Source: Candidatus Latescibacterota bacterium
Lineage (GTDB): Bacteria; Latescibacterota; UBA2968
DNA: 63,082 nucleotides
NCBI GenBank assembly: GCA_022821275.1
Contig: JAJEDY010000025.1
Location: forward strand, 1-63,082
Direction: 5' to 3'
Made by a program: the position numbers and the translations under genes. This document shows positions 1-63,082 of the stretch, one piece after another; the first letter of the stretch is position 1, and each line of letters opens with the position of its first letter. The notes beneath the pieces were generated by a model, which saw only the letters and a list, made by a program, of their open reading frames with translations, was not told where the DNA came from and did no database searches.

Positions 1-409
1 TGCCCAATCGCAAGCCCTTCTCGTCCAATCGGCAACCGTTGGAAAACTGCGGATACGTGATAGAATCATAGCGATTTTGACCTTTGTATCTGGGAAAACC
101 TGCTTTCTCGCCGGTCTTTGCTCTCTCTTTGAGACGGCGGACGAACGCTTTGAACGCCAAATCAACACGTACCGCGACTTGTTGTAGGACTTGACTATAG
201 ACCTGGACAAAGCCATTGTGTTGATGTTTCAGCACCGGCAACATTTTTTGTTGGTCATAGCAGGACAAGGACGCCTTGCTATTCTTATAGGCTTGTACCC
301 TGGATGCCACAAGTTGGTTGTATAGCAAGCGACATTCTTCAATATGCACCAGCAAGATTTTCTCTTGCTTTCCCGTTGGGCGCAACCTATATTTGAATGA
401 CTTAAACAT
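1..409 (-). CDS. tnpB: TnpB, RNA-guided nuclease of an IS605-family element (N-terminal part)
   Basis: The frame is open from an ATG at 409 to the window edge and gives 136 residues beginning MFKSFKYRLRPTGKQEK. This is a typical OrfB_IS605 N-terminus (YRLRPT..Q, then CRLLYNQLVASR and KAGFPRYKG). Only the wedge/recognition part is present; the RuvC and zinc-finger regions lie outside. Family members are omega-RNA-guided DNA endonucleases that help retain the element. It differs clearly in sequence from the second TnpB at 16897-17988 although the element ends are alike. A competing 84-codon frame at 229-483 does not resemble a protein. Confidence 0.85.
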   Translation of the reverse strand, partial: MFKSFKYRLRPTGKQEKILLVHIEECRLLYNQLVASRVQAYKNSKASLSCYDQQKMLPVLKHQHNGFVQVYSQVLQQVAVRVDLAFKAFVRRLKERAKTGEKAGFPRYKGQNRYDSITYPQFSNGCRLDEKGLRLG

Positions 410-559
410 ATATAAAATATACATTTATATGGACTTTTTGTCAAGCGAAAGTAGCCCGTCTTTGGCGACAGGGCAACGTCCATATACGCTAAATCTATAA
501 CGGGAAGCCCTTCGCCATGCGACCCAACGCTAAAGCAGTTGGGCTTTACGGGCTATTAG
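1..559 (-). mobile_element. IS200/IS605-type tnpB element, partial (left end present)
   Basis: The element is read on the minus strand and runs off the window edge, so its right end is not visible. It holds the 5' part of a tnpB gene and a structured left end (about 506-559). In that left end AGCCC (506-510) pairs with GGGCT (550-554), enclosing a CCCAAC/GTTGGG stem (523-528/538-543). The terminal GGGCTATTAG closely matches the end of the second element at 18101-18110. The outside flank reads TTTAC in the tnpB sense, which resembles an IS608-type target. No Y1 transposase (tnpA) is visible. Confidence 0.75.
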
Positions 560-569
560 GTAAAGTGAG

Positions 570-1460
570 ATGAAATTTCGGACGCTGGGAAAGACGGGTT
601 TGCAGGTCTCGGAGATCGGTTTTGGCGCGGCGCAGATTGGAAATCCCTCGCTGCCGGAGTCGCAGGTTGAATCGGTGCTGAACACCGTGCTCGATTTGGG
701 TATCTCGTTTATCGATACGGCTGCGATGTATGGCGATAGCGAGGAGCGGATCGGGAAGTTTATCGCCCATCGGCAGGATGCGTTTGTTCTGGCGACAAAG
801 TGCGGCGATTATCAGGTGATCAATGGCGGCAAGCGCGAGATTGTGAAGGATTATTCGCCTGAGGGCATTTTGAGGACGATTGATACGAGTCGATCAAAGC
901 TGAAGATGGATGTGATCGATATTGTGCAATTTCACGGGTTGCCGGGAGATGCGGATGATTGGGATGCGGCGTTTGACGCGCTGTTGGAAGCGAAGAGTAG
1001 GGGATGGACGAAGTTTGTCGGTGTATCGGCAGATGGATCGGCAGCGGCTGAGGCGGCGAAGAGGTGGGATTTGGATACGCAGGAGTTTACGTACAATGTG
1101 TTGTTTCAGGAATCTGCTGAAAATTTGATGCCGACTTTGTGCGACCGGGGTATGGGGACGATTATTAAACGTCCGATTGCCAATGGGGTGTATCTCAGAT
1201 CCGAGCGACCAGACGGTTCGTATATGGGCGATCCGTGGGATCGGGCACAGCAGATACCGTTGCGGGAATTGGCGGGCGATATGCCGCTGATTGAGTTTGC
1301 GTTGCGTTTTGTGCTTTCTCACGAAGATGTGTGTACTGCGATTGTGGGATCGACGAATGCGGATCATCTCGCGGAGAATGTGAAAATTTCAGATGGAGAA
1401 GTATTCTCCGAAGATGTGTTGGAGAAGACGAAGAGCGTTTTTCAGTCGTTGTTTGGGTGA
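570..1460 (+). CDS. Aldo/keto reductase
   Basis: A 296-residue NAD(P)H-dependent oxidoreductase of the aldo/keto reductase superfamily, predicted cytosolic. The catalytic tetrad is visible as D49 (SFIDTA), Y54 (MYGDSEE), K77 (LATKCG) and H122 (VQFHG), on a (beta/alpha)8 barrel, and the C-terminus carries the cofactor-binding AIVGST motif. Length is close to the family norm. Its ATG lies only 10 bases beyond the left end of the first tnpB element, and the AGG at 558-560 that could serve as ribosome binding site straddles the element border. It is followed by the HpcH-type aldolase at 1496, suggesting a two-gene unit. The substrate cannot be told; sugar or sugar-acid reduction is a guess. Confidence 0.88.
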   Translation: MKFRTLGKTGLQVSEIGFGAAQIGNPSLPESQVESVLNTVLDLGISFIDTAAMYGDSEERIGKFIAHRQDAFVLATKCGDYQVINGGKREIVKDYSPEGILRTIDTSRSKLKMDVIDIVQFHGLPGDADDWDAAFDALLEAKSRGWTKFVGVSADGSAAAEAAKRWDLDTQEFTYNVLFQESAENLMPTLCDRGMGTIIKRPIANGVYLRSERPDGSYMGDPWDRAQQIPLRELAGDMPLIEFALRFVLSHEDVCTAIVGSTNADHLAENVKISDGEVFSEDVLEKTKSVFQSLFG

Positions 1461-1495
1461 TAACCGAAAACTAACCATTAACAAAGGAGTTTATT

Positions 1496-2284
1496 TTGAA
1501 ACCCAACAGGATTAGAGAAAAATTGGATGCGGGCGAACCCACCATTGGCACGCGGATTCATTCGAGTTGGCCGGCGATTGTTGAGGCGATTGGACATACG
1601 GGACTTTACGACTATGTCGAATACGTTGGCGAATACGGTACGTTTGATCTCTACGATCTCGACAATTTGTGCCGTGCAGCCGAGTTGTACAATATGGGTA
1701 TGATGTTCAAAATTGATCGCAGTCATCAGTATTTTTTGTCACAACGGGCGATAGGGTCTGGTTTTGGGAGCATTTTGTTTACGGATTGTCGCACGGAAGA
1801 AGATGCAAAGGAGTGCGTGCGCGTTACGCTTCCAGATACGCCGGAAGATGGTGGCCTGTACAGTGTGTACACGCGGCGCAATACGTATATGGGATATGGC
1901 GGGGGACCGGAGTATGTGAAGGCGATGCGGGAGACGGTTGTGGTTTTGATGATCGAAAAGAAGGAGGCGGTGGAAAATCTGGAGGCGATTCTTTCGGTTC
2001 CGGGCGTGGATATGGTGCAATGGGGTCCTTCGGATTATTCGATGAGTGTTGGCAAGGCAGGACAGCGCGGTGATCCCGCAGTGGCAGATGCGAGGAATGA
2101 GGTGTTTAAGACTGCGCTGAGTATGGGTGTGCATCCCCGCGCAGAGATTATGTCGCCCGATGAGGCAAAGGAATATCTCGATATGGGCGTGCGTCATTTC
2201 AATATTGGGGTGGATATCTCAGTTCTGCATTCGTGGTGGCGAAGCAATGGCGATGAGTTGAGGAAAGCGGTGGAGGGTGCGTGA
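1496..2284 (+). CDS. HpcH/HpaI aldolase / citrate lyase family protein
   Basis: A 262-residue class II pyruvate-type aldolase, cleaving or forming 2-oxo-acid aldols with a divalent metal. The start is a TTG at 1496 with a strong AAAGGAGT site at 1483-1490. The family pattern is seen in the N-terminal REKLDAGEPTIGTRI (usually GxWxxxxxP), the central VEYVGEYGTFD, and the C-terminal GVDMVQWGPSDYSMSVG, which corresponds to the metal-binding and substrate loop (usually GPxDLSxSLG). It follows the aldo/keto reductase by 35 bases, so the two probably act in one sugar-acid or keto-acid route. A bidirectional terminator follows directly. Confidence 0.85.
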   Translation: MKPNRIREKLDAGEPTIGTRIHSSWPAIVEAIGHTGLYDYVEYVGEYGTFDLYDLDNLCRAAELYNMGMMFKIDRSHQYFLSQRAIGSGFGSILFTDCRTEEDAKECVRVTLPDTPEDGGLYSVYTRRNTYMGYGGGPEYVKAMRETVVVLMIEKKEAVENLEAILSVPGVDMVQWGPSDYSMSVGKAGQRGDPAVADARNEVFKTALSMGVHPRAEIMSPDEAKEYLDMGVRHFNIGVDISVLHSWWRSNGDELRKAVEGA

Positions 2285-2302
2285 GTTACAAAGCGAAAAA
2301 GA

Positions 2303-2342
2303 AAACAGCCGTCGAGGTTCAGGTCTCGGCGGCTGTTTTTTT
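2303..2342. terminator. Bidirectional rho-independent terminator
   Basis: AACAGCCG at 2304-2311 pairs with CGGCTGTT at 2329-2336, extended inward by TCGAG/CTCGG, and is followed by a run of T on the plus strand. The minus side begins with AAAAA. It lies between the convergent aldolase and ArsC genes and can serve both. Confidence 0.85.
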
Positions 2343-2691
2343 AGTCGAGAAGTTCATGTATGGCTTCTGAGGGACGGGCAATGACTGCACGATCTCCGCG
2401 AATGCACACGGGGCGATTCATGACTTCGGGGTGTTCTGTGAGCAAGCCGACGAGGGCGTCGGGCGTGTTGTAGTCATCCATGTCGCGCCCCAGTTTTTCG
2501 AATGAACTGGGGTGAATCAGGTCTTTGGGTTCACCGGGCAGGAGCGCGAGAAATTTTCTCAAGTCCTGTTCGCTCAGCGGTGTTTTCAAGTATTCAATCA
2601 CGTCGAACTCGACGTTGCCAGCGCGCAATATGTCCATTGCGCCATTGGATTTGCTTCAGTTGGGGTTGTGGTAGATGGTGATTTTTGACAT
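2341..2691 (-). CDS. ArsC/YfgD-family thiol reductase with in-frame TGA at the catalytic cysteine (candidate selenoprotein)
   Basis: Read through one TGA, this gives a 116-residue ArsC-family protein, the normal family length. The start is the ATG at 2691, with AAAAGGAG eight bases upstream. The N-terminus reads MSKITIYHNPN-(TGA)-SKS, where known arsenate reductases have IYHNPxCSKS. The TGA (2656-2658, codon 12) therefore sits exactly on the catalytic Cys. The rest is intact: VIEYLKTPLSEQDLR, DLIHPSSFEKLG and the phosphate-binding NRPVCIRGDRAVIARPSE. A hairpin matching the bacterial SECIS rule follows the TGA. Selenocysteine is known in some metagenomic ArsC-like proteins (established knowledge); here it is inferred. 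The alternatives are a nonsense mutation or sequencing error, giving a 98-residue fragment from 2637. No selA, selB or selC is in the window. Confidence 0.75.
2623..2642 (-). promoter_or_regulatory. Candidate bacterial SECIS element
   Basis: On the minus strand GCGCAAT (2642-2636) pairs perfectly with ATTGCGC (2629-2623) around the six-base loop GGACAT. The loop starts 20 bases after the TGA and opens with GG. The published bSECIS rule asks for a stem-loop with a G among the first two loop bases, 16-37 bases from the UGA. An outer CCA/TGG pair may extend the stem. Confidence 0.7.
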
Positions 2692-2820
2692 GTTAAATCT
2701 CCTTTTGCGGTGAAGGGCATCTCAATAGGAAGTATAAATGTCAGGATTTTTGGGGTCAAGGGAAAGTTAGGGGTTGACGAACGGCGGTTGTCATTGCGGC
2801 ACGCTGTTGAGCCGCAATCC

Positions 2821-2861
2821 AGTCTATCAAAAAAATATATTAGCAAATTTTTTGATAGACT
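2821..2861. repeat. 14-bp perfect inverted repeat
   Basis: AGTCTATCAAAAAA (2821-2834) and TTTTTTGATAGACT (2848-2861) are exact inverse complements around a 13-base A/T-rich loop. No gene abuts it, and it could be a stray terminator or the edge of an insertion. Confidence 0.6.
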
Positions 2862-2876
2862 ACATAGGTTAACGTC

Positions 2877-3090
2877 ATGTGTGACTTTAGAATAATGTTC
2901 AAGAAAACAAGCAATCAGGGGTCAGCAGTCAGTGGTCAGTTATCCATTGTAGGGGCGAGGCATGCCTCGCCCGTCGTTGCGGCAGGGTGTAAGCCGCCAC
3001 GCCGAAGGCACAACGCCAGTAATCCAGTGTTTTTGACTTTTTTATCTTTGTTTGTCGGCATTATTCTATGGCAGTTTTGAAGTCACACAT
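2877..3090. repeat. Fold-back (MITE-like) intergenic element
   Basis: The left arm ATGTGTGACTT-TAGAATAATG (2877-2897) is mirrored by CATTATTCTA (3059-3068) and AAGTCACACAT (3080-3090). This makes 21 bp of terminal inverted repeat interrupted by 11 bases on the right. The interior carries a GTCAGCAGTCAGTGGTCAGTT filler-like tract and a perfect 20-bp palindrome at 2953-2972 (GGGCGAGGCA and its complement). No coding frame is convincing. The stretch 2692-3175 otherwise holds nothing recognisable. Confidence 0.6.
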
Positions 3091-3175
3091 CGCGTATAGG
3101 TTATATTTCAGATTCATCAGGAGTGATTAGGAAAAACAGTAAACAGACAGAAAAGTAGTGGGAAGGAGATCAAAG

Positions 3176-3955
3176 ATGGATGAACAGAACTATAAGCAGC
3201 GTTTAGAGATGTTCTCTTCGAGCCTGAGCCAAAAGCTCCAAATCTATCGAGAAGAAAAACGGCGTTGGGACCGTTTTCTCTCAACGGATTTCAATGTTGT
3301 CTCCGAGTTCATCATAATCAATAAAAAGTACTTCCGCAGGGAAGACCGTCTTTCCGATATTATCGCCTGCCTGCTTGACGCCAATGGTTCTCATGGCCAG
3401 CAAGGCAAGTTTCTTGACGCCTTTCTCAAGCGTTTATACGAAAAAAATCATTTTGATACAGACAGGCCCTATTTTCTCAAGTGTCTGTTCGAGAAAAAGC
3501 GACCTGACCGGGTAGCTGAACTATCCGGTAAACAACGACAAGTCAAGCGCGAAGATCCAACTCTCAACAACGAAAATCAGCACCGCCGAATCGATATTAC
3601 TGTTGATTTTGAAGGTTTCGGGATTGGCATTGAGAATAAGCCTTGGACGCATGAAAACGATGAACAACTGGAGGCTTACTATTCTCATCTCAAAGGTAAA
3701 TATAAAAATAAGGAGTTTTGCCTTGTTTTCATTACCCCAGATGAAAGAACCCCCAAAACTATACCTAACCCCGATGATCTCATTCAGAAAGGCGAGTTAT
3801 ACTGCCTTTCATATAGGCCAGATATTCTGGAATGGCTTGAGGAGTGCTGGCAACTATGCGAGTCCGATAGATTCCGCTGGTTTTTGCACGATTTTAGAGA
3901 GTACATTCGTGACGAACCTTTTACTTTTGAGGAGAACGACGATGCAAACGAATAA
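3176..3955 (+). CDS. PD-(D/E)XK nuclease superfamily protein (PDDEXK_4-like)
   Basis: A 259-residue protein starting at the ATG at 3176, preceded by GGAAGGAG. The upstream in-frame GTG at 3158 lies before that site and is less likely. The nuclease core is visible near residues 137-175: RRIDITVDFEGFGIGIENK gives the D...(I/E)xK catalytic pattern, and DEQLEAYYSHL matches the conserved helix of the PDDEXK_4 family. The N-terminal half is charged and helical. It overlaps the next gene by 14 bases, so the two are co-translated. Related proteins occur in accessory and defence-like loci, but no target is known. Confidence 0.7.
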   Translation: MDEQNYKQRLEMFSSSLSQKLQIYREEKRRWDRFLSTDFNVVSEFIIINKKYFRREDRLSDIIACLLDANGSHGQQGKFLDAFLKRLYEKNHFDTDRPYFLKCLFEKKRPDRVAELSGKQRQVKREDPTLNNENQHRRIDITVDFEGFGIGIENKPWTHENDEQLEAYYSHLKGKYKNKEFCLVFITPDERTPKTIPNPDDLIQKGELYCLSYRPDILEWLEECWQLCESDRFRWFLHDFREYIRDEPFTFEENDDANE

Positions 3956-4541
3956 AAGAGAAACAGAAATTATTATGGAACATGTTTTGAAGAATGAAGA
4001 GAATCTGGGGGTGGCATTGGATATTATAAACCAGAAGATTCGCGAGCGAATAATCAAAACCTTTTTGGGAAAACTCAAAGGCTTTATCTGCAAAAAACTT
4101 GATATGTCGCAGTGGGATTGGGAAACAGGGCTTTGCGCCAAGCCCTATGAGGCTAACTTCCTTAGTTTTGGCGTAAGTAGAAAATTTGATGTGTTAAACG
4201 AACCGGTAAATATAGTACTTCAGAATCAGGCTAAGGATCTCAGTAATCATATCATCGGAGTTGGTGGCTCTTCTGGGTTTAATACATCAATGAAGCACCT
4301 CAGCAGTAAGCTAGATGAGAAATTAGAAAAAGGAAAAGCAAACTCTCAGTGGATTTGGTTTCAACCTCTAAAGTCTTCCAATTGGGACTACTCAAATTGG
4401 AACGATAAAGATACCCTTATCAAGATGCACTTCGATTCCGAGCACGCAGTCAAGGATATAGGCAACCATCTTCTTCGGATCATTGAAGTGGCGAAACCTG
4501 AGATTGAGAAATGGGTCAAAAAAAATTCGTCCGCTCAATGA
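3942..4541 (+). CDS. Hypothetical protein coupled to the PD-(D/E)XK protein
   Basis: A 199-residue protein that I do not recognise. The ATG at 3942 sits inside the end of the nuclease gene and is preceded by GGAGAACGAC. The sequence is soluble and mixed charged, with tryptophan-rich patches (MSQWDWETG, SQWIWFQPL, SNWDYSNWND) and a C-terminal amphipathic helix ending EIEKWVKKNSSAQ. No membrane segment or catalytic motif is evident. Translational coupling suggests it partners the nuclease, perhaps as a sensor or immunity subunit; this is inference. Confidence 0.7.
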   Translation: MQTNKRETEIIMEHVLKNEENLGVALDIINQKIRERIIKTFLGKLKGFICKKLDMSQWDWETGLCAKPYEANFLSFGVSRKFDVLNEPVNIVLQNQAKDLSNHIIGVGGSSGFNTSMKHLSSKLDEKLEKGKANSQWIWFQPLKSSNWDYSNWNDKDTLIKMHFDSEHAVKDIGNHLLRIIEVAKPEIEKWVKKNSSAQ

Positions 4542-4554
4542 GATTATCACACGC

Positions 4555-4590
4555 AAAAATGTCCTGCGTCAACGGATACAGGATGTTTTT
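4555..4590 (+). terminator. Rho-independent terminator
   Basis: AAAAATGTCCTG (4555-4566) pairs over its whole length, two wobbles included, with CAGGATGTTTTT (4579-4590), and is followed by ATTTATT. It ends the two-gene nuclease unit. Confidence 0.75.
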
Positions 4591-4677
4591 ATTTATTAGT
4601 TGCTTCATTTTTGAAGTATGGTATCCTATTAAAGGTGGTCATATCAAGCCATTGCCAAATCTTTTAGGAGAAAAATA

Positions 4678-4971
4678 ATGGCCAGTATTGACAAAAACGC
4701 CGAACCTGACCTTGAAAAACTCATTGATACCCTTTGTAAACTTTCTCCCGATGATTTGAAGGAAGTTAAGCGAAGGCTTGAAAAGCAACTCGAAGAATCC
4801 AATCATTCTCAGGAACCATTAGACGATCTGCATGAGGATGACTTGTGGGGGTTGGATTTGAGCCGAGAGACTGTGAATGACGCGGCCTCTATGAAGGAAG
4901 TGCTCAGAATCACCTCTAAGTTCAAAGGGTCTATGGCAAAGATCGTGAGTGAAGAAAGAGACGAGCGTTAA
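4678..4971 (+). CDS. Putative antitoxin of a PIN-domain cassette
   Basis: A 97-residue acidic protein with AGGAG seven bases before its ATG. The N-terminal half is helical (LEKLIDTLCKLSPDDLKEVK) and the C-terminus is charged. No clear DNA-binding fold is visible. The stop codon TAA shares its last A with the ATG of the following PIN gene, the classic layout of VapBC-type toxin-antitoxin pairs. Its role as antitoxin rests on this context only. Confidence 0.65.
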   Translation: MASIDKNAEPDLEKLIDTLCKLSPDDLKEVKRRLEKQLEESNHSQEPLDDLHEDDLWGLDLSRETVNDAASMKEVLRITSKFKGSMAKIVSEERDER

Positions 4972-5429
4972 TGGCGGTTTGTTTTTTTGATACGAGTGCT
5001 CTGGTTAAATACTATCACAACGAGCTGGGAAGACAGATGGTCGTCAGCCTCGTTGATGATCCAAATAATCGCATCTTTATCTCCCGGCTTGGACTGATAG
5101 AATGGCATTCTGCCTTTTTTCGTCTCATGCGTATGGACATATTTACCCAGGACGAGTTTCAAACCATACGAACGCGATTTCTTTCAGATATCCGGCATCG
5201 AAAATTTCTTATTCAGCCTCTTGAACGCACACATCAGAACCGGGCTATTCGCCTTCTCACCCGTTATGCTTTCACCCAAAGTCTGCGCACATTAGATGCT
5301 CTTCAGCTTGCAGTTGCTCTCCACACCAATAACCATACACCTCTCGATCATTTTGTTTGCGCTGATGTTCCTTTCTGTCAGGTCGCCACAATAGAGGGGC
5401 TTTCTGTGCTCAATCCCGAATCCATTTGA
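4971..5429 (+). CDS. PIN-domain ribonuclease toxin (VapC-like)
   Basis: A 152-residue PIN-domain protein. The acidic metal-binding residues are in order: D7 in FFDTSALVKYY, E44 in GLIEWHSAF, the Asp of LRTLDALQLAVAL and the Asp of FVCADVPF. Such proteins cut specific tRNAs or rRNA when freed from their antitoxin. Length is typical or slightly long. Its ATG overlaps the preceding stop codon, and a terminator follows 12 bases after the stop. Confidence 0.85.
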   Translation: MAVCFFDTSALVKYYHNELGRQMVVSLVDDPNNRIFISRLGLIEWHSAFFRLMRMDIFTQDEFQTIRTRFLSDIRHRKFLIQPLERTHQNRAIRLLTRYAFTQSLRTLDALQLAVALHTNNHTPLDHFVCADVPFCQVATIEGLSVLNPESI

Positions 5430-5440
5430 GCGGTCTGTTC

Positions 5441-5466
5441 GCCAGCTAACCTGGCTTTATTTTTTT
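5441..5466 (+). terminator. Rho-independent terminator of the PIN cassette
   Basis: GCCAG (5441-5445) pairs with CTGGC (5451-5455), followed by TTTATTTTTTT. Confidence 0.75.
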
Positions 5467-5500
5467 CTCGCTTCTGGTTTGAATGACTTTGAAGGTGCTC

Positions 5501-5528
5501 ATACTTCACACTTCATACTTCACACTTC
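5501..5528. repeat. Tandem direct repeat, 14 bp x 2
   Basis: ATACTTCACACTTC occurs twice head to tail, directly beyond the 3' end of the PhyH gene that ends at 5533. Confidence 0.7.
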
Positions 5529-5532
5529 ATAC

Positions 5533-6282
5533 CTATATTCGCCAGCGTTTCCAGAGGTCGTCGGGTATTTCGTCTCGGAATGTCTCCTGGTCTTTGTGCT
5601 GCAGGCGGGCGAAAAGGCCATGGCGGATGTTGTTGCTGGTGTTTTGAGAGGTTTCGTGCAGGATGTTACAGTGCCAGAAGATGACGTCGCCTGCTTTTGC
5701 ATGCAGTTCAACGGGTTGAATATCTTTGACCATGTCGAGATATTCGGGGTGGTCCTTAAAGCTGTGGTTGAGGTGATGGGGATGTTTGCGAAGAAATTCC
5801 CATGATTTGATATGGCTGCGCGGCCAGAATACCGTGCCACCGCCGCGCGGTTCTACATCGTAGATATAGGTTGCCAATCCAAGGAGAAAAGCGGCTCCCC
5901 GCCGCTTGCCGAGATAACCGTCGATGTGTCCGCGCTCTGGCAAGCGCCATTTGTATTCGGGTTCGGGCAAGAGGAGGCGCAGGTTGCCGTCTTCTCCGCA
6001 AAATTGTCCATCGCCCATGTGATCGACAATGGCTTTGACTTTGGGCTGGTTGACGAGTTGTGTTTCTTCTGGGGAAAAGCGAAAGCCTCGCAATATGGTG
6101 ATGTCTTCGCGGTGTTGTTGGGGCGGTCCTGCGGCGTTTTGTTGGGCGGGGTCAGATAGATCGCCGAATTTGGCGCGAATTTGCGCGCGCCAATTGTCTA
6201 ACATCGATGGATCAATGAGATTGGGTACAAGGACATATCCCAATGCTTTGAACTCGGCGATTTGTTCGGGTGAGAGGGCCAT
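5533..6282 (-). CDS. Phytanoyl-CoA dioxygenase (PhyH) family protein
   Basis: A 249-residue Fe(II)/2-oxoglutarate-dependent hydroxylase, predicted cytosolic. The iron facial triad is visible as H and D in RGHIDGYLGKR, with the distal His in FWHCNILHETSQN; the following IRHGLFAR supplies the 2-oxoglutarate Arg. The N-terminus LSPEQIAEFKALGYVLVPNLI is the usual PhyH opening. It lies one base downstream of the sulfatase at 6284-7642 on the same strand, so the two are surely one transcript. The substrate is unknown; hydroxylation of an organic sulfate or its desulfated product is a guess. Confidence 0.88.
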   Translation of the reverse strand: MALSPEQIAEFKALGYVLVPNLIDPSMLDNWRAQIRAKFGDLSDPAQQNAAGPPQQHREDITILRGFRFSPEETQLVNQPKVKAIVDHMGDGQFCGEDGNLRLLLPEPEYKWRLPERGHIDGYLGKRRGAAFLLGLATYIYDVEPRGGGTVFWPRSHIKSWEFLRKHPHHLNHSFKDHPEYLDMVKDIQPVELHAKAGDVIFWHCNILHETSQNTSNNIRHGLFARLQHKDQETFRDEIPDDLWKRWRI

Positions 6283-6283
6283 G

Positions 6284-7642
6284 TTACCCCCGTTCTTTGA
6301 GGTCGTATATGGCGATCATGTAGGGATGGTCGCGGTCGAGATGCGTGAGGGTGTCGGGATTTTCAACGCGTCCGGCAGGACGGATATTTTCGCCCGTTAT
6401 GCCCGCGGCATCGTCTCCGAGTTCTTTGCGACAGGCGTCAATTTGAGCCTTGAGATCCCGCACGATGTCGGGGTGTTGTTCGCTTATGTCATTGGTCTCG
6501 CCGATGTCGGCTTCGAGGTTGTAGAGTTCCTGGATTTCTTGATCGTCTTTGCGGATGTGGAGTTTCCATTTGCCGCTCCGCACGGCTTCGATGCTGTTGC
6601 GTTTGTAGTAAAAGAAGGATTCGTGTTGCGATGTCGCGCCTTCTTCTGCGAACATGAGCGGGCGGATGTCTTTGCCGTCGATGATGCGGTCAGTGGGCAC
6701 TTCTGCTCCGCCGAGGGCTGCAAGTGTGGGGTAAAAGTCCATGGATAGCGTCAGTTCGCTGCACACTTCGCCCGCGGGGATTTTGCCGGGCCATCGCATG
6801 AGGCACGGTACGCGCTGACCGCCTTCCCAGGTGGTGCCTTTGGTGGCGCGTAAAGGGCTGTTGCTGCCGCCTTCGTCGCGGGCGCGCGAGCCGTTGTCGC
6901 TGGTGAAGATGACGAGGGTGTTGTCGTCGAGGCCCAGAGTTTTGAGTTCGTCGAAGATGACGGCGGCTGCCCAGTCAATACAGGCGACTGCCGCGCCATA
7001 TACGCCGTTTTCGGATTCGCGGACAAAGGCTTCGGGGGGATAGTGGGGCAGGTGGACGTGCATGTGGGCGAGGTAGAGGAAGAAACGGCGGTCTTTGTTG
7101 TCGCGCATGAAGCGGACGCATTCTTCGACGTAGCGTTCGGTGATGCCGCGCTGGTCGGGTTGTGCCTGGATGACTTCCTCGTCGCGCAATAAGGGCAGAG
7201 GTGGATTTTTATCGTCTTCTTTTTGTATCCCCATGTCGTTGCTATAGGGGATGCCGTAATAGCTGTCGAATCCGTGACGGGTGGGCAGGAATTCTGGCTG
7301 GTCTCCGCAGTGCCATTTGCCGACTATTTTGGTGGCGTAGTCTTGGTTTTTGAGGAGTTTGGCGATGGTGATTTCGCCGGGGTTTAATCCCACACCCTGG
7401 CCGGGAAAGAGGACCCAGCGCCCGTCAAAAGAGCCAAAGCCAATGCGGGGGGGATAACAGCCCGTGAGCATGGCCCCTCGAGAGGGCGAGCACACGGGAG
7501 ATGCCATGTAGAAGTCGGTGAATTTGATGCCTTCTGCAGCCATTTTGTCGAGTGCTGGTGTTTTGTTGATTTTAGAGCCGTAACTGCCGAGGTCACCATA
7601 GCCAAGGTCGTCGCAGTTGATCAAGATGATGTTGGGTTGCAT
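6284..7642 (-). CDS. Sulfatase (type I, Cys-type active site)
   Basis: A 452-residue arylsulfatase-family enzyme. The N-terminal metal site NCDDLGYGDLGSYG and the formylglycine motif CSPSRGAMLTG (CxPSR) are intact. Other core motifs are GKWHCG, FLYLAHMHVHLPH and VIFTSDNGSRA, and the C-terminus has the usual LYNLEADIGETNDISEQHP. The active-site Cys needs conversion to formylglycine by a maturase not present in the window. No signal peptide is visible, so it would act in the cytoplasm. The start is supported by AAAGGAG just upstream. It is translationally linked to the PhyH gene downstream. Confidence 0.92.
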   Translation of the reverse strand: MQPNIILINCDDLGYGDLGSYGSKINKTPALDKMAAEGIKFTDFYMASPVCSPSRGAMLTGCYPPRIGFGSFDGRWVLFPGQGVGLNPGEITIAKLLKNQDYATKIVGKWHCGDQPEFLPTRHGFDSYYGIPYSNDMGIQKEDDKNPPLPLLRDEEVIQAQPDQRGITERYVEECVRFMRDNKDRRFFLYLAHMHVHLPHYPPEAFVRESENGVYGAAVACIDWAAAVIFDELKTLGLDDNTLVIFTSDNGSRARDEGGSNSPLRATKGTTWEGGQRVPCLMRWPGKIPAGEVCSELTLSMDFYPTLAALGGAEVPTDRIIDGKDIRPLMFAEEGATSQHESFFYYKRNSIEAVRSGKWKLHIRKDDQEIQELYNLEADIGETNDISEQHPDIVRDLKAQIDACRKELGDDAAGITGENIRPAGRVENPDTLTHLDRDHPYMIAIYDLKERG

Positions 7643-7835
7643 GCGTCTCCTTTCGATGATTACACTGAGCCTACTTCCAATTTTTTAGATACACACTATA
7701 CGCAGTTCTATCAATTGATGCAAGTTTTGAAATCGCATAGAAAGCATAAACTGTGAGATGGTTTTTGCCTACAGGAAATGGCAGAATATCTCTTTTATTG
7801 CTTGCAATTTTATGTCTTTTAAGCCATAATTAAAT

Positions 7836-8189
7836 ATGGAAAATGAAATCTTAAAACCCGTGTATTTTATCGGCAGTGCTCGATCTGACCTGAGAAAGTT
7901 CCCAAAGCCAGTACGAGATGATGTGGGCTTTGACCTGTATCAAGTACAATGTGGCATGACCCCGACAACATCGAAACCACTTACAGGTCTGTCGGGTGTT
8001 ATGGAGCTTGTCGAGCGGTATAATAAAGACACCTATCGAGCAGTTTATGTAGCAAATTTGGGAGATGCCATCTATGTCTTGCACTGTTTTAAGAAAAAAT
8101 CCAAACGCGGCATTCGCACATCAAAAGAAGATATGGATGTGATTCGGCAGCGCCTGCGTCAGGTACGAGCATATCACAAAGGAGTATAA
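7836..8189 (+). CDS. HigB/RelE-superfamily toxin (phage Gp49-like family)
   Basis: A 117-residue basic protein with the Gp49-like pattern: VYFIGSARSDLRKFPKPVRDD at the N-terminus, the central GVMELVERYNKDTYRAVYVANLGDAIYVLHCFKKKS core and a helical tail. Family members are ribosome-dependent mRNA interferases. Unusually for type II systems, but typically for HigBA, the toxin gene precedes the antitoxin gene, which follows after three bases. The preceding 193 bases are A/T-rich with no clear promoter. Confidence 0.85.
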   Translation: MENEILKPVYFIGSARSDLRKFPKPVRDDVGFDLYQVQCGMTPTTSKPLTGLSGVMELVERYNKDTYRAVYVANLGDAIYVLHCFKKKSKRGIRTSKEDMDVIRQRLRQVRAYHKGV

Positions 8190-8192
8190 ACG

Positions 8193-8528
8193 ATGGCAAA
8201 TACAATCGAAACAGTCGAAAAAGGTAGCGGCAATATTTTTGCCGATCTCAATGTCGAGGATTCAGATGGTATGCAGGCAAAAGCTAAACTCGCAGTTGCC
8301 ATTCTCAGACTTATAGAGGACCGAAGGCTAACACAAATTGAAGCAGCTCAAATTCTCGGCACCGATCAGTCTTATATTTCTAAACTGAAACGGGGACGTG
8401 AACTTCGACGATTTACTTTTGATCGTTTGATGAGCTGGCTCACCAAGCTCGATCAAAATGTTACCTTAACTGTAAAGCAGAAACCCAAAAATCAAAAAGA
8501 TGGATATATCCAGGTAGCTGTTTTTTAA
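8193..8528 (+). CDS. HigA/XRE-family antitoxin
   Basis: A 111-residue protein with a helix-turn-helix in its middle (LTQIEAAQILGTDQSYISKLKRGR), matching XRE-type antitoxins encoded downstream of Gp49-like toxins. It would neutralise the toxin and repress the operon. AAAGGAG lies upstream of its ATG. The C-terminus is short and basic. Confidence 0.85.
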   Translation: MANTIETVEKGSGNIFADLNVEDSDGMQAKAKLAVAILRLIEDRRLTQIEAAQILGTDQSYISKLKRGRELRRFTFDRLMSWLTKLDQNVTLTVKQKPKNQKDGYIQVAVF

Positions 8529-8551
8529 TTCCAGATAATGCGGGAGGTCTC

Positions 8552-9034
8552 ATGCCAGGAATAACTGACACATACTTGAAACTAAAAGTGATTTGTACCG
8601 AGTTGCCCGGTACGCGTTTTGAAGATCCGCACGCTCACAAACCCAAAATTAAAGAACCTGTTTATCTCGGCATACAGCGAGGGAAAGAGGTTATTGAACA
8701 GGTTCCCGCAGACCGCCGCGAGGTCGTGTTTTATCCGGAGTTCAGGGTTGGCGAGAAACCCGATGGTTCGCCCAATTTTCTGGGTCCTTATGCACAGGGC
8801 AGACCAGCGGATCGCTTTTTTTATCTTTCCTGGGGTGTGGTGCGCGATTCGGGGGATTTTGAGATGTTTCGACGACTCAAAATTCGTCTGGGACATCTCG
8901 ATTGGGCGCAGGTTAATCGGGCACTTGAGTCGGGTGAACCCATTGTTGTAAAGCTAAAGTTGACGGATGATCTCGGCGGGCCGCTTTGCGCTACGCCGCG
9001 CGCTTCTCATATTACGTGGCAAAAGGAGACATAA
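8552..9034 (+). CDS. DUF5990-like protein
   Basis: A 160-residue soluble protein of unknown function. The central pattern EPVYLGIQRGKEV..VVFYPEFRV..GSPNFLGPYAQGRPADRFFYLSWG resembles the DUF5990 family, in which a G-Q-R-G strand and an NFLGP.xQG motif are conserved. No catalytic residue is known. It starts with GGGAGG upstream and ends directly before the hydrolase gene (TAA followed by ATG), so the two are co-transcribed. Confidence 0.6.
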   Translation: MPGITDTYLKLKVICTELPGTRFEDPHAHKPKIKEPVYLGIQRGKEVIEQVPADRREVVFYPEFRVGEKPDGSPNFLGPYAQGRPADRFFYLSWGVVRDSGDFEMFRRLKIRLGHLDWAQVNRALESGEPIVVKLKLTDDLGGPLCATPRASHITWQKET

Positions 9035-9697
9035 ATGGCTGAATCCAGAGAGTTGAAATTTATCGCGACTGAGGAAAAGGGCGAGGTGTCGGCTTTGTAC
9101 GCGCGACCACGCGGGGCAAAGGCGTTGATGGTGTTGGGGCACGGATCGGGTACGAATATGCGGCATCTCTTTATGCAGGAACTGAGCGATGCGTTGAACG
9201 ATATGGGGATTGCGACTTTGCGCTTTAATTATCCCTATTCCGAGAGGGGTGGTGGTGGCATGGATGGCGAGAAAGTGCGATTGGCAACGGTGCGTGCGGC
9301 TATAGGAGTGGGGATGAAGCAGGCGCGCGGGTTGCCGGTTTTTGCTGGCGGACATTCGATGAGTGGACGAATGGTTTCGATGGCTTGTGCTGAAGAATCC
9401 ATTGATGGGCTGAAGGGTATTGTGTTTTTCGCTTTTCCGCTGTATTCGAGCAAGCCGGATACAGAGCGCGCCGAGCATTTGAAGGATGTGTACGTGCCGA
9501 TGCTGTTTTTATCGGGTCAGCGGGATAGGATGGCGAATTTAGATCTGTTGCAGCCAGTGGTGGATAATCTGAAGGGGGCGACGCTTCATGTGGTGGATAC
9601 CGCGGATCACGGATTTAAGATTCTGAAGCGGCGAAATACCGATGAACCCGTGATGGAAGAATTGGCACGGGTCGCGGGTGGATGGATGACGGGGTAG
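9035..9697 (+). CDS. Alpha/beta hydrolase (KANL3/Tex30-like dienelactone hydrolase fold)
   Basis: A 220-residue cytosolic alpha/beta hydrolase. The oxyanion segment VLGHGSGTNM, the nucleophile elbow GGHSMSGR (Ser), the Asp in SGQRDRMA and the His in TADHGFK form the expected triad. Length and motif spacing match the Tex30/KANL3-like bacterial family, whose substrates are poorly known. It is preceded without a gap by the DUF5990-like gene and overlaps or abuts the MOSC fusion gene, so three genes appear to form an operon. Confidence 0.85.
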   Translation: MAESRELKFIATEEKGEVSALYARPRGAKALMVLGHGSGTNMRHLFMQELSDALNDMGIATLRFNYPYSERGGGGMDGEKVRLATVRAAIGVGMKQARGLPVFAGGHSMSGRMVSMACAEESIDGLKGIVFFAFPLYSSKPDTERAEHLKDVYVPMLFLSGQRDRMANLDLLQPVVDNLKGATLHVVDTADHGFKILKRRNTDEPVMEELARVAGGWMTG

Positions 9698-10479
9698 GAA
9701 TGGAAAAAGCAGATACACAGGGGCGTGTCATTTCTCTGTTTGTTAAGGCAGAGAAAGGGTTGGCCAGACCGCACGATGGGAAACTTTCGCTGCGCGCTCG
9801 TTTTGGCATTGATGGCGATGCCAATGCAGGTGGTGTTGGTCCGAGACAGGTGCTTTTGGTTGCTATGAAGACTCTGCACGAGTTCAAATTGCAGCCAGGT
9901 GATTTGAGAGAGAATGTCGTTGTCGCCGGGTTGCCGCTGGACGATTTGCCGTCGGGTTCGGTGCTGCAACTTGGGGATTCCGCTACCGTTCGGTTAACGT
10001 TTCATTGTGAAGTGTGCAAGTATATCGGGACGTTGGGCGTAAAACCGATCCAGTCGTTGGAGAATCAGAGGGGATTTTTAGCCGTGGTGCTGACGGATGG
10101 TGTCGTTTGTGAAGGCGATCCGGTCAGGGTGTTGGACAAATGTTATGATCCCGTGCCCGATAGGACCTCAGATCGATTTTTGTGGGTTGTAAAGCAGATT
10201 CCCTTTGGGAAGGTGATGACGTATAAGCAGATTGTGGATGTTCTGGGGGTGTCGCGTTCGTATTACCGCGTGTTGCCCATGTATATGAAGCGCGTGGCGG
10301 GACAGGCGTATTCCCTGCATCGCATTCTGGATTCAAAAGGATGTTTGACGCCGCATGTGAATAATCAGCGGGCGTTACTGGAGTGTGAGGGTGTTGAGAT
10401 CAATGCAGGAGGGGTGGACAGTAAGGAGTGGGTGGATGTGTCTGTTTTTGGATGGGATATCAGCGGGATTTATTACTGA
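9682..10479 (+). CDS. MOSC domain fused to an alkyltransferase-like (ATL) DNA-binding domain
   Basis: A two-domain protein of 265 residues (259 if it starts at the ATG at 9700, which has GTAGGA just before it). Residues about 10-145 resemble a MOSC domain, with RFGIDGDANAG, GPRQVLLVA, LRENVVV and the conserved FHCEVCKYIG cysteine region. Residues about 155-240 match the DNA-binding domain of O6-alkylguanine transferases (IPFGKVMTYKQIVDVLG, YYRVLPMYMKR, then LHRILDSKG). The methyl-accepting PCHR is replaced by SLHR, so it is ATL-like: it could bind alkylated DNA but not repair it. I know of no described MOSC-ATL fusion. Confidence 0.8.
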   Translation: MDDGVGMEKADTQGRVISLFVKAEKGLARPHDGKLSLRARFGIDGDANAGGVGPRQVLLVAMKTLHEFKLQPGDLRENVVVAGLPLDDLPSGSVLQLGDSATVRLTFHCEVCKYIGTLGVKPIQSLENQRGFLAVVLTDGVVCEGDPVRVLDKCYDPVPDRTSDRFLWVVKQIPFGKVMTYKQIVDVLGVSRSYYRVLPMYMKRVAGQAYSLHRILDSKGCLTPHVNNQRALLECEGVEINAGGVDSKEWVDVSVFGWDISGIYY

Positions 10480-10586
10480 AAATTGCGGGCGCAGTCTATA
10501 TTTGCAATCCCGCTTGACACATCCGTTTATTTTTATGATCATGGTTCCACGATAAGATATTCACTTCATTTTAGAAAGGAAACGAA

Positions 10587-11333
10587 ATGGCAGCAGAAAA
10601 ACACACGCCGGTGGGGTATGACGATACGCCAATGTTACCCAATCAACCGTGGCGCGTTCACGATAAGAATCGTCCAGCACCGCGCGTGGTGACGCCGGGG
10701 GGCAGTGCAGGTGATGCGCCATCAGATGCCGTGGTGCTGTTTGATGGTACAGATTTGTCCCGTTGGGAGAGTCGCGATGGTGGAGATCCGACCTGGACAG
10801 TGGAAAATGGGTATGTAGAGGTGAATCCCCGCACGGGGAATATCCAGACAAAAGATGAGTTTGGGAGCGCGCAGTTGCACATAGAATTTGCCTGTCCGTC
10901 AGAAGTGCGTGGCAGCAGTCAGGGGCGGGGAAATAGCGGTGTGTTTTTGATCGGAAAATACGAGGTGCAGGTGCTGGATGGATATGACAATCCGACGTAT
11001 TCCGATGGCACGACGGGTGCGATTTACAGTCAGTATCCGCCGCTGGTGAATCCGACGCGCCCGCCGGGTGAGTGGCAGGCTTATGATATTGTTTTTGAAA
11101 CACCGGAATACGATGGCGACTCACTGGTGAAGCCCGCGTATTTGACGGTGTTTTTAAATGGTGTTGTGCTGCACAATCGCAAAGAGGCTATGGGACCGAC
11201 CGGGCATAGAAATGTGTCGAATTATGACACGCCGCACGGGCCTACCGGGCCGTTGATGCTGCAAGATCACGGCGATCCCGTGCGCTATCGGAATATCTGG
11301 ATCCGTCCATTGACTGATTATGATGAGGGTTAG
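10587..11333 (+). CDS. DUF1080 (3-keto-disaccharide hydrolase-like) protein
   Basis: A 248-residue protein with the DUF1080 beta-jelly-roll pattern: VVLFDGTDLSRWES, TWTVENGYVEV, DEFGSAQLHIEFACP, GNSGVFLIGKYEVQVLDG, and EWQAYDIVFETP..AYLTVFLNGVVLHN. Some family members hydrolyse 3-keto-glycosides. No signal peptide is visible, which is unusual for the family. AAAGGAAAC precedes the ATG, and a strong terminator follows, so the gene is probably transcribed alone. Confidence 0.88.
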   Translation: MAAEKHTPVGYDDTPMLPNQPWRVHDKNRPAPRVVTPGGSAGDAPSDAVVLFDGTDLSRWESRDGGDPTWTVENGYVEVNPRTGNIQTKDEFGSAQLHIEFACPSEVRGSSQGRGNSGVFLIGKYEVQVLDGYDNPTYSDGTTGAIYSQYPPLVNPTRPPGEWQAYDIVFETPEYDGDSLVKPAYLTVFLNGVVLHNRKEAMGPTGHRNVSNYDTPHGPTGPLMLQDHGDPVRYRNIWIRPLTDYDEG

Positions 11334-11362
11334 AGAGGGTCTATTATTGAGGTTATAACTGA

Positions 11363-11395
11363 AAGAGCCGATCCGGAAATGGATCGGCTCTTTTT
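11363..11395 (+). terminator. Rho-independent terminator
   Basis: AGAGCCGATCC and GGATCGGCTCT pair perfectly around GGAAAT and are followed by TTTTT. It ends the DUF1080 transcript. Confidence 0.92.
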
Positions 11396-11476
11396 GGTTG
11401 ACATCACATGGTTTCACCTGTTTTTTTACACGGAGAATTGAAGAGGTATTTGGTTTTTTTAGGAGCGGTGAATATT

Positions 11477-12448
11477 ATGGGTGAGTTGCTTCGCGTTGAA
11501 CATCTTCGGGCCGAGTCTGGGCAGCGCACGGATGGCTATTTGAAGGTGGCTGAGATGCAGGATGGATCGCCTGCGCGCGTTCCGGTATCCCTGGTCAATG
11601 GTGCTGAGGAAGGACCGACGATTTATTTGCAGGCGATTAGCGATGGGGATGAGTTAAATGGCATCAGTGTGATTCGGCAGGTGTTGAAGCGGCTGGATCC
11701 GAAGGTGATGAGCGGGCGGGTTATTGCGGTGTTGATTGTCAATTTCCACGCGTTTCACGCGCATCAGGCATTTAGTCCGATTGATGAAAAAAAGATGAAT
11801 CGGTGTTTTCCCGGGCGCAAAGATGGTACGTCGAGCGAGCGCATTGCCTATCGGTTATTTAACAATGCGGTATTGCAGTCCGATTATTGTATTGATTTGC
11901 ACCAGGGGGGGCGCCGGCCGATGATTGACGAGGTGCGCGTGCGGGTGGATCGGCGCAAGCGCATTCATCGCGCGTGTATGGAGATGGCTCAGGTGTTTGG
12001 CATTGGCTATATTCTCGATCAGCGCGGTCCGGAAGGTCAACTCGCGCGTTCTGCGCCCGATGAGGGGATTCCGACGATTGATCCCGAACTCGGTGGGTGC
12101 ATCGGCTGGGATAGAGAGAGCATTCAAAAGGGTATTACGGGTGTCGAGAATGTGTTGAAGTATTACGGGGTTATACCGGGCGAGCCGTTTATACCCAAGA
12201 AGCAGGTGGTGGTGGATGGGTTTTTGACGGTGTTGGCCAATCGGGGTGGGTTTATAGAGTTTCACGCACAGCACTACGATCATTTGCAAAAGGGCGACCC
12301 CGTTGCAGATATTACCGATCCGTTTGGCAATGTGCTCGAGACATTGCGCGCGCCAGAGGAGTCGATTTTTTGGTCGGAAAATTTGTTGCCAATGGTGGCG
12401 AGCGGCGAGATGGTGGCGACGCTCGGGAAGAATATCAGGTATGTATAA
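11477..12448 (+). CDS. Succinylglutamate desuccinylase/aspartoacylase-family protein
   Basis: A 323-residue M14-like zinc hydrolase. The start at 11477 (MGELLRVEHL) is preferred because AGGAG lies at 11460; an in-frame ATG at 11408 would add 23 residues with no ribosome site. The core is visible as AISDGDELNGISVI (first metal-binding loop), NRCFPGRKDGTSSERIA (the usual NRxFPG) and YCIDLHQGG (third ligand His). The first loop has Asp where AstE/AspA enzymes have His (HGdE), so the metal site is altered. The C-terminal biotinyl-like barrel typical of the family is present (FIEFHAQHYDHLQKGDPVADI). Confidence 0.8.
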   Translation: MGELLRVEHLRAESGQRTDGYLKVAEMQDGSPARVPVSLVNGAEEGPTIYLQAISDGDELNGISVIRQVLKRLDPKVMSGRVIAVLIVNFHAFHAHQAFSPIDEKKMNRCFPGRKDGTSSERIAYRLFNNAVLQSDYCIDLHQGGRRPMIDEVRVRVDRRKRIHRACMEMAQVFGIGYILDQRGPEGQLARSAPDEGIPTIDPELGGCIGWDRESIQKGITGVENVLKYYGVIPGEPFIPKKQVVVDGFLTVLANRGGFIEFHAQHYDHLQKGDPVADITDPFGNVLETLRAPEESIFWSENLLPMVASGEMVATLGKNIRYV

Positions 12449-12481
12449 AAAATCAAAAAACAGGTGTAATTTTACATTATA

Positions 12482-12736
12482 ATGTTCAAGATCTCAGCAC
12501 ATGCGCGACGTGAAATGTTGCGAAGAGGGATTCCGGAAGCATGGGTTCGTGATATTATGAAAAACCCGGGGCAAATTGTTCCTGTTCGAGAAGAAAAGAA
12601 AGCATATCAATCCTTGAGAGATCTGAGAGGTAAGAAATATCTGGTACGTGTCATTGTTGCTGATGATAAAGATCCATGTGTTGTCGTTACAGTTTATCTC
12701 ACGAGCAAAATTGCGAAATACTGGAGGCCAACATGA
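12482..12736 (+). CDS. DUF4258 protein (putative toxin-like partner)
   Basis: An 84-residue protein with the DUF4258 pattern: HARREMLRRGIPEAWVRDIMKNP followed by the strand pair KKYLVRVIV and CVVVTVYLTSKIAKYW. The fold is related to RelE/BrnT-like small toxins. Its stop codon overlaps the ATG of the DUF2283 gene (ATGA), a pairing repeatedly seen in bacteria and suspected to be a toxin-antitoxin module. Confidence 0.82.
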   Translation: MFKISAHARREMLRRGIPEAWVRDIMKNPGQIVPVREEKKAYQSLRDLRGKKYLVRVIVADDKDPCVVVTVYLTSKIAKYWRPT

Positions 12737-12927
12737 AAGTGAACTACGATTCTGAAGTTGATGTGTTGCGTATCATTTTTATGGATACGCCGATTGAGGA
12801 AAGTGATGAGGAAAAACCGGGTCTAATCCTGGATTATGATAAGGATGGAAATATCGTTGGGCTCGAAGTTTTGGATGCTTCTTTGCGCGTGAAGAACCCC
12901 AAAGCCGTTGAATATGCTGTTGATTGA
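12733..12927 (+). CDS. DUF2283 protein (putative antitoxin partner)
   Basis: A 64-residue protein of the DUF2283 family: VNYDSEVDVLRIIFMD, then PGLILDYDKDGNIVGLEVLDAS. CTGGAGGCC precedes the ATG, and the four-base overlap with the DUF4258 gene implies translational coupling. Function is unproven. Confidence 0.85.
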   Translation: MKVNYDSEVDVLRIIFMDTPIEESDEEKPGLILDYDKDGNIVGLEVLDASLRVKNPKAVEYAVD

Positions 12928-12951
12928 TGTACTCTTCGCGTTGAAGTGATA

Positions 12952-13365
12952 TCAAAACTTAAGTTTTAGTCGAAATTTTGCTGCGCCATTTTCATCGATA
13001 CCCGCCTCCACTTCAGCCCAATCTACCCGACTGAGATGGGCATCCACATAAGCATCTCCCACGCTGTAGAGCACTATCCCAATAGTTGAGAAAAGGTACA
13101 GGTTCCGCTCCTGAGTGCCCCGATCTTTGATCTGTTTGCGGCGCACTACCCATGCGATGGCCGAAGCTACTTCTGCAGTCGCAATTACACTACCTTTTAC
13201 GCGCTTGCCATTGTAAAATTGTCCCCAACCGGGTAGCGCGATAGACCGCAAGACCGCACCGCGCACGCGGCGGTCCGATAAGAGCGAATCGGGCTGAGAT
13301 TCCGCACTCCATGAAGGTACACTCGCGAAGAAAAGCGCGAAGATGAGTAACAATCCTTTGCCCAT
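12952..13365 (-). CDS. DUF5683-like secreted or membrane protein
   Basis: The protein is 137 residues from the ATG at 13365; an earlier in-frame start at 13398 is less likely because the signal peptide begins MGKGLLLIFALFFASVPSWS. The mature part contains RSIALPGWGQFYNGKRVKGSV, the signature of DUF5683, followed by a hydrophobic stretch (NLYLFSTIGIVLYSVGDAYV) and AHLSRVDW. The protein is probably envelope-associated and its function unknown. It lies downstream of the sulfatase at 13419 on the same strand. Confidence 0.75.
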   Translation of the reverse strand: MGKGLLLIFALFFASVPSWSAESQPDSLLSDRRVRGAVLRSIALPGWGQFYNGKRVKGSVIATAEVASAIAWVVRRKQIKDRGTQERNLYLFSTIGIVLYSVGDAYVDAHLSRVDWAEVEAGIDENGAAKFRLKLKF

Positions 13366-13418
13366 TGTGTTTTTCTTGTAGGTGAGAGGTCCTCTCAACC
13401 AGTCCCCAGCCCCTCGCT

Positions 13419-15131
13419 CTATTCCACCCTTTCCACATACACGTAATAGGCCCCCAATGAAATGCCATTTCCATCGGCGAGTTCGGTTTCGAGGCTCGTT
13501 TCACCAGCCTGGAGGGTGTAGGTGAAGGCGATGCCTTTGTCTTCTGGGCCGATGGATTGCGCTTGTTCTTCCCCTGCGACTTTGATGCGGGCGGTGCTGA
13601 CGGGAATTGCATTGCCGCCGTAGTAGGGCGTGAGTTTGCCGGGGATGCCTTCGGTGATGGCGCGGTCTTCTTCGCGGGGCCATCGGCGCAGTTCAAAGGT
13701 GTAATCACCTGATTCAGACACGTCAATCGCCCAGCGACCATTGCATTCTACCCCGCGGCGGATCGCAGCCTGATTCCAGGCGCAATCGCTGTTTTCGTTG
13801 TGCCAGTCGTGGGTTGTGATTACAGAGACGGGTTCGCTTTCGGAGCCGACGATGATGGGCACGTCTTCGCCAAAGCGTTCGGAGACAAGTGCCCACCAGT
13901 CTTCGTAGTGCTGGCGCAGTTCGGCGACGACATCGGGATGTTGTTCTGCGACATTGTGGCGTTGTTCGAGATCGGTGTCCATGTCGTAGAGTTCTTCGCC
14001 GTTGACGAGTCGCCAGCGCTGTGTCATGGTCGCGCATTTGCGCCATTTGATGGGGTTTTCCACGCGCTGTGAGTCTGTGACGATTGTGCGGTCGGGCCAG
14101 TTGTCCGTGCCTTCGAGGAGGGGTTTGACACTGGTGCCGTTGATGCGTTCGCGGGCTTCGTCGGAGATGGGCACACCACAGAGGTCGCAGAGGGTGGGCA
14201 AGAAGTCGATGTTGGCAATGAGGGTGTCGATGTCGCGTCCCCTGGTGTATCCCCCTGCGGGCCAGTGAAAAAAGAAGGGTACGCGATGTCCGCCTTCGTA
14301 TTCCGAGCCTTTTTTCCCGCGCATGCCATTGTTGAATCCATCTGTGACATAGCCATTGCCGTCGAGGGTGCAGCCGTTGGCGGTGCCGTTGTCGGTCATG
14401 AAGATGAAGATGGTGTTTTCTTCCAATCCCTTTTCGCGGAGGAAGTCGCGCATGAGGCCGACGTTTTCGTCGATGTTGGTGATCATGCCGTAAAAGCGAT
14501 CGCGCTGGCCGGGCAAGCCGTCGCTATTATAGAGTTCGCGGTAGTGATCGGCTATGTTGAAGGGACCGTGCGGCGCGTTGGTGGGGATGTAGCAGAAGAA
14601 GGGCGTGTCGCCACAGTCTTCGATAAATTTTTTGGCTTCGTCAAACCAGATGTCCGTGCAGTAGCCTCTGAATTTTTCGGGTACGCCGTTGCGGAAGTAC
14701 GTATCGTTGAAATAGGTATTGCCCCAGTAGTCAGGGGTCTGGTGTACGCCGCCGCCGCCGTGGTAAACGACCGTGTCAAAGCCCCGGTTATGTGGGTGAA
14801 ATGGATAGTTGTCGCCCAGGTGCCATTTGCCAAACATGCCAGTGCGATATCCCGCTGCTTTGAAGAAGTCGGCGATGGTGGTTTCGTCTTTGCGCAATAG
14901 CGAGCGTCCCGCAATGGTGTGCCATACGCCTGTGCAGTTGCAATAGCGTCCCGTCATGATGCCCGCCCGGGTGGGCGCGCAGGTGGGGCCGACGTGGTAA
15001 TTGGTAAAGCGCACGCTTTCGGTGTAAAGCTTGTCGAGGTTGGGCGTCTGGATGATGTCATTGCCGTGGCATCCAAGATCGCCATAGCCCTGATCATCGG
15101 TAATTACAAAGACTACGTTGGGAGAAGGCAT
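13419..15131 (-). CDS. Sulfatase with C-terminal beta-sandwich extension
   Basis: A 570-residue type I sulfatase. The metal site ITDDQGYGDLGCHG, the formylglycine motif CAPTRAGIMTGR, GMFGKWHLGDNYPFHP and MTDNGTANG are intact. After the usual sulfatase C-terminus (about residue 430) there is an extra region of about 130 residues (SGDYTFELRRWPREED ... YTLQAGETSLETEL) resembling a small carbohydrate-binding or accessory beta-sandwich. No signal peptide is visible. It is preceded on the same strand by the arylsulfotransferase-like gene and the PhyH gene, so a sulfur-compound operon running from about 16.6 to 13.4 kb is likely. Confidence 0.92.
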   Translation of the reverse strand: MPSPNVVFVITDDQGYGDLGCHGNDIIQTPNLDKLYTESVRFTNYHVGPTCAPTRAGIMTGRYCNCTGVWHTIAGRSLLRKDETTIADFFKAAGYRTGMFGKWHLGDNYPFHPHNRGFDTVVYHGGGGVHQTPDYWGNTYFNDTYFRNGVPEKFRGYCTDIWFDEAKKFIEDCGDTPFFCYIPTNAPHGPFNIADHYRELYNSDGLPGQRDRFYGMITNIDENVGLMRDFLREKGLEENTIFIFMTDNGTANGCTLDGNGYVTDGFNNGMRGKKGSEYEGGHRVPFFFHWPAGGYTRGRDIDTLIANIDFLPTLCDLCGVPISDEARERINGTSVKPLLEGTDNWPDRTIVTDSQRVENPIKWRKCATMTQRWRLVNGEELYDMDTDLEQRHNVAEQHPDVVAELRQHYEDWWALVSERFGEDVPIIVGSESEPVSVITTHDWHNENSDCAWNQAAIRRGVECNGRWAIDVSESGDYTFELRRWPREEDRAITEGIPGKLTPYYGGNAIPVSTARIKVAGEEQAQSIGPEDKGIAFTYTLQAGETSLETELADGNGISLGAYYVYVERVE

Positions 15132-15148
15132 AGGTATAAAAACTCCTT

Positions 15149-15673
15149 TCAGGATAGAAGAGGGGCTACGTATTCGGGCGAATATCTCAAGCAGCGGTAG
15201 ATGACGGGGCGTCCATTTTCGTGGCGGTAGGGGTTGATGAATTCCCAGACGATTTCCCCATCTGGCGTGACTTCAAAAAGTCGGGTCTTGCCGCCTTCGC
15301 ATATCAGGGTATTGCCATTGGGCATGAGCAGATTGCCGTTGTCGCGCACCTGATAGTCGTGGTCGGTGCGACAGCGCACGCGCCAGACAAGTGTGCTGTC
15401 GGGATCGTATTCAAAAATGCCGACATTGCTGCACTGCGTGACGCCCGAGCGGTCGTGAGTAGGCACGAGTAGATGGCCGTTGGGCAGCAATCGACAGTGG
15501 GACTGGACGGTGTGTTGCGTGAGGTGCCAGGTGTGGGCGGGGTCTCCGTTCATGTCGATGAGGTACACCACGGCTTCTTTGCCGACTTCCCAGTTTGGTT
15601 CTGCGAAGGTTTCTGAAAAGAGGGTGTATCCTTCATAGGCTTTGTCGGGTTTGTGCTGTGTGATACCGGACAT
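15149..15673 (-). CDS. Arylsulfotransferase (ASST)-like propeller protein, short
   Basis: The protein is 174 residues from the ATG at 15673, which has GAAGGAG upstream and lies one base after the PhyH stop. It resembles ASST-like beta-propellers: GKEAVVYLIDMNGDPAHTWHL, CRLLPNGHLLVP, DHDYQVRDNGNLLMPNG and RLFEVTPDGEIVWEFINPY. Complete family members are about 350-450 residues with several more propeller blades. Here the early HD motif is followed almost at once by the terminal strand, so the gene looks internally shortened. It may be a reduced paralogue or a decaying gene. Confidence 0.7.
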   Translation of the reverse strand: MSGITQHKPDKAYEGYTLFSETFAEPNWEVGKEAVVYLIDMNGDPAHTWHLTQHTVQSHCRLLPNGHLLVPTHDRSGVTQCSNVGIFEYDPDSTLVWRVRCRTDHDYQVRDNGNLLMPNGNTLICEGGKTRLFEVTPDGEIVWEFINPYRHENGRPVIYRCLRYSPEYVAPLLS

Positions 15674-15674
15674 T

Positions 15675-16598
15675 TCAAGAGGTCTCCTTCGCCAATCCCC
15701 ATTCCGCGCGGTATTCTTCAATGGACTTGCGTTCGGACAGATCTGCTTTGGGTATTACGTCGGGGTCTTCGCCCATGTGTCGCTGGTCAGTGGCTTCTGT
15801 GGCGAGTTGATAGCGCGTGTCGCTGCTGATGCGAAAGCGGTCGGTGGTGTTTTCGAGGGAGGCGTGCATGAAGTACATGCCGAAGATGACGACATCACCT
15901 GCCTGAAATGGCGTGGCGGCCCATGTGGTACCGAGGGTTTCTATGACGTCGTAGGGGTCGTTGGAGAATGCGCCCTGGATCAAATCGTCGTGTGCATCCG
16001 ATGCGCCGTAGGTATTGCGGAGACGTTCGAGTTTGTGCGATCCCAGGCAGAGGGCGAGTGGTCCCATGTCGAGGGAGATATCGCCCAGGGCTGTCCACAT
16101 GGTATAGAGATTTTTGGTGCCTGCGCCCATATATACAATGTCGCAGTGCATTCCCGCATTGCCTCCCGTTCTGACGGCGCGCAGCCATTTGTGATCGAGC
16201 GAGAGCGCGGGTCCGTCCAAAAAGCGACCGAAGAAGTCCATTGTGTTTTTGCCATCGACAATGTTGAGAAAGCCGGGCCATGTTTTGACCAGGCTGTCTT
16301 TGAAGCGCATGGAGCGTTTTCTATCGCCGATGATGGCGTCTTCAAGCGTGGATCCCTCGGCGAGCAGGCCCTGACTTTCCATGTGATCGACAACTTCTTT
16401 TCGCGCTTTCATGATGTCTTCGCGGTTGTGGAAGTTGCGAATGATGAGGTACCCGTCTTCTTCCATTCGCTGTCTCAGTGCTTCCGTGTCTGTGAGGATG
16501 TCGTTGGATTCCCTCGGCGAGAAGATATTTTTCCCAAATACGAGTTCTTTTCCGCTCATTCTGACTTTTGTGCCGTCGGGGATTTGAAAGGTAGGCAT
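15675..16598 (-). CDS. Phytanoyl-CoA dioxygenase (PhyH) family protein
   Basis: The protein is 307 residues from the ATG at 16598, chosen because GAGGAG lies six bases upstream; the frame continues to 16739 without a better start. Iron ligands are visible in AGMHCDIVYMG (HxD) and MYFMHASLENTTDRFRISSDTRY (distal His and the 2-oxoglutarate Arg). The N-terminus includes EEDGYLIIRNFHNREDI. It sits between the sulfatase remnant upstream and the ASST-like gene downstream. Confidence 0.88.
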   Translation of the reverse strand: MPTFQIPDGTKVRMSGKELVFGKNIFSPRESNDILTDTEALRQRMEEDGYLIIRNFHNREDIMKARKEVVDHMESQGLLAEGSTLEDAIIGDRKRSMRFKDSLVKTWPGFLNIVDGKNTMDFFGRFLDGPALSLDHKWLRAVRTGGNAGMHCDIVYMGAGTKNLYTMWTALGDISLDMGPLALCLGSHKLERLRNTYGASDAHDDLIQGAFSNDPYDVIETLGTTWAATPFQAGDVVIFGMYFMHASLENTTDRFRISSDTRYQLATEATDQRHMGEDPDVIPKADLSERKSIEEYRAEWGLAKETS

Positions 16599-16629
16599 GA
16601 TGTGCTCCTCGTTGTGTTGGTTTATAGCA

Positions 16630-16839
16630 TTAGTTTTCATACATTTGTTTCGCAATGTCGGTAAGTTCGCGTGCGATGCTGGTATTTGCGGGGTCGTCGA
16701 TGACGTTGCGAAATTCATTTGGGTCGTTTTCGAGATCAAAGAGTTCAGAGCGCGCCCAGCTCAGATAATTGAGTTTCCAGCGGTCCGTGCGAACCATGAG
16801 GATTGGCGGTTTGCCCACATACCGATTGTCTCGCGTCAA
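16630..16839 (-). pseudogene. Sulfatase remnant, C-terminal part
   Basis: About 69 codons ending in TAA at 16630. They encode a typical sulfatase tail: ILMVRTDRWKLNYLSWAR then ELFDLENDPNEFRNVIDDP. The frame begins exactly where the right end of the tnpB element stops (16839/16840). With the N-terminal piece at 18111-18188 it forms one broken gene from which roughly 350 central codons, including the catalytic CxPxR, are missing. Confidence 0.85.
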
Positions 16840-18110
16840 CTACCCAACGCTGAAGCATTTGGGCTTGTCGCTCGGGCATAAATGCACTCGGCAACTTTAG
16901 GCTTGTTGACACAAAGCCCTTGCTCGGATATTCCGAGCAGCGTTGCGGTCAGCATGGTCTTTGTGACCGCACGCTTTGCAAAGGAAGGATGCCTGGGTAT
17001 GTCTGTTGTCTTTCTCACAATGTCCACATTCGGCACAAGTTTGGCTGGTGTATTTCGGATCCACAGGGATCACGGAAATGCCAGCACGTCTTGCTTTGTA
17101 TTCAACGAATGTGCGGAGCTGGAAGAAAGACCACCCAGACAGTTTAGCACGCTGAGGCTTGCGAAACCGTTTCTGGCTCTTGCGTATGCCTGTCAAGTCT
17201 TCAAGGGCAATGGCCTTGCCAGTGTCTTTAGCCTTCTCAACGATGCGTTTGGAAATGATATGGTTGGTATTTCTGCGAAACCTACTTTCTCTGCCAGAGA
17301 TAACAGAGAGTTTTCTGCGAACATTCTTGGATCTCTTGCCTTGCTTGACAAGGGCAGACGCGTTCTGCTGGAGCGACTTTTTCAGATCGTGCATCTTCTG
17401 GCGGACATTTTCAACACTTTCACCAGAGAAGGTCTCACCATCGTCTGTAACAGCAAGGTTGGTGGTACCGAGATCAACGCCAATGAAGTCTGTCGTCGGT
17501 ATCGGCGTGCCGTCGGGTACATCGACAGAGACAAGTAGAAACCACTTGCCGTCTTTGCGGAGCACAAGGTCTGCCTGTCCTTTGGCATAGCCAAACTGCT
17601 CACGCTGATAGTTGCCCATCAACATTGGCACAAACACGCGGCCTTCAAGGGTAAGCAGAGATACTTTGTCTATGCCCTTGAAACTATACAGACGTTGATC
17701 ATAGGGGATGCTTGCATGCTTACGGAACGAAGGTTGCACTTTTTTATCGCGCTTATACGCCTCTACAACTTGAGCAATACAGCGAATTGCCATTTGTGCA
17801 GAGAGACCAAACAAGTGGCGTAAGTCCTTGTAGTATAGCTTTTGTAGTGCAAACTTATTCGCCAGCTTGCGCTTATAAGCCTTCGGAGCAAGCCAATTGG
17901 CAGCTTCGTTGAATCGCTCAATAGTGGCTTTTAGCTTCTCGCCTGTATTGGCGTCCGGTAACAGTTGTATTTGAAGTGTCAGTTTCATATTGAGAAATAT
18001 ACTCAATATATTTTCGGACGTCAAGGTGGTTTTCCAGCCTTGTGATACGCTAAAGCTATAACGGGAGAGCCACTTACACTCCCACAGCTAAGGGCTTCAC
18101 GGGCTGTTAG
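16840..18110 (-). mobile_element. IS200/IS605-type tnpB-only element, complete
   Basis: A 1271-bp element inserted in a sulfatase gene. The left end (sense strand from 18110) starts CTAACAGCCCGTGAAGCCC. The right end finishes with a CCCAAATGCTTCAGCGTTGGG-type hairpin at 16843-16863, followed by TAG. No target duplication is seen, as expected for this family. The left flank reads GTCAC, comparable to TTTAC at the other two copies. Only tnpB is present, so mobility would need a TnpA in trans. The omega-RNA should overlap the 3' end of tnpB and the right end, with its guide read from the flank below 16840. Confidence 0.85.
16897..17988 (-). CDS. tnpB: TnpB, RNA-guided RuvC nuclease of an IS605-family element
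   Basis: The protein is 363 residues from MKLTLQIQLLPD (an in-frame ATG at 18024 would add 12). The RuvC-like acidic residues are present in FIGVDLGTTNLAV, AIALEDLTGIR and HADRNAARNI, and the zinc finger in CAECGH...FLCKACGHKD. The enzyme therefore looks intact and active. It cuts DNA guided by an omega-RNA made from the element's right end. Its N-terminus is unlike that of the TnpB at 1-409, although the element tips are similar. Confidence 0.92.
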   Translation of the reverse strand: MKLTLQIQLLPDANTGEKLKATIERFNEAANWLAPKAYKRKLANKFALQKLYYKDLRHLFGLSAQMAIRCIAQVVEAYKRDKKVQPSFRKHASIPYDQRLYSFKGIDKVSLLTLEGRVFVPMLMGNYQREQFGYAKGQADLVLRKDGKWFLLVSVDVPDGTPIPTTDFIGVDLGTTNLAVTDDGETFSGESVENVRQKMHDLKKSLQQNASALVKQGKRSKNVRRKLSVISGRESRFRRNTNHIISKRIVEKAKDTGKAIALEDLTGIRKSQKRFRKPQRAKLSGWSFFQLRTFVEYKARRAGISVIPVDPKYTSQTCAECGHCEKDNRHTQASFLCKACGHKDHADRNAARNIRARALCQQA

Positions 18111-18188
18111 GTGACCATAACACCCCGATGCAGCGGTCTGGTGCTGGTCGGAGCAGAAGAAGAGGATGTTGGGGCGATGGTTGGTCAT
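18111..18188 (-). pseudogene. Sulfatase remnant, N-terminal part
   Basis: The ATG at 18188 overlaps the stop codon of the sulfatase at 18188-19504 (TAATG). Twenty-six codons encode MTNHRPNILFFCSDQHQTAA and SGCYGH, the unmistakable start of a sulfatase. The frame is then cut by the left end of the tnpB element. Confidence 0.85.
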
Positions 18189-19504
18189 TATATCAACTTT
18201 GCTTTTAGTCGCTCAATATGAGATGAGACGCCCGGGTCGTCGATGATGTTGTTGTTTTCGAGTGGGTCGGTGTCGAGATCAAAGAGCATGGGTGTGTCGC
18301 CAAATCCTTCGATGTATTTGTAGCGGCCGTCATAAGCCATGCGCCAGTTGCCAAGGCCGGATAGGACGATGTCCCGATGCGTGCTGGTATTGCCTTCTAT
18401 GAGGTTGCGGAGGGATCGGCTGTCCATGTCGTCGGGGATGTTCAGACCCCCGTAGTCGAGGAAGGTGGCGGTGAGGTCCAGGTTGGTCGTGGGCAGGTCA
18501 TGGGTTATGCCCTGTTGTACACCGGGTCCCGAGATGACGAGGGGCACGCTGGCCGAGGGGTGCAGGGGTTTGCCCTTGCCCCAGGAATTGTGGTCGCCGA
18601 GCATTTCACCGTGATCCGAGGAAAAGACGATGAGGGTATTGTCCAACTCGCCCCGTTCTTCGAGCAGGTCTAAGTAGAGGCCGACCTGATGGTCGATGTT
18701 TTCGACCATGGCGGAGTAATTTCGGCGAGCTTCGAGGTGTTCATCGGGTGTGAGCTGGTCGTTGCGGTTCGGCTGCGGAAAATCGACGTTTTCGTAGAGT
18801 TTTGCCATGCTTTTCGTGATGTCCAGGGGCAGGTGGGGTCCGTTGAAATTGACCTGTATGAACCAGGGTTTGTCCTCGGGGACTGATTGGATGAGGTCCC
18901 GGCCATTTTGCCCGATCCAGTTGTCGCAATAGGCGTCATCGGGTAGTGGCGTGGCAAAGGTGCTCCTCTGGCCTTTGCGGTCGGCAAAGTCTTTGAGGTG
19001 CATCTGGCGTAGACCGCGTTCTTCGAGGAATTGCAAATAGGGTCCTTGCGGTTTTTCTCGCCCGCTGTTGGCGCCGTCTATTTTGCCTTCGTTGTTGACG
19101 CCGTCCGAGAACCCCCATTCTTTCAAATGGCGTTTGCCATCCAGTCCCCAGGCTGGCAGGTTGGATGTACAGGTGCCTTTGTTGAGGTCGAATTTGCCAC
19201 ATCCCAGTGTGTGGTACCCGCTGTCGCGGAGCAGACTATAAACGGTGGCGCGGTCTGTGGGATAGTCGTCGCTGTTTCCTTTGACCGGACAGTTGTCGTA
19301 TTCTGTGCCGGCTGCAACACAGGCGCGACTGGGCGCGCATACGGGTGCGGGACAGACGGTTTTGGAGAATGTCACTCCTTTTTTTTCAAGGCGATCCAGA
19401 TTGGGCGTGCGTACGGCTATGTCGGGATTGCTGCCCATCCAGTCAAAGCGAAGTTGGTCGGGAAAGAAGAAGAGGATGTTGGGACGGTTAGAGAGGTTTG
19501 GCAT
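18188..19504 (-). CDS. Sulfatase (type I)
   Basis: A 438-residue sulfatase with the metal site ILFFFPDQLRFDWMG, the formylglycine motif CAPSRACVAAGTEYDN and VFSSDHGEMLGDH. Its tail is shorter than average (LFDLDTDPLENNNIIDDPGV). No signal peptide is seen. It is one of three same-strand sulfatase genes between 16.6 and 22 kb. The next one downstream has been destroyed by the tnpB element; its ATG overlaps this stop codon, showing they were an operon. Confidence 0.9.
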   Translation of the reverse strand: MPNLSNRPNILFFFPDQLRFDWMGSNPDIAVRTPNLDRLEKKGVTFSKTVCPAPVCAPSRACVAAGTEYDNCPVKGNSDDYPTDRATVYSLLRDSGYHTLGCGKFDLNKGTCTSNLPAWGLDGKRHLKEWGFSDGVNNEGKIDGANSGREKPQGPYLQFLEERGLRQMHLKDFADRKGQRSTFATPLPDDAYCDNWIGQNGRDLIQSVPEDKPWFIQVNFNGPHLPLDITKSMAKLYENVDFPQPNRNDQLTPDEHLEARRNYSAMVENIDHQVGLYLDLLEERGELDNTLIVFSSDHGEMLGDHNSWGKGKPLHPSASVPLVISGPGVQQGITHDLPTTNLDLTATFLDYGGLNIPDDMDSRSLRNLIEGNTSTHRDIVLSGLGNWRMAYDGRYKYIEGFGDTPMLFDLDTDPLENNNIIDDPGVSSHIERLKAKLI

Positions 19505-19540
19505 AAAAAAGCTCCAGAATTTTTTGTTTTAATGACTTAT

Positions 19541-20455
19541 TTATTTTTTCATTTCACTGAAATTTGCGCCGTGATAGCGTCCGTTGCCGCCAATGCGATT
19601 GGCGGCGCAGCGCACGTCTCGGAACAGGCTCTGGCGTTTGGGCGGCATGGAGGCGAGCAGGTCCGGGTGTGGGTGCCAGTTGCTCCATTTGCTGCCGATG
19701 GTGTTGTAGAGGTTGAAGATGGCAACGCGATCGGTTGTTTCATCTGTCCAGGGCGTGGCGCTGTGGGTGAGGGCTTCGGTGAAAATGAGCAGTGAGCCAG
19801 CCGGGCATTCGTAGGTGTCCCAGATGGGTGCGTTTGGGTCGTGAATGGATTCTGGCGCGGCATAAACCGCTTTGTGGCTGCCGCTGACCACCAGTGTTCC
19901 GCCTTTGCCTTTTTGTACGGGGGCGAGTTCCCAGACCACGCGGGTTAGACCGCTATACGCTTTGCCGGGGATGCACTGATAGTGGTGCGAGTCGATTGCA
20001 AAGCGAAACAGGCCGTTGCCGTTGTGCGGACGAAAGCCGCCGACTTCACCGGTACGCGTCGAGCGGAATCGGATGTTCGATGCTTCCATGCGAAAGCCAT
20101 ATCCATCGGGGCTGGCGAGGTGGGGATGTGCGACAAATTCGTTCATAAAGCCGACGACTATGGGGTGGTCGGCGAGTTTTTGCAAGGGACCTGCCAGGTA
20201 GGATTGTTCGTGTTCGGGTAGCGATTGCGGGTCGTGTTTGACCTGTAGCGCATATTCGCGCATGTCGCGTATGTCGTCATCGGATAGGATGCCCGGGAAA
20301 AGCAACCAGCCGCGCGCATCAAAGAGGTATTTTTCCTCTTGTGTGGGCGCGATGGCGGTTTCTCCATCGGCGTTGGTTTGCGTGAGGTCTTCTGGTTCGA
20401 CGGTCATGTTGACGCCGAGGTTTTTATCGACGATGAATGGTGTGTTGTTGGACAT
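19541..20455 (-). CDS. PhyH-like dioxygenase lacking the HxD aspartate
   Basis: The protein is 304 residues from the ATG at 20455 (CAGGAG six bases upstream). The fold is PhyH-like: FDARGWLLFPGILSDDDIRDMR, GGTLVVSGSHKAVY, then CPAGSLLIFTEALTHSATPW and TTDRVAIFNLYN supplying the distal His and Arg. At the usual HxD position the sequence is GFRPHNGNGLFRFA, so the iron-binding Asp is absent. Similar PHxG-type variants may form a separate subgroup. It is either a different metal geometry or a non-catalytic relative. It lies between two sulfatase genes on the same strand. Confidence 0.78.
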   Translation of the reverse strand: MSNNTPFIVDKNLGVNMTVEPEDLTQTNADGETAIAPTQEEKYLFDARGWLLFPGILSDDDIRDMREYALQVKHDPQSLPEHEQSYLAGPLQKLADHPIVVGFMNEFVAHPHLASPDGYGFRMEASNIRFRSTRTGEVGGFRPHNGNGLFRFAIDSHHYQCIPGKAYSGLTRVVWELAPVQKGKGGTLVVSGSHKAVYAAPESIHDPNAPIWDTYECPAGSLLIFTEALTHSATPWTDETTDRVAIFNLYNTIGSKWSNWHPHPDLLASMPPKRQSLFRDVRCAANRIGGNGRYHGANFSEMKK

Positions 20456-20471
20456 TGGTTGCTCCTGTTCG

Positions 20472-21977
20472 TTATGGGAGATACTGTGCTTGTGCGTTTT
20501 TGGTTGGGTCAAAGCTCGGTTTGTACGCCCAGGTTGTGCCGTTGGTTTGCATTGCCTCGTGGATGAGTTGCCTGCGATACAGGCTGTCTAAATTGGCTTC
20601 GGCTATGGCGTCGAGGTCATAGTTGTCGAGGATGCGCGTGAGGAGATAGGTTTCGATTTCCGCGTGGTCTGGCTGGCCACTGAGATTATTCCATTCGCCC
20701 GGGTCCGCGTCGAGGTCAAAAAGCTGCGGATCGTGTCCGTGAATGTGGTTGTATTTGTAATTGTTTTTGCGAATCATGACACAGGGGGTGCCGACTGCTT
20801 CGTGGGCTTCGACAATAATTTCTCGGTCTTCTGTTTCCGCGCCTTCAACGAGGGGCATCAGGCTGGTGCCATCACAGGGGTAGTGGTCTTCCATTCCCGC
20901 CATATCGCATAAGGTGGGCAACAGGTCAATGAGCGAGACGGGCTGGTCGATTGTGCTGCTGGCTTTGTAATGGTCTGGAAAGCGGATAAAGAAGGGTACG
21001 CGGCTGGACCAGTCGTAGAAGGTTCGTTTTTGGACCATTTCTTTTTCGCAGAGCATGTCGCCGTGGTCCGAAAAGAAGATGACGATGGTGTTGTCGTCCA
21101 GGCCATTTTCTTTTAGTGATGCGAGGAGTTCTCCCACTTTGTCGTCCATGTATGTGACGAGCCCGTAATAGGCGCGGCGCAGTTTGTAGAGTGCGTCCGG
21201 GTCGCGCAGGTCGTGTTTGCGCGTGCCGTGATAGGCGTTGAGCCATTTGTCCATCATGGAGTATGTGTGGTCCAGGTTGTCTGGTAGGAAGGGTATTTCG
21301 ATGTCCTCATTTTCGTACATATCCCAATAGGATTGGGGGGGCCAAAAGGGTTCGTGGGGGTGGTGATAAGACGCGCACAGGAGGAAGGGTTTGGAATTTT
21401 TCTGCGTGCCGACGGCGTGGAGGTATTCCAGGGATCGGAAGTGCGTTTCTTCGTCGTAGCTGAGAGGACCGTGCCAGGTGTCGATTTGGAGCTTGTGTCC
21501 GTCGTAATTGGCGGCGTTATATCTGGCACGCTGTTCCATGATGGCCTGGTAATTTTCCCCTTTGGTTTCTTTGATGTGTATCCATTCGGGTTTGACCCAC
21601 CGGAAATCTTCCGGGTAGATGTCTGTGGTGAGGCGACGGCTGAAGCCGTGGAGTTGATCCGCACCTATGAAGTGCATTTTGCCAGATAGGACGGTGTCAT
21701 ATCCGGCGCGGGTGAGGTGGTGGGCAAATGTGGGGATGTCCGAGCGGAGTTCAGCACCGTTGTCATAAGCTCCGATTTTTGCGGCATTGTTTCCCGTCAT
21801 GAAGCAGGCACGTCCAGGTGAGCAGAGCGGGAAGGGGGTATAGGCCGCGTCAAAGCGGATGCCGTTTTCTGCCAGCGCGTTTAGGGCAGGCGTTTGTACG
21901 ACGGGATGACCATAAGCACCCGTGAGAAAGGGCGTCATCTGGTCTGAGATGATCATGAGTATGTTGGGTTGAGACAT
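20472..21977 (-). CDS. betC: Choline-sulfatase-like sulfatase
   Basis: The protein is 501 residues from the ATG at 21977 (GAGGAAAC upstream), the usual choline sulfatase length. BetC-like features run throughout: ILMIISDQMTPFLTGAYGHP, the formylglycine motif CSPGRACFMTGN, DIPTFAHHLTRAGYDTVLSG, KMHFIGADQLHGF and RLTTDIYPEDFRW, and the distinctive C-terminal YRRQLIHEAMQTNG..WAYKP tail. It would hydrolyse choline O-sulfate or a close analogue to choline and sulfate in the cytoplasm. The active-site variant SPGR (usually APAR/SPSR) keeps the required C-x-P-x-R. The assignment to choline sulfate is inference from similarity. Confidence 0.85.
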   Translation of the reverse strand: MSQPNILMIISDQMTPFLTGAYGHPVVQTPALNALAENGIRFDAAYTPFPLCSPGRACFMTGNNAAKIGAYDNGAELRSDIPTFAHHLTRAGYDTVLSGKMHFIGADQLHGFSRRLTTDIYPEDFRWVKPEWIHIKETKGENYQAIMEQRARYNAANYDGHKLQIDTWHGPLSYDEETHFRSLEYLHAVGTQKNSKPFLLCASYHHPHEPFWPPQSYWDMYENEDIEIPFLPDNLDHTYSMMDKWLNAYHGTRKHDLRDPDALYKLRRAYYGLVTYMDDKVGELLASLKENGLDDNTIVIFFSDHGDMLCEKEMVQKRTFYDWSSRVPFFIRFPDHYKASSTIDQPVSLIDLLPTLCDMAGMEDHYPCDGTSLMPLVEGAETEDREIIVEAHEAVGTPCVMIRKNNYKYNHIHGHDPQLFDLDADPGEWNNLSGQPDHAEIETYLLTRILDNYDLDAIAEANLDSLYRRQLIHEAMQTNGTTWAYKPSFDPTKNAQAQYLP

Positions 21978-22047
21978 GTGTTTCCTCTTGGTTTTAGGGG
22001 AGGCAGGGTGTATCCTGTCCATCCTTTCATCCTGCCCATCCCGATCC

Positions 22048-23022
22048 CTATTCCGTGGGCAAGACGTTGATAGTTTTGCCCTCTCGATAGGCGATGGCGT
22101 CTTCGATCATGCGGATGATGTCGTATTGCGGATTAAAGCCGATCAGGTCGCGCGCTTTGGTCAGGTCGTATTCGTAATGTGTGGGCGTGCCGTATAAAAT
22201 GGCTTCCTGATAGGGGATGTTCAGGCGTTGAGATAAATACGGGATGGCTTCTGCCCATGTGAATGGTCGCGGTCCGCCGAGTTGGATGGCATGTCCGGCG
22301 GCTTGTGTTTTGTTTAAGGCACAGATACAGCCGTGTACTATGTCGCGCACGTCGGCGATGTGTTTTTTGTAGGAGCGACCTTTCATGTCTTTGAGGAAGA
22401 GGAGGCGTTCTTCGCCGCGCCATAGTGCTTTGAGTTCGGGAAGTCCTTTGAGTTTGCTCAGGTAAAATTGGCGGAAGTCGAGGATTTCGCCCGCTCCGAC
22501 GACCAGGCAAAAGCGCAAGATGGTGATGGGCAGTTGGTGGGCGCGCCAGTACCCGTAGCACATTTCTTCACCGACGGATTTGGATAGGGCGTACCAACCG
22601 CGCGGTTCCCGGGGCATTGCGTCTTCTCGGATGGGTTCGTCCATTCCTTCGGGAGGATATTTGGCGTAGAGCGCGTCTGTGCTTGCAAAGATGAATTGTT
22701 TGATGTTGCGTTGTTGTGCGGCTTTGAGCATGTGGAAGGTGCCGCGCAGGTTGATTTCAAAGTAGTCGTTGTCTTTAAATGGGCCGCCTCCCTGAAAAGC
22801 CGCGCCGAGGTGATAGATGATATCGACGCCATCGGTGACTTTTTCCACGTCTTCGTATTCGGTGAGGCTGCCTTCAATGAGTTCGAGGTCGATGCCCTCA
22901 AATTTTTCTACGCGCGGGTCTTTGGGCCAAACAAGCCCGCGAACCTGATGTCCCTGTTCAACGAGTTGCGCCGCCAGGTTGCCGCCGATGCGCCCTGTGA
23001 TGCCGGTGATGAGTATTTTCAT
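22048..23022 (-). CDS. NAD-dependent epimerase/dehydratase (extended SDR)
   Basis: A 324-residue protein. The NAD-binding motif is ITGITGRIGGNLA at the N-terminus; the catalytic YxxxK is in GWYALSKSVGEEMC, and the upstream FASTDALY supplies the Ser/Thr. The C-terminal half fits nucleotide-sugar or lactone-type SDRs. It lies just upstream of the choline-sulfatase-like gene on the same strand with 70 bases between. The substrate is unknown. Confidence 0.88.
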   Translation of the reverse strand: MKILITGITGRIGGNLAAQLVEQGHQVRGLVWPKDPRVEKFEGIDLELIEGSLTEYEDVEKVTDGVDIIYHLGAAFQGGGPFKDNDYFEINLRGTFHMLKAAQQRNIKQFIFASTDALYAKYPPEGMDEPIREDAMPREPRGWYALSKSVGEEMCYGYWRAHQLPITILRFCLVVGAGEILDFRQFYLSKLKGLPELKALWRGEERLLFLKDMKGRSYKKHIADVRDIVHGCICALNKTQAAGHAIQLGGPRPFTWAEAIPYLSQRLNIPYQEAILYGTPTHYEYDLTKARDLIGFNPQYDIIRMIEDAIAYREGKTINVLPTE

Positions 23023-23211
23023 GGGGTCCTCCTGGCTTTGGATTGATGGTTTTTGGTGATGTAAACCCCGTATGCACTGCCCTTAACAAATAATTCGCTA
23101 TCTTGAGAAATGTCAATGGCATTTTCGCTTGCTTCATGCGTGTATATTCGTTTCCATAGGCCATAATTATGCTGATATACACATGTGACAGTAATTTTTC
23201 GGAGGTCTATA

Positions 23212-24234
23212 ATGGCTATTATTTCCCGTGACGAACTGAGAGCACGCATTGAGAAGGTGCCGCGTGTATCGCTGGGGCATTTGCCCACGCCACTCGAGTT
23301 TTGTGAGCGGTTGACTGAAGCGGTTGGCGGTCCAAAAATTTATATGAAACGCGATGATTGTACGGGTCTGGCATTTGGCGGCAATAAGACGCGGCAGCTG
23401 GAGTTTACGATTGCGCAGGGTCTGGTTCGCGGTGCGGATGTGCTCATCGGTGGGGCGGGATCTCAGTCCAATCACAGTCGGCAGTTGTCAGCAGCAGCGG
23501 CAAAGTTGGGCGTGGATTGTGCGCTGGTTCTGGTGAAGGATCACAAGAGTGGCAGTACGCAGGGCAATTTGTTGCTGGATAATTTATTGGGTGCTTATGT
23601 CGATCTGATCGATGTTGAAACGCAGGAGTTGTTGGATGATGCCAAGCAGGCACTGATCGAAAAATTTGAGCGCGAAGGGCGAAAGCCTTTTGTGGTGATG
23701 CAAGCGCCCAATCGCCCGTTTGGTGCAATGGGTTATGCGCTTTGTATGGCAGAGATGATGGATCAGTTCGATGCGATAGGCGAAACGCCTACGACTGTTG
23801 TTGTGTGTTCGGGCAGTTGTACACAGCCGGGTTTGATTTTTGGGAAGACTATTCTGGGCCTGGATGTGCGGGTTGTGGGCGTGAGGCCCATTTTATGGTC
23901 TTATGATCTCAAAGACGCATTTTTGGGTGTTTTGAGACGAATGGCGGAGATATTAGATGTGGATGTCGCGTTTGATGAGTCTATGATTGAAAATGTGGAT
24001 CGGTATGTCGGCGAGCAAGGATATGGGTATTGTTCACCCGAGGGCAATGATGCAATAAAGTTGTTGGCGCGAACAGAGGGGATTTTGCTGGAGCCGATTT
24101 ATACGGGTAAGACGCTGGCGGGTTTGATCGATATGGTGAACCGCGGCGAGATTGGCAAAGATGAGACGGTGGTGATGGTGCATACGGGAGGGACACCTGC
24201 GTTATTTGCTTATACAGAGGAATTGTTGGATTAG
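23212..24234 (+). CDS. PLP-dependent D-cysteine desulfhydrase / ACC deaminase family enzyme
   Basis: The protein is 340 residues from the ATG at 23212, preceded by GGAGG. The fold-type II PLP pattern is clear: YMKRDDCTGLAFGGNKTRQLE contains the Schiff-base lysine K59, GGAGSQSNHSRQLSAAAAKLG binds the cofactor phosphate and carboxylate, and VMVHTGGTPALFAY is the C-terminal phosphate-binding loop. Family members release H2S, ammonia and pyruvate from D-cysteine, or act on L-cysteate or ACC. In this sulfonate/sulfate context a sulfur amino acid or cysteate substrate is plausible but unproven. Confidence 0.87.
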   Translation: MAIISRDELRARIEKVPRVSLGHLPTPLEFCERLTEAVGGPKIYMKRDDCTGLAFGGNKTRQLEFTIAQGLVRGADVLIGGAGSQSNHSRQLSAAAAKLGVDCALVLVKDHKSGSTQGNLLLDNLLGAYVDLIDVETQELLDDAKQALIEKFEREGRKPFVVMQAPNRPFGAMGYALCMAEMMDQFDAIGETPTTVVVCSGSCTQPGLIFGKTILGLDVRVVGVRPILWSYDLKDAFLGVLRRMAEILDVDVAFDESMIENVDRYVGEQGYGYCSPEGNDAIKLLARTEGILLEPIYTGKTLAGLIDMVNRGEIGKDETVVMVHTGGTPALFAYTEELLD

Positions 24235-24253
24235 TTTTTTGACCACGGGAATA

Positions 24254-24320
24254 CCTATGAATACCGATAATACGGATTTTAATCCGCGCTATCCGCGTCA
24301 TCCGTTTAATCCGCGATCAG
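24254..24320. repeat. Short degenerate intergenic repeat tract
   Basis: ATCCGCG-type words recur (AATCCGCG, TATCCGCG, CATCCG, AATCCGCG) between two plus-strand genes, with ATACCGATAATACGG before them. It resembles dispersed filler repeats of environmental genomes; no gene is seen. Confidence 0.5.
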
Positions 24321-24330
24321 GAGCCACACA

Positions 24331-25092
24331 ATGTTTGCATTAACTCCGGAGCAAATCGAATTTTTTTTTCAGAATGGCTATATCTCGATTGGCAAACTTC
24401 TCGAGGATGAACACATCGAGATATTGCGCCGGGAATACGATCGCGAATTTGCAGCCGCGCGGAAGGATAACCGCTTTCGCAATCTCGCCATTAGCAATAC
24501 CGACGATCTCAGTGCTAAGAACGACGCGCCTACACAGATGCTGCAAATTATGCAAATGTGTGAGCGCAATCTGCACTACCGGGAACTGATTTACTACGAT
24601 CCCATACTCGATATTGCCGAGGCGCTCATTGGTCCAAATATTCAACTCTTCCACGATCAGGCACTCTTCAAGCCCGCGCATAACGGGGATGCGGTTTTCT
24701 GGCATCAAGACAATGGGTACTGGCAATGTATGCCAGCGAATCTCGTCTCCTGCTGGCTCACCCTGGACGATGCCGATGCGGCAAACGGGGCTATGCACGT
24801 TATTCCCGGCTCCCATCTCCGGCCATTCACTCATGAGCGTTCATCTCAAACCGATGCGCTGTTTAATATCGAAGATCAGGTGAAGGTATCCAAAGCCGAA
24901 ATTATCGAGTTGCCCGCCGGTGGTGTTATGTTCCATCATTGCCAAACCCTGCACTACACACCGCCCAATCACACGGACCGTCAGCGTCGCGCCTTTGCCA
25001 TCCATTTCATGATCCCCGGGACAAAACGCCACAAAACCGGGGAGTACATGCCCGTCTCATTCAGCCGTCCCATGTTGCGTATGCATATCTGA
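24331..25092 (+). CDS. Phytanoyl-CoA dioxygenase (PhyH) family protein
   Basis: A 253-residue 2-oxoglutarate oxygenase. The HxD pair is in FWHQDNGYW, the distal His in VMFHHCQTLHYTPPNHT, and the 2-oxoglutarate Arg in RRAFAIHFMIPGT. LTPEQIEFFFQNGYISIGKLL is the usual opening. It is the closest of the four PhyH genes here to classical phytanoyl-CoA hydroxylase layout. It follows the desulfhydrase-like gene on the plus strand. Confidence 0.9.
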   Translation: MFALTPEQIEFFFQNGYISIGKLLEDEHIEILRREYDREFAAARKDNRFRNLAISNTDDLSAKNDAPTQMLQIMQMCERNLHYRELIYYDPILDIAEALIGPNIQLFHDQALFKPAHNGDAVFWHQDNGYWQCMPANLVSCWLTLDDADAANGAMHVIPGSHLRPFTHERSSQTDALFNIEDQVKVSKAEIIELPAGGVMFHHCQTLHYTPPNHTDRQRRAFAIHFMIPGTKRHKTGEYMPVSFSRPMLRMHI

Positions 25093-25113
25093 TATACGCA
25101 ACAATCGCCGATT

Positions 25114-26085
25114 TTAAGTCGTCCAGTCAAAGACGACCGCGAGGCGTTCGGTTTTTTTGTGCAAAAGGTCCTGGTATGCTTGCTGGCACCTTTCGGGATC
25201 GTATTTTGTGTAGATGCCATCGACATTGACGCGGCCCTCAGCCAGCCATTTGAGGGCACCGGCAAAGTTTTCAAAGACGCTGTTGGTGCGAAAGTCTTCT
25301 GGCTGGCGCGGGAGTTCCCATTCCCAGCCGCTGCGAATGGTGACGTAGTTAAAGAAGATGAGGCGGTGCAAGTCGTGTATGAGCAGGTCCGTATATCGAC
25401 GCCAGGGGGAGGCAATGCAAACGACTTCGGCGCGTTTTCTCACGGTGCCTGCCGCATCGAGCAGAGCCTGTTCGTGTCCCGAGCATTCAATGGCGAGGTG
25501 GAATTGGCCCGATAGGTCGGAATTTTCCGATGGTACGGCATCCAGGACATTGTGAATCCCCGTTTCTGAAGCAATTTGCCGCCGCGGTGCAACCGGGTCA
25601 CAGGCATAGACTTCGTAGCCGCAGGCTTGAAAGTTTTTGGCTGCGAGATGGCCGACGAGTCCGAGTCCAGTGATGAGTATTTTGGCGGGTGGCCGCGCCG
25701 AGGTGGTTGTGAGGGTGGTCATTGAGACTCCCATCATGCGGGCAAATGTAGATATTTCTGGCGCGAGGCCATCGGGTAGGCGAATTACCTGCGAGGCGGG
25801 CTTTCGCTGATAGGAGGCGTGATTGCCCGGGCAGAAGGCGAGGTCGCCCGGCGAAATGCCCGAGACATTTTTTCCCACTTTTTCAACTTTGAATGCCGCT
25901 GCGTATCCCGATTGTCTGGGAAAATTGTCGCCGAGATACCCGCTGTTTAATTCCGTGCCCGCGCTGATGAGGGTTGCAAGGGTATGACCTGCGACTTCGT
26001 TTGCACCGATCGCGTCTGTATCGATTTCAACGGGTAGCAATTTTGCGGTTTCGCGTTCGGTGAATGTGACTGCATATTCGTTCAT
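25114..26085 (-). CDS. Zinc-type alcohol dehydrogenase-like (MDR) protein
   Basis: The protein is 323 residues from the ATG at 26085, with GAGGAAA upstream overlapping the end of the DUF3604 gene. It has the MDR layout: an N-terminal GroES-like part (ISAGTELNSGYLGD, GISPGDLAFCPGNH) and a Rossmann domain (ILITGLGLVGHLAAKNFQACG). The structural zinc cysteine cluster is not obvious, so it is probably of the bacteriochlorophyllide/sorbitol-type MDR subgroup with NAD(P) cofactor. The substrate is unknown. It is co-transcribed with the DUF3604 gene. Confidence 0.82.
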   Translation of the reverse strand: MNEYAVTFTERETAKLLPVEIDTDAIGANEVAGHTLATLISAGTELNSGYLGDNFPRQSGYAAAFKVEKVGKNVSGISPGDLAFCPGNHASYQRKPASQVIRLPDGLAPEISTFARMMGVSMTTLTTTSARPPAKILITGLGLVGHLAAKNFQACGYEVYACDPVAPRRQIASETGIHNVLDAVPSENSDLSGQFHLAIECSGHEQALLDAAGTVRKRAEVVCIASPWRRYTDLLIHDLHRLIFFNYVTIRSGWEWELPRQPEDFRTNSVFENFAGALKWLAEGRVNVDGIYTKYDPERCQQAYQDLLHKKTERLAVVFDWTT

Positions 26086-26086
26086 G

Positions 26087-28279
26087 TTATATTTCCTCTT
26101 TTTCATTTTGCACATACACCGGACTTACCCACGCTTTTCCGCCATCGATTTGCGTTACGCGCACCCAATAGGGATGACAGCCGGGATGTAACTGGTTCTC
26201 AGTATGAGTAAATGCGATATCGCGTCCAATACCTGTGGGCATTTGTTCAAATACGACCTGCATATCAATACCACCTGCGTCGATTATAACCGGTCCTTTT
26301 GCTATGTCTGTAAGTTTTAACGCTTGCGACAAGACGGGTGTTCCAAATTTGAGTGTTGCATCGGGTGGCGCGTCCAGGGTTAAAATGATGCCGTCTGCAT
26401 CGCCGGTTGTTACCGATGTCCACGAGACCGATTGGTCGTCGGCAGATTGAATGCCTTCGGATGCGGAATCAAATGCAAAGCCTCTGGCGCCTGCGATTCG
26501 CCCTTTGTCTATCGTTACCTCGCCGTCCCAGCGCACGAGGCGGTTGCGCGCCCGGATGCGCTGTCCGGACCACGCGATGCGTATGTCTGTTTGATGTCGG
26601 GGGATGGTTTGGGGATGTGTGTAAATGATCTCTGTGCCTCTGAAGATATCTACTTTTTCTATTGGCGCAGTACCCCAGACTTTGACGGCGATTTCAGGTG
26701 GTGTATTCGTTGCGAGGTCCGATCCCATGGGCTGTCCACCTACGGTGACGTCTATGAGAATGCGCTGCCCACTGGTGCCGTAGCAGCGCCTTGTTTTTAT
26801 TGCTTCCCAGATGCTTTCTCGCGTCAGTTCTTTTGCATATACGCATGTGATTCCGCCGTAAATGCCGAATGCGCCACTGCCCGGATGTGCGGCACCCGGG
26901 CGGCCTTTGTGGTCGTCACTGCCGCAGGTGAATCCGATGCGGTAGCCTTTTTCAAGGGCTTCTTTTAAAAACCATTCAAATTCACCCCATTCGGATAGTA
27001 CTTCAACCACAGTTTCCAGGTTTGGATCGTGATAGATCAGATTGGCATAGCGCCCGCCCACATGGGGTATCAGGAGCGCGTCTTTTCCCTTGAGTGCGCG
27101 GTAGAGGTCGGTTATGTGCTGGCAATCTGTATCTATATCTGATTTGTCTTCGATCAGGACATGGCTGGAGCGGTGCAACGGTCCAGCGTCGCCGGGATAA
27201 TAGACGTTGTGATCGCCGCCCAAAGGCGTGTTGCCCGACCATTCCCAACCGACAAAGGCGACGAATTTGCCTGCGATATTTTGGGTATTTGCCTGGTGTT
27301 TGATTTCATTCCAGATTGCTTCTGTGATCTGAAAGTCATTTCCCTGATGTCCCGCAAAATCCATCCACGCCTTTTCTCGCGCAAAACGAAAGTAGGACGA
27401 GACCGGATTGGTTCCCACTGTTTCTTCGCTTTGTCCGTGGAGGTCTCCCCAAAAGGGTTGCGCGTTTTTGCGCGTTTCAATGCATATTAGTGGATTGCTC
27501 TCTGCCTCAATGCCGCTGTTTTCATCCCGGACGCGTACGCGATAAATGCCCGTTGTGGGGGCTGTCACATTTTCAAATCGCCTGACGCCGTGATGCTCTG
27601 GCTCAAATACAAATGTTTCGGGTAATCCGTCCAGGCCATCGGCGTCGATTTTTACTGTGCCTCTGTATCCCTCACACGGATTGCCCCATATGTCCTCGGC
27701 TTTTATTCCGATCCAGGTGGTTTCTCCAGGCGTTGTTTCAGAAGGTCCCAGGACGATGAGTTTATTGGGCGCACCGCTTACAATTGGTACTTTGGGGGAT
27801 GGTACTTCTGTATATACCCACGTTCCGCACCAGTCAACCGATACCCGAAATTCAAATGCATCTTTGCAAAAGGTTTGGGCGCGGCTGCCCGCACTTCCGC
27901 CGGATGTGTCACCCAATATCAGCGTGACGGTGTCGCCTTCCGACAATGAGTCGTCAAATACATCAATGGTCACGCAATATCGCCAGGGTCGAATATAGCG
28001 CTGTCTGTCAAATACGGCTTTCAAGGTCGCCGGTCCTGTGGTCGAGACCGATGCATAAGCGGGCGCAGAGGGGTCGTCAAATTGCGGTCGCTGCCAGTCG
28101 CTCACGTCGCGCCAGGCGATTTTGATTACGCCGCCATCGTCTATTCCGTATTTGCCCACGTGATATACAATGCGCCATGTGCCCGTTTCTCCAGCGATAA
28201 CCGCGCGGTCTGGGTCGATTTCTGCCCAGCCGTAATGGTTGCGAATTTGTTCCTCTGTCATGTCGTGTTTTTCTATCAT
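26087..28279 (-). CDS. DUF3604 / PHP-like metallohydrolase
   Basis: A 730-residue protein without a signal peptide. The central part (about residues 290-560) is PHP-like: PFWGDLHGQSEETVGTNP gives the DxHxH-like first metal motif, FAGHQGND and FVGWEWSG follow, then LLIPHVGGRYANL and CGSDDHKGRPG. The flanking regions are beta-rich, with one Ig-like segment on each side. DUF3604 proteins are predicted metal-dependent hydrolases of unknown substrate. The ATG at 28279 is 12 bases from a tnpB-type mini-element; an alternative ATG is at 28261. Confidence 0.82.
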   Translation of the reverse strand: MIEKHDMTEEQIRNHYGWAEIDPDRAVIAGETGTWRIVYHVGKYGIDDGGVIKIAWRDVSDWQRPQFDDPSAPAYASVSTTGPATLKAVFDRQRYIRPWRYCVTIDVFDDSLSEGDTVTLILGDTSGGSAGSRAQTFCKDAFEFRVSVDWCGTWVYTEVPSPKVPIVSGAPNKLIVLGPSETTPGETTWIGIKAEDIWGNPCEGYRGTVKIDADGLDGLPETFVFEPEHHGVRRFENVTAPTTGIYRVRVRDENSGIEAESNPLICIETRKNAQPFWGDLHGQSEETVGTNPVSSYFRFAREKAWMDFAGHQGNDFQITEAIWNEIKHQANTQNIAGKFVAFVGWEWSGNTPLGGDHNVYYPGDAGPLHRSSHVLIEDKSDIDTDCQHITDLYRALKGKDALLIPHVGGRYANLIYHDPNLETVVEVLSEWGEFEWFLKEALEKGYRIGFTCGSDDHKGRPGAAHPGSGAFGIYGGITCVYAKELTRESIWEAIKTRRCYGTSGQRILIDVTVGGQPMGSDLATNTPPEIAVKVWGTAPIEKVDIFRGTEIIYTHPQTIPRHQTDIRIAWSGQRIRARNRLVRWDGEVTIDKGRIAGARGFAFDSASEGIQSADDQSVSWTSVTTGDADGIILTLDAPPDATLKFGTPVLSQALKLTDIAKGPVIIDAGGIDMQVVFEQMPTGIGRDIAFTHTENQLHPGCHPYWVRVTQIDGGKAWVSPVYVQNEKEEI

Positions 28280-28290
28280 GAGGTCTTTAC

Positions 28291-28333
28291 CTTAATAGCC
28301 CTTATATCCCAACTGCTTCAGCGTTGGGAGTAG
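28291..28333 (+). mobile_element. 43-bp mini-copy (solo ends) of the tnpB element family
   Basis: Immediately after TTTAC (28286-28290) the sequence CTTAATAGCCC matches the left ends of the two larger elements. The hairpin CCCAACTGCTTCAGCGTTGGG (28308-28328) followed by AGTAG matches the right end of the element at 16840-18110. It therefore looks like a left end joined to a right end with everything between deleted. Confidence 0.7.
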
Positions 28334-28363
28334 TCACTCTGCTGAATGATGTTCTCGAAAATA

Positions 28364-28393
28364 AAAGCCCACTGGATACATCCCACTGGGCTT
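28364..28393 (-). terminator. Rho-independent terminator of the Rpn-like gene
   Basis: On the minus strand AAGCCCA pairs with TGGGCTT, with inner GGGAT/ATCC pairing, followed by TTATTTT. It is placed 43 bases after the stop of the gene at 28436. Confidence 0.75.
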
Positions 28394-28435
28394 ATTCATA
28401 TAGTTCAAAATTCCAAAATTCCATATATAATCGCG

Positions 28436-29353
28436 TCACGCATCCAACGTTTGCTCAAATGCCTCAAGGCTGGACACCTGGATCGCAGCACGGTGCAACT
28501 GCTTCAGGCGGTGCAAATCGTCAATCGCGGCAATGCGGGCAGACAGGGGATGCGCTTCGCTCAGGTCAAATCGAATCTCCAACACTTCGAGGATCGCTGC
28601 GATCGTGCTTCTTCTTTCACCTTGCTCAATGCCTTCCTCTCTGCCTTGCTCAATACCTTGCTCTATACCCAATTGCTTAATGTATTGTGCAAACGATGAC
28701 TCGCGCATAATGGCGTCCATAAGACCCTCCTGTAATAGAATACGATTGATCAGTCTCTGATCATACTCTAACCCACTCAATATCATCAACCTGCCTAAAA
28801 AGTCAACCTTTATTGATTCATCCACCGGCAAGGCATTCGTCGCGTCAACACAGTGATGCAACCACGCTTCCGAATCTATCCCAACAGGACGTTTCATCAA
28901 AGGTACAAACGGAAACAAGCCCGAAGGTCCGCCACCGAGAATGTCCTGTCCCTCTATCTCACTGAGCCGAATCACTGTGTAGTCCATCACAACGGGACGG
29001 CCGGATATTTCCTGAATAAAGTATCCCGGATCGCGCCGACCTGCACTGCGCCGCAAATAGATCACACTGGAATAAATCGGCAAGTTGTGACGCTCTATCG
29101 CACGTATAATATAGCCCGCCATGCGCAGCGGCATAGATGGATCGTCAGTGGTTTGAAACTCGTGATGCACCAATGCCTCCCTGCCCGCAATGTGGACGCG
29201 GATGAGGCTATCGGTATATCGTGTTTCAACCGTGGATTGCTCTGTGTCGAGTATGTCGAGGACTTCTACATCGTCCTGTCCAAACGTGAGTCGGATGAAG
29301 TCTTTGGGATAGGTCTGTATGAGATCTTTGGAGACAGAATCATATTCGGCCAT
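28436..29353 (-). CDS. Rpn/PD-(D/E)XK transposase-like protein
   Basis: A 305-residue protein of the recombination-promoting nuclease (Rpn) / DUF4351-like group. The PD-(D/E)XK core is seen as TRYTDSLIRVHIAGREALVHHEFQTTDD with SVIYLRR following. A C-terminal stretch, GIEQGIEQGREEGIEQGE, is a hexanucleotide-like repeat common in this family and prone to length change. The start is followed by MAEYDSVSKDLIQTYPKDF. Rpn proteins promote RecA-independent recombination in other bacteria; here activity is inferred. The upstream 360 bases (29354-29717) hold no gene I can support. Confidence 0.8.
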   Translation of the reverse strand: MAEYDSVSKDLIQTYPKDFIRLTFGQDDVEVLDILDTEQSTVETRYTDSLIRVHIAGREALVHHEFQTTDDPSMPLRMAGYIIRAIERHNLPIYSSVIYLRRSAGRRDPGYFIQEISGRPVVMDYTVIRLSEIEGQDILGGGPSGLFPFVPLMKRPVGIDSEAWLHHCVDATNALPVDESIKVDFLGRLMILSGLEYDQRLINRILLQEGLMDAIMRESSFAQYIKQLGIEQGIEQGREEGIEQGERRSTIAAILEVLEIRFDLSEAHPLSARIAAIDDLHRLKQLHRAAIQVSSLEAFEQTLDA

Positions 29354-29717
29354 GTGAGATGCCCTGAGTCTGATGGGTGAATTTTACACGCAACAGTCAG
29401 ACACAAAGCAAATATCGAGCCAACAGCAGAGAAATTAAGCGATAAATTGTATGGATAGTCGCTCAAGAACCCTGACAATGCTTTTAATATGCTGTATTGC
29501 GCCTCTAACTTGAATGTACGGATCGCCGTTGGAGGCACATAAAAACGGATCGCACCGGAATACAAAAGTGTACGTTTTGATCCATGGAGATGGGGTATCG
29601 TGAAAGAGTTTTACATCAAAAAATAGCGGTCTGAAATGTAGATGCGTTCACAAGCACTTTTCCGAGTATTGGCGAAAGTAGGGGAATCTGAGTATATTTT
29701 GGCGAGAGGTGAGACCG

Positions 29718-31049
29718 ATGAATGAAGATCTTTTTATTAAACCCGTGTCGCAAGCCGGACAGGAGATGGTAGGTGCGCCACTGGCAGAACGCCTGCGTCC
29801 CCAGGTGCTGGACGATATTGTGGGGCAGGATCATCTCGTTGGGCTGGGCGCGCCCCTCCGAGTGCTTATCGAAAGCGATCGCTTGCCGTCCATGATTTTC
29901 TGGGGGCCACCGGGGTCGGGCAAGACGACGCTGGCCCGGGTTATTGCGGGTACGACGGAGAGTCGCTTTGTGTCTTTTAGCGCGGTTACTGCGGGTATCA
30001 AAGAGGCGCGGGAGATTATTGCGCGGGCGAGAGAAGAGCTACGCCTGGGCAGGCGTACCATTTTTTTTGTTGATGAGATTCACCGTTTTAACAAAGCGCA
30101 GCAAGATGCTTTTCTGCCTCATGTGGAAAATGGTGTTATCACGCTTATTGGTGCCACGACTGAAAATCCCTCTTTTGAGGTCAATTCAGCCTTGCTTTCA
30201 CGCACGCGCGTTTTTGTGCTCAATTTGCTCGATACGTCCCATATTCGCCAGGTGCTGGACCGCGCCATTGCCAATTCGGAACACGGGTTTCCCGATTTGC
30301 AGCTTGATGACCAGGCTTTGGATCTCATTGCCGAGACTGCGGAGGGCGATGCGCGTCGATCTCTCAACGCGCTTGAGACGGTTGCTGCGGCTGTTGAAGC
30401 TACGGGTTGTGAACTTACGCCCGAAACGGTGCGCGAAGTTCTCGGTCGCAAGGCTCATCTTTACGACAAGACAGGGGAAGAGCACTACAATATCATTTCG
30501 GCTTTTCACAAGAGTCTTCGCGGTAGCGATTCTCATGCTTCGCTGTATTGGCTCGCTCGCATGATGGCGTCGGGTGAGCATCCGCATTATATTTTGAGGC
30601 GTATGATCCGATTCGCTTCTGAAGATGTGGGCGTTGCCGATCCGCGCGCTTTACAAGTTGCGCTCAATGCCCGCGAGGCGTACGACTTTCTGGGTAGCCC
30701 CGAGGGCGATCTGTCCATTGCTCAGGCGACGGTTTATCTCGCTACAGCGCCCAAGAGCAATGCCGTTTATGCCGCGTATAATAGTGCGCTTTCCGATGTT
30801 GAAAAGCATCCCAATCTGCCCGTGCCTCTGCATATTCGCAATGCGCCGACAAAGCTGATGAAAGATCTCGATTACGGCAAGGGGTATCAATATGCACATG
30901 ACGATCCAGATGGGTATATTCATCAGGAGTATTTGCCCGATAATTTGAGAGATCGAACTTATTATTATCCCACAGATCGCGGTTATGAGAAACACATTCG
31001 CGCGCTTATGGATTGGTGGGATGAATTGCGAAAGCAAAAATCTTTTTGA
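29718..31049 (+). CDS. rarA: Replication-associated recombination protein A (MgsA)
   Basis: The protein is 443 residues from the ATG at 29718; the GTG three codons earlier is less likely. It is an AAA+ clamp-loader-like ATPase acting at stalled replication forks. LAERLRPQVLDDIVGQDHLVG is the signature opening, Walker A is FWGPPGSGKTT (residues 62-71), Walker B is IFFVDEIHRFNKAQQD, and sensor 1 is LIGATTENPSFE. The C-terminal tetramerisation part (MMASGEHPHYILRRMIRFASEDVG) is complete. Length matches the family. Confidence 0.96.
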   Translation: MNEDLFIKPVSQAGQEMVGAPLAERLRPQVLDDIVGQDHLVGLGAPLRVLIESDRLPSMIFWGPPGSGKTTLARVIAGTTESRFVSFSAVTAGIKEAREIIARAREELRLGRRTIFFVDEIHRFNKAQQDAFLPHVENGVITLIGATTENPSFEVNSALLSRTRVFVLNLLDTSHIRQVLDRAIANSEHGFPDLQLDDQALDLIAETAEGDARRSLNALETVAAAVEATGCELTPETVREVLGRKAHLYDKTGEEHYNIISAFHKSLRGSDSHASLYWLARMMASGEHPHYILRRMIRFASEDVGVADPRALQVALNAREAYDFLGSPEGDLSIAQATVYLATAPKSNAVYAAYNSALSDVEKHPNLPVPLHIRNAPTKLMKDLDYGKGYQYAHDDPDGYIHQEYLPDNLRDRTYYYPTDRGYEKHIRALMDWWDELRKQKSF

Positions 31050-31171
31050 TAACGCGCCCAAAAGTGCATCCATGCCGGTGTAAGGGCGAAGAGGTATGTC
31101 TTGACAATGCAGTAAGAGTTCCGCAGTTTTATGGATGATCGTTTACGTATGTCTATTTGAAAGGAGGCAAC

Positions 31172-31234
31172 ATGAAGGCTTTAATTTTCGTATTTACGGC
31201 AAATAACATACCCGGTTCGCCTCCGGTGAGATAG
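31172..31234 (+). CDS. 20-residue small ORF with very strong ribosome site
   Basis: AAAGGAGG (31160-31167) stands five bases before an ATG that opens MKALIFVFTANNIPGSPPVR and then stops at TAG. It may be a leader peptide, a true small protein, or the start of a frameshifted gene, since open but unproven frames continue toward the gene at 31362. No homologue is recognised. Confidence 0.4.
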   Translation: MKALIFVFTANNIPGSPPVR

Positions 31235-31361
31235 CTGACGGCGGTTTGGTCGTTTACAATCTGTCCGTCGCATTACTGTCGTTCCTCCGGAGCCGCGGGT
31301 CTGGTATGTGTGGTGGTTTTTCGCACGACATATCCATTCCCTGGAGGAGACGAACGGACAT

Positions 31362-31736
31362 ATGTACAATCCTGATTTTTGGGAAGTTCAATTAGATCAA
31401 TCAGATCTGGAAATGATGCCGGATGATGTTGGCCTGTGGTACGAGTCGCCCGAAGACCAAAATTTGCGCTATAAACATGAAGACAGGGTTGGACGCCTCA
31501 TCCCACAGATCGATACGCTCTTAAATCGATCGCTTACGCAAAGACAATTTGAAGCCGCTGTATTGTATTTCAAATACGGCAAGACCCAGCGGGAAATTTC
31601 AGAAATTATGGGTATTTCGCGCAGGGTGGTCAGCCAGCATTTGTTCGGTATTACGCGAAATGGAAAGTCCGTAGGCGGTGCTGTGAAGAAACTTCGCAAG
31701 CTCTGCCGCAAACACGGTATTGCAATCACAAACTAA
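31362..31736 (+). CDS. Sigma-70 region 4-like / HTH protein
   Basis: A 124-residue protein with a C-terminal helix-turn-helix: LTQRQFEAAVLYFKYGKTQREISEIMGISRRVVSQHLFGI, which resembles sigma region 4 or phage-type regulators. The N-terminal half is acidic (QLDQSDLEMMPDDVGLWYES). The start at 31362 has GGAGGAG 12 bases upstream; the frame also extends upstream to 31239 without an ATG. No sigma region 2 is present, so it is a regulator rather than a full sigma factor. A terminator follows at once. Confidence 0.7.
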   Translation: MYNPDFWEVQLDQSDLEMMPDDVGLWYESPEDQNLRYKHEDRVGRLIPQIDTLLNRSLTQRQFEAAVLYFKYGKTQREISEIMGISRRVVSQHLFGITRNGKSVGGAVKKLRKLCRKHGIAITN

Positions 31737-31770
31737 AAAACGCCTGGGCATTATAGCTCAGGCGTTTTTA
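31735..31770 (+). terminator. Rho-independent terminator
   Basis: AAAAAACGCCTG pairs with CAGGCGTTTTT around GGCATTATAGCT, with further GC pairs inside. It overlaps the stop codon of the HTH gene. Confidence 0.9.
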
Positions 31771-31919
31771 TTTTTCAGGGTGCAATCTGTATAAAACTGC
31801 ATCCACACTGGTGTTTATGTAACCGGGCCAACAGGTTGGTGCGGTTTGCCGATATATTGGCATCCACCGCGCAAAACGCTTTCCGGAAGCGGAGTCGCGC
31901 ATATCGAAAGGAGGTTAAT

Positions 31920-31961
31920 GTGAAACATTTTAACTCGGAGGTGAACGCCTGATTTTCAGGC
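31920..31961 (+). other. 10-codon ORF with strong ribosome site plus hairpin (possible small transcript)
   Basis: AAAGGAGG (31907-31914) precedes GTG AAA CAT ... TGA (31920-31952), encoding only MKHFNSEVNA. The hairpin GCCTGA-TTT-TCAGGC (31947-31961) overlaps its stop, and a strong terminator follows at 31980-32010. The 31771-31970 stretch holds no longer frame. It could be a leader peptide or a small RNA. Confidence 0.35.
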
Positions 31962-31970
31962 TGTGACCCT

Positions 31971-32363
31971 TCAGACGTTGGGCCAGGGACATTGTTCCTG
32001 GCCCTTTTTTGTCAGTTCTCCCGCTGGTTTGTCGCGATTGAGCAGGTATTCCTGTCTCGCCATCATTGTCAAAATACCCACCAGAAGGCTGAGTAGCAGG
32101 ACCAATCCCGCGGGCATAAATTTTCGCGTGCGGACAAATCGGCTCATAAATATGCCCGTGAGCAACAAGCCGACCAATCCGCCGGTCAAAAATCCAACGG
32201 CGGGATCGCTCAGGCTTTGCCAGTATCCAATGAGTGCAACAATACCGCAGATTGCGCCTGCGAATAGGGAGGCTGAACTTCCGGATTTCGCCTTCCCAAT
32301 AATTCCTCCGACAATTAACAATATGCCGTAGATCGCCAGTGCTACTTGTGCTATTTCAATCAT
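31971..32363 (-). CDS. TMEM14/UPF0136-family membrane protein
   Basis: The protein is 130 residues from the ATG at 32363 with GAGGA upstream; the frame extends further upstream but without support. Four hydrophobic segments are visible: IAQVALAIYGILLIVGGIIG, SLFAGAICGIVALIGYW, AVGFLTGGLVGLLLTGIF and MPAGLVLLLSLLVGILTMM. This is the Gly-rich pattern of the TMEM14 family of small transporters. The last dozen codons overlap the opposite-strand terminator at 31980-32010, giving the odd tail GQEQCPWPNV. Confidence 0.8.
   Translation of the reverse strand: MIEIAQVALAIYGILLIVGGIIGKAKSGSSASLFAGAICGIVALIGYWQSLSDPAVGFLTGGLVGLLLTGIFMSRFVRTRKFMPAGLVLLLSLLVGILTMMARQEYLLNRDKPAGELTKKGQEQCPWPNV
31980..32010 (+). 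terminator. Rho-independent terminator on the plus strand
   Basis: GGGCCAGG (31980-31987) pairs with CCTGGCCC (31997-32004), then TTTTTT. It lies inside the 3' end of the convergent TMEM14-like gene. Confidence 0.88.
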
Positions 32364-32373
32364 GGCTATATCC

Positions 32374-33633
32374 TCACTCTCCAAAGTATCCCCTGCTTGC
32401 CCAAACTTTTTTTGCCAGTGCTTTGGCGCCATCGGATGGTTCGATTTCTCCCAGAATACTGCTCGGCGGTTGTCCCGGTTTTTTGCGCGTGGGATCGGGT
32501 GACCAATCATCGCGCTCGTATTTTTTTCTTATGGATTCATCGCGAAAATCGGGCACTTCCATCGGTGCCGAATCGCTGATCGCTGATCGCCACGCTTGAA
32601 TACCCGCAATACTCATGTCGATGCCGCGATACACGTCGAGGTAGGGTTGCTCGCCCGTGCGAATCGCTTCGGCGAAGTGGTAACTCGTGAAGAAATCGCC
32701 GCCGCCATGCCCGGCTTGTGTTGCGCGATCGTGATGTACGGGAAAATCCGGTCTGTAAACGGTTTCTACCGGTTCCCCTTTTCGCTTTTCCCACGGCTCT
32801 TTCCACACGCGCAGCCGATGTTTATCGCCGTTTCGACAATTTTCCATTACGCCCTTGTTGCCATGGATTCTGACGTAATTGCCGTGCCCGCGCAACGCGC
32901 CGTGCAGGGATTTCATTACGGCGTCATTGTCCATCCGACAGATGATCACGCCTGCTATATCCGCGCGGTTCATGTGCAGAGTTTTGGTCATATCGCCAAA
33001 ATCGTAGGGTATGACAAATCCGTTCACTTTTACCGGGCGCGTGTCCGTGATGTACATTACGGGGGCAATCGAATGCGTGCAATAATAGGTCGAGGGAATC
33101 CAGTTGCGCCAGTGATTGCGCCCGCAACTGCGCCCCAATTTTACTTCCGGTGGATCGGGATGTACGTACTCGCCTTCTCCGTATTTAAATTCTCCTACGT
33201 GTCCGTTTTGGTAGAGTCGCCTCATTTCTTGATTATAGGCCGTATAGGGATAATTTTCGGCAAACATATAAATTTTGCCACTGCGCTCTACCGCCCGTGC
33301 CAGTGCGACGCCTTCGCCCAATGTATGGCAGGCAGCGGTTTCGCTCATGACGTGTTTTCCGGCGTTCAGTGCTTCGACGGCAAAGGGCGCGTGTTCGTGA
33401 AAATAATTGGCGAGTACTACCGCATCCATGTCGTGTTCCAGAAATGCCTGGTAATCTACATAAGTCGATACACCGAGTGCTTTGCCTTCGGGTCTTAGTC
33501 GCTCTTCCCAGGTATCGCAAATTGCAACGAGTTCCATTCCCGTTTCTGCTGCTGCCCGCATAAATGATCGCCCGCGTCCCACGCCGACGACGCCCACGCG
33601 AATTGGTTTGTGTTTATTATTGTCTGCCATCAC
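32374..33633 (-). CDS. Gfo/Idh/MocA-family oxidoreductase
   Basis: The protein is 419 residues from the ATG at 33633, with GGAG eight bases before; an earlier start at 33684 lacks a ribosome site. The NAD(P)-binding N-terminus is RVGVVGVGRGRSFMRAAAE, and the family EKPxx motif appears in altered form as HVMSETAACHTLGEG. The C-terminal substrate domain includes GEYVHPDPPEVK and GHGGGDFFTSYHFAEAI. The usual catalytic Lys of EKP is replaced (SET), typical of a subgroup that includes glycoside-hydrolase-109-like proteins. The substrate is unknown. Confidence 0.85.
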   Translation of the reverse strand: MMADNNKHKPIRVGVVGVGRGRSFMRAAAETGMELVAICDTWEERLRPEGKALGVSTYVDYQAFLEHDMDAVVLANYFHEHAPFAVEALNAGKHVMSETAACHTLGEGVALARAVERSGKIYMFAENYPYTAYNQEMRRLYQNGHVGEFKYGEGEYVHPDPPEVKLGRSCGRNHWRNWIPSTYYCTHSIAPVMYITDTRPVKVNGFVIPYDFGDMTKTLHMNRADIAGVIICRMDNDAVMKSLHGALRGHGNYVRIHGNKGVMENCRNGDKHRLRVWKEPWEKRKGEPVETVYRPDFPVHHDRATQAGHGGGDFFTSYHFAEAIRTGEQPYLDVYRGIDMSIAGIQAWRSAISDSAPMEVPDFRDESIRKKYERDDWSPDPTRKKPGQPPSSILGEIEPSDGAKALAKKVWASRGYFGE

Positions 33634-33649
33634 GAGTTCTCCAGTTTTC

Positions 33650-33680
33650 GATAAAAAAAAACGGCCTATTGCCGATTTTT
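33650..33680 (-). terminator. Probable rho-independent terminator after mqnC
   Basis: On the minus strand CGGC-AATAG-GCCG is followed by nine T. The stem is only 4-5 bp. It lies about 30 bases downstream of the mqnC stop. Confidence 0.55.
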
Positions 33681-33710
33681 TCAAAAACGTACACGCATTG
33701 CTACTTACCC

Positions 33711-34823
33711 CTAATTCAAAATCTCGTACCGCGTATTTCGTCTTACCGGATCGTATCCCGCATCCCGAATGAGCCGTTGCATCTCCTGGAGTGTCATGGT
33801 ATCCGTATGGCTCGTGCCCGCTGCGCTGACCACGTTTTCTTCCATCATTGTGCTGCCAAAATCATTCACGCCGTATTTTAAGCTGACCTGCGCGACCTTG
33901 GCACCCTGCGTTACCCAGGATGCTTGAAAACTTTTGATATTGTCCAAAAACAGGCGTGCGATGGCGATGGTTCGCAAATAGTCAAATCCGGTGGCTTTCA
34001 CGCCATTCCATCGCCCCTGGTCATCGGCAAGAGCCGTGTAATCCGGCTGAAAATTCCACGCGATAAATGCGGTGAATCCCCCCGTCTCATCCTGCAAATT
34101 GCGAATGTGTTCCAGATGTTCTATTCGCTGTTCAATGGTTTCGACATGTCCATACATCATGGTCGCCGATGTGTGCATGTCCAGGTCATGTGCAATGCGA
34201 TGTACAGCCAGCCATTCGTGGACGCGGTCTTTGCGAAAGCCGATGATGTCGCGCACTTCGTCCGACAAAATTTCCGCGCCAGCTCCCGGGATGGAATCCA
34301 GCCCGGCATCGCGCAAACGGCGAATGCAATTTTCGAGTGACATACGAGAAATATGCGCGATATAGATAATTTCTGTGGCGGACAAACAATGCTGATGGAT
34401 TTGTGGGTAGCGCTTGCGTATTGAGGAAAAGAGGTCTTCGTAGTAATCCACGCGTAGTTTTGGGTTCAGGCCTCCTTGCATCAAAATTTCGCTGCCTTTT
34501 GGCACGTCGCCGCCCACGGTGATGAGTTCGTCAATTTTTTCATAGATCTGTTCTCTGGGCAATGTATAGCCTTCGTCGGATCCCGGGGGGCGATAAAATG
34601 CACAAAAATCACACCTTACCCAGCATACATTCGTGTAATTGATATTTCGCCCGATATTATATGTCACCTGGTCTTTGGGCCATTTGCGCCGCCGCACCAC
34701 ATCGGCTAATAAGCCCAATTCGGTTATATTGGGATGTTCAAACAGGCGCATGGCATCATCTGTGGAAATGCGCTCGTCGCTATATACTTTTTTAACAATG
34801 TCGTCGATCATGTCGCGTTCCAT
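33711..34823 (-). CDS. mqnC: Cyclic dehypoxanthine futalosine synthase
   Basis: A 370-residue radical SAM enzyme of the futalosine menaquinone pathway. It cyclises dehypoxanthine futalosine. The cluster motif is VCWVRCDFCAFYR (CxxxCxxC), with YNIGRNINYTN before it and EILMQGGLNPKLRVDYYE after. GLDSIPGAGAEILSDEVR and TSATMMYGHVET are diagnostic of MqnC. Length matches. It is preceded by mqnE with 15 bases between. Confidence 0.95.
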   Translation of the reverse strand: MERDMIDDIVKKVYSDERISTDDAMRLFEHPNITELGLLADVVRRRKWPKDQVTYNIGRNINYTNVCWVRCDFCAFYRPPGSDEGYTLPREQIYEKIDELITVGGDVPKGSEILMQGGLNPKLRVDYYEDLFSSIRKRYPQIHQHCLSATEIIYIAHISRMSLENCIRRLRDAGLDSIPGAGAEILSDEVRDIIGFRKDRVHEWLAVHRIAHDLDMHTSATMMYGHVETIEQRIEHLEHIRNLQDETGGFTAFIAWNFQPDYTALADDQGRWNGVKATGFDYLRTIAIARLFLDNIKSFQASWVTQGAKVAQVSLKYGVNDFGSTMMEENVVSAAGTSHTDTMTLQEMQRLIRDAGYDPVRRNTRYEILN

Positions 34824-34838
34824 TCGAATCCTGAGAAA

Positions 34839-35987
34839 TCACGAAATTACGGGTATTTCACCGGGGATTCCTACAGGTGTCTCTTCGACAATTTCTCGCT
34901 CGCTCGATAGAATATTGTATAGATTATCTCGCTCGACGGGATCGCGTCCGGCTTCTATAACGCGTTCGACCAGTTGTTTGCGCGTGAGTACCTGTCGGGT
35001 CTCTGTATATGAACGGCGCGTAATTTCGTATTCCTGTATTGTGCCGTCGATATCGTCTGCGCCATACCACAAAGCCACCTGTGAAATTTCAATGGTATTC
35101 ATAATCCAGAACGTTTTGATGTGGAAAAAATTGTCCAGCATTAATCGCCCCACGGCTATTTCTCTTAAATCCGCGATACCCGTCGGGCCGGGCAGGTGCT
35201 CTAATTCTGTGCGTTCGGGATGAAATGACAGGGGGATATACGTCAAAAAACCATCGGTCTCGTCCTGTAATTCGCGCAATCGCACGAGATGATCGATGCG
35301 CTCTCGTGGGTTTTCAATATGTCCGTATAGCATCGTCGCATTGGTGGGAAGGCCGACTTCATGCGCCGTGCGTGCCACTTCGAGCCATTCTTCGGAATCC
35401 GCTTTGGTCCAGAATAAATCTTCCTGTACGCGATCGCTAAATACTTCTGCACCTCCGCCGGGAATGGACGATACGCCGGCTGCTTTTAATTCGATCATGA
35501 CATCTTTCAATGGCTTTTTTGCAATGCGCGCAATCTGCACCCATTCAATAGCGGTAAATGCTTTTACCGCCACATCGGGCCGCACGTCTTTTACCGCGCG
35601 CACGATATCGAGATAGTACGAATAGGGCAGTTTGGGATTGATGCCCGCGACCATGTGGATTTCAGAAATGGGCAGGTCGATGTATTGCAACACGCGTTTT
35701 TGTATATCTTCGGGTGATAATACATAGCCCCGATCATCTTTTGGTTTTACGTAAAAGGAGCAAAACCGGCACAGCTTGTTGCAGACGTTGGTATAGTTGA
35801 TATGCTGATTTCGAACGTACCACGCCACATTGCCACACATGCGTTCGCGCGAGATATTGGCCAGGTATCCCACGGCATTGAGGTCGGGCGTCTCGTAAAG
35901 TCGCATGCCATCTTCGGCAGAAAGTCGTTGTCCCAGGTTTACTTTTTCTTCAATGTCTCGGAGATCGTCGGGAATTATCGGTCTCAC
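34839..35987 (-). CDS. mqnE: Aminofutalosine synthase
   Basis: A 382-residue radical SAM enzyme that adds the SAM-derived 5'-deoxyadenosyl unit to 3-[(1-carboxyvinyl)oxy]benzoate, the second step of the futalosine route. The cluster motif is VCNKLCRFCSFY. HMVAGINPKLPYSYY, VSSIPGGGAEVFSDR and TNATMLYGHIENPRER are typical. It is the first gene of the mqnE-mqnC pair. The other mqn genes (mqnA, B, D) are not in the window. Confidence 0.94.
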   Translation of the reverse strand: MRPIIPDDLRDIEEKVNLGQRLSAEDGMRLYETPDLNAVGYLANISRERMCGNVAWYVRNQHINYTNVCNKLCRFCSFYVKPKDDRGYVLSPEDIQKRVLQYIDLPISEIHMVAGINPKLPYSYYLDIVRAVKDVRPDVAVKAFTAIEWVQIARIAKKPLKDVMIELKAAGVSSIPGGGAEVFSDRVQEDLFWTKADSEEWLEVARTAHEVGLPTNATMLYGHIENPRERIDHLVRLRELQDETDGFLTYIPLSFHPERTELEHLPGPTGIADLREIAVGRLMLDNFFHIKTFWIMNTIEISQVALWYGADDIDGTIQEYEITRRSYTETRQVLTRKQLVERVIEAGRDPVERDNLYNILSSEREIVEETPVGIPGEIPVIS

Positions 35988-36007
35988 GCTATGCTCCTTA
36001 TACTGTT

Positions 36008-37711
36008 TTACGGTTTTGCTGCCAGCATTTCGCGGGCGTGTTGCATGGTCAGTTCTGAAATCTCTTCGCCGCCCATCATCAAAGCGAGTTCGCCAGCACG
36101 TGCCTCTTCATCCAGTGGGATTACCCGGGTTACTGTACGTTGATCGGCCATTTCTTTTCTGGCTGAAAAATGTCGATCAGCCATTTTTGCAATTTGTGGT
36201 AAATGCGTAATTGAAATGGTTTGATACGTTTCTGACAGGTCGCGCAATTTTTTGCCTACAACCTCTGCAATGCGTCCGGAAATTCCGATGTCGATTTCGT
36301 CAAAAATTAACACCTGCACCGAAGCGGTATGCGCCAGCACGGTTTTCATCGCCAGCATAATACGCGAGATTTCGCCACCCGACGCCACTTTTGCCAGTGG
36401 GCGAATGGCTTCGCCCGGGTTGGTCGAAATAAAAAACTCGCCGCGCTCTATACCTTGTGGTCCCGCTTCAAATCGCTGTCCATCGCATTCTATCAAGCCA
36501 TCGGGGTCTGGACGCCGATTCAATTGAACGTCAAATTGCACATCGGGCATGCCCAGTTCGCGCAAGGCACGGCATATCGCCTTTGACAATTTGCCAGCGG
36601 CTTTGTGTCTTCCTTTTGACAATTTCTCACAACGATGCGCGAACGTTCGTATTGCGTCGTCGATTTTGATCTGAATTTTTTTTATAGATGCTTCGAGTTC
36701 GTCGGTCAATTCCAATTCTTTTTCGGCTTTTTTTTCGTAGGATAGCACACTTTCCAGATCGCCGCCATATTTTTTTTTCAGCGCGTTCAATGTTTCTAAT
36801 CGCTCTGTTATTTCTGATAGGCGTTGGGGATTGTGTTCTACGCGATTGGCGTAATCGCCAAAGGCGCGGGCCAGTTCCTCTGCCCCATATCGCAGGCCAT
36901 TGAGTTCTTCGGCTATCGGCTCCAAACTGCTGTCCATTTGTGCGGCCTCATTTAAGAGGTGCGAGCCTTCGCCGAGTTGGTCGGCCACAGATTGCTCACC
37001 TTCATAAAGCACCTGTTCGATCTGGTAGGCGATCTCGAGTAGCCGTTCTGCATGCAAAAGCACGGACTGTTCGCGTTGCATGCGTTCGTCTTCGCCAGGC
37101 TGTGGTCTTGCTGATTGGATTTCTTTGATCTGAAAGTCCAACAGTTCGCGCCTTTCTCTTTGGCGCTGGGCAACAGCAGTTTTTTCGAGCAGTCGATTTT
37201 GCAACTGTACCACCTGGTGGTATGATTTTTCGACCTGTGTGCGTGCTGCGATCAAGCCGCCAAAGCCGTCTAAAAAGTCCAGATGCTGATCGATATTCAG
37301 AAGCGATTGATGGTCGTGTTGACCGTGCAAATCGACCAGCGCACGGCCCAATTCCCGAAGTGTGCGCACGGGAATGGACAGACCATTGGCGTAGCACCGA
37401 CTGCGCCCTTCTGATAGTACATCTCGCCGCAAAATCAGTTCACCATCTTCTGTCTCTATACCCATAGCGTTCAGGAGTTCGAGTGCGGGATGTTCGGGGT
37501 AGAGTTCAAAAATGGCTTCTACCGTACATTTTTTTTCGCCTGTGCGGATCACATCGGGACTCGTCCGCATACCGAGTATCAGACCCAATGCGCCGACCAG
37601 AATGGATTTACCAGCGCCGGTTTCACCCGTGATGATATTTAATCCTTTGCCAAATGCGACTTCCATGTCGTCGATCAGGGCGTAATTTATCACATGCAAT
37701 TGAGACAACAA
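36008..37711 (-). CDS. recN: DNA repair protein RecN
   Basis: A 567-residue SMC-like ATPase used in double-strand break repair. Walker A is ITGETGAGKSILVGALGL, the ABC signature region is VASGGEISRIMLAMK, and Walker B is VLIFDEIDIGISG. A long coiled coil fills the middle (about residues 150-370). The start is LHVINYALIDDMEVAFGKG. It heads a compact minus-strand run with nadK, xseB, xseA, ymdB and rny all closely spaced or overlapping upstream of it. Confidence 0.96.
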   Translation of the reverse strand: MLSQLHVINYALIDDMEVAFGKGLNIITGETGAGKSILVGALGLILGMRTSPDVIRTGEKKCTVEAIFELYPEHPALELLNAMGIETEDGELILRRDVLSEGRSRCYANGLSIPVRTLRELGRALVDLHGQHDHQSLLNIDQHLDFLDGFGGLIAARTQVEKSYHQVVQLQNRLLEKTAVAQRQRERRELLDFQIKEIQSARPQPGEDERMQREQSVLLHAERLLEIAYQIEQVLYEGEQSVADQLGEGSHLLNEAAQMDSSLEPIAEELNGLRYGAEELARAFGDYANRVEHNPQRLSEITERLETLNALKKKYGGDLESVLSYEKKAEKELELTDELEASIKKIQIKIDDAIRTFAHRCEKLSKGRHKAAGKLSKAICRALRELGMPDVQFDVQLNRRPDPDGLIECDGQRFEAGPQGIERGEFFISTNPGEAIRPLAKVASGGEISRIMLAMKTVLAHTASVQVLIFDEIDIGISGRIAEVVGKKLRDLSETYQTISITHLPQIAKMADRHFSARKEMADQRTVTRVIPLDEEARAGELALMMGGEEISELTMQHAREMLAAKP

Positions 37712-37723
37712 GGCGCAACTCCT

Positions 37724-38584
37724 TTACTCGTCTCGCCGATCCAGGCTCCAGTCCAATTTGCGCTGCAACAGATCGTAAAAAGTCAACCCCTGCATATTGA
37801 TAAAACGCACGGGTTCGGAGGCCCGTTGCACTGTAACGGGTTCTTCAGGAGAAAGCGAACATACTGTGCGTCCATCTGTGGATAACATGATTTCATCAGA
37901 CTGATCAGCTATCACCTTAACCGTTACCGATTGACCGCCCGGCATCACCATTGGACGCAAAGATAGCGAATGCGGGCATATAGGCGTGGCGATCAGCACG
38001 GACAAATTTGGATGTACTATTGGGCCGCCAGAAGACAGGCTGTAACCCGTGGATCCCGTCGGCGTTGCCAGAATCAATCCATTGCCGTAAAAAGAACTCA
38101 CGGGCCGACCTTCAACCAGCATTACGACCTGGACCAGACGCGCTTTGACACTGCGTTCAATTACGACCTCATTGAGCGCAAACGCTTTTTTTGTGCGGGT
38201 GTGTGCGTGTAGGGCAATGCGCTCTTCAACGGTATAATCGCCACATAACAACCGATCCAGACCATCGTCCAATTCGCGGGGTTCTGCGCCCGACAAAAAT
38301 CCCAATCGCCCCAGGTTCACACCCAAAATTGGCGTGCTGTGCGGATAAACCACATCGGCTGCGCGCAACAAGGTGCCATCGCCGCCCATCGCCACAATGA
38401 TGTCAGCGCGTGTGGGCAACTGATCGACCGGACAAAACCATTTGGAATCAGATGTGCAAATTTGCCGCAAGTTATCGGCGATCAGTACCCCAATGCCTCT
38501 TTGATGGATGCGCTGGGCCAATTGATCGACCGCAACGCCTATCTCTGGCTGGGTCGGGTTCGAAAACAAACCGATGGACTTCAT
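37724..38584 (-). CDS. nadK: NAD kinase
   Basis: A 286-residue enzyme phosphorylating NAD to NADP. The GGDGT motif is at residues 67-71 (IIVAMGGDGTLLRAA), followed by VNLGRLGFLSG, the NE motif in FALNEVVIER, and TGSTGYSLSSGGPIVHP. Length is normal. It overlaps xseB by four bases and lies 12 bases before recN. Confidence 0.95.
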   Translation of the reverse strand: MKSIGLFSNPTQPEIGVAVDQLAQRIHQRGIGVLIADNLRQICTSDSKWFCPVDQLPTRADIIVAMGGDGTLLRAADVVYPHSTPILGVNLGRLGFLSGAEPRELDDGLDRLLCGDYTVEERIALHAHTRTKKAFALNEVVIERSVKARLVQVVMLVEGRPVSSFYGNGLILATPTGSTGYSLSSGGPIVHPNLSVLIATPICPHSLSLRPMVMPGGQSVTVKVIADQSDEIMLSTDGRTVCSLSPEEPVTVQRASEPVRFINMQGLTFYDLLQRKLDWSLDRRDE

Positions 38585-38841
38585 TCGTCTGCAAACCCTT
38601 CGCCGTTGGAATCTATGGATACCAATTCAAATTCACCATCGCTATCGCGTATCAGCACTTCAACCTGTTGCCGCGCATCTTCTAATAAACTGCGGCATTG
38701 ATTGGATGCTTTTAGACCTTCTTCAAACACTTTTAGTGCCACTGACAAGGGCAGTGCACCTTCTTCTAAACGACCCACAGCCGTCTCCAATTGCTTCAAA
38801 GCCTCTTCAAAAGTGGGGTCTGCGGTTTTCTTTTTTGGCAT
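38581..38841 (-). CDS. xseB: Exodeoxyribonuclease VII small subunit
   Basis: An 86-residue protein with the XseB helical signature TFEEALKQLETAVGRLEEGALPLSVALKVFEEG followed by LEDARQQVEVL. It forms the small-subunit coat of exonuclease VII with XseA, encoded directly upstream with six bases between. The acidic tail is slightly longer than in E. coli. Confidence 0.93.
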   Translation of the reverse strand: MPKKKTADPTFEEALKQLETAVGRLEEGALPLSVALKVFEEGLKASNQCRSLLEDARQQVEVLIRDSDGEFELVSIDSNGEGFADE

Positions 38842-38847
38842 TGGATT

Positions 38848-40038
38848 TTACCTTTTTATTTTTTCTACCCGACAGGTTGCCTCGCCTTTTGCAAACCGAA
38901 TGTGCAGATGTTCACGGTGTGTCAAAACGCCTGCATCAGACACGACCGAACCATCTTTACGTTGTACAAGGCCAAATCCCCGCGCGAGTACTGACAGTGG
39001 ACTGAGCGATCCCAATTTGCCGGTCATACGATGATAGTCGGCTAATCTGCTTTCAAATAGCCGTCGTATGAGCGCGTATAAATCGCGGTGTAATTCATCG
39101 ACGTGTTGCGCGTTCTGAAAGATCAAATCGGACAATCGCCGCATGCCATAACTGCTTTCGTGCATTTCTATCAGATCTTTATTCTCGTCTAACAATCGCT
39201 GCATGGCTTCCCGCGTGCGGAGTGTGAGACGTCCAACATGTTCGCGCACTTCTAAAACATCGCGTACGGCGATTTCTGCGGCAGCCGAAGGGGTGGGTGC
39301 GCGCACGTCAGCCGTCAGGTCTGATAGGGAGATGTCGATCTCATGTCCTACGGCTGAAATAACCGGGATCTCGGAATCCGCAACTGCCCGCACCACTGTC
39401 TCGTCGTTAAATGCAGCCAAATCTTCAGCCGAGCCTCCGCCCCGTCCGACAATCAGTACATCTACTTCTCCAAAGTCATTGAGATCGGCAATGCCTTGTG
39501 CAATATCTTCTGGCGCGTCTAATCCCTGCACCAGTGCGGGGCGCAAAACAATGCGAATAGCGGGAAACCGCCGCTCCAACACATCCAAAATATCTCGAAA
39601 AGCTGCGCCTGTCCGCGAAGTCACAACCCCAATGGTTCTCGGGTATTCGGGTAGGGGACGTTTTTGGTCTTCGTCAAACAGGCCCTCTTCTGATAATTTT
39701 TTTTTCAGTTTTTCATAGGCGATTAGCTGTTGTCCCACGCCTGCGGGGAGCAACTGTGACACATTAAATTGATATTCGCCCCGTCGTTCATACACCGTCA
39801 ACTGTCCCTGAGCCAATACGGCCATTCCCGCTGTGGGACGAAATCCGGTTATAGAACGCGAGCGCCACATGACACAGCGCAATTGGCTTTGGGGGTCTGA
39901 GAGCGTGAAATACCGATGTCCGGATGAGGGCTGAGAGAAGGAGGTCAATTCACCGGCGACCCACATGGGCGGAAATTGCATCTCGAGGGTTTGCTTGACC
40001 GCTTGTGTGACGTCCGATACGGAAAGTGGGCGTTCCAC
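38848..40038 (-). CDS. xseA: Exodeoxyribonuclease VII large subunit
   Basis: A 396-residue subunit that cuts single-stranded DNA from both ends. The N-terminal OB fold is LPVSDVTQAVKQTLE-like followed by VAGELTSFSQPSSGHRYFTL. The catalytic region includes IGVVTSRTGAAFRDILDVLERRFP, VDVLIVGRGGGSAEDLAAFNDE and PVISAVGHEIDISLSDL. The C-terminus (LSPLSVLARGFGLVQ) is the conserved nuclease end. It abuts the ymdB-like gene. Confidence 0.95.
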   Translation of the reverse strand: MERPLSVSDVTQAVKQTLEMQFPPMWVAGELTSFSQPSSGHRYFTLSDPQSQLRCVMWRSRSITGFRPTAGMAVLAQGQLTVYERRGEYQFNVSQLLPAGVGQQLIAYEKLKKKLSEEGLFDEDQKRPLPEYPRTIGVVTSRTGAAFRDILDVLERRFPAIRIVLRPALVQGLDAPEDIAQGIADLNDFGEVDVLIVGRGGGSAEDLAAFNDETVVRAVADSEIPVISAVGHEIDISLSDLTADVRAPTPSAAAEIAVRDVLEVREHVGRLTLRTREAMQRLLDENKDLIEMHESSYGMRRLSDLIFQNAQHVDELHRDLYALIRRLFESRLADYHRMTGKLGSLSPLSVLARGFGLVQRKDGSVVSDAGVLTHREHLHIRFAKGEATCRVEKIKR

Positions 40039-40039
40039 C

Positions 40040-40831
40040 TTATACCTCCTCTAAATCGAGACACAACCGCTCGATGTGTCGAGCGCGTCCAGAGCATTCA
40101 TCCACATCGATGAGCACACCGCAGAGTTTTACATTACCTGTGGCTGGCTCAAAACGCACGGGCATCTGATTTATGAATCGGCGAATCGCAGGTTCTTTTT
40201 TTGCGCCAATAACCGAATCGTGAGGCCCTGTCATGCCAACATCTGTCATATACGCGGTTCCGCCGGGCAATATCTCATTATCGGCGGTTTGAACATGGGT
40301 ATGCGTACCCAAAACCGCGCTGACTTTGCCATCCAGGTAGTGCCCCAAAGCAATTTTTTCCGAGGTCGCCTCGGCGTGAAAGTCGATGAGAATAATGGGC
40401 GTTTTCTTTTGCAATTCCTCCACGGCGCATTGCCCCGTTCTAAAGGGGCAGTCCAAAGCCATTTTCATATATGTTCGTCCAAGCAGACTGATCACGGCAA
40501 CCGACGTTCCGTTGCGCGCTGAAAAAACCGCTGCGCCAATACCCCCAACCTCTTTGGGAAAATTGGCTGCACGCAAAATCCGGTCACCCGTTTGAATATA
40601 GTCAACCGAATCTTTTTGATCCCAGACGTGATCGCCCATGGTAATTACATCGGCACCGTAAGCGTGAAATTTTTGTCCGATTTTTGCCGTAATACCAAAA
40701 CCGCCAGCAGAATTTTCGCCATTGACAACGCAAAAATCAATGGCGTGCTGTGCGATCAGTTGAGGAATCAAATGTGCGGCGGCCCGTCGCCCGGGCCTGC
40801 CATAAACATCGCCTACAAATAGAATTTTCAT
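40040..40831 (-). CDS. ymdB: YmdB-family metallophosphoesterase
   Basis: A 263-residue di-iron phosphodiesterase-like protein of the TIGR00282 family. Motifs are KILFVGDVYGRPGRRA, FCVVNGENSAGGFG, VITMGDHVWDQKD, IILIDFHAEATSEK and GTHTHVQTADNEILPGG, covering all metal ligands. YmdB controls RNase Y-linked events and cyclic nucleotide turnover in Bacillus. Here it lies directly downstream of rny, 10 bases away, as in many bacteria. Confidence 0.93.
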   Translation of the reverse strand: MKILFVGDVYGRPGRRAAAHLIPQLIAQHAIDFCVVNGENSAGGFGITAKIGQKFHAYGADVITMGDHVWDQKDSVDYIQTGDRILRAANFPKEVGGIGAAVFSARNGTSVAVISLLGRTYMKMALDCPFRTGQCAVEELQKKTPIILIDFHAEATSEKIALGHYLDGKVSAVLGTHTHVQTADNEILPGGTAYMTDVGMTGPHDSVIGAKKEPAIRRFINQMPVRFEPATGNVKLCGVLIDVDECSGRARHIERLCLDLEEV

Positions 40832-40841
40832 TCGCTATTTT

Positions 40842-42404
40842 TTATCGCGCAAAGTTGACGGCGCGCACCTCGCGAATTACGGTCACTTTTATATGCCCCG
40901 GATACGTCATTGTTTTTTCCAGTCGTTCGGCAATTTGGGCAGATAATCGCTCGGTATCTTCATCGCTGATTAACCCATAGTTGGCGACGACCCGAATTTC
41001 CTGACCCGCTTGAATGGCGTAAACCGCATCTACTCCCTCTATTTCTCGGGCAGTTTGTTCCAAATGCTCCAATCGCCGTACATAATTTTCCAACACCTCA
41101 CGCCTTGCGCCCGGGCGAACCCTCGAAATGGTGTCTGCGGCATCGACCAGCACTGCAATTGGCGAGATTGGATCAGCCTCGCCGTGGTGGGCTTCAATCG
41201 CGTTGATTACCTCGTCATCCTCACCGTATTTTTTTGCCATATCAGCGCCATTTTGGCCGGGTGTACCTTCAAATTCGTGGCTGATTCCCTGACCGATATC
41301 GTGTAGTAGGCCAGCGCGTTTGGCGAGTTGTGCATCAAGCCCCAAATGCGTGGCCATCATCCCTGCTAAGAAAGCCACCTCTTTGCTGTGGTTTAACATA
41401 TTTTGTCCATAGCTCGTCCGAAACTTTAATCGTCCAAGACATTCAATCAGGCGATCATGCAAGCCGGGCACTCCCATGTCAAAGATGGCCTCTTCACCCG
41501 CCTGTTGAATCAATTCGTGCATAATTTCTCGCGATTTTTCAACCACTTCTTCGATCCGGCCCGGATGAATGCGTCCGTCCATTAAAAGGTGCTCCAAAGC
41601 TGTCTTGGCAATTGCACGGCGGATGGGATCAAACCCGGACAGCACGACGGCTTTGGGGGTATCGTCAACAATCACATCCACGCCAGTACACATCTCAAAA
41701 GCTCGAATATTGCGCCCTTCGCGTCCGATAATTCGACCTTTCATTTCATCGGCTGGCAACTCGACAACTGTTACCGTTGATTCTACCGTATAATCGACTG
41801 CCAGTCTTTGAATCGCACTCGCGATAATTTCTCTCGCTTCATCATTGGCCCGCGCTTGTGCGTCTTCCCGTATTTCTTTTAAGCGCCAGGCTACTTCGCG
41901 CTGGGATTCGGCTTCCAAATTTTCCATCAATTCGCGTTTGGCCTGCTGGCGTGTCAGGGCCGCAATGCGTTCTAATCGCGCATTTTGAGCCTCCAAAATC
42001 GCTTCCAATTCCAGTTCTTTTACGGTTAATTCGTCCTGCTGCTGTACCAATTTTTGTTCCAATTCTTCCATTTGTCCAGCTTTGTGGTTGATCAGATCTG
42101 CACGTCGATTCAGCTCGCTCGACATGCGATCTAATTCTTCTTCTTTATGTGCCACTTCATTGTTGCGGTCTTCCAGTGCTTTTTCGGCCTGTACGCGCTC
42201 GTGATAAATCTGATCCTTAGCTTCTAAAAGCGCGGTGCGTTTTTCAGTTTCTGCTTCTCTTCGAGCATCTTCCAAAATTTGTTCGATTGAGGCGTCGGTG
42301 CGGTAAAATTTTTTGTGTGAAATTTTACTGCTAATCAGCCATCCCACAACAAATCCCAGCACCAACAGACCGGTAGATAGCGCAATTGCAGATACGATTT
42401 CCAT
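40842..42404 (-). CDS. rny: Ribonuclease Y
   Basis: The protein is 520 residues from the ATG at 42404, preceded by GGAGAAGG; an earlier in-frame start at 42467 is not supported. The N-terminal transmembrane segment (ALSTGLLVLGFVVGWLI) is followed by a long coiled coil, a KH domain (GRIIGREGRNIRAFEMCTGVDVIVDDTP) and an HD domain (HSKEVAFLAGMMA and GLLHDIGQGISHEFEG). It is the membrane-anchored endonuclease starting mRNA decay. Two hairpins lie in its 5' untranslated region. Confidence 0.96.
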   Translation of the reverse strand: MEIVSAIALSTGLLVLGFVVGWLISSKISHKKFYRTDASIEQILEDARREAETEKRTALLEAKDQIYHERVQAEKALEDRNNEVAHKEEELDRMSSELNRRADLINHKAGQMEELEQKLVQQQDELTVKELELEAILEAQNARLERIAALTRQQAKRELMENLEAESQREVAWRLKEIREDAQARANDEAREIIASAIQRLAVDYTVESTVTVVELPADEMKGRIIGREGRNIRAFEMCTGVDVIVDDTPKAVVLSGFDPIRRAIAKTALEHLLMDGRIHPGRIEEVVEKSREIMHELIQQAGEEAIFDMGVPGLHDRLIECLGRLKFRTSYGQNMLNHSKEVAFLAGMMATHLGLDAQLAKRAGLLHDIGQGISHEFEGTPGQNGADMAKKYGEDDEVINAIEAHHGEADPISPIAVLVDAADTISRVRPGARREVLENYVRRLEHLEQTAREIEGVDAVYAIQAGQEIRVVANYGLISDEDTERLSAQIAERLEKTMTYPGHIKVTVIREVRAVNFAR

Positions 42405-42434
42405 GACCTTCTCCAATGTGGTATTAAAAGAAAT

Positions 42435-42520
42435 CCCCACCGCGCTTGTGCTCATTTTTAAGGACAAACGCGACGGGGTTCACAATCCCGTGAGATAGCT
42501 TGTCTCACACTCGCATTGTG
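42435..42520 (-). ncRNA. Two strong tandem hairpins between zapA and rny (candidate structured RNA)
   Basis: On the minus strand, hairpin 1 (42520-42481) has an outer CACAAT/ATTGTG stem and an inner GTGAGA/TCTCAC stem. Hairpin 2 (42478-42435) is about 15 bp with few wobbles (CCCCGTCGCG...CGCGGTGGGG) and is followed by ATTTCTTTTAAT. They could be a leader controlling rny, a terminator, or a small RNA. zapA is next to 6S RNA in some bacteria, but this spacer is too short for a standard 6S RNA. Confidence 0.5.
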
Positions 42521-42528
42521 CGATATAC

Positions 42529-42825
42529 TCACTTGGTTCGTGAGGTAAAGGTTACCGAGTCTGCGAGTTGATCGGCTTTCTCGCGTGAAATCCGATCCAT
42601 CTGGCGACTTTCTTCCTCGATCTTAAAAAGCTCATCAGCCAAATTCACAGCCGTTAATACAGCTACTTTCGATCTATTGCTCAGCGCAAGAGCACTGGCT
42701 ACTTCGCGCATTTTTTGATCGATATAACTCGCCACCTCGCGGATATGTTCGGGATCAGTATCGCTGGCAATGCGATATCCTGAGCCAAATATCTGAACGC
42801 GTACGTCGGACAAACCAGACATCAC
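42529..42825 (-). CDS. zapA: Cell division protein ZapA
   Basis: A 98-residue FtsZ-ring stabiliser. The family pattern is VRVQIFGSGYRIASDTDPEHIREVASYIDQKM, then the ALNLADELFKI-like VLTAVNLADELFKIEEE, followed by a coiled coil. Length is typical. Its ATG overlaps the upstream coiled-coil gene by four bases, and rny follows after about 125 bases. Confidence 0.9.
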   Translation of the reverse strand: MMSGLSDVRVQIFGSGYRIASDTDPEHIREVASYIDQKMREVASALALSNRSKVAVLTAVNLADELFKIEEESRQMDRISREKADQLADSVTFTSRTK

Positions 42826-43301
42826 TCATTGTTCTCGGGATTTAAGGAATTGAGGCGTTGCAACATCGCCTCGACCTTATCCAGGATTTCCGCCTTGTTG
42901 TCTATTAGAAGTATATTGTCGTTGTAAATGTCTTGCAGCCGATCTCGTTCGTTACGCAGAACCACCCGTTCTTCTTCGAGGCGCGATATATCTGACTGCA
43001 ATGCCTGACTCTGTTGCTTTAATTCGGCATTTTCACGACGCAAATCTTCAATGGTTGCAACGGCGTTGTCAATTGCTTCAACGAGCCGATCCACTCCCTC
43101 TGCCACTGCTCCCGCGTTAATATCTATCAGCCCCACTTCCTCATCCACTTCCTCATCCACTTCTTCTACTTCTTCGGCATCTTCGGCACTGTCTTCTACT
43201 TCTTCTACTTCTTCGGTGTCTTCGGTGTCTTCGGCGCTGTCTTCCACATTTTCATCCGCTTCTTCTTTCGCATTTCTAACTATCCAGGGGTTCATATCCA
43301 T
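42822..43301 (-). CDS. Acidic coiled-coil protein in the ZapB position
   Basis: A 159-residue protein with AAGGAG upstream of its ATG. Residues about 14-58 are an almost pure Glu/Asp/Val tract (DSAEDTEDTEEVEEVEDS) encoded by a GAA/GAC-rich microsatellite. Residues 85-150 form a coiled coil (ENAELKQQSQALQSDISRL). Small coiled-coil proteins upstream of zapA are often ZapB-like division factors; this assignment is by position and shape only. The acid tract is prone to length change. Confidence 0.7.
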   Translation of the reverse strand: MDMNPWIVRNAKEEADENVEDSAEDTEDTEEVEEVEDSAEDAEEVEEVDEEVDEEVGLIDINAGAVAEGVDRLVEAIDNAVATIEDLRRENAELKQQSQALQSDISRLEEERVVLRNERDRLQDIYNDNILLIDNKAEILDKVEAMLQRLNSLNPENNE

Positions 43302-43417
43302 GTCTGCTCCTTAGAAAGAAATCAAAAGCTTATTAAATATAAATAAATATATAAAAGCAATTTAACATCATCTTATCCGAAAGTCAAGCTCGCCCCACGA
43401 GGATTAGGCCCTCATGC

Positions 43418-43455
43418 AAAAAGCGAAATCCACACGGTGCCGGATTTCGCTTTTT
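43418..43455. terminator. Bidirectional terminator of the thrS-infC-rpmI-rplT operon
   Basis: AAAAGCGAAATCC and GGATTTCGCTTTT pair perfectly, with A and T runs on both sides. It lies 17 bases beyond the rplT stop. Confidence 0.93.
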
Positions 43456-43471
43456 GGGATCAATGAGATAC

Positions 43472-43825
43472 TCAGGCATTTTGCTTAACCCTTTCGGCCA
43501 GGGCGGCAAATGCATTGGTGTCGGTTATGGCCAGATTGGCCAATACTTTGCGGTTGATAACAATACCATCTCGCTTTAAACCAGCCATAAATCGGCTGTA
43601 AGTCAATCCGTGTTGCCTGGCAGCTGCGTTGATTCGGGTAATCCACAATGCTCTGAAGTTTCTTTTTTTTTGTCTGCGGTCGCGATAGGCGTATTGCAAT
43701 GCGCGATCCACAGCGTTGTTGGCTGTGCGTAGCAGTTTGCTGCGCCCTCCCCGATAGCCCCTGGCTTGTTTCAAAATTTTTTTTCGCCTGCGTCTCGATG
43801 CAGGACTATTGGTTACTCTCGGCAT
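43472..43825 (-). CDS. rplT: 50S ribosomal protein L20
   Basis: The protein is 117 residues from [18 protein letters not shown] (ATG at 43825, TTGGAG upstream). It is a strongly basic early-assembly 23S rRNA-binding protein. Diagnostic segments are [39 protein letters not shown] and [13 protein letters not shown]. It is the last gene of the translation operon. In other bacteria L20 also represses this operon. Confidence 0.97.
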
Positions 43826-43860
43826 TTTAATCTCCAATGAACAGTGATCACCAACCCCTG

Positions 43861-44055
43861 TCAAGACGCCAGAAGGCGATTGACGCGGCTTTGGTCAGTG
43901 TCGTGAACATGCGCAGTTTGACGAAGGCTTCTTTTGCGCTTGCTCGTCTTTTTGGTCAGGTTGTGCGCTGCTGTGGCCTGGCGACGGCTGATTTTGCCAG
44001 AACTGCGCTTTTTGAAACGCTTTTTAGCGCCACTATGGGTTTTCATTTTGGGCAC
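43861..44055 (-). CDS. rpmI: 50S ribosomal protein L35
   Basis: The protein is 64 residues. The GTG at 44055 gives the family-standard [17 protein letters not shown] and has AAAGGAG six bases upstream; an ATG three codons later would lose the conserved MPK. The rest, [21 protein letters not shown], is typical. Confidence 0.95.
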
Positions 44056-44099
44056 GACAAACTCCTTTGGGAACAACGTCACAGATCAGTTGAAGCGGA

Positions 44100-44642
44100 C
44101 TACGACTGAGATTTTGGCGCGACAATCATCACGAGCTTTCGCCCTTCGTCGCGGGGATGCGTTTCGATCTGCCCAACGTGTTGCAAATCGTCTTCAATGC
44201 GCTGCAATAAGTCGCGGCCCATATCGCGATGTGCATTTTCTCGTCCATAAAACTCAATGACAATCCGCACTTTATGGCGCTGGGTCAAAAATTTCTCAGC
44301 ATGCCTGATCTTAAATTGATAATCGTGATCGCTGATACGAACACGCATCCGAATTTCTTTTAATTGCGAGGCACTTTGACGGTTTTTCCTGGCTTTTTTC
44401 CCCCGCTCATACCTGTATTTACCGTAGTCCATAATCCGGCAAACAGGCGGGCGTGCATTTGGCGCAACTTCGACCAGATCAAGCCCAGCCCCCTGAGCCA
44501 TTGTCAGGGCTTTGCTCGTTTCTACAATACCCACTTGAGCACCTGATTCACCGATTAAACGAACCTGTGGAATGCGAATCTGCCGATTCACACGCGGCCC
44601 GATTTCTCGTCTGGTATCTCGACTTCTTGAACCTCTATTGAT
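44100..44642 (-). CDS. infC: Translation initiation factor IF-3, probable AUC start
   Basis: The N-domain RVNRQIRIPQVRLIGESGAQVGIV, the linker DYGKYRYERGKKARKNRQ and the C-domain KEIRMRVRISDHDYQFKIRHAEKFL are complete, giving about 180 residues. No ATG exists. A GTG at 44651 overlaps the GGAGG site itself and cannot be served by it. An in-frame ATC at 44642-44640 stands eight bases after GGAGG, matching the rare AUU/AUC start used by infC elsewhere, which allows IF-3 to repress its own translation. It follows thrS by about 50 bases. Confidence 0.9.
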   Translation of the reverse strand: MNRGSRSRDTRREIGPRVNRQIRIPQVRLIGESGAQVGIVETSKALTMAQGAGLDLVEVAPNARPPVCRIMDYGKYRYERGKKARKNRQSASQLKEIRMRVRISDHDYQFKIRHAEKFLTQRHKVRIVIEFYGRENAHRDMGRDLLQRIEDDLQHVGQIETHPRDEGRKLVMIVAPKSQS

Positions 44643-44691
44643 TGCGATCACCTCCAGATTGGATGTAGGGAACTCACAAACGCATGGTGCG

Positions 44692-46626
44692 TTATGACAA
44701 TTGTTTGGATTCGACCTCTGTCTGAATACGCGCGATTAAATTTTCCAGGCTCAGCGCACCCAAATCCCCCTGTCCATGACGGCGAACAGACACTGTGCCA
44801 TTCTCAACTTCCCGCGCACCAACGATAAGCATATAGGGTACTTTTTGAACTTCTGCCTCTCGAATTTTGTAGCCCAGTTTGGCATCCTGATCATCTACTT
44901 CAACGCGCACCTGATCATCCCGAAGCAGTTTGGCAACTTGCTGTGCATAGTCGGTAAAACGATCCGATACAGGTAGTATAACGGCCTGTACAGGCGCCAA
45001 CCACACGGGGAAATTGCCAGCATAGTGCTCGATAAGCGTGCCAAAAAATCGTTCTATTGACCCCAAAAGCGCGCGATGTACCATATAGGGGCGATGCATC
45101 TTGCCATCTTGCCCGGCAAAAGTCAGGTCGAATCGCTCGGGCAGGTTGAAGTCAAACTGAATTGTCGAACACTGCCATTCACGCCCCAGTGCATCTCTAA
45201 TTTGCACATCAATTTTGGGTCCGTAAAATGCGCCGCCGCCTTCGTCCATGCCGTATTTTAAGTTCTGTGCGTCTATCGCAGCCTTTAGGGCATTTGTCGC
45301 CATATCCCAATCGTGGGGATCTCCTGCGGCTTTTTCGGGGCGCGTGGAAATATCGATCTTAAAATCTTCGAGACCAAATGACCGCAAGATAAACAGCGTA
45401 AAATCTATGGCCCGTTTTATTTCACTTTCGACCTGGTCTGGGCGGCAAAAGATATGCGCGTCATCCTGTGTAAATCCGCGCACTCGCAAAAGCCCGTGCA
45501 GCACGCCTGCCTGTTCATAGCGATAAACCGTTCCCATTTCTGCCCAGCGGAATGGCAACTCGCGATAACTTCGACGACGGCTTTTGTAAATCATGCTGTG
45601 AAATGGACAATTCATGGGTTTTGCGAAATATTCCTGTCCATCGACATCCATCGGCGAGTACATATTTTCGCGAAAAAAATCCAGATGTCCGCTCGTTTCC
45701 CACAGGTTGGATCGCCCAATATGAGGGGAGCCAACGAGTTCATATCCGCCATCGAAATGGGCGCTGTGCCAGAATGATTCAATCTCGTGTCGAATTCGCA
45801 TTCCCTTAGGGTGCCAGAGCACCAGGCCTGGACCTACATTGTCATTTATCGAATACAGGTCTAATTGCACGCCCAAAGTGCGGTGATCCCGGCGTTTGGC
45901 CTCTTCGAGTTTGTCGAGATATGCCTGCAATTCTTTTTTGCCGGGAAACGAGATGCCGTAGATGCGTTGCAGCATTTTGTTGTTTTCATCGCCCCGCCAA
46001 TAAGCTCCGGATGCGTTTAACAACTTGATGGCCTTAATGCGCCCTGTTGACGGTAAGTGTGGCCCCCGGCACAGATCAAACCACCTGGTATTTTTGTAGA
46101 TGCTCACGGTCTCATCGGGCGCAATGGCGTCTAAAAGCTCGAGCTTGTAGGACTCACCCAAATCGCGAAAGCGCGCGGAAGCCTCATCGCGCGAGATTTC
46201 CTCGCGAGAAAAGGGCTGGTCTTCTCTGGCAATGTCCAGCATTCGCGCTTCAATTTTTTCCAGTTCATCGGGTGTAAAGGGCCGATCGACATCAAAATCG
46301 TAATAGAATCCGTTTTCAATGGGCGGACCAATGGTTACTTTGGCAGTGGGAAACAAATCCTGCACGGCTTGAGCCATCACATGTGCTGTGCTATGCCAGT
46401 AAACCTCTTTGCCCCCAGCGTCGGCAAAAGTCAAAATCTCAACTTCAGCATCTGAAGCAACCGGGTAACTCAAATCTACAGTTCGACCGTCAACCCGTCC
46501 GGCCAGCGCTGCGCGAGCAAGGCCGGAGCCAATGGATTCGGCCACTTGTAGCACGGTTGCGCCGCGCTCAATTTTTTTGGTTGAACCGTCGGGAAGCGTA
46601 ATGGTTATCGAGTGGTTTTCGGCCAT
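44692..46626 (-). CDS. thrS: Threonyl-tRNA synthetase
   Basis: The protein is 644 residues from the ATG at 46626. The TGS domain (ITITLPDGSTKKIERGATVLQVAESIG), the HxxxH editing domain (HSTAHVMAQAV), class II motif 1 (ESFWHSAHFDGGYELVGSPHI), motif 2 (ELPFRWAEMGTVYRYEQAG) and motif 3 (GSIERFFGTLIEHY) are complete, as is the C-terminal anticodon domain. No Shine-Dalgarno sequence precedes the ATG; instead a terminator-like hairpin with eight T ends directly at it. A TTG at 46719 would extend the frame across that hairpin. Confidence 0.95.
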   Translation of the reverse strand: MAENHSITITLPDGSTKKIERGATVLQVAESIGSGLARAALAGRVDGRTVDLSYPVASDAEVEILTFADAGGKEVYWHSTAHVMAQAVQDLFPTAKVTIGPPIENGFYYDFDVDRPFTPDELEKIEARMLDIAREDQPFSREEISRDEASARFRDLGESYKLELLDAIAPDETVSIYKNTRWFDLCRGPHLPSTGRIKAIKLLNASGAYWRGDENNKMLQRIYGISFPGKKELQAYLDKLEEAKRRDHRTLGVQLDLYSINDNVGPGLVLWHPKGMRIRHEIESFWHSAHFDGGYELVGSPHIGRSNLWETSGHLDFFRENMYSPMDVDGQEYFAKPMNCPFHSMIYKSRRRSYRELPFRWAEMGTVYRYEQAGVLHGLLRVRGFTQDDAHIFCRPDQVESEIKRAIDFTLFILRSFGLEDFKIDISTRPEKAAGDPHDWDMATNALKAAIDAQNLKYGMDEGGGAFYGPKIDVQIRDALGREWQCSTIQFDFNLPERFDLTFAGQDGKMHRPYMVHRALLGSIERFFGTLIEHYAGNFPVWLAPVQAVILPVSDRFTDYAQQVAKLLRDDQVRVEVDDQDAKLGYKIREAEVQKVPYMLIVGAREVENGTVSVRRHGQGDLGALSLENLIARIQTEVESKQLS

Positions 46627-46658
46627 AAAAAAAATCGCGCTCGGAAATTGCCAGCGCG
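46627..46658 (-). promoter_or_regulatory. Terminator/attenuator-like hairpin abutting the thrS start
   Basis: On the minus strand CGCGCT pairs with AGCGCG, then A and TTTTTTTT run right into the ATG at 46626. It would stop transcription before thrS unless bypassed. No T-box consensus is seen upstream. Confidence 0.6.
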
Positions 46659-46756
46659 CGAAATGTGAAATCGTGGAACTATTCGGTGAGCAGTTTCGCC
46701 CGCAAACATCCCTCAGCAATTGAGATTAAAAGATAGAAACCTGCCAAAGTCTGGTA

Positions 46757-46785
46757 AATCTATAATAAGAGCATCGGAGTGTCAA
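46757..46785 (-). promoter_or_regulatory. Sigma-70-type promoter of thrS
   Basis: On the minus strand TTGACA (46785-46780) is followed after 17 bases by TAGATT (46762-46757). The start would be near 46750, giving a leader of about 125 bases. Confidence 0.6.
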
Positions 46786-46845
46786 GCGGAAATTCTCCCA
46801 TTGCAGAGATAGAATCGCAACCTCAATCCATTGAATTTTCGAAAC

Positions 46846-47850
46846 TTATTGGGCCTCATCCAAACCCAATCCCGTCAAGTCTGCAATATTCCCTGCTTGT
46901 TCGGCTTCATATAGTCGCCAGATCACGCGCAATCCCTGCAAGCTGCTTTTGCCATCTGTCAGCGGTGTTTGCCCAGTTTCAATGCAATCGAGAAAATGGG
47001 CCATCTCGTTTTCCGTGTGTTTGCCCGGCTCTGTTTCGAACAAAATTTTTTCATGACCGCGTATGATGTGCGCGAGCTTGCCACCTGAGAGGTTGGCGTC
47101 GAGCAAACCTTCTGTGCAATGCGCGTGGATTGAGTATCGCAACCGGGTGCCTCGCGCGCCCCAGGTGCCAAAATGATATCCCAGTCGGCCCTCTTCAAAT
47201 TCTATCGTCACATTGCTCGTGCCTTCTCGCTCCATCCACGGTGTACCAAAATTTGTGCCCATGTGCATGCCCTTGACGGGTCGCCCCAAAAACCAGAGTA
47301 GCAAATCGATATAATGACAGCCATGACTAAACAACTGTCCTCCGCCCAATCGCTCTTTGCTCGATGCCCAGTGATCGGGGGGATACCGGGTGAGTTGCTC
47401 GGTCCAGATCGACACTTGAAATACATCGCCGTACGCGCCTTCATCTAATAATGCTTTCAAATGCTGTACAATTGGATGAAATCGCATGCAATACGCAATC
47501 ATCAGCACTTTGCCCGAGGCTTCAGATGCCTCAATCAGTTCTTTACAGGCGACTTCGTAATTGGCCATGGGTTTTTCGAGCAGGACATGAACGCCGGCAT
47601 TGAGGCAGGCCTGTCCTACGGAAAAGTGTAAATGGTGGGGTAGCGCGAGCAATACCGCATCTACCGAGTCTAAAATTTCGCGATAATCTGTCGCCACACA
47701 GGCTCCTGGAAATTGCTGCGCGACTGCTTCTGCGCGTTCTGGAACAACATCGACAGCAGCGGCCAATGTGACCCGATCGCTCAGCGTGTGAAATCGCCGC
47801 ATGTGTGCGCCCCCCATGCCACCGCATCCGATCATACCCAGTTTGATCAT
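46846..47850 (-). CDS. Gfo/Idh/MocA-family oxidoreductase
   Basis: A 334-residue NAD(P)-dependent sugar or inositol dehydrogenase-like protein. The nucleotide-binding loop is LGMIGCGGMGGAHMRRF, the catalytic lysine lies in VLLEKPMANYE, and the C-domain has RLGGGQLFSHGCHYIDLLLWFLG with the substrate His. It lies 12 bases after queE on the same strand, but functional linkage is doubtful. The substrate is unknown. Confidence 0.9.
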   Translation of the reverse strand: MIKLGMIGCGGMGGAHMRRFHTLSDRVTLAAAVDVVPERAEAVAQQFPGACVATDYREILDSVDAVLLALPHHLHFSVGQACLNAGVHVLLEKPMANYEVACKELIEASEASGKVLMIAYCMRFHPIVQHLKALLDEGAYGDVFQVSIWTEQLTRYPPDHWASSKERLGGGQLFSHGCHYIDLLLWFLGRPVKGMHMGTNFGTPWMEREGTSNVTIEFEEGRLGYHFGTWGARGTRLRYSIHAHCTEGLLDANLSGGKLAHIIRGHEKILFETEPGKHTENEMAHFLDCIETGQTPLTDGKSSLQGLRVIWRLYEAEQAGNIADLTGLGLDEAQ

Positions 47851-47862
47851 ATACCTGCCTCC

Positions 47863-48492
47863 CTAAGGCAATTGCAACATTTTGTGGATGCGACACGACA
47901 ATCGCCAGTTGGGATGTCGCGACAAAATGTCCAACGCCTTGTTAATATATCGAGGTTTGCTCGATTCGGGCTGTAAATAAATATATTTTGCGCGGTTTTC
48001 ATCGACCATATTTTCGCAAAATGCCTTGCCCACCACGTATTTGAGTTCGGTGATATGCGTGAGACCATCGGCAATTTTTTGCCGTTTGGGCGATACGGTC
48101 CAGTGTTCAATTAGATCGCACAAAACAGGATCTGGATCAATCGTCCCATTTGTTTCGATGTGCAACCGAAACCCCGCGCTGACGAGTTCCCTGCACAGTG
48201 GCGCAATGTTTTGCCCCAGCGGCTCTCCTCCGGTCAAACAGACCCACTTTGCGGGATGACGCACGACTGTATCGACTATTTGAGAAATGGTCATTTCCTC
48301 AAAAGAATCAAATTCCGTATCGCAAAAAAAGCAACGCAAATTACAACGCGCGAGCCTGACAAATGTTGTGGGTTGCCCCACGCGCAGGCCCTCGCCTTCT
48401 ATGGAATAGAAAATTTCATTGACTTGCAATATCGCGCCATTGTCGCGCCAAACAGGCATTTGATCTTTGGATGCCGGAGGGGTCACATTCAA
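47863..48492 (-). CDS. queE: 7-carboxy-7-deazaguanine synthase
   Basis: A 209-residue radical SAM enzyme of queuosine (7-deazaguanine) synthesis. The motif is RCNLRCFFCDTEF (CxxxCxxC), preceded by FYSIEGEGLRVGQPTTFVRL and followed by CLTGGEPLGQ, HIETNGTI and VSPK. The C-terminus IYLQPESS is the substrate-binding family signature. Whether translation starts at 48492 or at a Met 11 codons later is unclear. Confidence 0.93.
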   Translation of the reverse strand: MNVTPPASKDQMPVWRDNGAILQVNEIFYSIEGEGLRVGQPTTFVRLARCNLRCFFCDTEFDSFEEMTISQIVDTVVRHPAKWVCLTGGEPLGQNIAPLCRELVSAGFRLHIETNGTIDPDPVLCDLIEHWTVSPKRQKIADGLTHITELKYVVGKAFCENMVDENRAKYIYLQPESSKPRYINKALDILSRHPNWRLSCRIHKMLQLP

Positions 48493-48591
48493 GCCTTTAT
48501 GAATAGCTCTGTGTGTTTTCGCGTGTTCTTAAAAGAAATATATCTCACGCGCGTCGTATTTGCAAGCATTGCAACAAATAAAAGAAAATAC

Positions 48592-48620
48592 TTGACATAT
48601 CATTTCAGAACGCCTAATTT
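48592..48620 (+). promoter_or_regulatory. Promoter of the STAS/NurA/HerA operon
   Basis: TTGACA (48592-48597), a 17-base spacer and TAATTT (48615-48620) lie about 100 bases before the ATG at 48717. The rest of the divergent spacer toward queE shows nothing else. Confidence 0.6.
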
Positions 48621-48716
48621 CTCAGCAACTTAACTGAATTCAATTAAGTTTTCTTCCCCATCGTTCCCCCCAATCCCCACAAATAGAATTTTAACCGAAT
48701 TTTAAGGGACGATGAG

Positions 48717-49274
48717 ATGCCTGAACAAACCCTCCCTTTTGTTTTTGAGACGCCTACGGGCATTCTGAGTGGGCGCGATCGAGGTGAAGTCCTGCTCAAT
48801 CAGCTTATGGCATTTATGCAAACAGCTGATGACGATGCAGTTACGCCTCTCGATTTTGCCAATGTCTCGTTTATCGATATCTCCTGTGCCGACGAGTTGC
48901 TCTGCAAACTCCTCATGCGTATTGGTAGTGGGGAGCTTGGCAATCGCTTTACCTTTATCCAAAATGCCAATGATTCTGTGCGTGAGACCTTCGAGGCCGT
49001 GCTCAAATTGCGCGATCTGGCCGCGCTTTTCAAAGATGACGAAGGCGATATTCATGTGCTCGGGGTACTCAAAACGCCTATTCGAGAAGCCCTTGACGTC
49101 GTTCTCACACAAAAAAAAGGTACGTCTTCCGAGTTTGCCCACGCACTGAGCAAAAATATCAATATTGCATGCAATCGGCTCAATGCCCTTCAAAAAATGG
49201 GCCTCGTGTGCCGCGTGCGCGATGGGAGTGTGCCCGGAGGTGGTCGGCAATTCTTTTATGAATCAATCGTATGA
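48717..49274 (+). CDS. STAS-like plus winged-helix-like protein
   Basis: A 185-residue protein. Residues about 35-110 look like a STAS/DUF4325-type domain (PLDFANVSFIDISCADELLCKLL, then NRFTFIQNANDSVRETFEAV). Residues 120-185 resemble a small winged helix (FAHALSKNINIACNRLNALQKMG, then GGGRQFFYESIV). It opens a plus-strand run with NurA and HerA and could be the regulator or a structural partner. No described family is certain. Confidence 0.65.
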   Translation: MPEQTLPFVFETPTGILSGRDRGEVLLNQLMAFMQTADDDAVTPLDFANVSFIDISCADELLCKLLMRIGSGELGNRFTFIQNANDSVRETFEAVLKLRDLAALFKDDEGDIHVLGVLKTPIREALDVVLTQKKGTSSEFAHALSKNINIACNRLNALQKMGLVCRVRDGSVPGGGRQFFYESIV

Positions 49275-49302
49275 TCCGTAGATTCGCTTCCTGGAGCCTC
49301 TA

Positions 49303-50523
49303 ATGCTCGATTACGGTTTGCTCAAACGCCAGATTGACCAGATGGCGGTTGATGCCAGTACTCTACAAGACGACTTTTTTGCCCGTATTGATCTGGCGTG
49401 TTCTGAAATGGACCGCTGGGGAGATGCCTGGGAGACTCTGGGTATTAAAATTGCGCGCAGTCGCACCTCCTGGCTGGTTGCCCAACTCGGCGGGCCTGTT
49501 ACCGAGGTGTGCCCAAAACCCGATCGCCCAAAAGAACTCACCGTTATTGCCGCCGATGGGTCTCAGATATTCCCCGATCGGCACGAAGTCGCCAATTGTT
49601 TTCTGATCAATATTGGCTATGTCGTCATTCATTACGGCACGGGAGAACGCCCGGTGTTAAACAGCGAACCAACGCTTTTTTACGATGAAGACGACCTCTA
49701 TCAGGAATGGGCGGGCAAACGGAGTCCGATCACCCGTGAAGTCGTTGGCGTGCGGCGCAATGCCATGGAACTCGAAAAGGTGGTCGCCCTCTCTGCCCAG
49801 GCACACGCAGAAGGCCGAACATGTGTCGGGCTGACCGATGGAACGCTGATTTTGTGGATGCTCGAAGGCAAACCCTACGATTTCCGCCGTGAAACCCTCC
49901 AGACCACGCTCGCCGGTTTGGAGCGTTTGCGAGAACTCCGCGTTCCCATTGCCGGGTATATTTCAGATCCCGGCAGTGCCGATGTACTCAATGCCATGCG
50001 CGTGGGTCTTTGTCCCGAGCAGCCCCCCAATTGCGACAAGTGTCCGTGGAAAGCAGCCGAGGCGCAGTATCTTCTCGATCTCGATGGCGATTCCGAACCG
50101 CCTGCGCCCATTCCCTGTGAGCCCATTGCCGGCGTTACCGACGATATGCTGTACGCCCGCAAACTCAAACGCGGCGAGCGCAGTGGCGTTTATCGCAGCG
50201 CGTCTAAAATTCTCGAGGACTACGGTCCCCACCGCATTTGCTTTTTTTACGTACACACGGGTTGGGAAATTGGACGCGTCGAAATTCCCGAATGGGTTGC
50301 CGAAGACCGCGAGTTGCTCGATCTCGTACACGCTACGGTTGTCGATCAGGTCGATAAGGGACGCGGATATCCCGTCGTCTTATCCGAATCCCACGAACGC
50401 GCCGTTGTGCGCGGAGCTGACCGAGACATATTTTTTAAGTTCTTAAAAGACGCTTTTGTCAAAAACAATATCAAAACCGAACAGTCGCTCAAACAACTCA
50501 AAAAAATGGCTGCGGCTGTGTAG
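49303..50523 (+). CDS. nurA: NurA-domain nuclease
   Basis: A 406-residue NurA-type 5'-3' nuclease. The first catalytic segment is LTVIAADGSQIFPDRHE; VGLTDGTLILW carries the second Asp, and the C-terminal VVLSESHERAVVRGADRD completes the RNase H-like core. A cysteine set (LCPEQPPNCDKCPW) inserted in the middle could bind zinc or an iron-sulfur cluster. NurA works with the HerA ATPase, encoded at 51667, in DNA end resection. Confidence 0.85.
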   Translation: MLDYGLLKRQIDQMAVDASTLQDDFFARIDLACSEMDRWGDAWETLGIKIARSRTSWLVAQLGGPVTEVCPKPDRPKELTVIAADGSQIFPDRHEVANCFLINIGYVVIHYGTGERPVLNSEPTLFYDEDDLYQEWAGKRSPITREVVGVRRNAMELEKVVALSAQAHAEGRTCVGLTDGTLILWMLEGKPYDFRRETLQTTLAGLERLRELRVPIAGYISDPGSADVLNAMRVGLCPEQPPNCDKCPWKAAEAQYLLDLDGDSEPPAPIPCEPIAGVTDDMLYARKLKRGERSGVYRSASKILEDYGPHRICFFYVHTGWEIGRVEIPEWVAEDRELLDLVHATVVDQVDKGRGYPVVLSESHERAVVRGADRDIFFKFLKDAFVKNNIKTEQSLKQLKKMAAAV

Positions 50524-50536
50524 AGAGACTATCATC

Positions 50537-50809
50537 ATGGCGACTCAATTTATCCTTACGGATTATATTAACGACCTTATGGCGCAGGCGGAATACGACA
50601 AACTTGAAGACGGTACATTTGGTGGACGTATTCCCGTATGCAAAGGTGTGGTGGCGTTTGCCAATTCGCTTCGCGATTGTGAATCGGAACTTCATTCCAT
50701 ACTTGAAGATTGGATTTTCGTGGGTATTAAGCTTGGACATAGACTTCCTGTAATTAATGATATTGACTTAAACAAGGTGCCCATGTATGAATCGTTGGAC
50801 ACCGTGTAA
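50537..50809 (+). CDS. HicB-like antitoxin
   Basis: The protein is 90 residues from the ATG at 50537. The HicB-like strand pattern is visible: YDKLEDGTFGGRIPVCKGVVAFANSL, then CESELHSILEDWIFVGIKLG. It overlaps the HicA-like gene by 23 bases. The pair is wedged between nurA and the downstream unknown gene of the same operon-like run. Confidence 0.8.
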   Translation: MATQFILTDYINDLMAQAEYDKLEDGTFGGRIPVCKGVVAFANSLRDCESELHSILEDWIFVGIKLGHRLPVINDIDLNKVPMYESLDTV

Positions 50810-51023
50810 ACGTCGCGATTTTATTCGTCGTCTTCGCAGACTCGGATTTGAGGGTCCCTATTCGGGTACACGTCACCAATTTATGACCTATCAAAATCAT
50901 CGATTGTCCATCCCATCCAATTCTGAATACTCTGTTCCACAATTGAGGTTTATGGTCAGAGAAATTGAAGCAATTCTCGAACGCGAAATTACAATGTCAG
51001 ACTGGTACGCCCTTTCACGATAG
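50787..51023 (+). CDS. HicA-like mRNA interferase toxin
   Basis: A 78-residue basic protein with the dsRBD-like HicA pattern: CKRRDFIRRLRRLGFEGPYSGTRHQFMTYQNHRLSIPSN. The catalytic His lies in TRHQFM. The antitoxin gene comes first here (HicB then HicA), the less common order. Confidence 0.82.
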   Translation: MNRWTPCKRRDFIRRLRRLGFEGPYSGTRHQFMTYQNHRLSIPSNSEYSVPQLRFMVREIEAILEREITMSDWYALSR

Positions 51024-51032
51024 AGGTCCCGC

Positions 51033-51629
51033 ATGTCACTCGCGCAACTTGATATAAGTACCGAATATATTGGTGAAATTGTCGAAAGCTCTACTTCGCA
51101 ATTTACTTCTGAAAGCCGAGAGCTAAATGGCGCACCGCCATTTGGGTCCTTTGTCAAGACGCTTGGTGCATTGCCTGTATATGGTCTGGTTTTCAATGTG
51201 TGTACGCATTCTATTGAACCCAACCGACGCGCCACGGCTTATGGGCTTACCGAACAAGAATTGCGCGAAGAGCAACCGCAAATTTTTGAACTTCTCAAGA
51301 CTGAATTTGAAGCTGTTATTATTGGCTATGGTGACGACCGCGGTCCGCAACAGGTCTTGCCTCCGCAACCGCCGGGCATTCACAGCTTTGTTTGTCCCTG
51401 TACCGAATCCGAAATCAAAGCCCTGACCAATAGCGGGGATTTTCTCCGCAGCATTTTATGTGGTAATCGCCTGCCTGCCGACGATCTAATTATCGCCTCA
51501 GTGAGAAATGCATGGGCGGCTCGCGCTTTAGATATGCCCTATTTGGTGGGCATTGGCAAAGACCTGTGTCGCCTGATCCGCGACGACTACGACCGTCTGA
51601 GTTCTATTATGCGGCGGATTTCGCAATAA
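51033..51629 (+). CDS. Unknown protein between HicA and HerA
   Basis: A 198-residue soluble protein of unrecognised family. Residues 1-75 could be a small beta barrel akin to the HAS barrel that opens HerA (EYIGEIVESSTSQFTSESRE, LPVYGLVFNVCTH). The rest is helical (LTEQELREEQPQIFELLKTEFE) with a cysteine pair (FVCPC). Its position directly before herA suggests it is part of the NurA-HerA machine; this is inference. Confidence 0.65.
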   Translation: MSLAQLDISTEYIGEIVESSTSQFTSESRELNGAPPFGSFVKTLGALPVYGLVFNVCTHSIEPNRRATAYGLTEQELREEQPQIFELLKTEFEAVIIGYGDDRGPQQVLPPQPPGIHSFVCPCTESEIKALTNSGDFLRSILCGNRLPADDLIIASVRNAWAARALDMPYLVGIGKDLCRLIRDDYDRLSSIMRRISQ

Positions 51630-51666
51630 GTGTGAAAAGTGAAAGAATGGATGAAAGCTATCTTTT

Positions 51667-53340
51667 ATGAATGATCTCTGGAATAATCTAAACGGTTCAC
51701 CCACTATCCAGGATGGCGGCGAAATCGGCGTTGTCACGCAGGGGTCTTTGACCGAAGGCGTTGAGATGAAGCTCAACCCCTACCGCAGCGTGGAGGACGT
51801 CAAAGCTGGCAAATTTGTGGTTATTGATGGCTACAAAAATCAGTTCTTCTCCATGATCACCGACCTGAGTTTGGATGCGACCAATCCCGAAATTTTGCTT
51901 TATCCGCCGCGAGAGGGCGACCAGTTGTTGCACAGTGTTCTCAATGGGTCCAGCACCTATGTCACCGTTGCCCTGCGCCCCATGCTCATGCTGGAGCAGG
52001 GCGAAGAAATCGTCGATGAACCGCGTCCGGTAAAAACTATTCCCAGTCATTTTTCCAAAGTTGTTGAAGCCGAAGAAGAGGATGTGTCGCGCGTTTTTGG
52101 CAGCGAGGAGAAAGACGACCGTTTTTTCAACATGGGCACGCCGTTGGATATGGATACGCCGGTGTGCATCAATCTCAATCGCTTTGTCGAGCGCAGCAAT
52201 GGTATTTTTGGCAAAACGGGTACGGGTAAGTCCTTTCTCACGCGTCTGGTATTGTGCGGTCTGATCAAAAACAAGAAAGCCGTCAATCTCATTTTTGATA
52301 TGCACAACGAATACGGTTTTCGCGCTATGAAAGAAGGTGGGCAAGGCAATAGCTTTGTCAAGGGCCTTAAGCAGCTTTTTGGGAATCAGGTCGCCCTTTT
52401 TTCTCTCGATCCCGAATCGTCTCGGCAGCGTGGGATTCAACCCGATCACGAGGTGTACATTACCTACGACCAGGTTGCTGTTGAAGATGTTATCGCGTTG
52501 CAAGACGAGCTGCAACTCAATCCCACGGCTTCTGAATCTGCCTATCTCGTTTACGCGATGTACAAAGACCGCTGGCTGCGCCAACTGCTTTCTATTGACG
52601 GTCCCGATGTCGAGCAATTTGCCGATGATATTGGGGCAAATAAAAGCTCGCTTTCCGCACTGCATCGCAAACTCAAACGCCTTGAAACCTTTCCCTTTAT
52701 GGTCAATAGCCTCAACGGAGCCGATGCCGTCGATACGATGATGGACTACATCGACCGTGGCATTCACATTGTGCTCGAGTTTGGTCGGCAGACCGGTATG
52801 CTCGCGTATTTGCTCGTGGCGAATATTCTCTCTCGTCGCATTCACGAACAATACGTTACAAAAAGCGAAAAATTTTACGCCTCGCAAAATCCCGAAGATC
52901 AGCCGCGGCACCTGGTTATCACCATTGAAGAGGCCCACAAGTTTCTCAATCCCGCGACTGCAAGGCAAACTATTTTTGGTACGATTGCCAGGGAAATGCG
53001 TAAATATTATGTTTCGCTTCTCGTGGTTGACCAGCGTCCCTCGGGTATTGACGAAGAAGTGCTTTCACAACTCGGCACAAAAATTACGGCTTTGCTCAAT
53101 GACGAAAAAGACATCCAGGGAGTGCTCACAGGGGTATCTAATGCCAGTGGTTTGCGAAGTGTTCTGGCGAGTCTCGATTCAAAACAACAAGCCCTTGTAT
53201 TTGGGCATGCGGTCCCTATGCCCGTGGTGATCAAAACGCGCGATTACGATGAAATTTTTTACAAAGCGATGGGCGATTTATCCGATGAAGAAAAAATGGA
53301 AAAGGCCGAAGCCGCATCGGCTGCTATTTTTGGCGATTAA
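51667..53340 (+). CDS. herA: HerA-type DNA translocase
   Basis: A 557-residue FtsK/HerA-family ATPase. The HAS barrel is at residues about 10-100 (PTIQDGGEIGVVTQGSL). Walker A is GIFGKTGTGKSFLTR (about residues 178-192), Walker B is VITIEEAHKFLNPAT, and sensor/arginine segments follow (LLVVDQRPSGIDEEVLSQLGTK). It pumps DNA for the NurA nuclease. It ends two bases before the glycosyltransferase gene. Confidence 0.9.
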   Translation: MNDLWNNLNGSPTIQDGGEIGVVTQGSLTEGVEMKLNPYRSVEDVKAGKFVVIDGYKNQFFSMITDLSLDATNPEILLYPPREGDQLLHSVLNGSSTYVTVALRPMLMLEQGEEIVDEPRPVKTIPSHFSKVVEAEEEDVSRVFGSEEKDDRFFNMGTPLDMDTPVCINLNRFVERSNGIFGKTGTGKSFLTRLVLCGLIKNKKAVNLIFDMHNEYGFRAMKEGGQGNSFVKGLKQLFGNQVALFSLDPESSRQRGIQPDHEVYITYDQVAVEDVIALQDELQLNPTASESAYLVYAMYKDRWLRQLLSIDGPDVEQFADDIGANKSSLSALHRKLKRLETFPFMVNSLNGADAVDTMMDYIDRGIHIVLEFGRQTGMLAYLLVANILSRRIHEQYVTKSEKFYASQNPEDQPRHLVITIEEAHKFLNPATARQTIFGTIAREMRKYYVSLLVVDQRPSGIDEEVLSQLGTKITALLNDEKDIQGVLTGVSNASGLRSVLASLDSKQQALVFGHAVPMPVVIKTRDYDEIFYKAMGDLSDEEKMEKAEAASAAIFGD

Positions 53341-53342
53341 AA

Positions 53343-54341
53343 ATGAAACTGATTGTCCAAATTCCCTGTCTCAACGAAGAAGAAACCCTGCCCGCTACGA
53401 TTAACGATATTCCGCGCGAAGTTCCCGGTATTGACAAAGTCGAGATTTTGATCATTGACGATGGTTCTACGGATCGCACGTCTGAGGTCGCGCGCGACCT
53501 CGGTGTGGATCATATTGTCAGATTTCCAAAAAATCGCGGTCTGGGTCATGCATTCAAAACGGGTTTTGACACTTGCCTCAAACTCGATGCCGATATTATT
53601 GTCAATACCGATGGAGATAATCAGTACTGCGGTGCCGATATTGTCGCACTCGTTCAGCCCATTCTCGAAAAGCGCGCCCATATTGTGATTGGCGATCGAC
53701 AGACAGGTGGCATCGGCCATTTTTCTTTTTTTAAGCGATGGCTACAGCGTTTGGGCAGTCGCATTATCAGTCGTCTCGCGCATATTGAGGTGCCCGATGT
53801 CGCCAGTGGTTTTCGCGCCTTTTCACGAGATGCGGCCCTGCATCTGTCGATGTTTACGGATTTTGATCACACTGCCGAGCACGTTGTGCAAGCGGGGCAA
53901 GACCGTCTCGCTGTTGAAACTGTGCCCATTCGCACGAATCCCAAAACGCGCGAATCGCGCCTTTTCAAAAATCCGGGTGTATTTGTTTTTAAGTCGGGCA
54001 TGATCAGTTTGAGGACTTACGCGCGCTACAAAGCACTTCGCATATTTTCTATTTTTGGTGCTGTTGTTTTCGCTTTTGGCACGTTAATTGGTCTCCGATT
54101 TCTCTATTTTTTCTTTTTTACCGATGAAGGCGAACTCCACATTCAATCGCTTATCCTCGCCGCCATCCTCTTGCTCGCCGGATTTCAGATGTTCCTCACC
54201 GGTATTGTCGCCGATCTCATCGCCACCAACCGCGCCCTTCTCGAAGATGTTTCCTCGCGTGTGCGATTTATGGAACTCGGATCAGGATTTTCAAGATTAA
54301 AGGATGAACAGGATGAAAGCGATCAGAATTTTCAGGATTGA
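53343..54341 (+). CDS. GT2 glycosyltransferase (polyprenyl-phosphate sugar transferase type)
   Basis: A 332-residue GT-A enzyme: IVQIPCLNEEETLPATI, ILIIDDGSTDRT, the DxD-type NTDGDNQY, and ASGFRAFSRDAAL. Two C-terminal transmembrane segments (IFSIFGAVVFAFGTLIGLRFLYFFFF, and SLILAAILLLAGFQMFLTG) place it at the membrane. It probably transfers a sugar to a lipid carrier. The last 20 or so residues (beginning GSGFSRLKDEQDES) come from a tandem repeat and are unlike the family, so the original stop was probably earlier. Confidence 0.85.
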   Translation: MKLIVQIPCLNEEETLPATINDIPREVPGIDKVEILIIDDGSTDRTSEVARDLGVDHIVRFPKNRGLGHAFKTGFDTCLKLDADIIVNTDGDNQYCGADIVALVQPILEKRAHIVIGDRQTGGIGHFSFFKRWLQRLGSRIISRLAHIEVPDVASGFRAFSRDAALHLSMFTDFDHTAEHVVQAGQDRLAVETVPIRTNPKTRESRLFKNPGVFVFKSGMISLRTYARYKALRIFSIFGAVVFAFGTLIGLRFLYFFFFTDEGELHIQSLILAAILLLAGFQMFLTGIVADLIATNRALLEDVSSRVRFMELGSGFSRLKDEQDESDQNFQD

Positions 54342-54360
54342 AGGATGAACAGGGTAAGCG
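54280..54360. repeat. Imperfect tandem repeat, about 40 bp x 2
   Basis: Unit 1 (54280-54320) and unit 2 (54321-54360) both read GATCAG(G/A)ATTTTCA then GATT(A/G)AAGGATGAACAGG. It overlaps the end of the GT2 gene and resembles a dispersed intergenic repeat. Confidence 0.75.
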
Positions 54361-54386
54361 GATCGCTATAAAGGTTCGGGGATTAC

Positions 54387-55673
54387 ATGAAAAGTTTTGA
54401 AAAATCCAGGCGTTTGATCGCCGAAGCCTCGCGCTATTTGCCGGGGGGGGTGAACAGCAATTTTCGACTGGGGATGGTTCCCACGCCTCTGGTTTTTGAA
54501 CGGGGCGAAGGGCCGTATCTCTACGATGTGGATGGCAATCGTTTGATCGATTATTATTTGGGTATGGGACCGATGATTTTGGGGCACAATCCAGAACCCG
54601 TGCTGTCTGCTGTTCGAGAACAGCTCGAGTCGGGCATTCTTTTTGCCGGGCAGACGGCGATTGAGCAAGAGGCAGCCAGACTGGTTTGCGATATGGTGCC
54701 ATGCGCGGATCGGGTGCGGTTTAATTGCACGGGTAGCGAAGTGGTGCAGGCGGCTTTGCGTTTGGCACGCGCGGGTACGGGGCGGTCAATAGTGATCAAA
54801 TTTGAGGGGCATTATCACGGCTGGTTTGACAATGTGCTGTGGTCTGTCGCACCCTCGCCCGATCAGTATGGTCCGGTTGATGTGCCCATCCCTATTCCCG
54901 CCAGTGCAGGGCAAGACCTGTTGGCGGGCCGGCATACTGAGGTGCTTCCCTGGAATAATCTGGAGCTTCTGAGTGCGCGCCTGAAACGCGGGGATGTCGC
55001 GGCTGTTATTATGGAGCCTGCGATGTGCAATACCAGTGCGATTTTTCCCGCTGAGGGCTATTTGGAAGGTGTTCGAGAGGTGTGTTCCGATACGGGAACG
55101 GTGCTTATTTTTGACGAGGTGATTACGGGGTTTCGCGTGGCACCTGGCGGCGCGCAGCAATACTTTGGGGTGACGCCCGATCTGGCGACGTTTGGCAAGG
55201 CGATAGCCAACGGGTTTCCAGTTTCGTGTTTGGCCGGGCGGGGCGATTTGATGGATATGCTCGGCGCGGGTGTGATGCACGGAGGCACTTATAATGCCCA
55301 ACCCGCTTCTATGGCCGCGGTGATCGCTACGCTAACCGAGTTGGATAAAGAAGAGACGTTTGACGTGCTCAATGCGCGGGGCAATCGGCTTATGGAAGGT
55401 ATTGCGCGCGCGCTTAATGAGGCCGATATTCAAGCGCGGGTTGCGGGATTGCCGCAGATTTTTCACGTCGGTTTTGGCGTTGATACCTCCGTTGTCGATT
55501 ATCGCAGTTCGCTTTGTGCAGATCGCGAGCAGTATATCAAATTTACAGAGGCACTCCACTACAAAGGCGTGCGCGCGCTGGAGCGAGGCGCGTGGTTTTT
55601 ATCAACAGCGCATACAGATGACGTGATCGATGCGACGATTGAAGCGGTTGCCTGTGTGGCAAAGGATATATGA
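54387..55673 (+). CDS. Class III aminotransferase, glutamate-1-semialdehyde aminomutase-like
   Basis: A 428-residue PLP enzyme. RYLPGGVNSNFR, FNCTGSEVVQAALRLAR, KFEGHYHGWFDN, LIFDEVITGFRVAPGGAQ and the Schiff-base lysine in FGKAIANGFPVSCLAG match the HemL-like group. Whether it is the haem-pathway enzyme or one of the many HemL paralogues used in secondary metabolism cannot be decided; the context does not contain other hem genes. It stands alone before the regulator gene. Confidence 0.82.
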   Translation: MKSFEKSRRLIAEASRYLPGGVNSNFRLGMVPTPLVFERGEGPYLYDVDGNRLIDYYLGMGPMILGHNPEPVLSAVREQLESGILFAGQTAIEQEAARLVCDMVPCADRVRFNCTGSEVVQAALRLARAGTGRSIVIKFEGHYHGWFDNVLWSVAPSPDQYGPVDVPIPIPASAGQDLLAGRHTEVLPWNNLELLSARLKRGDVAAVIMEPAMCNTSAIFPAEGYLEGVREVCSDTGTVLIFDEVITGFRVAPGGAQQYFGVTPDLATFGKAIANGFPVSCLAGRGDLMDMLGAGVMHGGTYNAQPASMAAVIATLTELDKEETFDVLNARGNRLMEGIARALNEADIQARVAGLPQIFHVGFGVDTSVVDYRSSLCADREQYIKFTEALHYKGVRALERGAWFLSTAHTDDVIDATIEAVACVAKDI

Positions 55674-55740
55674 CGATGGATATGAATGTGGGACAGTTGC
55701 GCCTATCCAGCCTTCTCTCACTTTAATAAGGTTCTTTTTT

Positions 55741-58700
55741 ATGATCAAGCCACTTGAACGCACAGGTACCTGGCGAACATATCATATGGATAGTGGCCTG
55801 GCTGGGCTGCGCATTGAACACATCGCCGAGGATAGCAAGGGTTATCTTTGGTTCGCTACCTGGGAGAATGGTGCCAGCCGCTTTGACGGAGATGAGTTCA
55901 AGAATTTGACTGAACAGGACGGTCTTGTTCACAACCAGATTTTTTTTATTTTCGAGGACAGCCAGGAGCGGCTATGGTTCGGTACAATGAGTGGTGTCTG
56001 TTGGTATGACGGTGCAAATTTTCACCATTTGGAGGACGAAGGCATTGCAGGCCGATCCGTGCAGTTCATCTACGAAGATAATAAGGGCCGGATATGGTGT
56101 GGTGGCACTCGTACCCTGGGGTATTACGATGACACCGCTTACCACGACCTGATTCCGCTCTATCTGCAAGACTACGAGCAGCCTCCATCTCCTGAGTGGT
56201 CCAATTATTGTTGGGGTATTACCGAAGATCCACAGGGCTACCTGTGGTTTGGCTTTGACTATCTCATCCGCTTTGATGGCAAATCTTTCGATCGCTACGA
56301 AGAGGAAGAGGGTTTTCCCCGAGATAGAAGCAGCTATGTCGTAGGGCAGAATCATACCGGAAAGGTGTGGATTGGTCGGTTTGGATATCGAGATGGACTC
56401 TGGTGCTATGCCGATGGTACCTTCCAATCTGTTCAGGTCAATTTAGGTGGCGGCCTGCGCAAAATTCAGTGTGATAAGGAAGGGCGGATGTGGTTTTGCA
56501 CCTCGGAAGGGGTATTATACCAGGAAGGTAACGAGTTCAGCAGGTTTACCCCTGCCGATGGCCTACCATATCCGGCGGTTAAAGCTGTGTTTCAGGATTG
56601 CGAGCATCAGCTGTGGTTCGCCACCTGGGGTGGCGTGGGACTTTACGATGCGCATAGTATCAGCATTTTCAACCTCAATGCAGAGTTATCCAAAAACGTG
56701 TGTGATATCTCGCAGATCGTGCAAGACCATCAAGGTAATATATGGGTTGGGTGTGTGTCTCCCCTCTTAACCCCTCTGAGCACAAGTGTCGCCCGTTTTG
56801 ATGGTGAGCACTTTGTATTTTTAGACACCGAGAGGGGTTTTGAGATCAACAACTGTTTCGCCATCTACGAGGACCTTAAGGGATATCTATGGTTCGGCGG
56901 TGGAAATGGTTTGTTTCGCTACGATGGGCAAAAAATAAAAAAAACGAAGATAGCAGCAGATTGGGACGAAAGGAGTATCAGCACAATTACCCAGGATTCG
57001 CAAGGTCAATTCCTTTTTGGCTATTGGGAAAAGGGCTCCATGAGTAACAGAGAAGAGCTTTTGGTCAGCCCATTAAAGATCATTTACCAGCAAGACGATC
57101 AGTTCCAAAGTATCTTTGTAGAGAGCGTGGGAAAAAATACTTTAGACCGCATCGGCACTGTGATCGCCGGACGCAACAGCGAGGTCTATTTTCACCTGGC
57201 CTGTCACAATTTTTCAGTTAGTAACAAGGGCTTCGCTCGCTGGTATCCTGAAGATGGCCTTAAATTTTATGGAATTGAAGATGGCCTGATAGACCGCAAG
57301 GTCACCGACCTGTTATTAGACCGCGCTGGAAACCTGTGGATCGCCACTCAAAGAGGCCTCAGTTGCTTTGATGGTGTTGTCTTTCGCAGCTTTACCACTG
57401 AAGATGGATTGCCGAGCAACCGCATCCGTTGCTTGTTTGAGGATTCTCGAGGCCACCTCTGGCTCGGCACAGACGGGGGTGTGGTTCACTACGATGGTCA
57501 GCTTTTCCAGACCATCAAGTCACCGCATATAGGATCTATTCTTCAGATACTTGAAGATCGTGACGGGAATTTTTGGTTTGGTACTGCCCTGGGTTCTCTG
57601 GTGCGCTACCGTCCGCGACAAATTGAGCCTCTGGTTCGTTTGCTTCAAGTGATTGCCGATCAAGTTTATGAGAACTTAGAGGAACCCATCGTATGTACGA
57701 CGAATCAGCAGGTGATTTTCGAGTACAAGGGTCAAAGTTTTTCGACCCATCCCAGCGATATGCTCTATGTTTACCGCCTGAAGGGCTACGATACAGACTG
57801 GCAACCAGCGACCCGCAATATGCGGGTATATTACTGGAACTTACCACCTGGAGATTACACCTTTCAGGTCAGGGCTGTAGATCGCGACCTCAATTACTCG
57901 GAAATAGCGCAGGTGTATCTCGCGGTAGAGATGGACCCACGTATTAAAGCACTGACCACCACACTCAATAGCAATGGTGAAGATGGCGACGCATTTATCG
58001 GTCAAAGCGAGGCTATACATCAGTTTCAAACCAAACTTATAGAGGTGGCACTCACTGATGTGACGGTGCTAATTCTGGGTGAAACGGGGGTAGGCAAGGG
58101 ATTGGCAGCGCGGGTGCTACACGCACTGAGTCCCCATAGCGATGGTCCTTTTATCCAGGTCAACTGCGGGGCGTTGCCTGAATCGTTGATTGATAGCGAA
58201 CTTTTTGGTCACGAGAAAGGAGCTTTTACCAGTGCAGTATCTCGCAGGCTGGGCAAGGTGGAACTGGCCAGAGGAGGTACGCTCTTTCTCGATGAGATCG
58301 GCGATATGGCTCTGGAAATACAGGCCAGGCTACTGCGCTTGCTGGAAGAGGGCATTTTCGAGCGCGTTGGGGGCAGCGAGATACTTAAGGCGCAGACGCG
58401 TATTGTGATAGCGACCAATCGCAATCTTGAAGAGATGGTCAACGCAAGAATTTTTCGCGAGGATCTCTATTACCGCCTCAATGTCTTTCCGCTCTATTTG
58501 CCACCTCTGCGCGAGCGTAAGGAAGATATACCGCACCTTGCTGAGTTTTTCAAGAATCGCATGGTAGTACATTTGGGCAAGCAAATTGACCACCTGAATT
58601 CCGAGACCATAGAGGTGTTGCAAAACTATCATTGGCCGGGGAATGTGCGGGAACTGGAGCATACGATACAGCGGGCAGTAATCGTATGCGGCGGTTCTCA

Positions 58701-58941
58701 AATCAAAGTGGATGATCTCGGACTATATGATTCTCGAATCAAAGATACGGCTTTCAATCTTAAGTTAGATCAAGACCACGAAATCGTGCCTCTATATGAA
58801 TTTGAACGCCGTTATATCCTCGAAGTGCTCAAAGTCACCAACTGGCAGATAAAGGGAGTTAAGGGAGCAGCGGCTCTGCTGGAATTACCACCTTCTACGC
58901 TGTACAGTCGAATGAAAAAACTGGGTATTAAACGCCCCTAA
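55741..58941 (+). CDS. One-component regulator: two-propeller sensor, Y_Y_Y domain, sigma54 AAA+ and Fis-type HTH
   Basis: The protein is 1066 residues from the ATG at 55741 (an upstream in-frame start at 55630 overlaps the previous gene). Residues about 20-625 hold some 13 Reg_prop blades ([37 protein letters not shown] and others). Residues about 665-735 are a Y_Y_Y domain ([17 protein letters not shown]). The AAA+ domain (about 757-985) has Walker A GETGVGKG at 780, [15 protein letters not shown]-type GAFTGA variant at 827, and LFLDEIGD. The C-terminal HTH is [20 protein letters not shown]. No transmembrane segment, kinase or receiver domain is seen, so sensing and activation lie in one cytoplasmic chain. 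Confidence 0.9.
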
Positions 58942-58942
58942 T

Positions 58943-58975
58943 AAGGGCGATATATCAACCAAGGGCGATATATCA
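58943..58975 (+). promoter_or_regulatory. Two direct operator-like repeats (AAGGGCGATATATCA)
   Basis: The 15-base sequence occurs at 58943-58957 and again at 58961-58975, spaced 18 bases start to start, directly behind the regulator's stop codon. Their core CGATATATC recurs in the palindrome at 59158-59189. They are candidate enhancer sites for the sigma54 activator. Confidence 0.6.
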
Positions 58976-59141
58976 TCTATGATTCATAAATATCAGAATT
59001 AGGTAATAAAAAAGTTCTAATTTTTAAAAAATAGCAGTTTTAAGCCTTCCAGAAAATCCAATAAATAAGCTGTTTCTGAAAATAGCAGATGAGTCACCGT
59101 AAACGTAAAACCGATTTTTCAGACACAGCTGACAAATAGCA

Positions 59142-59209
59142 TAAGAGCCAAGCTGACTAATTTTAAGACGATATATCGTCTTAAAATTAAAATCCCAGTT
59201 TGGCTCTTA
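59142..59209. promoter_or_regulatory. Long palindrome with CGATATATCG core (terminator and/or activator site)
   Basis: A perfect 32-bp inverted repeat (59158-59189) is centred on ACGATATATCGT. It is flanked by a second arm pair, AAGAGCCAAGCTG (59143-59155) and CAGTTTGGCTCTT (59196-59208), with one mismatch, then AAATTTTTT. It can act as terminator for the regulator gene and, through its core, as an upstream activator site about 100 bases before the sigma54 promoter. Confidence 0.65.
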
Positions 59210-59283
59210 AATTTTTTATAAATAAATATACATTATTTAGTAATAATACTTTACGAATATCATTTTTTAGAATCAATTCATAA

Positions 59284-59299
59284 TGGCACACATATTGCT
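59284..59299 (+). promoter_or_regulatory. rpoN-dependent: Sigma54 (-24/-12) promoter
   Basis: TGGCAC (59284-59289), exactly five bases, then TTGCT (59295-59299) match the RpoN consensus fully. Transcription would start near 59310, about 75 bases before the ATG of the surface protein. The rest of 58976-59384 is A/T-rich without a gene. Confidence 0.85.
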
Positions 59300-59384
59300 G
59301 ATAATTCAATAATGCACTCCATCCAAACCTTTGACAATATCTCAAGCTCAATGGAGACACAACATTTCCAAATTACGACTATAT

Positions 59385-62300
59385 ATGCGCTCCGTGTCTG
59401 ACTTAGCTTTTGCATTTATACTCATTGCCCTGTTGTGGCAACTTATTTCTCGACAAGTTGTCGCCGATGTGATAGGAACGGACAGGGTGGGTGTTTCAGT
59501 AATATATTGGGTGGATCGTGGTACAGACAAAATTCAGCGTGCTAATCTTGACGGCAGCAATATACAAGACCTCGTTACCAGACCCACATTGAATAATCCC
59601 GTTGACATTGCTTTGGACATCTCAGGTGGCAAGATGTATTGGGTAGATGAAACAACGGATAAAATTCAGCGTGCGAATTTGGATGGCAGCAATATACAGG
59701 ACCTCATTACTACTGGCTTAGATTTACCCACAGGCATTGCATTAGATATATCAAGTGGCAAGATGTATTGGGTGGATCGTGGTACAGATAAAATTCAGCG
59801 TGCTAATCTTGATGGCAGCAATATACAAGACCTTATCACCGGATTGCCTGGCGCCTGGGATATTGCGTTGGACATAGCCGGCGGTAAGATGTATTGGGTG
59901 GACGATAGTGTGGATAAGATCCAACGTGCGGGTCTTGACGGCAGCAATATCGAAGACCTTATCACCACAGGATTGACTGATCCCTCGAGTATTGCGTTGG
60001 ACATAGCCGGTGGCAAGATGTATTGGGTGGATCGTGGTACAGATAAGATTCAGCGTGCTAATCTTGATGGCAGCAATATCGAAGACCTTATCACCACAGG
60101 GTTGACAACGCCAGTGAGCATCTATCTGAATGCGCCTACAGCGACAGACATCATTGCGTCATCGCCTGATTTTGATGGGGATGGGATTGTGGGTATTTCA
60201 GACTTTTTGTTGTGGATCAGGGCTTATTATAGCTATCGAGAGGACCAAGATCAGTATGAGGTCAAATACGACCTGAGTAGCGATGGAACTATTGATCAGG
60301 ATGATTTCGTGATCTTTGTCAATAGCTTTGGCAAGGTGGTGAATCGCGCACCGGTCTTCATGTCACGGACCTATGTGACATACTTTATAGATGAGAATAC
60401 CCCGGGGGGGACGGCGATAGGTGATCCCATCTCTGTGACCGACGCTGACGGGGATATTCTAACCTATCACCTCAGCGGTAAGGATGCAGATCATTTTGCC
60501 ATTGACGCACGCATGGGGCAGATTCGGGCAAAGGAGGGCATCACGTACGACTATGAATATCGGACGACCTATTCCGTGATCGTTGAAGTGAATGACCGTC
60601 AGGGGGGGACGGCACGCATTTTGGTAATCATCAAAATCAATGATTTGAAAGAACCGCCTTCCTCGCCACCGTCGAATTTTCAGGTTTTTCCGGGCAATGA
60701 GTCCCTCACCGTCCACTACCATGCAGTGCCAGATGAACCTGGGAGGCCGCCTGTACGAGGGTATCATGCCGAGATACGCCGGGGTGAAAACGGCCCCTGG
60801 GGGACTCACAAGATCATCTATGGCCGTACTAATACAACTGTTTATTATCATAAGATCGATCCGTATCGGTATCAAAGCCGAATCCTGGTTAATGGTCAAT
60901 TGTATCAAGTTCGGGTTCGCACCTGGAACAGTGATGGTGCAAGCGATTGGTCTGTACCGGTTTCAGGTACACCAGTCTATGTGCCACAGAAAGTGAAATC
61001 GGAGCTTGCACAATTTCAGGGTGAGAAAGATATGGCAAGCGTGGAAATTGACCTCTCGCGTTTCACTGGTGAGGGGGGCAAAGTCAGGATCGCTTCAACC
61101 ACTCTTCCTGCCAACATTCCACAAGAGGATGTCAAGGGGATTTTTGTAGAAATCGTCGAGGTTAAAGTTTCCAATGCATCGGCTGTTCCTCCCGATAAAG
61201 GGTTTACCATTTCTGGCAGTTCATCACTCTTCGATATAGACTTGAAGGCTCAGGTCAACAGGCGGAACATTAATATCGGCGGTGCATTGAGGGGCCCCGT
61301 GGAGATTTGTCTGCCTGTACCAGAGAATATTTCTAAACCAGTCCTTATTTATTACGATAAGAGTCGTAGGGTCTGGGAAATGCTGGCCGATCAGCGCGTG
61401 GATGGCAATGTGGTCTGCGCGTTTACCGATAGATTTTCACTTTTTGGGGTGGGGTCGAAAGTCAATCTTATAACAGCGACAGGCACGATTTCAGCGCAGG
61501 TATTGACGGTAGGGACATCTGGTATGGTAGATGTGTCAAGCTACTTCAGCGATCCGGATGGGGGTCAGTTGACGTATAGTGCGTTGTCCTCTGATACGGA
61601 CATAGCTACCGTGTCCGTTATGGGTTCAGTATTGACGATTAGTCCAGTATCTGCTGGCAGTGCGATGATCACTGTGACAGTTAGTGATGGTAGTACAAGT
61701 GTGGAGCAAACCTTCAATGTGAAAGTGATGGCTGCCACACTTGACAATAGTGCGCCTGTGGCGGAATACAAGATGTATTGGACGGATCGTGGTACAGACA
61801 AGATCCAGCGGTCAGACCTTGATGGCAGCAATATACAAGACCTCGTTACCAGACCCACATTGAGCAATCCTGTTGACATTGCATTGGACATCTCAGGTGG
61901 CAAGATGTATTGGGTAGATGAGGGTACAGACAAGATTCAGCGGTCTAATCTTGATGGGAGTAATATACAAGACCTCCTTACTACTGGCTTAGATTTACCC
62001 ACAGGCATTGCATTGGACATATCGGGTGGCAAGATGTATTGGTCGGATCGCGGTACAGACAAGATACAGCGTGCGGATCTTGATGGTAACAATGTCGAAG
62101 ACCTCGTTACGGGTTTGTCAGCTCCCTCGGGCATTGCGTTGGACGTTTCAGGTGGCAAGATGTATTGGGTAGATGATGGCACAAATAAAATTCAGCGTGC
62201 GAATTTGGATGGGAGTAGTGTGGAAGACCTCATTACCACAGGTTTGACGACGCCTGTTGATCTTTCGTTGGATGTCTCAGGTGGCAAGATGTATTGGACG

Positions 62301-63082
62301 GATCGTGGGGCAGGTAAGATCCAGCGTGCGGGCCTTGATGGAAGTAGTGTGGAAGACCTTGTGACAAGTGTGACTGATCCTCGGGGCATCGCATTGAACA
62401 TATCAAGTGGATTGAACATCTCAGATGGCAAGATGTATTGGGTAGATAATAGTACAGATAAGATACAGCGTGCGAATTTGGATGGGAGCAGTGTAGAAGA
62501 TGTGCTCACGACGGGCTTGCAAACGCCAGTGAGTATTGTCCTGGATGTCCTTTCAGCACAGGTATTGACGGTAGGGACATCTGGTATGGTAGATGTGTCA
62601 GGCTACTTCAGCGATCCAGAGGGCGATCAGTTGACGTATAGTGCGTTGTCCTCTGATACAGACATAGCGACCGTGTCCGTTGTGGGTTCAGTGTTGACGA
62701 TTAGTCCAGTGTCTGCTGGTAGTGCGATGGTCACTGTGACAGTTAATGATGGTCATTCGAGTATTGAGCAGACCTTTACTGTCACAGTGAATGCGCCACC
62801 AAATAATGCACCGGTGTTTTCCAGTAGTGCGACGTTTAATGTTGCAGAGAACAGCACAGCAGTTGGCACGGTGGTCGCCGATGATGCCGATAGTGAAGAC
62901 AGCATCACGGGCTACACACTGATAGGTGGGGTAGATCAAGACAAGTTTGAGATCACCAATGGTGGGGTCTTGTCCTTCAAGACGGCTCCCAACTTTGAAG
63001 CTCCGACAGATGTTTTGAGCACGACGCCATCGAATGCGGCGAGTAACAATGAATATATCGTAGCAGTCCGGGCGACGAGTGG
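59385..63082 (+). CDS. Giant exported YWTD-propeller / cadherin / FnIII / Ig-like surface protein (5' part)
   Basis: The frame is open for over 1232 codons to the window edge. Residues 1-30 form a signal peptide (SDLAFAFILIALLWQLIS). Five YWTD blades (KMYWVDRGTDKIQRANLDG type) fill residues about 40-245, followed by a dockerin-like calcium pair (DFDGDGIVGISDF, DLSSDGTIDQDDF; 262-320), a cadherin domain (to about 423), FnIII (to 536), an unassigned part (to 692), an Ig-like domain (702-781), six more YWTD blades (795-1054), a second nearly identical Ig-like domain and another cadherin domain. It is probably a cell-surface adhesin or matrix protein. No ribosome site is obvious before the ATG at 59385. 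Confidence 0.88.
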   Translation, partial: MRSVSDLAFAFILIALLWQLISRQVVADVIGTDRVGVSVIYWVDRGTDKIQRANLDGSNIQDLVTRPTLNNPVDIALDISGGKMYWVDETTDKIQRANLDGSNIQDLITTGLDLPTGIALDISSGKMYWVDRGTDKIQRANLDGSNIQDLITGLPGAWDIALDIAGGKMYWVDDSVDKIQRAGLDGSNIEDLITTGLTDPSSIALDIAGGKMYWVDRGTDKIQRANLDGSNIEDLITTGLTTPVSIYLNAPTATDIIASSPDFDGDGIVGISDFLLWIRAYYSYREDQDQYEVKYDLSSDGTIDQDDFVIFVNSFGKVVNRAPVFMSRTYVTYFIDENTPGGTAIGDPISVTDADGDILTYHLSGKDADHFAIDARMGQIRAKEGITYDYEYRTTYSVIVEVNDRQGGTARILVIIKINDLKEPPSSPPSNFQVFPGNESLTVHYHAVPDEPGRPPVRGYHAEIRRGENGPWGTHKIIYGRTNTTVYYHKIDPYRYQSRILVNGQLYQVRVRTWNSDGASDWSVPVSGTPVYVPQKVKSELAQFQGEKDMASVEIDLSRFTGEGGKVRIASTTLPANIPQEDVKGIFVEIVEVKVSNASAVPPDKGFTISGSSSLFDIDLKAQVNRRNINIGGALRGPVEICLPVPENISKPVLIYYDKSRRVWEMLADQRVDGNVVCAFTDRFSLFGVGSKVNLITATGTISAQVLTVGTSGMVDVSSYFSDPDGGQLTYSALSSDTDIATVSVMGSVLTISPVSAGSAMITVTVSDGSTSVEQTFNVKVMAATLDNSAPVAEYKMYWTDRGTDKIQRSDLDGSNIQDLVTRPTLSNPVDIALDISGGKMYWVDEGTDKIQRSNLDGSNIQDLLTTGLDLPTGIALDISGGKMYWSDRGTDKIQRADLDGNNVEDLVTGLSAPSGIALDVSGGKMYWVDDGTNKIQRANLDGSSVEDLITTGLTTPVDLSLDVSGGKMYWTDRGAGKIQRAGLDGSSVEDLVTSVTDPRGIALNISSGLNISDGKMYWVDNSTDKIQRANLDGSSVEDVLTTGLQTPVSIVLDVLSAQVLTVGTSGMVDVSGYFSDPEGDQLTYSALSSDTDIATVSVVGSVLTISPVSAGSAMVTVTVNDGHSSIEQTFTVTVNAPPNNAPVFSSSATFNVAENSTAVGTVVADDADSEDSITGYTLIGGVDQDKFEITNGGVLSFKTAPNFEAPTDVLSTTPSNAASNNEYIVAVRATS
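61488..62790. repeat. Nearly identical intragenic DNA repeats in the surface-protein gene
   Basis: The segment around 61497-61720 (Ig-like unit beginning CAGGTATTGACGGTAGGGAC) recurs almost unchanged at 62559-62780. The YWTD stretch 59555-59640 recurs at 61819-61905. Synonymous positions are shared, so the copies are recent. Confidence 0.85.

Follow-up and report, generated by a model that had tools for sequence, protein, structure and literature searches.

The locus described here raises the question of whether a TGA codon at the catalytic position of an ArsC-like gene is read as selenocysteine (Sec) or marks a decayed gene, and what kind of reductase the gene would encode. The window, that is, the whole stretch of DNA that was analysed, comprises 63,082 nucleotides of contig JAJEDY010000025.1 (assembly GCA_022821275.1) from a Candidatus Latescibacterota bacterium. 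A preliminary description made from these letters had favoured recoding over decay and had suggested a Sec-dependent arsenate or thiol reductase that would be new or nearly so. Recoding is strongly supported by the TGA and full frames of the orthologues, the Sec machinery of the genome, the bacterial SECIS rule and covariation in the stem. On this comparative evidence the gene very probably encodes a selenoprotein, an ArsC-fold reductase in which UGA codon 12 is read as Sec.

The Gene and Its Transcript Signals

The features of the locus are collected in Table 1. The full-length ArsC frame proposed earlier was confirmed on the minus strand, and its only in-frame stop is the TGA at the catalytic position, in the context YHNPN-U-SKS. 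An internal ORF of 98 residues (2341-2637) begins at the ATG of codon 19. This codon was rejected as the real start, being ATG, CTG, ATA or CAG among the orthologues, and the truncated product is therefore unlikely to be the product of the gene. Automatic annotation of the Sec-ArsC clade likely shows a truncated ORF of this kind only. The AGGAG before the ATG and the strong terminator right after the TAA (10 pairs, a mismatch and 4 pairs, followed by a T-rich tail) suggest that the gene is probably transcribed on its own. No neighbours are conserved between genera; those that recur do so inside one genus or in a few close pairs. A conserved operon around the gene was accordingly rejected.

Table 1. 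Features of the Sec-ArsC locus (positions in the window)
Feature	Positions	Strand	Remarks
CDS of predicted Sec-containing ArsC-family protein	2341..2691	(-)	116 residues; ATG 2691-2689, TAA 2343-2341
TGA codon, predicted to be read as selenocysteine	2656..2658	(-)	position 12, replaces catalytic Cys12 of ArsC
Putative ribosome-binding site AGGAG	2699..2703	(-)	7 nt before ATG; close orthologues have AGGAG too
Candidate sigma-70-like promoter TTGACC-17-TATACT	2731..2759	(-)	weak: 2 sites in region vs 1.1 expected
Predicted intrinsic terminator	2302..2339	(-)	fold -20.8 kcal/mol, z -6.3
SECIS-like hairpin	2620..2643	(-)	class-wide register: 2643-2634 pairs with 2629-2620
Second hairpin ACGTCG-AGTT-CGACGT	2600..2615	(-)	codons 27-30 nucleotide-identical in 22/22 orthologues

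Conservation of the TGA Codon

Orthologues were searched for, with stops read through, in 60 genomes comprising the window's own and relatives. Including the window's own, 22 orthologues were found in the same class. All have full-length frames, and all 22 contain exactly one internal stop, a TGA at the same codon. The identity of the proteins is 79-97% in other genomes of the genus and about 60-72% in the rest of the class. It counts against recoding that no ArsC match was obtained from one assembly of the same genus (G010), which has SelB. The protein sequence is kept on both sides of the TGA, and the further disabling mutations that would have been expected of a decaying gene were found in none of the orthologues. 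These results bear on a rival origin of the TGA, as a genuine stop or a miscalled base in an ArsC gene that has decayed. Nothing beyond the stop itself speaks for such an origin, which is refuted by the same TGA in 22 assemblies and by purifying selection on both sides, and the probability left to it is negligible. Decay and sequencing error are excluded because the orthologues share the TGA, both flanks are conserved and the codon-19 start is not; a base-call error in particular is excluded because independent assemblies of relatives also carry TGA.

Homologues at a greater distance (32-45% identity) were also read, some from the same class and others from Proteobacteria, Actinomycetota and Bacillota; they have TGC or TGT at this position. 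Inside the orthologous clade, where all 22 orthologues have TGA, the alternation of Cys and TGA at codon 12 looked for in the preliminary description does not occur, which counts against recoding. The Sec forms constitute one clade in the tree (support 99/98). Some members of this clade have been deposited as Gemmatimonadetes, including assemblies with isolate names starting with SI, a prefix which we take to stand for Saanich Inlet. Several assemblies deposited as Gemmatimonadetes or as unclassified Latescibacterota have contigs identical to those of genomes grouped in the window's class (L051-L054, L057-L058).

Selenocysteine Machinery

All four Sec genes, selA, selB, selC (tRNA-Sec) and selD, are present in the genome, which has 5.66 Mb and is 97.5% complete. 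selA (584 bits) adjoins selB (389 bits) on contig C71, and on contig C84 tRNA-Sec comes immediately after selD (374 bits; G000, locus L127, about 484-1530). The SelD protein is also predicted to contain Sec, with an in-frame TGA (...QLVSCGG-UGA-ASKLDP...) and a SECIS-like hairpin with a GGU loop, so that Sec decoding would be needed for Sec synthesis itself. SelB was found in every genome with a Sec-ArsC gene; in two, G004 and G024, it is represented solely by fragments lying at the ends of contigs. Since SelB occurs throughout the class, its co-occurrence is consistent with Sec decoding and was rejected as a discriminating test inside the class. Decoding of the UGA by another route, such as Trp-type readthrough or a reassigned code, is formally conceivable and very improbable. 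The position is that of the family's catalytic Cys, Sec machinery and SECIS are present, and UGA still serves as a normal stop in the genome, selD being one gene that ends with it.

The SECIS-Like Hairpin

The published bacterial SECIS (bSECIS) rule calls for a G in the first two loop positions, a loop 16-37 nt after the UGA, a stem of 4-16 bp and an MFE <= -7.5 (PMC13188914). In the window a perfect 7-bp stem (GCGCAAT/ATTGCGC, 2642-2623) encloses the loop GGACAT (2635-2630), which starts 20 nt after the TGA, exactly as had been described; at -13.0 kcal/mol the window sequence satisfies the rule as claimed. The SECIS-like hairpin as a whole (2620-2643) spans +12 to +36, which is the spacing needed by bacterial SelB. 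Taken alone, this hairpin is modestly better than those of synonymous shuffles (p about 0.1), and Rfam gave no credible match in the region. The evidence for a SECIS hairpin comes from the set of orthologues and not from the single window sequence. The rule is passed by each of the 20 distinct sequences from orthologues, where synonymous codon shuffles would lead one to expect 9.4; among the 75 Cys homologues it is passed by 30, with 25.3 expected. In the 14 representatives compared, the stem shared by the class joins columns 16-22 to 33-39 and 24-25 to 30-31, and 4 pairs show two-sided changes, a level of covariation reached by 0 of 500 shuffles. With the second hairpin included, 90% of cells are paired; sliding the partners leaves no more than 47%. 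The exact stem drawn earlier is complete only in the window's own genus, and its top two pairs form in only 3 of the 14 representatives.

From these features we infer the following course of Sec insertion. When the ribosome reaches the UGA of codon 12, SelB carrying Sec-tRNA-Sec would bind the hairpin, whose start lies about 12 nt further downstream. Insertion of Sec would then yield a reductase of 116 residues that has the ArsC (thioredoxin-like) fold and contains HNPN-U-SKS.

A Second, Invariant Hairpin

A second hairpin with a perfect 6-bp stem and an AGTT loop lies +40 to +56 after the UGA. It is 16 nt long and nearly invariant, and all six pairs form in 14/14 representatives. Its 14 central bases do not differ in any of the 22 orthologues; they consist of codons 27-30 (GTCGAGTTCGAC; GTC GAG TTC GAC) plus the opening two bases of codon 31. 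In this gene a shared amino acid typically goes with a shared codon in only 40-50% of cases, and the codons in question are not simply those that the gene prefers (mean frequencies 0.37, 0.44, 0.57 and 0.65). Synonymous identity is clearly raised in one further stretch, codons 6-9. The invariant motif is absent from this position in the Cys homologues, and RNAalifold predicts the second hairpin along with the SECIS hairpin.

The second hairpin was rejected as the SECIS itself, its loop lying 46 nt after the TGA and outside the published 16-37 nt. A search of 47 genomes of the class recovered the 14-nt motif GTCGAGTTCGACGT in all 22 Sec-ArsC genes and as scattered single copies. Ten copies were read in context, four of them from f2 genomes that share one locus and the others unrelated, and none follows an in-frame TGA of a selenoprotein-like gene. 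These ten copies look accidental, and on their evidence GTCGAGTTCGACGT was rejected as a general recoding or binding motif. On the simplest reading the second hairpin may be part of an extended recoding element, although covariation cannot support this because the hairpin hardly varies. A fuller proposal combines a two-hairpin recoding element under strong selection at the nucleotide level with a protein that forms a separate, His60-type branch of ArsC and is not an arsenate reductase; there the second stem-loop may help SelB-ribosome engagement or pausing. Taken as a whole, this combination is unlikely. The invariant hairpin makes it testable whether bacterial recoding elements extend past the classical SECIS.

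Protein Family and Possible Substrates

The protein belongs to the ArsC family, as had been proposed, and the UxxS motif (U12-S-K-S15) lies inside the ArsC domain (PF03960, 40.9 bits, above the cut-off of 24). The AlphaFold model has a pLDDT of 90.8, and the best Foldseek matches are the ArsC structures 3rdw and 3f0i (TM about 0.85). The score against the Spx/MgsR model TIGR01617 is 39.3 bits, below the cut-off of 75.05, and the motif is UxxS and not the CxxC switch. Roles of the active-site residues of ArsC have been listed in PMC5593903, where Arg60 is among those required for arsenic resistance. In alignment A1 the equivalent of Arg60 is His in 14/14 Sec representatives and Arg in 19/19 Cys homologues, and because this change holds throughout the Sec clade, arsenate reduction is not shown.

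A true glutaredoxin-linked arsenate reductase of the R773 ArsC type, with Cys12 replaced by Sec and the resulting arsenite exported or methylated, is rather unlikely. The closest named families and structures are indeed ArsC arsenate reductases, the equivalents of His8, Asn9, Ser15, Arg94, Arg107 and Pro108 are kept in the Sec clade, and all of these but Pro108 were scored as invariant in alignment A1, as was position 12 apart from the exchange of Cys for Sec. One plain glutaredoxin-like gene is present in the genome, and ArsC proteins mutated at Arg60 remain able to fold and have given crystal structures with As (1sk0, 1sk1). Against this stand the His at the Arg60 position, a score of 83.1 bits for the equivalog TIGR00014, arsenate reductase (glutaredoxin), which is below its cut-off of 106.05, and the genomic context: the gene stands alone, ars genes are missing from its surroundings and its neighbourhood is not conserved between genera, and the genome contains no match to the Acr3 pump, the arsenite-disposal partner covered by the search, and no glutathione synthetase above the cut-off.

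The loss of Arg60 and the lack of arsenic genes among those found fit a general thiol or selenol reductase or a peroxide scavenger of the YffB/Grx-like kind that does not act on arsenate. YffB has been cited as a glutathione-dependent thiol reductase (PMC5593903), and the fold is common to YffB (1rw1, TM 0.80) and the glutaredoxins. However, Arg94 and Arg107 of the oxyanion site are invariant in the Sec clade, an indication that the substrate is an anion or the transition state resembles an oxyanion, and a role of the YffB/Grx-like kind has an even chance of being correct. Given the His in place of Arg60 and the lack of Acr3, of a full-score glutathione synthetase and of conserved neighbours, the protein is best called an ArsC-fold Sec reductase of unproven substrate, for which the chances of a substrate other than arsenate appear about evenly balanced. 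In such a reductase the Sec selenol would attack the oxidised substrate, and a separate thiol donor would regenerate Sec, since the protein has only UxxS and no CxxC-type partner. The substrate might be arsenate bound in an altered pocket, or another oxyanion, a selenenyl compound or a disulfide. The fixed change from Arg60 to His that accompanies Sec gives a testable hypothesis on the substrate.

Comparison with Known Systems

Sec-containing ArsC proteins have been known since 2005, when 'Arsenate reductase, UxxS' was reported as a new selenoprotein family with 14 sequences from the Sargasso Sea metagenome (PMC1088965). The Global Ocean Sampling (GOS) study of 2008 listed 77 sequences of ArsC 1 (UxxS) and described ArsC 2 as UxxC (PMC2398784). 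Reviews of 2022 and 2026 include the UxxS Sec arsenate reductase with MBT3519430.1 as the example (PMC9312934, PMC13188914), a protein that may belong to the Gemmatimonadetes-named set of the clade described here. UxxS Sec ArsC thus already has its place among the recognised selenoprotein families, and the earlier expectation of a new kind of protein does not hold. No test of its function has been recorded, and the 2026 review regards the functions of bioinformatically identified selenoproteins as largely uncharacterised (PMC13188914). Three publications were found that name both Latescibacteria and selenocysteine, and judging by title and abstract none of them is about the Sec-ArsC protein. 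The window gene is a new, well-supported branch of the known kind, and it adds a Sec-ArsC clade, spread over a class of uncultured bacteria, in which UGA and SECIS are conserved.

A second ArsC/Spx-like gene with an in-frame TGA occurs in the same genome (G000, contig C32:71153-71476, plus strand; locus L126, 1654-2007). It has a UxxC motif (WNR-U-SSC) and a SECIS-like hairpin. The TGA is present in most same-genus assemblies, and some more distant relatives are without the stop. UxxC genes of the 'ArsC_rel_Se_1' family (NF041106) with an in-frame TGA were found above the curated cut-off in twelve other genomes of the class (L159-L170).

The nearest known system is the Sec arsenate reductase UxxS (COG1393/TIGR00014), with which the window protein shares the ArsC family, Sec for the catalytic Cys, the UxxS motif and a downstream bacterial SECIS; no difference from it was demonstrated, the published Sargasso and GOS sequences having been compared by description only. 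The Sec 'arsenate reductase-like' UxxC proteins (NF041106; GOS ArsC 2) are also a Sec ArsC/Spx-like family, to which the gene on contig C32 is related, but they have UxxC in place of UxxS and form a separate branch closer to Spx/ArsC-related proteins. ArsC of E. coli plasmid R773 (1i9d, 1jzw), 3rdw and 3f0i have the same fold (TM 0.82-0.85), the HxNPx(C/U)xxS loop, Arg94 and Arg107; compared with these, the window protein has Sec for Cys12, His for Arg60 and no ars operon. The Spx regulators (1z3e, 7f75) share the overall fold, whereas the window protein has UxxS rather than CxxC and scores far below the Spx family cut-offs.
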